From Synechococcus sp. UW140 (GTDB lineage: Bacteria > Cyanobacteriota > Cyanobacteriia > PCC-6307 > Cyanobiaceae): a stretch of 37,388 nucleotides of DNA. Location: positions 1 through 37,388 of the forward strand of contig CAMCQR010000017.1 in the NCBI GenBank assembly GCA_945877115.1, read 5' to 3'. Each line of letters starts with the position of its first letter. The first letter of the stretch is position 1. The notes below the pieces were generated by a model. The model saw only the letters and a list, made by a program, of their open reading frames with translations, made no database searches and was not told the origin of the DNA. The position numbers and the translations under genes are program-made. This document shows, one piece after another, positions 1 to 37,388 of this stretch.

Positions 1-416
1 GGGCGGACGCGGTAGAGATCAACAATTTTTCAGCCATGGCCCAGTTTGATTTCTATATGCAGGTGCAGAAGCACTACACAGCCCATAACACCTCCGCCAC
101 GGTGGAGTTTCGCGAGAACGAAATCGAACCCCTGGCCGAGGCCATCCATCAGGCCATCGAACAGGGCGAAGGCTATATCTCAGCGGCCCTACTGGCCCGT
201 TTCGATGCCAATGCCACCTTCCCCCGCCTGCCCTTCGAACCCATCGATGCGGCCACCTACCAGCGCCTCTCCGCCGAGGTGGTCAACCGACGCCAGGAAG
301 CGGACTTCTTCGCGTCCCTGCGTCGCTACGACAGCGGTTCCGCCCTGGCTGAAGCGGGTCCGGCTGGCTGTGATTCTGACAAGTGCCTGCTGCCGCTGGC
401 GAAGCCGCAGGGTTGA
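1..416 (+). CDS. nrdJ: Adenosylcobalamin-dependent (class II) ribonucleotide reductase, C-terminal end, 5' partial
   Basis: The frame is open from base 3 of the window, so this is the last ~137 residues of a longer protein; the ATG at 36 is internal. The tail resembles cyanobacterial class II ribonucleotide reductases as I know them, including the segments HNTSATVEFRENEI and GYISAALLARFD and a conserved stretch around FPRLPFEPIDAATYQRL. It ends in a CDSDKC cysteine pair close to the C-terminus, which suits the swinging redox-active cysteines that re-reduce the active site in class II enzymes. The enzyme makes deoxyribonucleotides using a B12 cofactor, so it depends on the cobalamin pathway represented further along by cbiA. 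The catalytic barrel and any upstream regulatory site lie outside the window. The family call comes from remembered tail sequence only. Confidence 0.82.
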   Translation, partial: ADAVEINNFSAMAQFDFYMQVQKHYTAHNTSATVEFRENEIEPLAEAIHQAIEQGEGYISAALLARFDANATFPRLPFEPIDAATYQRLSAEVVNRRQEADFFASLRRYDSGSALAEAGPAGCDSDKCLLPLAKPQG

Positions 417-468
417 TGGGCCTGTTGCCGTGAGGGGGCTACCTCTAAATAAAACAGTTGACTGAATT

Positions 469-498
469 GTGAACATATACGTCGTGAACGTATACGTA
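469..498. repeat. Tandem 15-bp direct repeat that can also fold as a hairpin
   Basis: Two adjacent 15-mers, 469-483 and 484-498, match at 13 of 15 positions (gtgaacatatacgtc and gtgaacgtatacgta). The same stretch holds a perfect 7-bp inverted repeat, TATACGT at 476-482 and ACGTATA at 488-494 with a 5-base loop, and a 10-bp palindrome at 488-497. It lies in the space between two convergent genes, nrdJ and the small minus-strand gene at 524-748. A role as termination hairpin or protein-binding site is inference; no T-run follows on either strand. Confidence 0.5.
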
Positions 499-523
499 CG
501 GATTCATTCTTGAAAAAACGACT

Positions 524-748
524 TCAGCTTTCCATCAAACTTTTAAGTCTCTCCTGCAATGGCAAGCGATCTTTTGGCTCACCCATCACTTCCAACCGCC
601 CCGTCTCAGGCCACCAATTAAGACGTAGATTGCTATCATCTATATCAAAAACTGCCATCTCAAATACCCCTTTATCCTCCCAGTGACAGGGAACCTCCAA
701 GGAATTCACTAATGTTTTGAGTTCCTCAAGAGTTCCGTTGAAGATCAT
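524..748 (-). CDS. Small protein of unknown function, 74 aa
   Basis: This is a compact acidic open frame with ATG start (MIFNGTLEELKTLV) and no antisense competitor. I do not recognise the family with certainty. The segment LRLNWWPETGRLEVMG, near residue 45, is reminiscent of NWWPxTG-type motifs in small uncharacterised prokaryotic proteins, preceded by an amphipathic helix (TLEELKTLVNSLEV) and followed by a charged C-terminal helix. No signal peptide or membrane segment is visible. It converges on nrdJ and diverges from the TerB/Coq4-like gene. The region around it is noticeably more AT-rich than its neighbours, which could mean a transferred or fast-evolving small gene. Confidence 0.5.
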   Translation of the reverse strand: MIFNGTLEELKTLVNSLEVPCHWEDKGVFEMAVFDIDDSNLRLNWWPETGRLEVMGEPKDRLPLQERLKSLMES

Positions 749-818
749 GGCTGGAAACAGCGATGGGTGCAGGATCAGTCCTTAAGGTACTTGCTCTAAA
801 CCCAACATTATCCAAACG

Positions 819-1784
819 ATGTTTTTGGTCCACAACAGCCCACAGCAGGCCCCCCTTCTTGCGGCTGCGATCGCGGGGGCTTGCCGGCTGGAGGGGGGTT
901 GGCCGACGCCCCTGCAACCCCAATTGCTGGAAGTGCTCTTTGAGAACCTGCTCGGTTACAAAGCCGATTTCGACACCCTGGCCCCCGCCCGGGCGGACGA
1001 CGTGGTCGCCGCCCTGCCCTCGCCCGAGCAACGCCATGAGCTGGTGGAGCTGATGGTCCTCATGGAGCTGCTCTGCCGGCCGATTCCCGCCCCCCTGCGC
1101 GAGTCGGTGGAGCGGTGGGCCGCAGACCTGGGTGTGGATGACAATGGCCTACTGCTGGTGCGGGATCTGGCGGCCGATGCCAAAGCCCGCGCCACGGCCG
1201 ACTTCTATCGTCTTAATTGGATTGGCGACGGCGACCCCCAGGACGACCCCCATTTCCAGGAGCTGCTCGCCCATTACGGCACCGCCGCCTACGCCCTCAC
1301 GGTCGAAGCCGACCCCGCCATCAGCGCCCGTTGGCAGGCCCTGGCCAACTGTCCCGCAGGCAGCCTGGGCCTGGCGCTGCACGGCTTTTATCAAGAACGG
1401 GGCTTCTCCCTGCCCGGGGTGGTCGGCGCTGGCAACGAAGCCCTGGCCCATCACGACTGGATCCATGTGATCACGGGTTACGGCACCACCCCCCTTGGTG
1501 AGATGCAAGTCACGGGCTTCATGGCCGCCGCCAGCCCCACCGCCGGCGCCATGCTCGGTTTTCTCGGCGCCGTCTGCATCTTCGAAACGGGTCTGCTACG
1601 CAGTGTCGTTGTCAAGCCTGCCCACCACACTTCCCTGGCTGATGCCGGTACCGCCGAACAGCTCGCCGCCGCCATCGCCCGCGGCAGCCGTTGCAAGGTG
1701 GATCCGCTCGTCGGCATCGACTACTTCAGCATCGCCAACCAACCGCTGGAGACCATCCGCCACGATTGGGGCCTGCTGGATTGA
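819..1784 (+). CDS. TerB-like domain fused to a Coq4-like metal-binding domain
   Basis: This 321-residue protein seems to have two parts. Residues ~8-110 are an all-helical acidic region (LLAAAIAGACRLEGG, LVELMVLMELLCRP) that looks like a TerB/tellurite-resistance-type helical bundle. Residues ~120-321 resemble Coq4: they contain HDWIH with its first His at residue 212, then exactly eleven residues and Glu228, giving the HDxxHx11E signature that binds zinc in Coq4 proteins. The following segment GYGTTPLGEMQ also fits Coq4. In eukaryotes and proteobacteria Coq4 belongs to ubiquinone synthesis, whereas cyanobacteria make plastoquinone, so the role here is unknown; a lipid or quinone-related scaffold or enzyme is inference. 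The gene stands alone upstream of a DUF1348 gene on the same strand, 92 bases apart. The Coq4-like part is well supported, the TerB-like part less so. Confidence 0.72.
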   Translation: MFLVHNSPQQAPLLAAAIAGACRLEGGWPTPLQPQLLEVLFENLLGYKADFDTLAPARADDVVAALPSPEQRHELVELMVLMELLCRPIPAPLRESVERWAADLGVDDNGLLLVRDLAADAKARATADFYRLNWIGDGDPQDDPHFQELLAHYGTAAYALTVEADPAISARWQALANCPAGSLGLALHGFYQERGFSLPGVVGAGNEALAHHDWIHVITGYGTTPLGEMQVTGFMAAASPTAGAMLGFLGAVCIFETGLLRSVVVKPAHHTSLADAGTAEQLAAAIARGSRCKVDPLVGIDYFSIANQPLETIRHDWGLLD

Positions 1785-1876
1785 GGTTCAGCCTATGGGG
1801 CCATTCGTAGGGGCCGATCCAATGACCAAAAGAGAGCCCAGAATGGGGAGATGATTGGTGATCCAGCGCCTTCCCC

Positions 1877-2377
1877 ATGACCTCCAGCGACCCCCACCAG
1901 CCTGCAGCGGAAACTCCCCGCCCGCCCCTGCCACCCTTCACGGCCGAAACCGCCGCCCAAAAAGTACGCCTGGCCGAAGACGGCTGGAATGGCCGCGACC
2001 CCCAGCGGGTCTCCCTGGCCTACAGCAGCGACAGCGTCTGGCGCAACCGGGCCGAATTTGTCCAGGGGCGTGACGCCATCGTTGCCTTCCTGGAGCGCAA
2101 ATGGCGCCGCGAGCTCGACTACCGCCTCATCAAGGAACTCTGGGCTTGCACCGATCAGCGCATCGCCGTCCGCTTTGCCTATGAATGGCATGACGACGGC
2201 GGCCATTGGTATCGCTCCTATGGCAATGAAAACTGGGAATTCAACGACCAGGGCCTGATGGTGCGCCGCATCGCCAGCATCAACGACCTCCCTATTCAAG
2301 AGAGCGAACGGCTCTATCACTGGCCCCTGGGTCGCCGCCCGGACGACCATGCCGGTCTCAGTGAGTTGGGTCTGTAG
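1877..2377 (+). CDS. NTF2-like (SnoaL-type) protein, DUF1348 family
   Basis: The 166-residue protein has a proline-rich ~22-residue leader and then a single NTF2-fold domain of the DUF1348 type. Typical features are [20 protein letters not shown], the [11 protein letters not shown] segment, [13 protein letters not shown], and the aromatic run [15 protein letters not shown]. Family members are small soluble cone-shaped proteins, often about 150 residues, with no settled biochemical role. The start is the ATG at 1877. The 3' end overlaps the 3' end of the convergent CoaBC-like gene by 20 bases, so the two transcripts meet tail to tail. Lacking a conserved neighbour pathway, I assign no function. 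Confidence 0.85.
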
Positions 2378-3623
2378 CTCGGCGTCCCAGCATCGCTTCC
2401 AAGCGATCGGCCAGGGCAGTGGCGATCACCCCTTTACCTTGGACCCGTTGGGCCCCCTTGGCATCAACAATCCAGGCCGTTTGCTCCTCCCCCTGGACCT
2501 CTTCGGCCCGGTTGGCCACCACCAGTTGGCTGGCTCCGAGCCGGCGGCGGGCCGTGGCGATGAGTTCTTCGGTGGACACCCCCTGCATCACCTTGAAGGA
2601 CACCATCACCAAATCTGGATCCGCCGCCCGCACCGCATCAATCACCTTTTCGGTCGGCTCCAGGGCCAGGTCGAGGTGGCCAAGGCCGCTGGCGATCTTG
2701 CCGGCGACGGGGTGCCTGGGACGGTAGTCGGCCACCGCCGCACTGAAAATCCCCGCCTCCAGGCCTTCGGCCACCGCCTCCAGGGTCAGCCGCCGGTAGT
2801 CGTCATAGGTGGCCGCCAGCGTGCACGGCAACCAGGAGGGGGGCCGCCAACCGCCATCCCCCAACACGAAACGCACCTCGGCACCGCGCAGCACCAGCTC
2901 TTCGGTGATCGCTGCACCCAACCGGCCGCGAAAGCGGTTGACGATGGCGCGGACGCCATCGAGGGGCACCGGCGTCGGACCGCCGGTCACCAGCAGACGC
3001 CGTCCCGCCAGGGCACTGGCCGAAACGGCCCGACACACCGCCGCCACCAGCACCTCCGCCGCCGGCAGATTGTGTTTGCCGTAGGCATCGCGAGGGGCGA
3101 TGAAGCGCACCCCCAGCTCCTGCAACAGGCGGCCATTGCGTTCCAGCAGCGCTGTATGCAACGAGCCATGCATCGTCGGCGCCACCAGAACCTGGGTGCG
3201 CCCCTGGCCCAGGCGACCCAGGGCGGAAGCCAGCGCCGCCGTCACCACCGTGTCCGCTACCCCGGCGGCCATCTTGCCGATGGTGTTGTAAGTCGCCGGC
3301 GCCACCAGCCAGGCATCAAACGGCTCACTGTCGCTGAGGTGTTCGGCCCGCCAACTCAGGTCACGGATCACCGGCTGTTCGCACGCCCATTCCAGAGCCT
3401 CAAGGCCCACATAGCGCAGGGCCTCCTGGCTGCAGAAGGCTGTCACCTGCGCCCCGCGGCGCCGCAGGGCCCGGGCCAGTTCGGGAGCTTTCAGGGCCGC
3501 AATGCCGCCGCAGACCATCAAAGCGACGCGCCGGCCCTGCAGGTGGCGCGACAGCAAGGGGACCTCATGGTCCCCCAACAGCGGCGAGCGGGGCGGGCTC
3601 CAGTCCCAGTCGGCGAAACTCAC
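2358..3623 (-). CDS. coaBC: Divergent CoaBC-like flavoprotein (phosphopantothenoylcysteine decarboxylase/phosphopantothenate-cysteine ligase family)
   Basis: The 421-residue protein has the CoaC-CoaB two-domain layout of coenzyme A synthesis. The N-terminal flavin domain shows [16 protein letters not shown] (~38-53), His95 and [11 protein letters not shown] (~108-118, the PASANT-type motif). The C-terminal domain shows [18 protein letters not shown] (~212-229, Asn229 kept), AAVADYRP (295-302) and Lys309. Odd points: the PxMNxxMW motif reads PTMHGSLH (149-156), the Cys-containing loop of the decarboxylase reads AYGKHNL (180-186) without cysteine, and SSGKMG is replaced by FRGRLG. The ligase tail ([14 protein letters not shown]) resembles stand-alone CoaB forms. 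Translation starts with GTG, overlapping the P450 stop by four bases (GTGA), which implies coupling. It may be the organism's CoaBC or a paralogue with another substrate. Confidence 0.75.
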
Positions 3624-5077
3624 AGGGTCTGGGTGGGGGCGACCGCCCGCTGGCGTGCCACACGCCGCAACCGCACCGGGGCCCCATGGCCCAGGGTCAC
3701 CCCCCGCCGCGCCTGGGGCACCGCCCGGGAATTGGCCGAAGCAAAGTCCATCTCACCCAACACCGTCGCCAGCACAAGCTTCAGTTCCATCTGGGCCAGG
3801 GCAGCGCCAACACAGCGACGCACCCCGGCCCCAAATGGCATGTATTCATAGGGACTAAACTGCCGCTCCAGAAACCGTTCTGGCCGAAAGTGCTGCGGTT
3901 CGGGATAGAGGTCAGGCCGCAGATGCAACAGGTAAATACAGGCCATCAACAGGTCGCCTGGTTCGTAGCACTGGCCCCCCAGTTCCACGGGCGTTTGCAC
4001 CTGGCGCGCAAAACTCAGCATGGCCACGGGATGCAACCGCAAGGTTTCCTGACCAACAGCCGTGAGATAGGGCAACTTCATCGGATCCGCCCCGACCCCG
4101 GCCCCATCAAGCTCGGAGCGCAGGCGCTCGAGGGCGTGGGGGGTGCGGTGCAACCAGTACAACGCCGCCGTCAAGGCCGTGGCCGTTGTCTCGTGACCCG
4201 CCACCAGCAAGGTCATCAACTCATCACGCACATCGACATCGCTGAGGGGTTCGCCGGCTTCGTCGCGGGCCTCCAGCAACATCGAAAGCACATCAAACCG
4301 ATCGCCATGGGGCTGGGCCCGGCGCTCGGCAATCATGGCGTAGAGCAAATCGTCGGTCTGTTGCGCCAATTGATTGATGCGACGGCCTGGACTGAGCGGG
4401 CCCAGATCCTTCTGCAGCCAAGGGAAAAACAACACCGCCGAGGTTAAGGGTGTGGCCGTCATCCCCAGGCGGCGGGTCAGCAGGGCCTCCAGTTCGCCGT
4501 GGCGCTCCCGTTGCCCCAAGCCAAAGACCACCTCCAGGATCACGCCCATACTGATGCGCTGCATCGCCTCCCGCACGGAAATCTCTCCCTGCTGCGGCCA
4601 GGTGGCCATTTCCTCGCGCGTGATTCGTTCAATCAGGCGCCCATAGTTCTGGAGGTGCTCGCCATGGAAACGGGGCATCACCAGTTGGCGGCGATGGCGA
4701 TGCGAAATACCGCTCAACAGAATCGTGTTGCGGACACCGAGCATGGGAGAAAGCAACAGATTGAGTTCGCCCGGAGAACTGAATTCACTACCGGTATCGC
4801 GACTCATCAAGGCCTGAAGGGTCCTGGGTTCACTGAGCAGAAACACCGGGCCGGTGCCCATGGCACTGCCAAAGACAGACACCTGGAAGCTGTCCTTGCC
4901 ACGGCGCGACTGGGCCTGCATGAAGCCGGTGGGGTCGAGGATCCAGCGGGCCAGCTCCCAGCTACGCCGCAACGGTGATGGCGACACGAGTCCAGGTCGC
5001 CCAGGAGGAATTGAGCCATTGAACGGGCTCGCCACTCCAGGGCTACCCCCATCAACGGACGCGGCAGTTCGGGTCAT
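3620..5077 (-). CDS. Cytochrome P450, bacterial CYP110-like
   Basis: All P450 landmarks are present. Numbering from the ATG at 5077 (485 residues), the I-helix oxygen-binding motif AGHETT lies at 293-298, the K-helix ExxR (ETLR) at 344-347, and the heme loop FGAGVRRCVG has its cysteine ligand at 422. The proline-rich entry IPPGRPGLVSPSP near residue 23 is typical of cyanobacterial CYP110-type enzymes. The frame is open further upstream to 5272, but that would run into pepN; the 5077 start leaves 50 bases after the pepN stop and a normal family length. No N-terminal membrane anchor is evident. The substrate is unknown; relatives act on fatty acids or terpenoids. Together with the GTGA-coupled CoaBC-like gene it forms the tail of a pepN-headed operon. 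Confidence 0.92.
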   Translation of the reverse strand: MTRTAASVDGGSPGVASPFNGSIPPGRPGLVSPSPLRRSWELARWILDPTGFMQAQSRRGKDSFQVSVFGSAMGTGPVFLLSEPRTLQALMSRDTGSEFSSPGELNLLLSPMLGVRNTILLSGISHRHRRQLVMPRFHGEHLQNYGRLIERITREEMATWPQQGEISVREAMQRISMGVILEVVFGLGQRERHGELEALLTRRLGMTATPLTSAVLFFPWLQKDLGPLSPGRRINQLAQQTDDLLYAMIAERRAQPHGDRFDVLSMLLEARDEAGEPLSDVDVRDELMTLLVAGHETTATALTAALYWLHRTPHALERLRSELDGAGVGADPMKLPYLTAVGQETLRLHPVAMLSFARQVQTPVELGGQCYEPGDLLMACIYLLHLRPDLYPEPQHFRPERFLERQFSPYEYMPFGAGVRRCVGAALAQMELKLVLATVLGEMDFASANSRAVPQARRGVTLGHGAPVRLRRVARQRAVAPTQTL

Positions 5078-5127
5078 GGCGCAGGAGCCCAGCGTGGCCC
5101 AAAAGCTAGCCCGATCCTCGCGGACCT

Positions 5128-7818
5128 TTAGATCGGCAGCCCCAGACATTGCCCAACCACCTCCCGGCTGTTCTCTGACAATCCGGGCAGGGACGCCAGC
5201 CCATGGAGAGCCAAGCCCATCGCCTGCCGACGGCTGGGGCCGTAGCACTGCCAACGGCTGAAGATTTTGCATAGCCGGGCCGCCGTGATCGGATTGCGCT
5301 GATCGAGAAGCCCAATCTGCTCCGCCAGAAAGCGGTAACCCGAGCCGTCCACCGCATGGAAGACCACCACATTGGCGGCCAGTCCCCCCAATACCGCCCG
5401 CACCGAATTGGGTGCCATCGGGTCATAGCGGGGATGGTCAAGCAGCCTTTGCACCCGCTCAAGACCATCATCAAAGGGAGCCGAAGCCTCCAGGGCAAAC
5501 CAGGCATCGAGAATCACCGGGCGGTCCTGCCAGCGCCCGTAAAAAGCATCGAGGGCGGCCTGACGCTCTGCCAGAGGCTGGGTCTGCAGGGCCGCGAGCC
5601 CGGCCCGGGCCAGGGTCATTGAGGGCCCGTCCACGGCGGCGCGGGCCGCCGTAATGGCGGCCGGATCGCCTGCCGCCACAAGCCATTTCCAGATTTGTCC
5701 ACTCAAAAGGCGATCGCCGCAGCCCTCGGGCCAGGGCAAGTCCCACTGCCCCTGGCAACGGACCAGGGCCAGGCGCAAGGGTTCGGTCAACACCTCACCC
5801 AAACGACGTCGCATAGCCTCCACGGCCCAATAGAAGGCCGGTGGATCCGGTTCAACCACACCCTCCTCCAACTCCGGTAAGGCCGGCAAGGCCATCAGGG
5901 CACTGCGGCTGGCCTCCGAAAGGGTGGGGTCCGCCAGAATGCGGCCGAAAGCCTCAATCAACTCATCCTCTAACAAACCATCAGGGCGTCCCTGGGCCCG
6001 CCGCACCAGCGCCCGCCGCATCAGCTCCTGCCCCGCATCCCAGCGGGCAAACGGATCGCTGTCATGGGCAAACAGGTGGACCAATTCGCGTACTGGTCTT
6101 CCGATTTGCAACCGCACGGGGGCCGAAAAATGGCGCAGCAGGGACAGGGCTGGAGGTTGGGCCTGGTTCGGCAGGCCCTTAAGGACCAGGGTCTGTTCCG
6201 CTTGGTCGATCACCACCACCTTGGTGCAACGCCCCCAGTCTCGATCTGGGGCGGGTGCCACCGCCGGGACTTCGGATCCAGATCCAAACTGAATGGGCTG
6301 ATCCCGCCCCGATTGATCCACCAGGCCCATGGCCAACGGGATCACAAGGGGCTGTTTCAACGGCTGGCCCGGCGTCTGAGGCGTTTGCTGGGAGATCGTC
6401 AGCTCCAGGGTTCCCTTATGGCGGTTCCAGCGCCGTCTGACGCGCAGCAGGGGGGTGCCGGCCTGGCTATACCAAAGGCGGAACTGTTCAAAGTCAAAAG
6501 CCAAATGCGAATCAGCCGCTCCATCGCGCATGGCGGCCAGAAAATCATCGATGGTCGCTGCTGAACCATCATGGCGCTCAACGTAAAGAGCCATGCCCTT
6601 AAAAAATGTCTCATGCCCCAAAAGGGTTTGCAAAGCCCGAATTAACTCAGAGCCTTTTTCGTAGATGGTGGTGGTATAAAAATTATCGATTGCCTGATAA
6701 TGATCCGGTTGTACAGCATGGGCCGTTGGCCCGGAATCCTCCCGAAACTGAGTGTTACGTAAAAAAGCAACATTCTCGATACGATTTAGGGAGTGACCAT
6801 GGAAATCTGCACTGAAACATTGGTCTCTGAAAACGGTCAGGCCCTCCTTGAGTGATAACTGAAACCAATCGCGACAGGTGATCCGATTACCTGTCCAATT
6901 ATGAAAATACTCATGGGCAATCACACTTTCAACCCGCTCTAACTCTGCATCTGTAGCCGTTTCGGCGTCAGCCAGCACTAACTTGGAATTAAAGATATTC
7001 AGACTCTTGTTCTCCATAGCGCCCATGTTGAAGTGACGCACAGCAACGATATTGAATTCTTTTAGGTCGTACTCCAGCCCATAGACCTGCTCATCCCATG
7101 CCATGCATCGCTTCAAGCTCGCCATGGCATGGGCCGTCAAAGGTGCATCCCCAGGCTCGACATGGAGCCGCAAGCGCACCTCACGCCCACTGGCTGTAAG
7201 GAAGGCACCCGTCACCTCCTCCAGCTGGCCAGCCACGAGGGCAAACAAATAGGAGGGTTTGGGGAAAGGGTCATCCCAAACGGTGTAGTGCCGGGCGCGG
7301 CCATCGTCTCCAGGGGGCAAGGGGCCCGCATCCACCCCATTGCCATTGGAGAGCAACACCGGATAGCGCTCCCGATCGGCCTCAACCCGCACCCGGAAAC
7401 AACTGAGCACATCGGGCCGATCCGGATGGAAGGTGATGCGGCGAAAGCCCTCCGCTTCGCACTGGGTTGTCACCATCCCGCCACTGCCGTAGAGGCCCTC
7501 CAGGCTGGTGTTGGCTTGGGGCTCAAGCCGCACCAGGGTCCGCAGCACAAACGGAGCTTGGGGTGGATTCAGCAGGGTTAGGCCAATGGCCGTATGGCGA
7601 TAGCCCTGGGGTGCCAAGGGCAGTCCATCCTGGCTGATCCCCAACAATTCCAAGCCGAGACCCTGCAACTCCAGGGGCCCAGAGGCTCCAGGGGTCGCCG
7701 GCTCCAGGGACAACTCCGCCTCCACAAAGGCGACATCCCCTTCCAGCCGCACCGACAGGTCGGTGCGGCTAAGCCGGTAGGGATAGGGGCGGTAATTGGC
7801 GAGGTAGACGGCGTCCAT
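5128..7818 (-). CDS. pepN: Aminopeptidase N, M1 family zinc metallopeptidase
   Basis: The 896-residue length matches bacterial PepN, which removes N-terminal residues from peptides in the cytoplasm. The exopeptidase motif GAMEN is at 266-270, the zinc site HEYFH at 302-306, and the third ligand Glu325 lies in LKEGLT, giving HExxH-x18-E exactly. A conserved NWTGNRITCRDWFQLSLKEG stretch surrounds it. The C-terminal half is the helical bowl domain of the DUF3458 type. The start ATG gives MDAVYLANYRPYPY, consistent with the family's N-terminal beta domain. The secreted-protein gene lies only 12 bases upstream and the P450 follows 50 bases downstream, suggesting one transcription unit. Nothing looks defective. 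Confidence 0.97.
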   Translation of the reverse strand: MDAVYLANYRPYPYRLSRTDLSVRLEGDVAFVEAELSLEPATPGASGPLELQGLGLELLGISQDGLPLAPQGYRHTAIGLTLLNPPQAPFVLRTLVRLEPQANTSLEGLYGSGGMVTTQCEAEGFRRITFHPDRPDVLSCFRVRVEADRERYPVLLSNGNGVDAGPLPPGDDGRARHYTVWDDPFPKPSYLFALVAGQLEEVTGAFLTASGREVRLRLHVEPGDAPLTAHAMASLKRCMAWDEQVYGLEYDLKEFNIVAVRHFNMGAMENKSLNIFNSKLVLADAETATDAELERVESVIAHEYFHNWTGNRITCRDWFQLSLKEGLTVFRDQCFSADFHGHSLNRIENVAFLRNTQFREDSGPTAHAVQPDHYQAIDNFYTTTIYEKGSELIRALQTLLGHETFFKGMALYVERHDGSAATIDDFLAAMRDGAADSHLAFDFEQFRLWYSQAGTPLLRVRRRWNRHKGTLELTISQQTPQTPGQPLKQPLVIPLAMGLVDQSGRDQPIQFGSGSEVPAVAPAPDRDWGRCTKVVVIDQAEQTLVLKGLPNQAQPPALSLLRHFSAPVRLQIGRPVRELVHLFAHDSDPFARWDAGQELMRRALVRRAQGRPDGLLEDELIEAFGRILADPTLSEASRSALMALPALPELEEGVVEPDPPAFYWAVEAMRRRLGEVLTEPLRLALVRCQGQWDLPWPEGCGDRLLSGQIWKWLVAAGDPAAITAARAAVDGPSMTLARAGLAALQTQPLAERQAALDAFYGRWQDRPVILDAWFALEASAPFDDGLERVQRLLDHPRYDPMAPNSVRAVLGGLAANVVVFHAVDGSGYRFLAEQIGLLDQRNPITAARLCKIFSRWQCYGPSRRQAMGLALHGLASLPGLSENSREVVGQCLGLPI

Positions 7819-7830
7819 AGGGGGCCTGGC

Positions 7831-8268
7831 CTACTTCTTGCCGCCGGAGCCGGCTGTTTGCATGGCCTTCTTGACCTGGGCCACCAAGGTGTCCACTTCC
7901 TTCTTCCAATCAGGCGGTAGCGAAGAGCCACAGAACTTGTCAATCCGCAACACGGTTTCAGCTACGGAGGCATTGACGAGCTGTTCGCGGGTCAAGGGGG
8001 ACGGGGCACCTTGAATCTGACTGCCATGTTTACTGCTCAGCACGGAGGTCAACATGCTGAGATTGCCTTCCATGGAAGCTTTGAAAGGCAACTTGGCCTG
8101 GGCCAAGGTACACATATTGATCGCCGCCATGCTCATGTAGGTGTTGAACTGGTCGGCAGTCGCCGGGGTGGCGGCGGGGGTCTTGGCCTGCTGCGCCAGA
8201 ACCGATGCAGGGAAGGACAGGCTGAGACCAAAGATGGCCAGGGCCAGGACGGACCGCTTGGCGAGCAT
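7831..8268 (-). CDS. Secreted small protein, unknown function
   Basis: I place the start at the ATG at 8268 because it puts a clean signal peptide at the N-terminus: MLAKRSVLAL, a hydrophobic core, and a probable SVLAQQ cleavage site near residue 25. The mature protein of about 120 residues is helical and has two cysteines (in NMCTLAQ and KFCGSS) that could form a disulfide in the periplasm. The tail is lysine-rich (VAQVKKAMQTAGSGGKK). I do not recognise a named family, though small secreted cyanobacterial proteins of this kind are common. It ends 12 bases before pepN and probably shares its transcript. Confidence 0.72.
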   Translation of the reverse strand: MLAKRSVLALAIFGLSLSFPASVLAQQAKTPAATPATADQFNTYMSMAAINMCTLAQAKLPFKASMEGNLSMLTSVLSSKHGSQIQGAPSPLTREQLVNASVAETVLRIDKFCGSSLPPDWKKEVDTLVAQVKKAMQTAGSGGKK

Positions 8269-8361
8269 GGGGAAGAGGGGATGAACGTGTCCATGCTGCT
8301 GCATCACAGGCCCGTCGCCCAGTGGCGCCAGTTGACAGCGTGGCCCTCAGGGGCCTGTGAG

Positions 8362-8994
8362 TCAGTCCTGCAAGGGAGCCAAAGTCGCTGCCCCGAGCAG
8401 GGGGGGACCTGCCGCCTCCAGACGGATCTCATGGTGGATTTCGCTGAGTTCAAGCTGGCCATCACGCCAGCAATAAATCGAACGCGATCGGTAGCGATCT
8501 TGATCCACCAGGCGAATGTGCTCGATCACATGAAGATCTTGGTCCTGGGATTCTAAAATCACCTCATGCTCATCGACCTGGCGAATCTGGCTTTTGACCG
8601 GTATGCCGTCTATAAAATCTTGACTCCGTCTCAATTGGTGGCCACAGAGATAGACATCCACGCAACCCCTGGAACGATATTGTGGTTTGATTTTAAAAAA
8701 GTCGTAGGACTCTTCCGGCCACCAACTAAGCCGATAAGCCGCTTCTCCATGGCTGGGTTCACTATACATTTCCACTCGGACCAACATATCGAGTCGCAAC
8801 ACTTCGGCATCGCCGAAAAAATAAAGACGACGCGAACGCCACAGACCAAGATTGCGCCCAAACCAGCGTTTCAAATTAGAATCCAGTTGAATCCGACTGC
8901 GAACCGGCCCCGTGGGGGCAGTGGCGGGTTTGGAGGTCTTTGCCGCACTGGAGATGGGAGGCCCGTGGAAAGGGGGCTCTGGCGTCTTGGTCAT
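8362..8994 (-). CDS. Conserved cyanobacterial protein of unknown function, possibly beta-barrel
   Basis: The preferred start is the ATG at 8994 (MTKTPEPPFHG), giving 210 residues; the frame is open further upstream. After a ~35-residue disordered leader comes a domain rich in aromatic and basic residues: SNLKRWFGRNLGLWRSRR, LDMLVRVEMYSE, YRLSWWPEESYDFFK, VDVYLCGHQLRRSQDFIDG and YRSRSIYCWRDG. The alternating pattern and repeated short strands suggest a lipocalin-like barrel, distantly recalling phycobiliprotein lyases of the CpcS/CpeS type, but key family motifs are not clear enough to name it. No signal peptide or membrane helix. It is separated from the secreted-protein gene by 93 bases. Confidence 0.7.
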   Translation of the reverse strand: MTKTPEPPFHGPPISSAAKTSKPATAPTGPVRSRIQLDSNLKRWFGRNLGLWRSRRLYFFGDAEVLRLDMLVRVEMYSEPSHGEAAYRLSWWPEESYDFFKIKPQYRSRGCVDVYLCGHQLRRSQDFIDGIPVKSQIRQVDEHEVILESQDQDLHVIEHIRLVDQDRYRSRSIYCWRDGQLELSEIHHEIRLEAAGPPLLGAATLAPLQD

Positions 8995-9187
8995 GGCGTC
9001 CAATTTTGAGGCCCTTGAGTCCCTTCTCTCATAGCCAATCCAAAGCACGTATGCACGTTTTCACCTAAAAGCCATAGGGTGTGACGAACCCAAGTCAAAT
9101 CCCGGTGAGTGCTACAGGTCACCGAAGCCTCCTGCATTTGATCTGCATCCCGTCTCGCCCTTGGCGGCACCCCTCTCTCCTGACTCC

Positions 9188-10363
9188 ATGACGGGTACGA
9201 CCCTCACAGACACCAAGACAGAACCGACCCACTTCCAGTGCCTGAAGTTGTTACTGGTGGCTGGCAAGCACCACATGGCCACCAACGATCTGCGGGCGTT
9301 GGTGACTTTTCTCAACAAAGATGACTTCGGCTTTCAGGTGTCCCTTGAACTCGTCGATCCAGCCAGCCACCCGGAGGTGCTGGAGCTGCATCGACTGGTC
9401 GCCACCCCGGCGCTTGTCAAACTCGAACCGGCCCCCAAGCAGATCTTCGCCGGCAACACCCTGTCGCTCCAGGTGCGCAGTTGGTTGCCCCGCTGGAAGC
9501 AAACCGAAGTGGTCACGGGCTTGGGCCTCAGCCTTGTCCCGGCGGAGATGGATGGCAGCCGCAGTCTGCGCGAGGTGCAACTCGAAGACCAGCTGCTGGT
9601 CCTGCGCCAGGAGAACGAAACCCTGATCGAGCGGGTGGGGGTTCAGGAACGACTGCTGCGCATGGTGGCCCATGAATTGCGTACACCCCTGACGGCGGCC
9701 AAGTTGGCAATCCAGAGCCACGGGCTCGGGCAGATCGACCAGGCCCGCTTCCACGACGTTCTCAAACGCCGATTGGACGACATTGAAGCCCTCTCTAGCG
9801 ACCTTCTTGAAGTAGGTACTACCCGCTGGGAAGCCCTGTTCAATCCCCAGCGGCTGGCCCTTGGCCAAGTTGCGGCCGAGGCCATCCTGGAACTCGAGAA
9901 ACTGTGGATGGGTCGCAACCTGGAATTCGTCACCGACATCCCAGCCGATCTACCGGATGTCTACGCTGATCAACGGCGTATGCGTCAGGTGCTCCTCAAC
10001 CTGATCGAAAACGCCCTGAAATTCACCCCCGATGGCGGTCGCGTCGTTCTGACCCTGCTGCACCGCACCAATCAATGGGTCCAGATCAGCGTTTGCGACA
10101 CCGGCCCGGGCGTCCCCCTTAAGGAGCAGCAGCGCATCTTCCAGGATCGGGTGCGCCTACCCCAGACCTCTACCACCACCTCCGGCTACGGCGTGGGACT
10201 GTCGGTGTGCCGGAGGATCGCCCAGGTCCACGGAGGCCGCATCTGGGTGGTGTCTGAACCGGGAGAAGGAGCGTGTTTCCACTGCACGATTCCCGTTTGG
10301 AGCGGCCAGACGCTGACGAACTCGACCCCTGGTGGTGCTGATCTCAATGAAGAGAACGACTAA
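9188..10363 (+). CDS. sasA: Circadian clock output histidine kinase SasA
   Basis: The 391-residue protein has the SasA architecture. Residues ~15-105 form a thioredoxin-like KaiB-type sensor domain ([41 protein letters not shown]), which in Synechococcus binds KaiC. A linker helix leads to the dimerisation domain with the phosphorylated His162 in [14 protein letters not shown], then the ATPase domain with an N box (NLIENALKF, Asn275), DTGPG (304-308) and GYGVGL (333-338). SasA autophosphorylates in response to KaiC and passes phosphate to RpaA, setting day/night expression. The ATG at 9188 was chosen over an upstream TTG at 9161. It stands alone, with tRNA-Glu downstream. Its neighbours include several genes whose homologues are clock-controlled. 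Confidence 0.96.
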
Positions 10364-10517
10364 GCGCCTTGACGAACGCCCCCACCGACCCGTAGTTTCA
10401 AACCAACAGCGCGGAGCTGATCGCCATACCAACCTGGTTCGAGCCTTACGAGGTTCATGCCCAACTCCCCAGGAGCTGGGACCACGGTTTTGATAGCGTT
10501 CACTCGACTGTGGCCTC

Positions 10518-10590
10518 GCCCCCATCGTCTAGAGGCCTAGGACACCTCCCTTTCACGGAGGCGACAGGGGTTCGAATCCCCTTGGGGGTA
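10518..10590 (+). tRNA. tRNA-Glu (anticodon TTC)
   Basis: The 73-nt sequence folds as a standard cloverleaf. The acceptor strands are GCCCCCA and TGGGGGT plus the discriminator A; the anticodon stem is CCTCC/GGAGG (10545-10549 and 10557-10561) around loop CTTTCAC with anticodon TTC at 10552-10554; the T arm is AGGGG-TTCGAAT-CCCCT. CCA is not encoded. Besides translation, glutamyl-tRNA of this type is the substrate of HemA, encoded at 33509-34819, for 5-aminolevulinate synthesis in cyanobacteria. Confidence 0.97.
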
Positions 10591-10654
10591 TTATAAGAAC
10601 AAATTTGATAAATATATAATTTTTTGTAATTAATTATACTGATTCATATAGAAG
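10591..10654. other. AT-rich block between tRNA-Glu and the convergent SRPBCC gene
   Basis: Directly after the tRNA the composition drops to nearly all A and T. It includes a weak AT-only inverted repeat, TATAATT at 10615-10621 and AATTATA at 10632-10638. Both flanking genes point into it, so it may terminate both transcripts. An integration scar at the tRNA 3' end is an alternative, but no duplicated tRNA end is visible nearby. Confidence 0.4.
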
Positions 10655-11203
10655 TTATTCGTTTCGGCCAATGCCAGCACGACGATGAGCTTCCTGTTGG
10701 ACTCCCCTTAAATTATTGGCGAGGTCCTGCTGAAGCCGCTGTTCAATCAAACCGATCGGCATACCGGGGTTTCCCTGAACCGTAAGGTCGTAGAGCAACC
10801 AAGTGCTGGTTGTGTCCATCCCAATCATCCAGAAACCTTGGAAGCGGCGGAAATCCCCTTCCACCATCTGGAATGCCAACTGGCCAGCCTCGATGTCTTC
10901 ATGGAGCTCAAGCAAGACCCTGGCACTAAAGCGAATGCCACATAAGTTCTGAGTACCCACCTGTTCAACCCGCACCTGATTGCCCTCACGGGAGAGCTGA
11001 CGCGAGAGGCTGAGGTTGGGGATGAAGCGATTCAGATTGTCATAATCAGTGAGGGCCGACCACAACCAATAAGGTTCAATTCGCAAACGCAACTGGGCAG
11101 CCAACCGGCGAGTTCCCTGGGGCAATCGCTCCATTTCCTGCTGGATGGTGTCCAGGGTGCAATTGACACCCGAAAGCCGTCGCTCGGGGCAGCGATCAGG
11201 CAT
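10655..11203 (-). CDS. SRPBCC-superfamily protein (polyketide cyclase/dehydrase or Coq10-like START fold)
   Basis: From the ATG at 11203 the protein has 182 residues; a TTG at 11236 would extend it slightly. A ~40-residue leader is followed by a single SRPBCC domain: LRIEPYWLWSALTDYDNLNRF, IPNLSLSRQL, VRVEQVGTQNL, FSARVLLELHED, FRRFQGFWMIG and STWLLYDLTVQ, ending in a long helix IGLIEQRLQQDLANNLRG. This helix-grip fold binds hydrophobic ligands such as lipids, quinones or pigments. Cyanobacteria and plastids keep several such proteins without known ligands. It lacks a signal peptide and transmembrane helix. It is transcribed divergently from petH across about 200 bases and converges with tRNA-Glu. 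The fold is clear, the role is not. Confidence 0.88.
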   Translation of the reverse strand: MPDRCPERRLSGVNCTLDTIQQEMERLPQGTRRLAAQLRLRIEPYWLWSALTDYDNLNRFIPNLSLSRQLSREGNQVRVEQVGTQNLCGIRFSARVLLELHEDIEAGQLAFQMVEGDFRRFQGFWMIGMDTTSTWLLYDLTVQGNPGMPIGLIEQRLQQDLANNLRGVQQEAHRRAGIGRNE

Positions 11204-11352
11204 GGGGGCGGAGAACGGTGCCAGGGTCTGCGTCAAGGGAAATCGGGTGACTCGTTCGGGGTGACGGACACAGCTGCAGGTGTTATTCCATACCGCACAT
11301 CAAAGCTAGCGGCACTCCCGGAGCCTGGCGAGGGCTTACCCAAGTGGGGGGG

Positions 11353-11368
11353 TAGGGAGCTTTCCCTA
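11353..11368 (+). promoter_or_regulatory. Hairpin in the petH upstream leader
   Basis: TAGGGA at 11353-11358 and TCCCTA at 11363-11368 form a perfect 6-bp stem with a GCTT loop, ending 33 bases before the petH ATG. In Synechocystis, alternative petH leaders control by secondary structure which FNR isoform is made; a similar function here is inference. No NtcA-type GTA-N8-TAC site was found across it. Confidence 0.35.
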
Positions 11369-11386
11369 TGATCGTTGCGTTTTTAG

Positions 11387-12652
<1,266 letters not shown>

Positions 12653-12670
12653 CCCGGACGAGCTGCGGGT

Positions 12671-12695
12671 CCAGCTCCTGGCTTTCCAGGGCTGG
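12671..12695 (+). terminator. Probable petH terminator hairpin
   Basis: CCAGC (12671-12675) and CCTGG (12677-12681) pair with CCAGG (12686-12690) and GCTGG (12691-12695), giving ten base pairs with one bulged T and a CTTT loop. A second small stem, GACCCG/CGGGTC, lies at 12651-12671 just after the petH stop. No T-run follows, so it may act as a transcript-end stabiliser or processing site rather than a classical terminator. Confidence 0.4.
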
Positions 12696-12784
12696 ATCCC
12701 ATCAGTGATCGAACACACTCCAGGCCCACGCGACCAGCCAAAGCGCTCCCGAGCCGTTAAACCTGGAGCAGTGCAAGACCGCCG

Positions 12785-14308
12785 ATGACGTCCATCCTCA
12801 CCAACCCCCTCAGGGTTGGGCTCCGCCAGGAACGGGTGATCACCCCCCAATGCTTGGTGATCTTCGGAGCCAGCGGCGATCTCACCCACCGCAAACTGAT
12901 TCCGGCCCTGTTTGAGCTGTTTCGCCAGCGGCGCCTGCCCAGCGAATTTGCCATCCTTGGTTGCGCTCGTCGCCCCTGGAGTGACACCGAATTCCGAGAC
13001 CGGATGCAGGAAGCCCTCAAGGCCGAGATCAACGAACACCTGCAGGCCTGGGAGCAGTTTTCCCAAGGGCTTTTCTACGAGCCGGTCGATCTCCAGCAGA
13101 CCGACCACATGGTTCGCCTGGCCCTAAGACTTGAGACTATTGATCGATTACGGGCCACCCGGGGGAATCGCACCTTTTATCTTTCCGTTTCTCCGGAGTT
13201 TTATGGCAGCGGCTGCAAGGCCTTGGCCTCAGCCGGACTGCTCGCAGACCCCGAGCGCAGTCGCATCGTCATCGAAAAACCCTTTGGCCGTGACTACGGC
13301 AGCGCCCAGAACCTGAACCGCATCGTTCAATCCTGTGCCAAGGAAAGCCAGGTCTTTCGCATCGACCACTATCTGGGAAAGGAAACGGTTCAAAATATTT
13401 TAGTTATGCGGTTTGCTAACACGATATTTGAACCAATCTGGAACCGGAATTACATCGCTAACGTGCAGATCACCGCTGCCGAAACCGTCGGTGTTGAAGA
13501 AAGGGCAGGCTATTACGAATCCGCAGGTGCCCTGCGGGACATGGTCCAAAACCATCTCACCCAGATCCTGGCCCTCACAGCGATGGAACCGCCAGGTCGC
13601 TTCGATCCTGAGGCGATTCGCAATGAGAAAGCCAAGGTGTTGCAAGCCGCCCATTTGGCCGATGAAAATGACGCCTGGAAATGTTGTGTGCGGGGTCAAT
13701 ACGGTCCCGGTGGCACCAGCAGCCATCCCCTGAGCGGCTACCGCCAGGAACCGGGAGTGAATCCCAACAGCACCACAGAAACCTATGTGGCCATGAAAGT
13801 GTTCATCAATAATTGGCGATGGCAGGGGGTGCCCTTCTACCTGCGCACCGGCAAACGTTTGCCCAAGCGGCTCTCCGAAGTGGTCCTGACCTTCCGCAGG
13901 GCCCCAGTCCATTTGTTTGATGCCGCCGGTGGAGCGCCCACCCCCAATCAGCTGATCCTGCGGATTCAACCCGATGAGGGGGCGGAAATAAAATTTGAAG
14001 TTAAGGCTCCGGGCTCCGGCATGCGCAGTCGCCCCGTCGACATGGCCTTCAATTACGACGACTCCTTCGGCGAACCCTCCGACGAGGGCTACGTCCGCCT
14101 GCTTGCCGACGCCATGCTGGGGGATCCCACCCTGTTCACCCGCAGCGATGAGGTGGAAGCCGCCTGGCGGCTCTACACCCCCCTACTGGCCTTGATTGAA
14201 GAGGCCCCCTGGCAACTGCCGGTCCATCCCTACGAAGCCCGAACCTGGGGACCGGCCGCCGCTGATTCCCTGTTGGCCGATGACGGCTTGAGCTGGCGGC
14301 GTCCCTGA
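12785..14308 (+). CDS. zwf: Glucose-6-phosphate 1-dehydrogenase
   Basis: The 507-residue protein catalyses the first, NADPH-forming step of the oxidative pentose phosphate pathway. The nucleotide-binding motif GASGDLTHRKL is at 28-38 and the substrate motif RIDHYLGKETVQNI begins at residue 192 (catalytic region His195-Lys199). The C-terminal domain contains YLRTGKRLPKR and DEVEAAWRLYTPLL. In cyanobacteria the enzyme works at night and is controlled by redox state and OpcA. Cys184 lies just before the active-site motif, close to one redox cysteine described for Anabaena; there is no cysteine after Cys301, so a counterpart of the reported C-terminal redox cysteine appears absent. opcA follows 56 bases downstream, as usual. 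Confidence 0.97.
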   Translation: MTSILTNPLRVGLRQERVITPQCLVIFGASGDLTHRKLIPALFELFRQRRLPSEFAILGCARRPWSDTEFRDRMQEALKAEINEHLQAWEQFSQGLFYEPVDLQQTDHMVRLALRLETIDRLRATRGNRTFYLSVSPEFYGSGCKALASAGLLADPERSRIVIEKPFGRDYGSAQNLNRIVQSCAKESQVFRIDHYLGKETVQNILVMRFANTIFEPIWNRNYIANVQITAAETVGVEERAGYYESAGALRDMVQNHLTQILALTAMEPPGRFDPEAIRNEKAKVLQAAHLADENDAWKCCVRGQYGPGGTSSHPLSGYRQEPGVNPNSTTETYVAMKVFINNWRWQGVPFYLRTGKRLPKRLSEVVLTFRRAPVHLFDAAGGAPTPNQLILRIQPDEGAEIKFEVKAPGSGMRSRPVDMAFNYDDSFGEPSDEGYVRLLADAMLGDPTLFTRSDEVEAAWRLYTPLLALIEEAPWQLPVHPYEARTWGPAAADSLLADDGLSWRRP

Positions 14309-14364
14309 ACCAGCTGGACCAGCGCACCGACTTCCCTTCCAACCAATTCCGATAGCGTCGAGCC

Positions 14365-15663
14365 ATGTCCGCCCAGCTCACGCTCCAGGCCCCCCTGGAG
14401 CTCCCCCCCGCCGATCTCACCGCCTACCTGGAGCAACTGTGGAGTGGCCACTTGGCCGGCAGTACCGGTGCGGCCACCTTCACGCTGGTGGTCTGGGATC
14501 CGGCCTGGTTGGAGCAGCAACTGATCCGCAGCGGCCGTCACGATGGACCGATCACCGGCCTACTGACGCCCGAACTGCTGGAGGCGGCCCGTACTTCTGT
14601 GGCGGCCCTGGATCTGCCCCCAAGTACTGCACCCATGGATCCCGCTCTGGCTTGGCACCTCGGCCAGCTTCCAGGGGACCACAAAGCCGATGATCTGCGG
14701 GGGAGGTTTGTGGCCAGTGCGATCAGTGCCCAGATGCCAAGGCGCCTGATCACCGTGGCGCCAACCCTGGCTGCGGACCACCCCCTGGAAACCATGGTGG
14801 CGGCCTACTGTCCCCTGCCCGATGAGGGGGGAGCGGGGGCCGCCTGCGGTGATGTCGTGGTGCTGCGGGGGGGCATGGGATCCCTGCGCCAGGCCCTTGC
14901 TCTAATCGAACCTTTGGTTGCCCCAGAGCTGCCCTGCTGGGTGTGGTGGAACAGCAGTCTGGATGAACCACCCGAGATGCTGGAGGCCCTAGCGCCCATC
15001 CCGAGGCGCCTCGTGATTGACACTTCCCTCGGCCAACCCAGGCGTTGCCTGGATGTGCTGTTGGCCCACATCGAAGCAGGGCAGGCAGTCAATGATCTCA
15101 ACTGGCTACGCCTGCGCAGCTGGCGCGAATCGCTGGCCATGGTCTTTGACCCCCCAGCCCGGCGCCCTGCCCTCAACCATGTGGTTCAGCTCGACATTGA
15201 TGTTGAGGGTCACCATCTGGTCAAGGGTCTGCTTCTGGCCGCTTGGATGGCGGACCGGCTCGGCTGGCATTTGCTCAACAGTTCCAGCGTCGCCGACGAT
15301 GGCAATGGTGTAGGCGTCAGTGCCGAATTCCAGCGCACCGATGGCGTGGCCGTTCGCTTCCGTCTGATGCCCGTGCCCGTGGGCGTGGCCAAGACCCACC
15401 CAGGAGCCATCCTGGGTCTCAGGCTGATCTGCAATCCAGCGGATCAACCGCCCTTGTGCGTCATTTTTTGCTCGGAGTCCGGAGGGTGCATGCGCCTTGA
15501 GTCCGGAGGCATGGCCGCCATGGAGCTGGCGGAAGAGGTGGTACCTCTGCCCCAGGAAAGCGAGGAGATGGAAATGGCCCGCCTGTTGGCCGGCGGCCAC
15601 GATTCCACCAATCCGTTGTTGGCAGCCGCGGCACCAATCGCTGCCCGGTTGCTGCCAGGCTGA
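14365..15663 (+). CDS. opcA: Glucose-6-phosphate dehydrogenase assembly protein OpcA
   Basis: The 432-residue protein directly follows zwf, the standard place for opcA in cyanobacteria. OpcA promotes assembly and activity of the Zwf oligomer. Recognisable parts are LEQLWSGHLAGSTGAATFTLVVWDP near the N-terminus (residues ~24-50), ELPCWVWWNSSLDEPPEML in the middle, and the C-terminal VQLDIDVEGHHLVKGLLLAAWMADRLGW region. The ATG at 14365 was chosen; no signal peptide or membrane helix is seen, consistent with a cytosolic partner. cbiA begins 25 bases after the stop, so zwf-opcA-cbiA may be cotranscribed. Identification rests on both context and sequence pattern. Confidence 0.93.
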   Translation: MSAQLTLQAPLELPPADLTAYLEQLWSGHLAGSTGAATFTLVVWDPAWLEQQLIRSGRHDGPITGLLTPELLEAARTSVAALDLPPSTAPMDPALAWHLGQLPGDHKADDLRGRFVASAISAQMPRRLITVAPTLAADHPLETMVAAYCPLPDEGGAGAACGDVVVLRGGMGSLRQALALIEPLVAPELPCWVWWNSSLDEPPEMLEALAPIPRRLVIDTSLGQPRRCLDVLLAHIEAGQAVNDLNWLRLRSWRESLAMVFDPPARRPALNHVVQLDIDVEGHHLVKGLLLAAWMADRLGWHLLNSSSVADDGNGVGVSAEFQRTDGVAVRFRLMPVPVGVAKTHPGAILGLRLICNPADQPPLCVIFCSESGGCMRLESGGMAAMELAEEVVPLPQESEEMEMARLLAGGHDSTNPLLAAAAPIAARLLPG

Positions 15664-15688
15664 GCACCGCGCATCGACCTTCTGAGCC

Positions 15689-17128
15689 TTGAGCTGCCTT
15701 ATCGGGGCCCCCTGCAGCGGCAGTGGCAAAACCCTTCTAAGCCTCTGCCTCGCCGCCGCCGCCCGCGCCCGCGGCGTCCAGCTTCAGCCGTTCAAAGTGG
15801 GACCCGACTATCTGGATCCCCAACTGCTCTCCCAGGTGGCGGGGCGCCAGTGCCGGAATCTTGATCCCCTGCTTTGTGGCGAAGACTGGGTTCGCCGCAG
15901 CTACCGCTGGCATGGCGGCCAGGCCGATCGGGTCCTGGTGGAGGGGGTGATGGGTCTGTTCGATGGCCGGGGCCCCAGCAGCGAAGGCAGTTCGGCCGCC
16001 GTCGCCCAGTTGCTCGATCTGCCAGTGGTCCTGGTGGTGGAAGCCTCCCGTCAGGCTGGATCCCTGGCCGCCCTCGTGCGGGGCTTTCGCGACCATGGCC
16101 CCCCCCAGGTGCGGATGGCAGGGGTGGTGCTGAATCGGGTCGCCAGTGAACGGCATCGGGCCCTGCTGGCTGAAGCCCTCGCCGACCTGGGCATGCCCCT
16201 ACTGGGTTCGCTGCCCCATGATCCTTGCCTGGAATTGCCATCACGCCACCTGGGCCTGCTCCCCCCCCACGATCTGCCTGATTTCAACGGGCGACTAATC
16301 CAGTGGGCATCGCTGGCCGAACGACACCTGGACATGGAACGGTTCTGGACCCTGATGGAGCCGCCCCAACCTGGCAACGAAGACCCCATCCTCCACAGTC
16401 TTGATCAAGTCGCCCCCCTCGAACGGCTTCGGTCTTCGCCGTTAGGCCAACGCCCGACGGTGGCCATCGCCGCCGATGGGGCGTTTCATTTTCGTTATGC
16501 CGAAACCACCGAGTTCCTGACGGCGGTCGGCCTCGAACCGATCCCCTGGAGCCCCCTGGCGGACGAACCCCTGCCCCAAAGCTGCGCCGCCGTGATGCTG
16601 CCCGGGGGCTATCCCGAGCTCCATGGCGCCCAATTGGGTCTGGCGCGTCGCAGCCTTGGCCAGTTAGCGGCCGCCGTTAAACAGGGACTGCCCCTGGTCG
16701 CCGAATGCGGTGGCTTGATGCTGCTGGGCGAAGCCCTGCAGGATTCAGGCGGAACCTGGCAGCCGATGGCAAACATCCTTCCCTTCAGGGCCCAGAGGGG
16801 AGAGCTGAGCCTCGGCTATCGGCAAGCCACTGTCAGCGCCAATGGCCTGGTGCTTCGGCATGGTGAAACGTTGACGGGCCACGAATTCCACCGCTGGCAG
16901 CTGCTTCCCAGGGCTGGCGTTACGGCTTCCAAAGGGCCTGTGGTCGGAGTACCGGAAATGTGGCAGGTTGAGGGCTGGGGATCACCAAGGAGACCCGAAG
17001 GATGGACTTCGCCGAACGTTCACGCAAGCTGGCTTCACATCCACTGGGCTGGATGCCCGGCGATTCCATGGCGCCTGGCGGCTTCAACAGGGCACGTCGC
17101 GCCGAAAATGAAAACCGCAGGTTCCTGA
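15689..17128 (+). CDS. cbiA: Cobyrinate a,c-diamide synthase
   Basis: The 479-residue protein amidates the a and c side chains of cobyrinate in B12 (pseudocobalamin) synthesis using glutamine and ATP. The N-terminal dethiobiotin-synthetase-like domain has the P-loop GAPCSGSGKT at 6-15, VGPDYLDP and VEGVMGLFDG. The C-terminal glutamine amidotransferase domain has AVMLPGGYPELHG and the nucleophile Cys340 in VAECGGLML; the HASWLHIHW segment supplies the C-terminal histidine. The start must be the TTG at 15689 or later, because an in-frame TGA sits at 15683 and the P-loop follows at once. The product supports the B12-dependent ribonucleotide reductase at the window's left end. Its 3' end overlaps the acylphosphatase gene. 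Confidence 0.94.
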   Translation: MSCLIGAPCSGSGKTLLSLCLAAAARARGVQLQPFKVGPDYLDPQLLSQVAGRQCRNLDPLLCGEDWVRRSYRWHGGQADRVLVEGVMGLFDGRGPSSEGSSAAVAQLLDLPVVLVVEASRQAGSLAALVRGFRDHGPPQVRMAGVVLNRVASERHRALLAEALADLGMPLLGSLPHDPCLELPSRHLGLLPPHDLPDFNGRLIQWASLAERHLDMERFWTLMEPPQPGNEDPILHSLDQVAPLERLRSSPLGQRPTVAIAADGAFHFRYAETTEFLTAVGLEPIPWSPLADEPLPQSCAAVMLPGGYPELHGAQLGLARRSLGQLAAAVKQGLPLVAECGGLMLLGEALQDSGGTWQPMANILPFRAQRGELSLGYRQATVSANGLVLRHGETLTGHEFHRWQLLPRAGVTASKGPVVGVPEMWQVEGWGSPRRPEGWTSPNVHASWLHIHWAGCPAIPWRLAASTGHVAPKMKTAGS

Positions 17129-17427
17129 CACCCCCTGAACCCCGCTCTCCTGCGGCCCGCGAACGTTGGCGCATGACGGTGAGAGGCAACGTGCAGGGTG
17201 TGGGCTATCGGGCCAGCTGCCTGCGTCGCGCCAATGATCTTGGCCTCAGCGGCTGGGTGCGGAACATGCCCGACGGAACGGTGGAAGTGGAGGCAGAAGG
17301 GACCATCCTGGCTCTTACCGAACTACGACTGTGGTGTGAGAAGGGGCCCCGCCATGCCCATGTGAGCAACGTCGCCAATGCCCTGATCCCAGCAACTGGA
17401 TCCGATTGGTTCGAGATCCGACCCTGA
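17002..17427 (+). CDS. acyP: Acylphosphatase
   Basis: The C-terminal ~85 residues are a complete acylphosphatase, an enzyme of about 90 residues that hydrolyses acyl phosphates. VRGNVQGVGYR carries the phosphate-binding loop and catalytic arginine, and GWVRNMPDGTVEVEAEG supplies the catalytic asparagine. The start is uncertain. The ATG at 17002 has a good ribosome site (AAGGAG at 16987-16992), but gives a ~50-residue unconserved leader and a 127-base overlap with cbiA; the ATG at 17068 shortens this, and the ATG at 17173 would cut into the first strand. The membrane gene that follows overlaps this stop if it uses its TTG. Confidence 0.88.
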   Translation: MDFAERSRKLASHPLGWMPGDSMAPGGFNRARRAENENRRFLTPPEPRSPAARERWRMTVRGNVQGVGYRASCLRRANDLGLSGWVRNMPDGTVEVEAEGTILALTELRLWCEKGPRHAHVSNVANALIPATGSDWFEIRP

Positions 17428-18135
17428 ACGGCCACCTGGGCCCATGGGCTTGGCTGGAGTTGGTGGCCCTCGGCCTGACCATTGCCTTCAGCCCTCCCCA
17501 CCTTGGACTCCTGTTCTGGCTAGTGCCCGGTCCCCATGGCCTGGTGCGAGCCTCGCTGTTGGTGGGCAGTTGGCTGGCCATCTCCGCCTTGACAATCGGG
17601 ATTCTCGCCATTGCGATTCAAGGCTCGATCGCGCCGCTGTGGATTCTCCCCAAAGCATCCACAGGGATGATGTCCGCCCTTTTGGATGGCCTCGCTGCCG
17701 TGGCTCTGGTCACCGTGGCTGGATTCGCCCTGCTAACGCGGCATGGCAACCCTTCACAGGCAGAAGGGGGACTACAACAGCGCCTTCAAGGATTGCCCTT
17801 CCCCCTGATGCTGGCCCTCAGTTGCGGCTGTCCAGCTCCTCAGTCCTGAAGATGGGTTCCTCTATGCCAGAGCCCTGAACCAGCTAAAGCAAGCCGGTAT
17901 TCAAGGCGCAGAACGTTTCGGCGCCATAACGATGCTCTGGCTGATCAGCAGCAGTTTGATGATCCTGCCCCTGGTTCTACTTGGGGCCATGGGTGCAATG
18001 CGAACAGGTCACTTCTTAGTGCCCATCAAACGAGGACTGGTGGACCACGGTGTTGAACTTGGGGCAATCCTAAGCTTGGGTCTAGCCGGCTATCTCGGCT
18101 GGCAGGGCTGGACCGCTATGCAGGCGATGGGGTAA
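17406..18135 (+). pseudogene. Six-helix membrane protein (GAP/Sap-like), broken by a +1 frameshift
   Basis: One membrane protein is split over two frames. The first, from about 17406 (TTG; 17460 TTG or 17463 GTG are other starts), runs through three hydrophobic helices and PFPLMLALS, then stops at 17849 after a frame change. The frame one base further on continues from 17821 as VAAVQLLSPEDGFLYARAL without a stop into the segment beginning with Met at 17932, and ends at 18135 with two more helices (LWLISSSLMILPLVLLGAM and LGAILSLGLAGYLGW). Joined, it is ~242 residues with six helices, resembling GAP/Sap-type transport proteins. The break lies near 17810-17830. It may be a true pseudogene or a sequencing error. 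Confidence 0.72.
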
Positions 18136-18151
18136 ACCTGGTGAGCAGCAA

Positions 18152-18550
18152 CTAGAGGTGGCTCACTTCTTGGTTAGAAAAAGATAAACTTACCTGTTCA
18201 CCCTCCAACAAATTTGTCAAATACGATGGATCATGGATACGGCAATGATGCATCACCATCGGGCCTGTCATCGGCTTTTGCTTGCGCCTTTTTGCCATCA
18301 ACTCGCCCATGAAAGATAGGGCCATTGGCAGCACCACAAGGCAAGAAGCCCCTGCCAAAGTAAGGGCCACCATCAATGACATCTCAACATTAGCGATTGT
18401 GGAGAAAACAGGAGTAGTCGCCACAACGGGCGCTTGACCCGTCAAGGCCAAAGGAGCAGAATTAACCTTTTGCAATGAGACAGGAAGAACACCCAATGAA
18501 ATTGGGGCAGAAGGATGACTATTGCCTACCCAGATTGGCGTGATCCCCAT
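18152..18550 (-). CDS. Small single-pass membrane protein, unknown
   Basis: The 132-residue frame starts with ATG (MGITPIWVG). It has a ~50-residue Ser/Pro/Val-rich N-terminal part, one strong transmembrane helix (MSLMVALTLAGASCLVVLPM, near residues 57-76), then a basic stretch AKRRKQKP that would remain cytoplasmic, and a polar tail. I recognise no family. It sits 16 bases after the convergent frameshifted membrane gene and has its own upstream space. Codon use looks less GC-biased than its neighbours. It may be a lineage-specific gene, and a spurious frame is not excluded. Confidence 0.42.
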   Translation of the reverse strand: MGITPIWVGNSHPSAPISLGVLPVSLQKVNSAPLALTGQAPVVATTPVFSTIANVEMSLMVALTLAGASCLVVLPMALSFMGELMAKRRKQKPMTGPMVMHHCRIHDPSYLTNLLEGEQVSLSFSNQEVSHL

Positions 18551-18610
18551 GAGCTATCCAACTTTCGATTTGCCAAACATTAATCAGCAGACAACAGAGT
18601 CAGCCAAAAC

Positions 18611-18626
18611 ACTGAATATCCTCAGT
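18611..18626 (-). terminator. Possible terminator of the folD-crtE-DUF212-helicase operon
   Basis: ACTGA at 18611-18615 and TCAGT at 18622-18626 form a 5-bp stem with a 6-base loop. On the minus strand, the direction of the helicase gene ending at 18683, the hairpin is followed by GTTTTGG. The stem is short, so the call is weak. The rest of 18551-18682 is AT-rich and shows nothing else. Confidence 0.28.
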
Positions 18627-18682
18627 ATTTAGATTTAATTAGGTTTTAAGATTTTATACGGCTTTAAGTTTGTCTCCCTATT

Positions 18683-20119
18683 TCAGTTCTCCCCCTTTAG
18701 CCATGGCAGCCAAAGCGCCTCAAGACCCTGAGGTCCCGGCTGGGCCATGAGGGTTACAGCCCTACTGGCACGGCTCACGGCCACATAAATGAGACGGCGC
18801 CGAAGGAGGTGATCGGCAGGAGAGAAGACATCTCCATCCACAAAAACCTCGCCAAACGTGCTCCCCTGGCTGCGATGCACCGTAAGGACCGATGCCGGAC
18901 CGAGGGGCGCGAAGGCATCACGTACCAGAAAGTAATGACGCCAAAACCAGCGGGCCTGCCCCTGATCAGCGGCTAGCGCCTGGGATCGCAGGCTCCTTAA
19001 GGCCGCCTCCAATTCCACCCGCGCCTTGGATCCGATCGGAGGCATCAGCCTCAGGCGCCATTCCCCCTCACCGGTATGAACCCGCAGGTTGAAGGTCTCG
19101 ATCAAGGCCATTGGAGCACCGCTGCCGAAGGCACTCAGATCACACAGCTCGGGCTCGACCTCAAGCACCTTCAATTCACGGTTCGATCCCAACACCAATT
19201 CCCCATCGCCTGCCACCTCAGAGGGCTCACGGCAGGCGGGACCCATGACAGCTCCCCTCGTGATCAATACCTCCCCCGGAAGCACCGGATTCTCGTCAGC
19301 CGCCGCCCCATGCACCGCCCGGCGGGCGATCGGCACCAGCCGTTCCAGCGACCGATTGGTGTAACAGAGAATCCTGGCCAGATTGGGATCATGAGCCTCG
19401 GCACAGCGGCGCAGGGCCGTCTGGGCTGAGGCCAACCAATCAGTCCTTTCCAAAAAAGCAACCCGCCCCCCTTGCGATTCGAGCGCCGGCAGGGCGGGTG
19501 GGGCTTCGCAGGGAAGGGCACCCGTGCGAAGCCCGCTAGCCAGGCGCAAAACCGCGCCGCTATGGCGCACCACCTGGGTGAGTGCGACCGAGCGGGCCTT
19601 CAGGCCAATGAACACAGGACTCACTTCCTCCGTCACGGGGGGAAGTTGGGCCGGATCACCGACAAAAATCAATCGGGTGGCGAAGGGATGGGCGCAGCGC
19701 AGGGTGATCTCCAGCAAACTGCTATCGAGCATCGAAGCCTCATCGATCAACACCAGAGCCAGGGACTCCAGGGACTTGGCGGTCTGGGCCGTTTCCTGAC
19801 AGATCTCAAGGTCGTGTTGCCGCCTCAGTTTGAGGCGCAGCAGCCGATGCAGGGTGGAGGGATACCAGGTGGCCCGAAGACCGGTGCGTTGCAGGTGCTC
19901 CCTGAGCACGTCAACCGCCTTATGGGTAGGGGCTGCGACGGTCCAGCACCAACCAAGGGCTTCCGCCTCTGCCAAAAAACGCATCGACAGAAAGGTTTTG
20001 CCCGTACCGGCAAAGCCGCTGAGCACGAAGGGATCCCTGGCCAGGTCATCATCAAGCCACTCCCGGAAAGCCCCAAAGGCGTGCTTCTGCTCCTGGCTGA
20101 GCGACGGGGAAGCAATCAA
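18683..20119 (-). CDS. SF1B DNA helicase, RecD2/Dda-like
   Basis: The 478-residue protein carries superfamily 1B helicase motifs in order: Walker A GFAGTGKT (35-42), AAPTHKAVDVL (Ia), LVLIDEASMLD (Walker B), VGDPAQLPPV (III), VVRHSG (IV-like), VLTVHRSQGSTFGEVFVD (V) and YVAVSRASRAVTL (VI). The size and the C-terminal UvrD_C_2-type domain resemble phage T4 Dda and short RecD2 proteins, which unwind 5'-3'. It starts with TTG overlapping the DUF212 stop by four bases (TTGA); the Q-motif-like LSQEQKHAFGAF lies right after, so no better start exists. Its place at the end of a folate/terpenoid operon gives no hint of a special role; general repair or replication restart is likely. Confidence 0.9.
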   Translation of the reverse strand: MIASPSLSQEQKHAFGAFREWLDDDLARDPFVLSGFAGTGKTFLSMRFLAEAEALGWCWTVAAPTHKAVDVLREHLQRTGLRATWYPSTLHRLLRLKLRRQHDLEICQETAQTAKSLESLALVLIDEASMLDSSLLEITLRCAHPFATRLIFVGDPAQLPPVTEEVSPVFIGLKARSVALTQVVRHSGAVLRLASGLRTGALPCEAPPALPALESQGGRVAFLERTDWLASAQTALRRCAEAHDPNLARILCYTNRSLERLVPIARRAVHGAAADENPVLPGEVLITRGAVMGPACREPSEVAGDGELVLGSNRELKVLEVEPELCDLSAFGSGAPMALIETFNLRVHTGEGEWRLRLMPPIGSKARVELEAALRSLRSQALAADQGQARWFWRHYFLVRDAFAPLGPASVLTVHRSQGSTFGEVFVDGDVFSPADHLLRRRLIYVAVSRASRAVTLMAQPGPQGLEALWLPWLKGEN

Positions 20120-20700
20120 CCGAGAGAGAGGGAAACCGGGGCTGCGGTGTGGGTCAACAGATGGGCCAGATGCAGGGGTGAGCCGACGAGAGCCAGACCG
20201 GTCAGGGCAACGGCTGGACCAATCAGGCTGCCGATCAGAACCTCCCTACGGGTATGGCCCAAATTCTCCTTGAGAGGCCAATGGAAACCGCCAATGGGTG
20301 CCTTCTCAGGGCTGGTCGCTTCTTCCCGAGACCAAAGGGAAGCCGGCAATTGGTTGACCCGAGCGGCCGTCAGCCCAGCAGCATGACGGACTCCACTGGC
20401 GTCGTAGAGGACCACAAAGGACACCGCCGCCGCCAAGGCGAACAGGGGGGACTGGAAACCCTCGTACCAACCGATGGCCGCCGAAGTGCCTGTCATCAGG
20501 GCGGCATGGCTTGAGGGCATGCCGCCGGTTTCCAGCAGCACAGCGGGGCGCCAACGTCCGTGGACGGCATACTCCACAAAAAGCTTGGAAAGCTGGGCCA
20601 CCCCACAGGCTGCCAACCCCCACCACAACACAGCGTTGTCGAAAAGGTCACGCAGCATCAGGAGCCAGTGGCCGGAATCGGGGGTCATGGAAACTGTCAT
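20116..20700 (-). CDS. Divergent PAP2-family membrane protein (DUF212)
   Basis: The 194-residue protein has the DUF212/YuiD pattern: [19 protein letters not shown] near residue 60, [13 protein letters not shown], and [20 protein letters not shown] toward the C-terminus, with about four hydrophobic helices. The family is related to PAP2 phosphatases, which act on lipid phosphates in membranes, but its substrate is not established. The neighbour crtE makes a polyprenyl diphosphate, so action on an isoprenoid phosphate is tempting but only inference. Its ATG at 20700 overlaps the crtE stop by four bases (ATGA) and its stop overlaps the helicase start, so all three are translationally coupled. 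Confidence 0.93.
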
Positions 20701-21599
20701 CGATCGCGACTGGTGATGAAATCGGCCAGGGCCAGGAGGGGTTGGGCCTGTCCTTGCCAGGGTGCCAGGGACTCCTTGGCCTCCGTGACCAACTGATGGG
20801 CCCTTTGTTGGGATTCTTGCAGCCCCAACAATTTCGGATAGGTCGTTTTGTCCACGGCCTCATCCTTGCCGGCCGTTTTACCCAGCACCTCGCTGGATGC
20901 GGTGACATCAAGAATATCGTCAATGATCTGGAAGGCCAGACCAATTCCCCGGGCGTAGGTCCTGAGGGCGGCGAGCAGATCCTGGGAGGCCCCTCCCAGC
21001 AAGGCGCCACTGATCACGCAGGCCCGCAGCAGGGCACCCGTCTTGTGAAGATGGATGTATTTAAGGGTCTCCAGATCAACCCGCTTGCCTTCGGATTGCA
21101 GATCGACCACCTGGCCACCCACAAGCCCTGGGGCCCCGGAAGCCAAGGCAAGCTCACCGACAACCGCCACTAACCGTTCGGCACTGACCCCCGGGCTGCG
21201 CAATGCGACCATTTCAAAAGCGCGGGTGAGAAGCGCATCCCCGGCCAGGATGGCAATGGCTTCCCCGTACACCTTGTGGTTGGTGGGTCGACCGCGACGC
21301 AAATCGTCGTTGTCCATGGCGGGCAGATCGTCGTGGATCAGCGACATGGTGTGAATCATTTCCAAGGCCACCGCCGTAGACATGGCGACCGCAGGATCGC
21401 CCCCAGCCAGCTCACAGGCAGCCAGGCACAAAATGGGACGCAGACGCTTGCCTCCGGCCAAAAGCGAATAGCGCATGGCCTCCCTCAGGGTTTCAGGGTG
21501 CTCCGGAGGCAAGGAGGCATCGAGGGCGGCCTCCACCCGGGGCCTGTTGGCCTCGAGATAGGCGCCGAGATCGAACGCCGGGCTCACGGCCACGGTCAT
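20697..21599 (-). CDS. crtE: Geranylgeranyl diphosphate synthase
   Basis: From the ATG at 21599 the protein has 300 residues, normal for a short-chain trans-prenyltransferase. It carries GGKRLRP, the first aspartate-rich motif [10 protein letters not shown] (with the conserved HDD before it), [10 protein letters not shown], and the second aspartate-rich motif DDILD in [11 protein letters not shown]. It condenses isopentenyl diphosphate with allylic diphosphates to make C20 precursors for carotenoids, the phytol tail of chlorophyll and quinones. An upstream ATG at 21644 would add 15 atypical residues. It follows folD after a gap of 108 bases and is coupled to DUF212 downstream. Confidence 0.93.
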
Positions 21600-21707
21600 G
21601 GGAACAATGAAGGTAAGACTCGATTCTCTCAGCCCAGAGTCCAAACGGAACCTTAATCAGCACAACTGAAATCGAGGCAGGGGCTTGATCAATCAGCCCC
21701 TTGATGC

Positions 21708-22613
21708 TCAAACCAGGAGATCCTCGATGGTTCCAAGGCCGAGATGGTGCTGATGGCACCAAGCCACAGTGCTATTGACCAACAGCATCGCCACGGTCAT
21801 CGGACCCACACCACCTGGCACAGGGGTGATGACTGCCGCGAACGGCTCAACCTCCTCAAAACGGACATCGCCACAAAGCCTGCCCTTGAGGTCCTTTTGC
21901 GGATCAGGGGGCAGGCGATGAATCCCCACATCCACAACCACCACCCCTTTGCTGACGTGCTCAGCACCGATGAGGCGGGGACAACCCGCTGCCGCCACCA
22001 GCACCTCGGCCTGACGGGTCAAGGTCGCCAGATCCCTGGTACGGGAATGGGCCACGGTCACGGTCGCATTAGCCGCCTGCAGCATCAGGGCCATCGGCTG
22101 ACCGACCAGGATGCTGCGGCCCACAACAACGGCCCGCTTTCCCTCCAGATTCACACCAGCCGTGGCTAGAAGCGCCATAACTCCAGCGGGGGTGCAACTC
22201 CTTGGTCCGGTCTCCCCTTTCAGCAAACGCCCCAGGTTCAGCGTATGGAGCCCATCAGCATCCTTATCTGGATTGATCGCAGCTAACAGGGGGCCCTCAT
22301 CAAGACCCTTGGGAAGCGGCAACTGCAACAAAATGCCGTCGACCTGCTGGTCAGCATTCAGTTGCTCGACAATGGTGTGCAGCTGGGCGTAGGGGGTTTC
22401 CGCCGGCAGATGTTGCCCAAAGCTGCGGATGCCGACCCGGGCACAGGCTTTTTCTTTGTTAGCAACATAAACGCCACTGGCCGGATCCTCCCCTACCCGC
22501 AGAACCGCCAATCCAGGCGGCCGGCCGGCCCGGCCCTTGCCAGCGCTAATCACGGCGGCCAGGCGCTGCTCAATGGAGGCGGCCAGGAGTTTCCCGTCCA
22601 GAACGGTGGCCAT
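21708..22613 (-). CDS. folD: Bifunctional 5,10-methylene-THF dehydrogenase/methenyl-THF cyclohydrolase
   Basis: The 301-residue protein interconverts methylene-, methenyl- and formyl-tetrahydrofolate for purine and formyl-Met synthesis. Motifs: [14 protein letters not shown] with the catalytic lysine, [12 protein letters not shown], the NADP-binding [14 protein letters not shown], and the C-terminal [15 protein letters not shown] signature. The ATG at 22613 gives a normal N-terminus ([11 protein letters not shown]). It is divergent from the PgpH-like gene with 68 bases between the starts, and leads toward crtE on the minus strand. Nothing unusual is visible. Confidence 0.96.
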
Positions 22614-22681
22614 TAGGAAAGGTCAGTCTCAATCCAGCATGCAATGCCAGAGGCAATCCGGCAGCTGGCTAGCCTTCCCGC

Positions 22682-24769
22682 ATGGCAAAGGGCCTGCAGC
22701 GCATCCGGCTCTACTGGCGGCAACTGCTCCGCTTGGAGCGTCCACGTCAGGGCTTGGTGCGTTGGCGGGCTGGTGGCCTGGCCGCCCTATTCCTCGCCTG
22801 TCTGACAGTGGCCCTGATCAGCAGCTGGCCCTGGCTGGTGGAGCCCAGCCCCCGCATTGGTACGGCGTCACCTTTTACGGTCCTGGCCCCCAAGGATGCC
22901 CGCGTCATGGACAACACGGCGTTGGAGGAACGGCGCACCCGGATGCTGCCACGCACGCGGGTTCAGGTGGTCGACGAACGGCTGAACCTGGTCCTCGAGA
23001 ACCGGCTCAATGGGCTGCTGGAGGAACTTCGCAATGAGATGCGCGATAGCCAACCCAAGCTCGATTCCCTCAATTTGCGCCGTGAAGAACGTATCTGGCT
23101 CCAAGGCCTTCGGCCTCCGGCCCTGATGGCCTGGGAGCAGGCGGTCCAACAGGCACAACGGCGCATGCTGAGTCAGGGACTGGTGGCCAACCTGGCAGAG
23201 CACACCCTGCTGCAGGCAGCGCGACTGCAACTGGAGGACCAAAGGCCAGCGGCCCGGAGCCTTGGCAGCAGGCTGGTGGTCACTAGTTTGCGGGGAAGCA
23301 CCAACCTGCAGGACGATCCCTTCCTGAGCCAGCGGCGCATTGAGGAACTCGTTAGCCGCCAGGGACTCCCCACCATCAGTATCCAGCGTGGAGATCTCAT
23401 CACCCGACAGGGGGAAAGCATCACTCCCCAGGCTTTTGACGTACTCGACTACTTCGGACTGATCAATCGACGGCCGAGGCCCCTGGCCTGGTTCGGCCGT
23501 TTTGCGGAAGCCCTGGTTGCCTCGATCACCATGGTCTTGGTGATGCGCCGCTGGCGCGCCAGCCTTGAACCGCGCCAGGGTCTCCTGGCCCTGTTCATGC
23601 TGCTGGTGGTTCAGGGCTTCAAACTCTGGCTCGGGCCCTTGGCGAGCCCCCTGGCCCTGCTGCTGCCACCAACCCTGTTGCTGGCCCAGGGGCTGGGCAC
23701 CATGGCCGGACTGGCCTGGCTCGCGGTAGGCAGCTTGCTGTGGCCCTACCCGCTGACCGCCATTCTCGAAGGTCGACTTCTGGTGGCGGTTCTTTTTGCC
23801 GCCCTGGCCGCCGTCCTGGCCGGACGCCAACGCAATCGCGCCCAGCTGCTGCAATTGGCCGTGTTGCTGCCCGCTGGGGCTTTGATGCTGCAATGGCTTT
23901 GCGTGCAATTGGCCAGCTTCGCGGGAGTGGAGGGGGGGCGTTTTCCCCGCAATGGCGATCTGCTGAACGAATCCCTTCTGGTCGGCGGACTCTTGATGGC
24001 AGGCCTACTGCTGGCGCCCCTGATGGAGAGTTTCTTCGGTCTGCTGACAAGGGCTCGGCTGATGGAACTGGCCGATCTAGAGCGGCCCTTGCTAAGGCGC
24101 CTCTCCACCGAAGCTCCCGGCACCTTCGAGCACACCCTGATGATCTGCGGCCTAGCCGAAGAGGGCGCAAGGGCCATCCAGGCGGATGTGGATCTAATTC
24201 GTACCGGCGCCCTTTACCACGATGTCGGCAAACTGCATGGTCCTCAATGGTTTATCGAGAACCAGGAGGAGGGCCTCAATCCCCATGAAACCCTGAACGA
24301 TCCCTTCACAAGCGCCGCCATTCTCCAGGCCCATGTCGATGAGGGTTTACGACTGGCACGGCGCTATCGCCTGCCCCGACCCCTTTCGGATTTCATACCG
24401 GAACATCAGGGGACATTGAAAATGGGCTATTTCCTACATCAGGCACGGGAGCAGAACACAACGGTGGAGGAAGCCAGGTTTCGTTATGCCGGACCGATTC
24501 CCCGCAGCCGTGAAACGGCAATTCTGATGATGGCCGATGGCTGCGAGGCCGCCCTGCGATCCCTGCCGCCGGGAACCAATGAAACAGAGGCCGCCGCCAT
24601 GGTGCGTCGCATCGTTGAATCCCGTCAGAACGATGGCCAACTCGCCCTGAGCGGCATCGGTCGGGCCGAACTGGAGCTGGTTATCCGTGCGTTCGTACGG
24701 GTGTGGAAGCGGATGCGGCATCGGCGCATCGCTTATCCCATTCCGGCACGCAAAGCCTTCAGCGCCTAG
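22682..24769 (+). CDS. 7TMR-HD family membrane phosphohydrolase (PgpH-like)
   Basis: The 695-residue protein has one N-terminal transmembrane helix (~29-52), an extracytoplasmic 7TMR-HDED-type domain (~55-265), a membrane block of several helices (~275-455) and a cytoplasmic HD domain. Metal ligands are visible as His484 in GTFEHTLM, His513-Asp514 in ALYHDVGKLHGP, and later conserved IPEHQGT and MADGCEAALR segments. This layout matches PgpH, which degrades cyclic di-AMP in Firmicutes; cyanobacteria also use that messenger, so the same activity is likely but inferred. The ATG at 22682 starts MAKGLQRIRL. The 3' end overlaps the convergent fluC gene by 11 bases. Confidence 0.88.
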   Translation: MAKGLQRIRLYWRQLLRLERPRQGLVRWRAGGLAALFLACLTVALISSWPWLVEPSPRIGTASPFTVLAPKDARVMDNTALEERRTRMLPRTRVQVVDERLNLVLENRLNGLLEELRNEMRDSQPKLDSLNLRREERIWLQGLRPPALMAWEQAVQQAQRRMLSQGLVANLAEHTLLQAARLQLEDQRPAARSLGSRLVVTSLRGSTNLQDDPFLSQRRIEELVSRQGLPTISIQRGDLITRQGESITPQAFDVLDYFGLINRRPRPLAWFGRFAEALVASITMVLVMRRWRASLEPRQGLLALFMLLVVQGFKLWLGPLASPLALLLPPTLLLAQGLGTMAGLAWLAVGSLLWPYPLTAILEGRLLVAVLFAALAAVLAGRQRNRAQLLQLAVLLPAGALMLQWLCVQLASFAGVEGGRFPRNGDLLNESLLVGGLLMAGLLLAPLMESFFGLLTRARLMELADLERPLLRRLSTEAPGTFEHTLMICGLAEEGARAIQADVDLIRTGALYHDVGKLHGPQWFIENQEEGLNPHETLNDPFTSAAILQAHVDEGLRLARRYRLPRPLSDFIPEHQGTLKMGYFLHQAREQNTTVEEARFRYAGPIPRSRETAILMMADGCEAALRSLPPGTNETEAAAMVRRIVESRQNDGQLALSGIGRAELELVIRAFVRVWKRMRHRRIAYPIPARKAFSA

Positions 24770-25196
24770 GACGGTTCCCCATCTGCGGTAGCCAACGCCG
24801 TTGCATCCACCGTCCCAAGCCCATGCCCAGGGCCGCCATGAGCAATCCGCCCGTTAGTTCCAGGAACCACCCGGCCAGGGCTACCCACCAACCGCTCCCC
24901 TGGATGTGGGTATGCAGCTCCAGGATCCAGCCACTGAATGAGGTCAAAGAACCGCAAAACCCCACACCTCCGACCAACAACCAGGCCCGGGGGCGGGCGG
25001 CGGCCATGGCAGTCAGCCAACCCAACACAAACGCCCCGAGCAGATTCACCACAGTGAGATCGTCCACAAGCCAGCGCAGCAGACTGCCTGGAATGGCACC
25101 GAGGGCCACAAGCAACAGACTGGAAAGCAAAGGCCCCAGCAAAGGGCTCCCAGAGGGAGTGGCCCCATCGGACTTCGGCAGCGGCATTCGGCTCAT
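24759..25196 (-). CDS. Fluoride channel subunit CrcB/FluC (copy 1)
   Basis: From the ATG at 25196 the protein has 145 residues and four membrane helices: LLSSLLLVALGAIPGSLLRW, LTVVNLLGAFVLGWLTAMA, WLLVGGVGFCGSLTSFSGW and WFLELTGGLLMAALGMGL. The fold and the GFCGSLT motif identify a Fluc fluoride channel. The usual TTFSTF Phe box reads TSFSGW, so the second phenylalanine is tryptophan. The frame is open much farther upstream, but that part overlaps the second fluC copy and is not coding. The start overlaps the previous stop by four bases (ATGA). The gene pair probably forms a heterodimeric channel. Confidence 0.88.
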   Translation of the reverse strand: MSRMPLPKSDGATPSGSPLLGPLLSSLLLVALGAIPGSLLRWLVDDLTVVNLLGAFVLGWLTAMAAARPRAWLLVGGVGFCGSLTSFSGWILELHTHIQGSGWWVALAGWFLELTGGLLMAALGMGLGRWMQRRWLPQMGNRPRR

Positions 25197-25552
25197 CGAC
25201 CCAGAACCAGACCCACCATCAACGCCAAAAAGCCGCCAACGAGGGAACCGAACACCAACCTCACCAGGGGGCCTAGGGCCCTGACCGTCAACAACTCGAC
25301 CATCAGGGTGGAAAAGGTACTGAGACTGCCCAGGAAGCCCGTGACGAGCAACAGGCTGGCCTCGGGGGGTGCCCCGGGACGCTGCAGACCGGGAAGGATC
25401 CAACCAAGTACAAAACAAGCCAGAAGATTGACGATCAAGGTGCCCCAAGGCTTGGAGGGCAATCGCTCGGCCAGATGATTCACCAGGAGAAAGCGCAACC
25501 AAGCCCCCGGAACGGCTCCGGCTGCCACAAGCAGGGCCTGTTTTGGCATCAT
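25193..25552 (-). CDS. Fluoride channel subunit CrcB/FluC (copy 2)
   Basis: The 119-residue protein starts MMPKQALLVAAGAVPGAWLRF. It has four membrane helices with the Fluc hallmarks GAVPGAWLR, GTLIVNLLACFVLG (conserved Asn) and GFLGSLSTFSTLMVEL. Compared with the usual TTFSTF, the second Phe-box position is leucine. Its ATG overlaps the SemiSWEET stop by four bases and its stop overlaps the start of the other fluC copy, so the three genes are coupled. Fluc channels work as antiparallel dimers that expel fluoride; paired genes usually mean a heterodimer. No fluoride riboswitch was seen upstream of the operon. Confidence 0.9.
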   Translation of the reverse strand: MMPKQALLVAAGAVPGAWLRFLLVNHLAERLPSKPWGTLIVNLLACFVLGWILPGLQRPGAPPEASLLLVTGFLGSLSTFSTLMVELLTVRALGPLVRLVFGSLVGGFLALMVGLVLGR

Positions 25553-25848
25553 CCTGCTGGGTTTCGCCTGGACTGGCGATTGTGAAGCATCTGAGTGATC
25601 TTGCGCTGGAGCACCACGAGGGTCGGCAATAGGGTGATGGCATTGGCCACCATCACGGGACCATCGTGGATAATGAAGCCATAAACACCCCAACAAGCGA
25701 TTCCGACACTGAGCAATAAATACATCCTCAGCGAGATCGCTGAGGTATCTCCACTCCGCAGGATTTTGATCGCTTGGGGGAAAAAGCTCAGGGTCGTCAA
25801 CGTGGCAGCCAGGTAACCGAGCAGAGTGACAGCAGGGGAATGGGCCAT
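25549..25848 (-). CDS. SemiSWEET-type transporter (PQ-loop, MtN3 family)
   Basis: From the ATG at 25848 the protein has 99 residues and three transmembrane helices, the size of bacterial SemiSWEET sugar transporters. The first helix carries the PQ-loop signature in TLSFFPQAIKILRSGD, followed by SAISLRMYLLLSVGIACWGVYG and VMVANAITLLPTLVVLQRKI with the conserved asparagine in VANAI. SemiSWEETs dimerise and move sugars down a gradient; the substrate here cannot be read. It is the first gene of the SemiSWEET-fluC-fluC operon and lies back to back with the PGM1-type ligase, 75 bases apart. Confidence 0.9.
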   Translation of the reverse strand: MAHSPAVTLLGYLAATLTTLSFFPQAIKILRSGDTSAISLRMYLLLSVGIACWGVYGFIIHDGPVMVANAITLLPTLVVLQRKITQMLHNRQSRRNPAG

Positions 25849-25870
25849 GGTTGAAAGAAACTCTTTCCCA

Positions 25871-25884
25871 CATCCTGCAGGATG
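25871..25884. promoter_or_regulatory. 14-bp perfect palindrome in a divergent promoter region
   Basis: CATCCTGCAGGATG reads the same on both strands and lies in the 75-base space between the SemiSWEET operon start (25848) and the ligase start (25924). A dimeric regulator controlling both directions could bind here. Only the symmetry and the position support this. Confidence 0.35.
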
Positions 25885-25923
25885 GAACGGAATTGCTCCA
25901 GGATCCACCAGGAAACCATCGAC

Positions 25924-27426
25924 ATGAGACTCACCTTCAAGGAGCTGCAAGCTCAGTTACAAGCTGAGTGGGGCCTTGAGCAAATGTTCAATGGCGAAGG
26001 CTACGACATTTGTGTCGTTCCCTCCCTGACGATGGATCGCGGCGAAATGAGTCTGGTCACCGGGGCTCATCACTACGAAGAACGTCAACTGTTTGCCCTG
26101 ATGCGCCTGCGCCATCCAGGGGTAAGAGCTGTCTATGTGACCAGCAAATTATTGCCGGACCTGGTCGTCGATGCCGTGTTGGAACTATTGCCAGGTGTGC
26201 CCACTTCCCATGCCCGTAGACGCCTGCAACTGTTTGATTGCGACGATGCATCCGATCGTCCCCTCACTGAAAAACTGCTCGAGCGTCCGGCGATGCTTAA
26301 GCGCATTGCTGAGCAAATGAGACCGGGCCGAAGTGTGCTGATTTGCTATGTGGTCACCGAACTGGAGAAAGAACTATCCGAACGCCTGCAGATACCCCTG
26401 CTGGGCACCGATCCGGCCCTTGGCTGGTGGGGTAGCAAAGCGGGGGCCAAGCAGTTATTTTCCCGATGCGGTCTCCCCCATCCTGCCGGCAGTCCCCTCG
26501 CAAGAGATCTGCCGGCCCTGGCACGAGCGACCGCAACCCTGTGGCAAGAACAACAGCGCCTCGATCGCGTTGTCGTGAAACTCAATGAAGGATTCAGCGG
26601 CGTGGGAAATGCCTGTCTCGATCTGACTTCCTTGGAGCTGGAGACCTGTCAACCGCAAGAGCAGGTACAACGTCTGATCTCAGCCCTTGGGGACCTGCCC
26701 ATGCCAGCTCCGGACTGGCAAACCCTCCTCAACAACCAAGGGGCCCTGGTCGAGGCCTGGGTGGAAGGGGGGGATGAACTGCGGTCGCCAAGTGTGCAAG
26801 GAACCATTCTGCCGGGAGGAGAAGTTCGGCTGCTCTCCACCCACGAGCAGATCCTTGGCGGATCCCAGGGGCAGAGCTATGAGGGCTGTCGATTCCCAGC
26901 CGATGGGGCCTATCGGCAACAGCTGATGGAAATGGGTCGAAAAGTTGGAGAAGCCCTTGCATCAGAAGGGGCCCTGGAACGCTTTGCTGTCGATGCCCTG
27001 GCCCTACGCCAATGTGATCGATGGGAACTCAAAGCGATCGAAATCAATTTGCGTCAAGGCGGCACCACCCATCCGACGATGGCTCTCAACGCCATCAGTG
27101 GCGGCCAACTGGATCCAACCAACGGCCGCTATGTTTCCCCTACGGGCGGGAACTTGTACTACCACGCCACCGACACATTGATCGAGCCTGCGCTACAAGG
27201 ACTGCTGCCTGTCGACCTGATCGACATCGTGGCGGTAGCTGGTCTCCACTATGACCCGGTGCGTCAGCGAGGCAGCGTTTTTCACCTGCTGGGCTGCCTC
27301 TCAGAATTTGGCAAAATTGGCATGACTTGCATCGGTCGCAGCCGGGCAGAGGCCGAGGAGGTCTACACCGCAACGGTCACCCAATTGATGGCAGGCGCTA
27401 AACGTCATCAAAACATCACCGGCTAG
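25924..27426 (+). CDS. ATP-grasp ligase, peptide ligase PGM1-related
   Basis: From the ATG at 25924 the protein has 500 residues. Residues ~1-165 form a pre-ATP-grasp domain (YDICVVPSLTMDRGEM, YVTSKLLPDLVVDAVLELLPG). The ATP-grasp part starts at GTDPALGWWGSKAGAKQLF and includes the nucleotide-binding lysine 219 in VVVKLNEGFSGVGN, the loop HEQILGGSQGQSYEGC, and the metal-binding Glu373/Asn375 in AIEINLRQGGTTHP. The pattern matches the family around PGM1, the peptide ligase of pheganomycin synthesis in Streptomyces, which joins a guanidino-type amino group to peptides. In cyanobacteria the product is unknown and no ribosomal precursor peptide was found next to it. Divergent from the SemiSWEET-fluC operon. 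Confidence 0.78.
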   Translation: MRLTFKELQAQLQAEWGLEQMFNGEGYDICVVPSLTMDRGEMSLVTGAHHYEERQLFALMRLRHPGVRAVYVTSKLLPDLVVDAVLELLPGVPTSHARRRLQLFDCDDASDRPLTEKLLERPAMLKRIAEQMRPGRSVLICYVVTELEKELSERLQIPLLGTDPALGWWGSKAGAKQLFSRCGLPHPAGSPLARDLPALARATATLWQEQQRLDRVVVKLNEGFSGVGNACLDLTSLELETCQPQEQVQRLISALGDLPMPAPDWQTLLNNQGALVEAWVEGGDELRSPSVQGTILPGGEVRLLSTHEQILGGSQGQSYEGCRFPADGAYRQQLMEMGRKVGEALASEGALERFAVDALALRQCDRWELKAIEINLRQGGTTHPTMALNAISGGQLDPTNGRYVSPTGGNLYYHATDTLIEPALQGLLPVDLIDIVAVAGLHYDPVRQRGSVFHLLGCLSEFGKIGMTCIGRSRAEAEEVYTATVTQLMAGAKRHQNITG

Positions 27427-27478
27427 GTCGGTGGGTGATTGAGAAAGCACCTAGGTTGTCTTTGTCCGGACCCACGGC

Positions 27479-27994
27479 ATGTTCCAGCCCAACCCCAACC
27501 CAGACCCTTACGGTGAGGAAGAGATCCGCAGGCGGCTTCCGCCAAGCGGCTGGTTCAAGTTTTTGCAGATCGGCCTCACCGGACTGCTGGCATTGATGGG
27601 TTACTGGCTTGCGATCAAGACCAGTGACAATGGCCGTAGCATTCAGCATCTTGATCAGCGAATTCGCGCCCTGGAAACCAGCCGAGACCCTGACCAATCC
27701 CTCAAGCTGCAGGAACAACTCCGTGCGATGACCGATCGACTCCAGATCCTCGAGGCCGAGAATGATCGCCTCCAGTCTGTTGAGTTGCGTCAAAGTCAGG
27801 ATCGGCAGTTGCGCTTGCTGCAGCAGGCCAGCCCAGCGCCCAACTCAGCCCAAAGGGCACCTACTAAAACGGGGAAGCCGATTCCATACATGGTTCCAGT
27901 ACCCCAAATGCCCATGAAACTTCCCTCAGCTACCACCCCTCCGACCCTGCCAAAGCCACCCGCCAACTTGGGGAGCGGGCTGTCCACTCCCTAG
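27479..27994 (+). CDS. Membrane-anchored coiled-coil protein, unknown
   Basis: The 171-residue protein starts MFQPNPNPDPYG, has a basic patch (RRRLPPSG), one transmembrane helix (FKFLQIGLTGLLALMGYWLA, ~27-46), then a coiled coil to about residue 110 (HLDQRIRALETSRD, LQILEAENDRLQSVELRQ) and a Pro/Thr/Ser-rich tail. The orientation with the positive patch before the helix suggests the coiled coil lies outside the cytoplasm. I do not recognise a family. It follows the PGM1-type ligase by 52 bases on the same strand and may share its transcript. It converges with the ABC permease gene, 16 bases apart. Confidence 0.7.
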   Translation: MFQPNPNPDPYGEEEIRRRLPPSGWFKFLQIGLTGLLALMGYWLAIKTSDNGRSIQHLDQRIRALETSRDPDQSLKLQEQLRAMTDRLQILEAENDRLQSVELRQSQDRQLRLLQQASPAPNSAQRAPTKTGKPIPYMVPVPQMPMKLPSATTPPTLPKPPANLGSGLSTP

Positions 27995-28010
27995 ATCAAG
28001 CAAAACCTTT

Positions 28011-28853
28011 TCAACCCTTAACAGCATCGGCAGTAGCACTGGGAAGAATATAGCGTTGCAACAAAATAAAAACAAACAAGACCGGAATAATTGACACGAT
28101 AGCCCCGGCAGCGACCAAGCGCCAATCAAGAGAAAAACTGCTTGAAAGCTGCTGCAATCCAAGCGGCAATGTATAAAGATCAGGATCGTCAATAATAATC
28201 AGGGGCCATAAAAAATCACCCCATGTCCCGATAAAAACAAACATAGCCAGAGTTATCAAATCTGCCCTAGCCGCCGGCAGCATAATATTCCACCATTCCC
28301 CTATGGGACTACAACCATCAATCCTGGCCGCCTCCTCAAGTTCAACCGGCACGGTCAGAAAACTCTGCCGGAGTAGGAAGATTCCGAAGGCGGTCGCAGC
28401 CTGGGGCAAAATTAAAGCCCAGAGACTATTACGCAAGCCGATCTGAACCATCAACAGGTAGAGAGGAATCATCACCACCTGGAAGGGAATCAGTATCGTG
28501 GTAACCACCAAGGCCAAGACCAGACCACGACCGGCAAAACGTAACCGCGCCAATGGATAGGCAGCCAAAGAACAGAACAACAGGTTTGCCAGCACCGCCA
28601 GGCCGCTGACAATGGTGCTGTTGAGAAGGTAAGTTGCCATTGGATTAGCCGCGAATAGACGCTGGTAAGCCTGCAGACTGGGCTGGGCTGGCAACAGGGT
28701 GGGCGGGGAGGCGAAAATATTTTCATTGGAACCTTTTAAAGAAGTACTGAGCAACCAAATCAGTGGTAATAGCATCATCAGGGCAATTAAAAGCAGACCC
28801 ATGAGTTGGATTGCCATCACAAAGCCAGAAGGGCGGACGCCGTTAGTGGCCAT
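28011..28853 (-). CDS. ABC transporter permease, carbohydrate uptake (MalG/UgpE family)
   Basis: The 280-residue protein has six membrane helices and the cytoplasmic EAA loop EAARIDGCSPIGEWWNIMLP that docks the ATPase. Further family signs are LLSTSLKG near residue 36, LNSTIVSGLAVLANLLFCSLAAYPLARLRF (split by normal helix breaks), and ILPQAATAFGIFLLRQSF. It corresponds to the second permease of CUT1-type systems, such as GgtD of the cyanobacterial glucosylglycerol transporter. No partner permease, ATPase or binding protein occurs in the window, so it must team with subunits encoded elsewhere. It is the last gene of the gnd-pgl-CIA30 group, starting 14 bases after the previous stop. Confidence 0.92.
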   Translation of the reverse strand: MATNGVRPSGFVMAIQLMGLLLIALMMLLPLIWLLSTSLKGSNENIFASPPTLLPAQPSLQAYQRLFAANPMATYLLNSTIVSGLAVLANLLFCSLAAYPLARLRFAGRGLVLALVVTTILIPFQVVMIPLYLLMVQIGLRNSLWALILPQAATAFGIFLLRQSFLTVPVELEEAARIDGCSPIGEWWNIMLPAARADLITLAMFVFIGTWGDFLWPLIIIDDPDLYTLPLGLQQLSSSFSLDWRLVAAGAIVSIIPVLFVFILLQRYILPSATADAVKG

Positions 28854-28867
28854 GACGCTTGCGGGCT

Positions 28868-29266
28868 TCAGGAACCCCCATCCTGGGACCCAGCCAGGAG
28901 TGCCCGCAGGCGCCTAGCCAGAGCCTCAAGCGGAGCCCCTTGCTCGGGGCGCTCGCAACGCAGGCCAGTGAGGCCATCCATCCAAACGGGATGACTTCCT
29001 TGCCAGAGGATCGGGCGACCGTCGTCAGACACCCAAGCCAGGGTGATGTGCATATCATGACCGCTTTGATAAATCTCCATCTCAAGATCGGACTCGGGCC
29101 ATCGCTCGCCGGCGGTATCGCGTACCTGAAGGATCAGACAACAGTCAAGGCTGTCTTGGCCAAGCACTGGCACTGGGGAATCGATTGGGGTTAAAACGGC
29201 ATGGCGTAAAGGTTTGCGGCAAAGATCCGCCGCCGCAGCAACTAATTGAATCAGGTCGGCATTCAT
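28868..29266 (-). CDS. Conserved protein of unknown function, 132 aa
   Basis: The ATG at 29266 is preferred to the TTG just upstream. The soluble protein has an N-terminal helix (ADLIQLVAAAADLCRKPL), a beta-rich middle (DCCLILQVRDTAGE, LEMEIYQSGHDMHITLAWVSDDG, ILWQGSHPVWMDG) and a C-terminal helix (PLEALARRLRALLAG). I do not recognise a family. It lies 10 bases after the CIA30 gene and 14 bases before the ABC permease, so it very likely belongs to the same operon. No signal peptide or membrane segment. Confidence 0.75.
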   Translation of the reverse strand: MNADLIQLVAAAADLCRKPLRHAVLTPIDSPVPVLGQDSLDCCLILQVRDTAGERWPESDLEMEIYQSGHDMHITLAWVSDDGRPILWQGSHPVWMDGLTGLRCERPEQGAPLEALARRLRALLAGSQDGGS

Positions 29267-29276
29267 CAAGATTCAG

Positions 29277-29831
29277 CTAGACGATGGCGTGTATCGCCAG
29301 CAGTTGAATCTGGAGAAGTCCAGAACGAAAACCTGGATTAAGACCCCCATCATCGCCGAATTTAGAATGCAAAATCTGCAAGCGATTGATTCGCGAAGCA
29401 TCAAAATGCACAGGCAGACCCAAGGGCAGGGTATTGACAGGTTTAGCCCTGATTGATGGCCTCAGTTCGCTGAATCGGATTCCAACCTGGGTCAGGCCCT
29501 TGGACTCTGTGCCAAATTCAGCCACCCAACGCAGTCCACCTGGAATCAGCTCCGTCAGGCCGGCAAAGCCATCAGCGCAGGCCACGGCTAACTTGTAGCG
29601 ACGGCCATCACCCAATAAATCAAACTGCAGACCGCCGTAGGCGGAGAGGTCGAGCGGAGGCGAAAACAGGGGCGATCGCACGCTGACGAACCCTCCACCC
29701 GTTTCAACGACCTCAGCCTCCAGGGTGAGGCCATCGGCATTGACCCTGGTTGTGCCCTGGCTGCGACCCCCCATAATCGTGTCATTGAGGGCATGCCAGC
29801 CACTGAAACCGTTACCTTCGACGATCACCAT
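29277..29831 (-). CDS. CIA30 family protein
   Basis: The 184-residue protein begins at the ATG at 29831, five bases after the pgl stop; a TTG at 29840 would overlap that stop. It shows the CIA30 (complex I intermediate-associated protein 30) pattern: WHALNDTIMGGRSQG at the N-terminus, then TGGGFVSVRSPLFSPPLDLS, LQFDLLGDGRRYKLAV and LNPGFRSGLLQIQLLAI. The fold is a carbohydrate-binding-like jelly roll. In mitochondria CIA30 helps assemble complex I; cyanobacterial and plant homologues include CRR-type and photosystem-related factors. A part in assembling the NDH-1 complex is possible but inferred; its operon with gnd and pgl is suggestive of NADPH metabolism. Confidence 0.88.
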   Translation of the reverse strand: MVIVEGNGFSGWHALNDTIMGGRSQGTTRVNADGLTLEAEVVETGGGFVSVRSPLFSPPLDLSAYGGLQFDLLGDGRRYKLAVACADGFAGLTELIPGGLRWVAEFGTESKGLTQVGIRFSELRPSIRAKPVNTLPLGLPVHFDASRINRLQILHSKFGDDGGLNPGFRSGLLQIQLLAIHAIV

Positions 29832-29836
29832 GGGCC

Positions 29837-30544
29837 TCAACCTCCGGCGGCAGCCTTATCGGCCAAAACAATGACTTCTGTTACCGGCTGAACCAGACGG
29901 GCAGGGGTCCGTTGGGAAGACTCTTCCGGATCCATCAAACGCCGCAGGGCCTCACGTTTACCGGGGCCACTGACAAGAAAGACCACCTGACGGGCGGCAG
30001 AAAGCAAGGGCGCAGTCATCGTGATGCGTGCCATTCCCTTGCCCTCGCTCACAGTCACCCACTGGTCCGTAACCATGGTGGCAGGGGTGCCGGGGAACAA
30101 TGAGGCGGTATGCCCATCATCGCCCAGACCAAGGAGCACTAAATCCAGACGTGGTGGCGACCCTTCGCAATGTTGGGTGATCTGTTCGCCATAGGCCAGG
30201 GCACCAAGCTCTGGGGTGGCAAGGCCCGTAGGCACGGGGTGCAGGCTGGCCCCAGCCGCCAGGGGCCGGGCTAGCAGACTGCCCTTGAGAAGACCAAGAT
30301 TGCTGGCCGGATCATCCGCGGCGACCCAACGCTCATCACCTAACCACACATCAACCCGGTCCCAGGGAAGATGTTCGTCACCCAATAACCGATAGGTGGC
30401 CTCCGGTGTGGTTCCACCAGCCAGGGCAATCTGGGCGCGATCGCGGTCAGCAAGGACTAGATCGATCTGGGAGGCGAGGACCTGGGCCGCTTGATGGGCA
30501 AGCTCCTCGCAGGATTCGACAACAATCAGGTGGTACCGCGTCAT
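29837..30544 (-). CDS. pgl: 6-Phosphogluconolactonase
   Basis: The 235-residue protein hydrolyses 6-phosphogluconolactone, the second step of the oxidative pentose phosphate pathway. It has the DevB/Pgl signatures: LAGGTTPEATYRLL (~42-55), VDVWLGDERWV (~64-74), and LVLLGLGDDGHTASLFPGT (~138-156, carrying the catalytic histidine region). The ATG at 30544 is clear. It lies 25 bases downstream of gnd, which takes its product, and 5 bases upstream of the CIA30 start, fitting one operon. No oddity. Confidence 0.95.
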   Translation of the reverse strand: MTRYHLIVVESCEELAHQAAQVLASQIDLVLADRDRAQIALAGGTTPEATYRLLGDEHLPWDRVDVWLGDERWVAADDPASNLGLLKGSLLARPLAAGASLHPVPTGLATPELGALAYGEQITQHCEGSPPRLDLVLLGLGDDGHTASLFPGTPATMVTDQWVTVSEGKGMARITMTAPLLSAARQVVFLVSGPGKREALRRLMDPEESSQRTPARLVQPVTEVIVLADKAAAGG

Positions 30545-30569
30545 GCAGCCTCTGGAATAGGAGAAGGGG

Positions 30570-31988
30570 TCAATCCAACCATTCGGTATGAAAACTGCCT
30601 GCCTGATCCGTACGTTCGTAGGTGTGGGAGCCGAAGCAATCCCGCATCGCCTGTATCAGATTCTGGGGTAGACGCCCACTGCGATAGCTGTCGATGTAAT
30701 CAAGGCTGCTACTCAAACAAGGAACCGGAATTCCAGCCAGAGCCGCATCGGCAACCACTTGGCGCAGGCCGGGCAAGCGTCTGTTGATCTGATCGGCAAA
30801 CCAGGGGTCAACCATCAGATTGGGTAGTTCAGGCTGGAGGCCGTAGGCGTCCTGGATGCGCTGCAAGAGACGAGCACGAATAATGCAGCCCCCTTTCCAG
30901 ATCTGGGCGATCGCGGCGAAATCAAGGCTGTAATTGTGCAGGCGAGAGGCCGCCTGCAACAGGGCCATTCCCTGGGCATAGCTGGCGACTGCAGCAAGGA
31001 TGCAGGCATCCCGCAACGCAGGCATCCCCTCAGACGGATCACCGAGATGGAAGGGACTCGCCGAAGGAGACTTCAGAAGAGCCTCGGCCGCGACCCGCTC
31101 GCTTTTGAGCGAGCTCAGGACCCTGCCATTTAAGGCTGCATAAATGGTGGGGACAGGTACTCCCATCTCCAGAGCACTTTGAACAGTCCACAGACCCGTA
31201 CCTTTTTGGCCAGCCGCATCAACAATCAATTCAACGAGATCAGCGCCTGAAGAGGGATCTTTAGTCCGTAAACAAACCTCGGTGATCTCCACTAGAAAAG
31301 AGGATAATTCTTCAGTCCGATTCCAAATACCCAGCACATCAGCCATGGCGTCGCCGTTGAGCCCGGCCCCACGTTTCATTAGGTCATAGGCCTCGGCCAA
31401 AATCTGCTCAATGCCGTATTCGATGCCGTTGTGTACAGTTTTGACGAAATGGCCGGCGCCGCCAGGGCCGATATAGGTCACACAAGGACCATCCACAACC
31501 TGGGCCGCCATGCGGCTGACCATGCTTTCAATGGCGTCGTAGGCGGAGCGGGTGCCACCCGGCATCATGCTGGGCCCTTCCAAGGCACCCTTGGCACCGC
31601 CGGAGACCCCCATGCCGATGAAGCCGAAACTGCGGCTTTCCAGTTCAGCAACGCGCCTTTCAGTATCTGTATAGAGCGAATTGCCGCCATCAATGAGCAA
31701 ATCCCCTTCTTCGAGCATCGGTGCCAAGGTGGCAATCAGGTCGTCGACAGGCTGGCCGGCTTTGACCATCATCAGGATTCGCCGGGGTCTTTCAAGGGCA
31801 GCCACAAACTCGGGAAGGGTCTGAGCCCCCACGATGGCCTTACCAGCACCTCGACCCTGGAGGAATTCCTCGGTTTTTGCATAGGTGCGGTTGTAGACGA
31901 CGCTTGAGAAGCCATTCCGCTCGGCGTTCAACACCAAGTTTTCGCCCATCACCCCAAGGCCGATCAGTCCGAAATGTGCCTTGCCCAT
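30570..31988 (-). CDS. gnd: 6-Phosphogluconate dehydrogenase (decarboxylating)
   Basis: From the ATG at 31988 the protein has 472 residues, the usual length; the frame is open 36 bases further upstream. It produces ribulose-5-phosphate, CO2 and NADPH. Motifs: the Rossmann loop GLIGLGVMGENL, MVKAGQPVDDLI, GVSGGAKGALEGPSMMPGG, and GGAGHFVKTVHNGIEYG with the catalytic lysine, plus the C-terminal DLFGSHTYERTD-like segment (DCFGSHTYERTD). Two positions after GVSGG, often EE in this family, are Ala-Lys here, a mild variation. It opens the gnd-pgl-CIA30-unknown-permease operon, 107 bases after glgC. Confidence 0.96.
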   Translation of the reverse strand: MGKAHFGLIGLGVMGENLVLNAERNGFSSVVYNRTYAKTEEFLQGRGAGKAIVGAQTLPEFVAALERPRRILMMVKAGQPVDDLIATLAPMLEEGDLLIDGGNSLYTDTERRVAELESRSFGFIGMGVSGGAKGALEGPSMMPGGTRSAYDAIESMVSRMAAQVVDGPCVTYIGPGGAGHFVKTVHNGIEYGIEQILAEAYDLMKRGAGLNGDAMADVLGIWNRTEELSSFLVEITEVCLRTKDPSSGADLVELIVDAAGQKGTGLWTVQSALEMGVPVPTIYAALNGRVLSSLKSERVAAEALLKSPSASPFHLGDPSEGMPALRDACILAAVASYAQGMALLQAASRLHNYSLDFAAIAQIWKGGCIIRARLLQRIQDAYGLQPELPNLMVDPWFADQINRRLPGLRQVVADAALAGIPVPCLSSSLDYIDSYRSGRLPQNLIQAMRDCFGSHTYERTDQAGSFHTEWLD

Positions 31989-32095
31989 GGAATTGGTTTG
32001 GATTGAAACGAGCTTATGGCCCATTGTGGCGAAGTCCGGTGTTCAGATGTCCAATCCAGAGCTGTTGTCAGGAAGCGCTGTCTTGGAAGCAAGGC

Positions 32096-33391
32096 TTAAA
32101 TGACAGTGCCATCGGCGATGCTGCCGTTCTTGACCACGACAACGATGCCATTTCGAATGTAAAAATTAAGTTCTGGCCTATCCGCTTCCTCGACACGATC
32201 TTTATTGACAATAGTAACGTCTCGACCAATGCGAACATTTTTGTCAAGGATAGCCCCTCTCACTGTAGTTCCCCGGCCCACACCAATGGGAATACCACCC
32301 CGTTCCCGCAGGATCAGCCTTTCTTCCATGGACTCAAAGTAGTCCGCGCCCATTACCAATGTGTCTTGCAAAACGACCTGATCTTCAACCCGACTACGCA
32401 CCCCAAGCACACAGTGGTTGATGGTGCAGGCCTTAAGCAAGCTGCCCTCGCAGATAATCGATTCGGTGACCTGAGCATCTTGCAATTTACTTGGAGGGAG
32501 GTAGCGTGGCCGAGTATAAATAGGAAATTGTTCATCGTAAAAAGAAAAAGCTGGATTCGGCTGTGCCGTCAGAGCAAGATTGGCCTCATAAAAGGCTCCG
32601 ATAGTACCAATATCTTCCCAATAATCGTCAAAGAGATAACTCTGCAAGTTATCACCCTTGCCCAAGGAAGCAGGAATAATTTCCTTGCCAAAATCAGTGG
32701 CTTGCGGGTTGGTGTTAAGAAGATCAAACAGGGTATCACGACTGAATACGTAGATGCCCATCGATGCCAGAAAGGGGCGTTTACTGGCCTGGTCCGGCGA
32801 GAGACCCAAAGCCGAAGTATCAACACGCATCGCTTCCAAGGCATCTCCCTTGGGTTTTTCACGGAACTCCAGAATGCGACCGGAGGTATCGGTACGCATC
32901 AATCCAAATCCTTCAGCCTGAGCGTGATCCACAGGCAGGGCAGCCACACTGAGATGTGCTCCGGTTTCGATATGATGACTAATAAATTTAGAGTAATCCA
33001 TTCGATAAAGCTGATCTCCGGAAAGGATCAAGTAGTGATCAACATCCCACTCTTGAAACAACCACTGGTACTTACGTACAGCATCAGCGGTTCCCTCAAA
33101 CCAGCTTGGACTATCAGGGGTTTGCTGAGCGGCCAAAACCTCAACAAAACCCTGGCCAAAACCAGCCGAAAGATTATAACTCATCGTCAAATGACGATTA
33201 AGTGATGCACTATTAAACTGGGTCAGTACATAGATCTTGTTGATCTCTGAATTGATGCAATTGCTGATGGGTATGTCTATCAGCCGAAATTTACCAGCCA
33301 GGGGAACTGCTGGCTTGGCACGCATTTTGGTGAGGGGATAGAGGCGTGTTCCCGCTCCGCCTCCGAGGATAATCGCCAGAACCCGTTTCAT
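32096..33391 (-). CDS. glgC: Glucose-1-phosphate adenylyltransferase (ADP-glucose pyrophosphorylase)
   Basis: The 431-residue protein, from the ATG at 33391, makes ADP-glucose, the committed step of glycogen synthesis. It has the nucleotidyltransferase loop [12 protein letters not shown] (10-21), [20 protein letters not shown], the catalytic region [11 protein letters not shown], and FREKPKG. The C-terminal left-handed beta helix contains [12 protein letters not shown] and ends with [14 protein letters not shown], part of the 3-phosphoglycerate activator site of cyanobacterial enzymes. It sits between hemA (117 bases upstream) and gnd (107 bases downstream) and probably has its own promoter in the gap after hemA. 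Confidence 0.97.
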
Positions 33392-33435
33392 GCTGGTCAA
33401 GTACCCACTCCTACAAAGAAAAACGTAGAGGAACA

Positions 33436-33456
33436 GAGGCCATCTTGGCTAGCCTC
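33436..33456 (-). terminator. Possible terminator hairpin after hemA
   Basis: GAGGC at 33436-33440 and GCCTC at 33452-33456 can pair, with a further GCC/GGC possibility inside. On the minus strand the hairpin is followed 12 bases later by a short T-run (GTTTTTC). It lies between hemA (stop at 33509) and glgC (start at 33391). Weak. Confidence 0.3.
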
Positions 33457-33508
33457 AGCAGCACTTCGATGCAAGCTGCCAAGGATGGGCAGGTCTTTGA
33501 ATAAAAAA

Positions 33509-34819
33509 TCATCGATCTTCGGGATCCTCTGAGAGTTCGAAAAGATCCTGCATCACCCTTAGGGCATTATGGCGCTGAGCACGGGCCTGAGGTGACCGCA
33601 AACGGGTCACGGGTGTGTGAAGAATCTTATTGATAATGCCCTTGCTGAGGGCTTCCACCACCTTGCGCTCCCTGACGGAAAAATCGGGACCCATTCGACT
33701 GAGCGCCTTTTGCAATTCCTGCTCACGGATGTCCTCCATTTTCATCCGCAGGCAATTCACAAGTGGTACTGCCTCAAGACCGTCCCACCATTCCAGGAAA
33801 AGACGGGACTCTTCTTGCAGTAATCCCTCAGCCTCGGCGGCGATTTCCCGCCGCGCTTCCTGATTGCGGGCCACGACCTCCTGGAGGTCATCCACGTCGA
33901 AAGAATCCACCCCTGGCAGATCCCCCGCATCCGCTGAAATATTGCGGGGGACGCCGATGTCGATCAACATCAAGCTGGAACGCCGATTCAACCCAGCCAA
34001 ACGGGATCCGGTGATCACGGGTTCTTCAGCAGCCGTACTGGTGAAGACGAGCGAACAGGTACTCAGACAGTGATCAAGATCGGTCAGGGGACGACACTGA
34101 ACCGGAAGAGCTGGGAAATCGGTGGCCAACGCTTCGGCGCGCGCCACGGTGCGATTCAGAATCACCGCGCCGCGACAACCCTTGGCATTGAGGTGTTGCA
34201 GGAGCAGCCGTGCCATGCGACCTGCCCCGACCACAGCCACCTGTTCCTGATCGAGGGGCACCAACTCGTCAAGCCCTCTGGCCTGACCCAATTTCAACTG
34301 GGCCAATTCGACAGCTGCAGAACTAATGGAAACAGCTCCCGTACCCAGATTCGTCTCTGTACGAACCCTCTTGCCCGTACTCACTGCCTGATTCAGCAGT
34401 CGACTCAGAATAGGACCAACGGAACGATGCTCCTGGCCCAACCGCACCATCTTTTTAACCTGGGAAAGAATCTGGCCTTCCCCCAGAACCAAACTATCCA
34501 GACCCGCTGCCACCCTTAAAAGATGGGAGATTGCATCTTCGTGGTGGTAGGTAAAAAGATGGGGCTCCAGATCTTCGATAGGTAGGCCAGATACCTGACT
34601 CAGAAAAGACCCTAAAGCGTGGGCCCCTTGGTCTGGATGACGAAGGAGAGCATAGATCTCAAGACGATTACAGGTGCTGAGGATGGAAGCCTCAAGCACC
34701 TGTTCATCGGCCCGAAGCGTCTGAAGCGAGAGCTCCATACTCTGCTCAGGAATGCTTAGCCGTTCCCGGATTTCAACGGGAGCGGTTCGGTGGCTGAGGC
34801 CGATAACGGCAATGTGCAT
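33509..34819 (-). CDS. hemA: Glutamyl-tRNA reductase
   Basis: The 436-residue protein reduces glutamyl-tRNA to glutamate-1-semialdehyde, the first dedicated step of heme and chlorophyll synthesis in cyanobacteria. The N-terminal catalytic domain has GLSHRTAPVEIRERL and the nucleophile Cys50 in ILSTCNRLEIY. The NADPH domain has SLVLGEGQILSQVK, GAVSISSAAVELA and AVVGAGRMARLLL, and the C-terminal dimerisation helix starts around REQELQKALSRMG. The start ATG (MHIAVIGLSHR) is unambiguous. glpX lies 17 bases upstream on the same strand, so glpX-hemA form an operon. The substrate tRNA-Glu is encoded at 10518-10590 in this window. Confidence 0.97.
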   Translation of the reverse strand: MHIAVIGLSHRTAPVEIRERLSIPEQSMELSLQTLRADEQVLEASILSTCNRLEIYALLRHPDQGAHALGSFLSQVSGLPIEDLEPHLFTYHHEDAISHLLRVAAGLDSLVLGEGQILSQVKKMVRLGQEHRSVGPILSRLLNQAVSTGKRVRTETNLGTGAVSISSAAVELAQLKLGQARGLDELVPLDQEQVAVVGAGRMARLLLQHLNAKGCRGAVILNRTVARAEALATDFPALPVQCRPLTDLDHCLSTCSLVFTSTAAEEPVITGSRLAGLNRRSSLMLIDIGVPRNISADAGDLPGVDSFDVDDLQEVVARNQEARREIAAEAEGLLQEESRLFLEWWDGLEAVPLVNCLRMKMEDIREQELQKALSRMGPDFSVRERKVVEALSKGIINKILHTPVTRLRSPQARAQRHNALRVMQDLFELSEDPEDR

Positions 34820-34836
34820 GGAGTAGCGGTGTCCGC

Positions 34837-35841
34837 TCAGCGCAGGGCGATGCTTTGGGCCCCTGGCTTGATGTGCACCGTATTGGTGAACCGGGCCGTT
34901 CCATCCAGGGTACTGATCACCAGGCTGCTGGTGCGCACACAGTCCTTCTCGAACTTCACACCATGGAACAACAGGCCATCGGTGATGCCACTGCCGGCAA
35001 AGACGACGTTCTCACCAGAAGCCAGTTCATCGGCTTCGTAGATCTTGTCTGGATCGGTAATGCCCATTTCGGCAAGCCGCGCCAGATTGCCTTCCCGGGT
35101 GAGACCTTCCCACTCCTTGGTTTGAGCAACAGCAGGGTCGTAAACCAACTGCCCTTGGAAATGGCCCCCAAGGGCCCGAAGTGCCGCCGCGGAGATGACC
35201 CCCTCGGGAGCGGCGCCAATGCCCATCAGGCAATGGGTACCCGTGCCGGCAAAACCACAGGCGATGGCGGCCTGGACGTCGCCATCGCTGATGGGCTTGA
35301 CCCTGGCGCCGGTGGCACGGATCTCAGCGATCAAGTCCTTGTGCCGGGCCCGGTCCATGACAACGATGACCAGTTCACTAGGGGCCATGCCAAGGGCCTG
35401 ACTAAGGATGGCAATGTTTTCCGTCGCGGACTTGCGAATATCAACCTTGCCCTTGGCGGCCGGGGGCGCCGCCAGTTTTTTCATGTAAAAGTCTGGTGCG
35501 TTGAAGAGACCTCCCCGGTCGGATGCGGCCAGCACCGCCATCGAGCCATCCTGGTTGTTAGCACACAGGTTGGTGCCTTCGCAGGGATCTACGGCGAAAT
35601 CAACCCCAGGACCGGTGCCGCTGCCCACTTCCTCACCGATGTAAAGCATGGGAGCCTCATCCCGCTCGCCTTCGCCAATGACGATGCGGCCTTGCATCTG
35701 GATCTGGCCCATTCGCTCGCGCATCGCCTCAACAGCCGCTGCGTCGGCCTCGTCTTTCAGGCCCAAGCCGGTCAGGTGGGCCGAGGCAATAGCGGCCTGT
35801 TCAACGACCTCAAGAATTTCCTGGATGAGGGTGCGATCCAC
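34837..35841 (-). CDS. glpX: Class II fructose-1,6-/sedoheptulose-1,7-bisphosphatase
   Basis: The GTG at 35841 is chosen as start. It gives [21 protein letters not shown], the known N-terminus of cyanobacterial GlpX, and the family length of 334 residues; an ATG at 35916 would add 25 unconserved residues. AGGA precedes the GTG with a five-base gap. Motifs: [35 protein letters not shown] (metal and phosphate site), and [16 protein letters not shown]. In cyanobacteria this bifunctional enzyme dephosphorylates both sugar bisphosphates in the Calvin cycle and is essential for CO2 fixation. It begins the glpX-hemA operon, divergent from rpe across 249 bases. Confidence 0.97.
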
Positions 35842-36044
35842 AACGGTCCTGCGGGGGATAGGGGGCTGACAAAAAAAGGAAGGATCGAGTTGGGACGGTC
35901 CATGGAGAACCGTCACCGCAGCTAAACGGGTCTCGCTAAAGCGTGCTCACCACCCACTTCCGTTTCCTGAAGCCGGTTGATCGTATCAGCGGAGACGGCG
36001 GACCCAGTGAAAACGGCGCTTGACCACGAGAGAACTTAGGCCTG

Positions 36045-36072
36045 GGGTCGATTCCCTAGGATTACTCGACCC
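36045..36072 (+). promoter_or_regulatory. Inverted repeat just upstream of rpe
   Basis: GGGTCGA at 36045-36051 and TCGACCC at 36066-36072 form a perfect 7-bp inverted repeat with a 14-base spacer containing the palindrome CCTAGG. It ends 18 bases before the rpe ATG. It could be a leader hairpin or an operator. The remainder of 35842-36090, the shared glpX/rpe upstream region, shows no promoter I could assign with confidence. Confidence 0.35.
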
Positions 36073-36090
36073 TTTGCCCCGGTGGCCTCC

Positions 36091-36774
36091 ATGAGTACCA
36101 AGCCCCTGGTGATTTCCCCCTCGATTCTTTCTGCTGATTTCTCGCGGCTCGGCGAGGACGTGCGGGCGGTCGATGCCGCAGGCGCCGACTGGATCCATGT
36201 GGATGTGATGGATGGGCGTTTCGTGCCCAACATCACTATCGGACCCTTGATTGTGGAAGCCTTGCGTCCAGTGACAACAAAACCACTGGATGTGCACCTG
36301 ATGATTGTCGAACCCGAAAAATATGTCGCCGATTTTGCCAAAGCCGGCGCCGACATCATCAGTGTGCAGGTGGAAGCCTGCCCCCACCTGCACCGCAATC
36401 TCGCCCAAATCAAAGACTTGGGAAAAATGGCCGGTGCGGTGCTGAACCCGAGCACCCCCTTGAACACTCTGGAATATTGCCTTGAACTCTGTGACCTGGT
36501 GCTGATCATGAGCGTCAATCCTGGATTCGGCGGCCAAAGTTTCATTGAAAATCAGGTCCAGAAAATCCGTGATTTGCGACGGATATGTGATGAACGGGGA
36601 CTGGATCCCTGGATCGAAGTCGACGGGGGAATCAAGGCGAGCAATGCCTGGCAAGTCCTTGAGGCGGGTGCCAACGCCATCGTGAGTGGCTCCGGCGTGT
36701 TCAACCAACCCAGTTATGCCGAAGCAATCACCGGCATCCGCAACAGCAGACGACCCCAACCTGCCTTGGTTTGA
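36091..36774 (+). CDS. rpe: Ribulose-phosphate 3-epimerase
   Basis: The 227-residue TIM-barrel enzyme interconverts ribulose-5-phosphate and xylulose-5-phosphate, serving both the Calvin cycle and the pentose phosphate pathway. Motifs: [15 protein letters not shown] at the N-terminus, [12 protein letters not shown] with metal ligands His36 and Asp38, [12 protein letters not shown], and EVDGGIK with the catalytic aspartate. The ATG at 36091 is used; a GTG at 36082 would add three residues. It is divergent from glpX and followed by hairpins at 36795-36826. Confidence 0.97.
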
Positions 36775-36794
36775 AAGTCTGGAGATCAGGAAAA

Positions 36795-36826
36795 TAATAG
36801 CGCTATTAATCTAAAGAAATTAGATT
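36795..36826 (+). terminator. Two adjacent hairpins downstream of rpe
   Basis: A 14-bp perfect palindrome (TAATAGCGCTATTA, 36795-36808) is followed at once by a 7-bp stem AATCTAA/TTAGATT (36808-36814 and 36820-36826) with an AGAAA loop. They start 21 bases after the rpe stop in an AT-rich gap. The second stem is followed by GATTTC rather than a full T-run, so rho-independent termination is plausible but not certain. Confidence 0.42.
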
Positions 36827-36881
36827 GATTTCAACAATTGGGGATGGGCTTCATTTCAATAGGAATGATTGCCCTTCCTCA

Positions 36882-37388
36882 ATGAAATTCCCTGCTCCCC
36901 GCCGATCAGGTTTGGCTTTAATCCTCAGCTTGGCCGCTTTTTGCGCCGCCTCCCCGTTGGCAACGATGCCGGCCAAAGCTGGAATCAGCAGCCTAAGCAA
37001 CCTCTTTGTCTTTGGGGACAGTCTTTCCGACAGTGGCAACAGTAAGTCCGTTAGCCAAAGTGCCATTGGATTTACCTTCCCACCAGCGCCTTATTACGAG
37101 GGACGCTTCAGTAACGGACCCGTCGCCGTTGAATACCTCTGGCAAGCCTTTAACCCAGGCAGCACCACTTTCAAGAACTCCCTCAGCCCCGGTAACCTGG
37201 GCACAAATTATGCGATTGGGGGCAGCAGTTCAGGGCTGCAAAACTATCTTGAACTCAATCCTCCTGCAATTTCCCTGGGTTTAAGTAGTGCTTATAGCCA
37301 GAAGGGCAACTCCTGGCAACTGAACAGTTTCGCTAGCCAGGGCCAGACTTTTGATCCGGCTTCTACACTTTTTGCCGTCTGGTTTTTT
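36882..37388 (+). CDS. Secreted GDSL/SGNH hydrolase, 3' partial
   Basis: The frame is open from the ATG at 36882 to the end of the window, 169 residues so far. A signal peptide is evident: MKFPAPRRSGLAL, a hydrophobic core, and a probable cleavage after PAKA near residue 32. The mature part opens with LFVFGDSLSDSGN, the GDSL block with the nucleophile serine, and continues with YYEGRFSNGPVAVEYLWQAF and GTNYAIGGSSSGL, as in SGNH-type lipases/esterases. The catalytic Asp-His block and any C-terminal anchor lie beyond the window. The substrate is unknown; secreted ester or lipid hydrolysis is the family role. Confidence 0.88.
   Translation, partial: MKFPAPRRSGLALILSLAAFCAASPLATMPAKAGISSLSNLFVFGDSLSDSGNSKSVSQSAIGFTFPPAPYYEGRFSNGPVAVEYLWQAFNPGSTTFKNSLSPGNLGTNYAIGGSSSGLQNYLELNPPAISLGLSSAYSQKGNSWQLNSFASQGQTFDPASTLFAVWFF

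Follow-up and report, generated by a model that had tools for sequence, protein, structure and literature searches.

A fusion of a TerB-type helical domain with a Coq4-type core bearing an intact metal motif in Synechococcus sp. UW140

Coq4 has long been regarded as an organiser within the CoQ complex of yeast, and for as long it was a CoQ protein without known activity. In TerB domains, acidic residues bind metal. Ancestrally reconstructed animal COQ4 is described as a Zn-dependent C1 decarboxylase of a CoQ precursor, with mutants of its metal motif being inactive (PMC7615680, in the available part of the paper), while a review credits human COQ4 with a one-step oxidative decarboxylation in addition to a proposed structural role (PMC11495197, in the accessible excerpt). 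The first Coq4 structure is that of Nostoc Alr8543, which holds Mg2+ at the motif together with a bound lipid (PMC9774615, likewise in extract).

The gene analyzed here is found near the start of a contig of Synechococcus sp. UW140 whose whole stretch of 37,388 nucleotides is referred to as the window. Comparison shows that the encoded protein combines a helical domain of TerB type with a Coq4-type core that retains an intact metal motif, and among the open-licence papers searched we found no description of such a TerB–Coq4 fusion. The domain limits are corrected here from the earlier division into residues 1-115 and 120-321 to a TerB domain of about 1-125, a linker of about 126-167 and a Coq4 core of about 168-321, as follows:

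819..1784, + strand: TerB–Coq4 fusion gene, an open reading frame (ORF) with an ATG start, 321 aa, with full-length homologues known
819..1193, + strand: N-terminal TerB-type helical domain, approximately residues 1-125, acidic motifs degenerate
894..917, + strand: site of the first ADG...E motif in TerB, residues 26-33, here G26...Q33
1074..1097, + strand: site of the second ADG...E motif in TerB, residues 86-93, here C86...L93
1194..1319, + strand: linker, approximately residues 126-167, in which D128 and R131 hardly vary
1320..1781, + strand: C-terminal Coq4-type core, approximately residues 168-321
1452..1502, + strand: metal signature H212-D213-x2-H216-x11-E228, an exact motif aligning with the HDxxH...E of 3msq and 6e12

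The ORF at 819-1784 is a genuine gene and appears to be under purifying selection. The same start methionine is present in orthologues of about 60% identity and, between the orthologues L002 and L004, divergence is 0.113, 0.087 and 0.294 at codon positions 1, 2 and 3, respectively, which is the pattern expected when selection preserves the protein.

The exact HDxxHx11E reported in the preliminary description, from His212 to Glu228, is indeed present at residues 212-228 (H212, D213, H216 and E228). When the window protein was shuffled 100,000 times, the pattern HD..H.{11}E arose in 117 cases, or about 0.1%. The motif is kept in 43/43 full-length fused proteins, the window protein counted; these were gathered by the family's own profile, are distinct in their last 230 residues and include close kin, and one of them (L006) is truncated at a contig end. 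Outside the fusion, the x11 spacing occurs in all but one of 20 canonical Coq4 proteins, the exception having a spacing within 10-13, and in 8/8 short Coq4-like proteins. As far as these sequences indicate, HDxxHx11E is a property of the wider Coq4 group and is not peculiar to the fusion.

Neither half of the protein is recognized by Pfam at its cut-offs, whereas both are by profile-profile comparison. Pfam Coq4 (PF05019) gives E 0.0045 and 16.7 bits with the whole protein and E 0.00085 and 19.1 bits with residues 121-321, both below the curated gathering cut-off of 22.9, and residues 1-120 match no Pfam family, TerB (PF05099) included. Scans of the fusion protein against NCBIfam, Pfam and PHROGs returned sub-threshold or spurious matches only; those to ArsN2 (E 0.0023), DprA_N (E 0.13, C-terminal part) and phrog_26908 (E 0.34) are weak and were set aside as chance. 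By HHalign, the C-domain scores 99.1% against canonical Coq4 and the N-domain 98.4% against the TerB part of proteins that combine TerB with a Mo-nitro_C domain, the four cross pairs giving 0.1-0.9%. In addition, a 17-row family profile compared with PDB sequences finds the Coq4 entries 3msq (4e-10) and 6e12 (1.2e-7) with its C-terminal half, the HDxxH...E columns being aligned with those of both entries.

The same relationship is seen in the predicted structure. The full-length AlphaFold2 model, built from seven rows, is of moderate quality (mean pLDDT 70.9, pTM 0.51). By structure alignment (VIA), its residues 168-321 match Alr8543 (6e12_B) with Z 11.0 over 135 residues at rmsd 4.1, and the model matches 3msq with Z 9.3 over 169 residues at rmsd 5.2, the next chain scoring 4.9. 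Foldseek, run with the whole model, also lists Coq4 entries first, with E from 3.1e-4 (6e12) to 6.7e-4 at low TM (0.32/0.46). As regards the N-terminal helices that precede the SLG motif in canonical Coq4, the HHalign match starts at residue 173, which pairs with column 94 of the alignment of canonical Coq4, and the linker before it is poorly predicted (pLDDT <50 at 120-141 and 152-161 of the full-length model); the untrimmed structure alignment with 3msq covers residues 30-321 of the model. Within the linker, D128 is conserved in 42/43 and R131 in 43/43 fused proteins, again counting the window protein. On the strength of the model, the C-terminal domain is predicted to have the Coq4 fold, as its earlier designation as Coq4-like had it.

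The N-terminal domain reads in a similar way. L019, a distant full-length relative, reaches 19.5 bits with Pfam TerB against a cut-off of 24.4, and the N-terminal third of the 17-row profile matches the TerB-type entry 2ou3 at E 0.08, which is not significant alone. When modelled alone (AF2, six rows), the N-domain is predicted with pLDDT 91.7 and pTM 0.85; in VIA it matches 2ou3 along 122 residues (Z 12.7, rmsd 2.7) and 2h5n with Z 8.2, the next unrelated row scoring 5.1, bearing in mind that helical proteins with Z below about 13 may share merely a common arrangement. Foldseek ranks 2ou3 first (E 0.23, probability 0.97) and 2h5n second (E 0.58). Since profile and structure converge on a single entry, 2ou3, the modelled N-terminal domain is taken to have the TerB helical fold, which agrees with its description as TerB-like.

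On the other hand, the tie to metal or stress response that the preliminary description attached to this half is weakened. At the ADG...E positions, D, E, D/N and E are found in 8/8 cyanobacterial TerB+Mo-nitro_C proteins (the second motif starting with D in six and N in two, and ending with E in all eight), whereas the window protein has G26, Q33, C86 and L93. Among 31 fused proteins in a joint alignment, D26 is found in 2, E33 in 3, D86 in 6, E86 in 9 and E93 in 0; a second alignment with all 43 gives D26 in 3, E26 in 4, E33 in 3, D86 in 7, E86 in 15 and E93 in none. By these alignments, three of the four TerB acidic positions are gone almost family-wide, while position 86 is acidic in about half. 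As 15/31 fused relatives are acidic there, the loss is fuller in the window protein than in the family as a whole, and with all of its acidic ADG...E positions missing, TerB-type metal binding by its N-domain appears unlikely.

In order to place the fusion among its relatives, a C-domain tree of 59 rows was used, comprising 31 fused proteins (of the 43 read), 20 canonical Coq4 proteins and 8 short ones. The fused proteins fall on one side of a branch with support 96/86, which recurs in 94% of the 200 bootstrap replicates; canonical Coq4 lies on one side of another branch (98/87). Six of the eight short proteins group on the canonical side, L087 falls with the canonical proteins, and L082, on a long branch, with the fused ones. 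The 31 fused proteins thus form one group in this sequence tree, a distinct TerB–Coq4 family.

The family is found mostly in small-genome cyanobacteria. In a draw of genomes from the phylum, at least 19/386 have a match over at least 250 profile positions, at least 17 of them in the window's own family (f1), which we take to be the picocyanobacterial one, as the Synechococcus record titles agree; scoring was limited to five candidates per genome, which makes the counts lower bounds. G050 and G289 are the fusion-bearing genomes outside f1 in this draw, and G041 is a third outside f1. Up to three fused copies were seen per genome, with some f1 genomes holding two or three. The window-type gene itself is patchy, occurring in 6/37 genomes of the genus, the window's genome (G000) included, and its copy in G032 is apparently split across two contigs. 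A window-type fragment of 49% identity, spanning residues 46-141 and containing a stop codon (L009, G015:C42:3329-3616), falls outside the 6/37 count and is possibly a decaying copy.

A profile search of genome contigs with a four-row alignment gave seven loci with close orthologues, five titled as Synechococcus or cyanobacteria, one as Bifidobacterium breve and one as Hyphomicrobiales. The gene in the “Bifidobacterium breve”-titled genome has the same place and score as in G021 of the window's genus. Among plasmid records, neither the window protein nor the L007 protein had a match. In cyanobacterial genomes, the family profile also finds each half alone, namely Coq4 proteins and proteins matching about the first 125 positions.

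The preliminary description had regarded a Coq4 as out of place in a cyanobacterium, which does not agree with its distribution. PF05019 is above its cut-off in 43/60 related genomes, the window's own included (G000:C73, 62.1 bits), as well as in Synechococcus elongatus, used as a control, and Alr8543 is itself a Nostoc protein (PMC9774615, as given in the available extract). A Coq4 in a cyanobacterium is therefore ordinary. In the same 60 genomes, TIGR00148, presumably the UbiD family, is present in 59, in 58 of them above cut-off and with G000 included, so that the decarboxylation step of plastoquinone synthesis is probably already covered by UbiD without the fusion protein. This bears on the proposal that the fusion provides C1 decarboxylation or hydroxylation on the route to plastoquinone, in the way that COQ4 serves ubiquinone synthesis. 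Motif and fold are the same as in COQ4, and the animal enzyme carries out such a step (PMC7615680, available part), but with TIGR00148 so widespread, a window-type gene in 6/37 genomes of the genus and full-length fusions in at least 19/386 genomes of the phylum, we regard it as very improbable. As UbiD is nearly universal here, a role outside core quinone synthesis is our best guess.

We also compared the genomic surroundings of the gene. The survey of neighbours that the preliminary description proposed yielded none in common: when all window ORFs of at least 60 aa were compared with 36 loci, no shared neighbour was found near the fusion gene, the matches being the gene itself, overlapping frames and one ORF 7 kb off (27-36% identity, 3 loci). 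The annotated features around it are:

36-416: sub-cut-off match to the C-terminal part (609-724 of 724) of the profile for adenosylcobalamin-dependent ribonucleoside-triphosphate reductase, at the contig start and perhaps truncated by the contig edge
1877-2377, + strand: DUF1348 gene (PF07080, 224.4 bits), directly downstream of the fusion gene and not common to the orthologue loci compared
3620-5272, - strand: cytochrome P450-type gene, flanked by a CoaBC-like ORF and aminopeptidase N; a RiPP P450 is its top NCBIfam match, with a score far short of the cut-off

Some relatives do have recurrent neighbours. The loci L111, L112, L114 and L117 have in common outer-membrane-type, APH-type kinase and PspA-type genes, which the window does not have. 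In a sister subfamily (L126-L132 and L135; eight genomes of one genus, all close kin), a peroxidase, presumably KatG, and a glutaredoxin accompany the fusion in 8/8 loci, a DUF1971 gene and a sigma-70-type factor in 7/8, and a glyoxalase-type gene is also nearby. None of six stress-type neighbour proteins of this subfamily matches the window, while such a peroxidase gene is found about 2.7 kb downstream at L114, a window-type orthologue locus. Because the redox-stress neighbourhood belongs to the sister subfamily and to eight genomes of a single genus, it says little about the window gene.

A tailoring role in clusters for RiPPs or other secondary metabolites was likewise weighed against these surroundings. 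A prochlorosin-type cluster of marine Synechococcus holds a gene labelled ‘Coq4’ (PMC10783134, in a figure legend), and the contig of the Hyphomicrobiales-titled orthologue (L113/L140) carries an asparagine-synthase gene with a weak lasso-cyclase match as well as an NTP_transf_5 gene. However, LanM (TIGR03897), the cluster marker used, is above cut-off in 6 of the 19 fusion-bearing genomes searched; in three of these six it is on a separate contig and in the other three it lies about 15 kb away (G423) or much farther. Furthermore, the annotated window neighbours (DUF1348, CoaBC-like, P450, aminopeptidase N) resemble general metabolism. A link to lanthipeptide clusters is not supported by the placement of LanM, and a tailoring function seems very improbable.

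In the MAG titled Hyphomicrobiales (G431), a TerB–Coq4 orthologue stands beside fhcA (L113:6306-8963, contig RXIY01000006.1; L140:15205-17862). It starts 42 bases after the gene for formylmethanofuran dehydrogenase subunit A (TIGR03121, 581.8 bits) on the same strand and stops 226 bases short of the end of the contig. The best matches of this fhcA among plasmid records are from Methylocystis (74-76%), and a second gene for the same subunit is on a different contig of the MAG. PF05019 has no match in G431, and TIGR03121 is above cut-off in 0/42 genomes of the window's genus. In the C-domain tree, the L113 fusion protein nests among cyanobacterial ones (99/93), so the copy reflects either horizontal transfer or a chimeric contig.

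Taken together, the fusion protein is best explained as a Coq4-fold metal-dependent enzyme or lipid-binding metalloprotein that acts, outside core plastoquinone synthesis, on a lipid of aromatic or isoprenoid type and docks through a degenerate TerB domain, a reading to which we give a probability of roughly 0.5. By analogy with the Coq4 literature, the HDxxHx11E site would bind a divalent metal (Zn2+ or Mg2+) beside a lipid pocket. The reaction might be (de)carboxylase-like or related metal-dependent catalysis, and the aromatic or isoprenoid lipid acted on would differ from the main plastoquinone precursor. The TerB domain, without its usual metal binding, would mediate docking or oligomerisation, perhaps as part of a response to redox or membrane stress. 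This reading is favoured because the metal motif and R131 are invariant in the 43 fused proteins, D128 is kept in all but one and the predicted fold resembles Alr8543 (Z 11.0); because COQ4 catalysis depends on the motif (PMC7615680) and Alr8543 holds both metal and lipid (PMC9774615), each as stated in the available part of the source; and because the TerB acidic motifs are lost, UbiD is widespread, and stress-type neighbours are present in the sister subfamily and at L114. Against it, the window gene has no conserved neighbour, its distribution is patchy and the full-length model is moderate.

The preliminary description had suggested a quinone or lipid scaffold outside ubiquinone synthesis. 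The outside role agrees with our best guess, while a pure scaffold is less likely because of the metal motif in 43/43 fused proteins. In its strict form, a scaffold or lipid carrier without catalysis would hold a quinone or isoprenoid in the Coq4 fold, with the TerB domain attracting partners. An organising role in the CoQ complex has been proposed for Coq4 (PMC11495197) and crystals of Alr8543 held bound lipid (PMC9774615), both according to the accessible excerpts, and a TerB-type domain lacking its acidic residues would fit protein contacts; with the motif so strictly kept and COQ4 catalysis shown to need it (PMC7615680, available part), we consider a non-catalytic protein the less likely but still a serious alternative. 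The conservation pattern thus points to an active metal site sooner than to a pure scaffold, while conservation alone proves no catalysis. A more far-reaching version of the preferred metalloenzyme reading is doubtful: a new type of metal enzyme in small-genome cyanobacteria, that is, a Coq4-fold (oxidative) decarboxylase-like protein whose substrate is not a precursor of plastoquinone or ubiquinone, coupled to redox stress by a worn TerB domain and passed also to a methylotroph-like alphaproteobacterium.

The activity now assigned to Coq4, C1 decarboxylation, is the very step for which cyanobacteria appear to use UbiD, and yet this CoQ protein occurs in 43 of the 60 related genomes. The substrate of the fusion would reveal the task of the Coq4 fold in organisms that make no ubiquinone, and so perhaps its original chemistry. 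In turn, the degenerate TerB half offers a clean test of whether TerB domains act via metal binding or via protein contact.

Four known systems are closest to the fusion. Canonical Coq4 (PF05019; Alr8543 6e12 and Npun 3msq) is alike in the predicted fold of residues 168-321 or thereabouts and in the HDxxHx11E, SLG, GE..F and PL..R motifs, whereas the fusion is below the Pfam cut-off, has a TerB domain and linker preceding the core and forms a separate group in the tree (96/86). The short cyanobacterial Coq4-like proteins (about 160-200 aa) have the HDxxHx11E core in common with it (8/8), but not the TerB domain or the long N-terminal part. The TerB family (PF05099, COG3793; Nostoc 2ou3 and Porphyromonas PG1108 2h5n, the latter titled ‘unknown function’) resembles residues 1-125 in fold and profile; unlike it, the fusion has no Pfam TerB match and no acidic ADG...E motifs, and is joined to Coq4. 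Finally, the cyanobacterial TerB+Mo-nitro_C proteins (PF05099 + PF06967; L091-L098) number eight, are 213-248 aa in length and show both Pfam domains above cut-off in 5/5 scanned, with TerB joined to a domain named after nitrogenase. They are the nearest N-domain relatives found without Coq4, and differ from the fusion in having Mo-nitro_C instead of Coq4 as the C-terminal partner and in retaining the acidic motifs.
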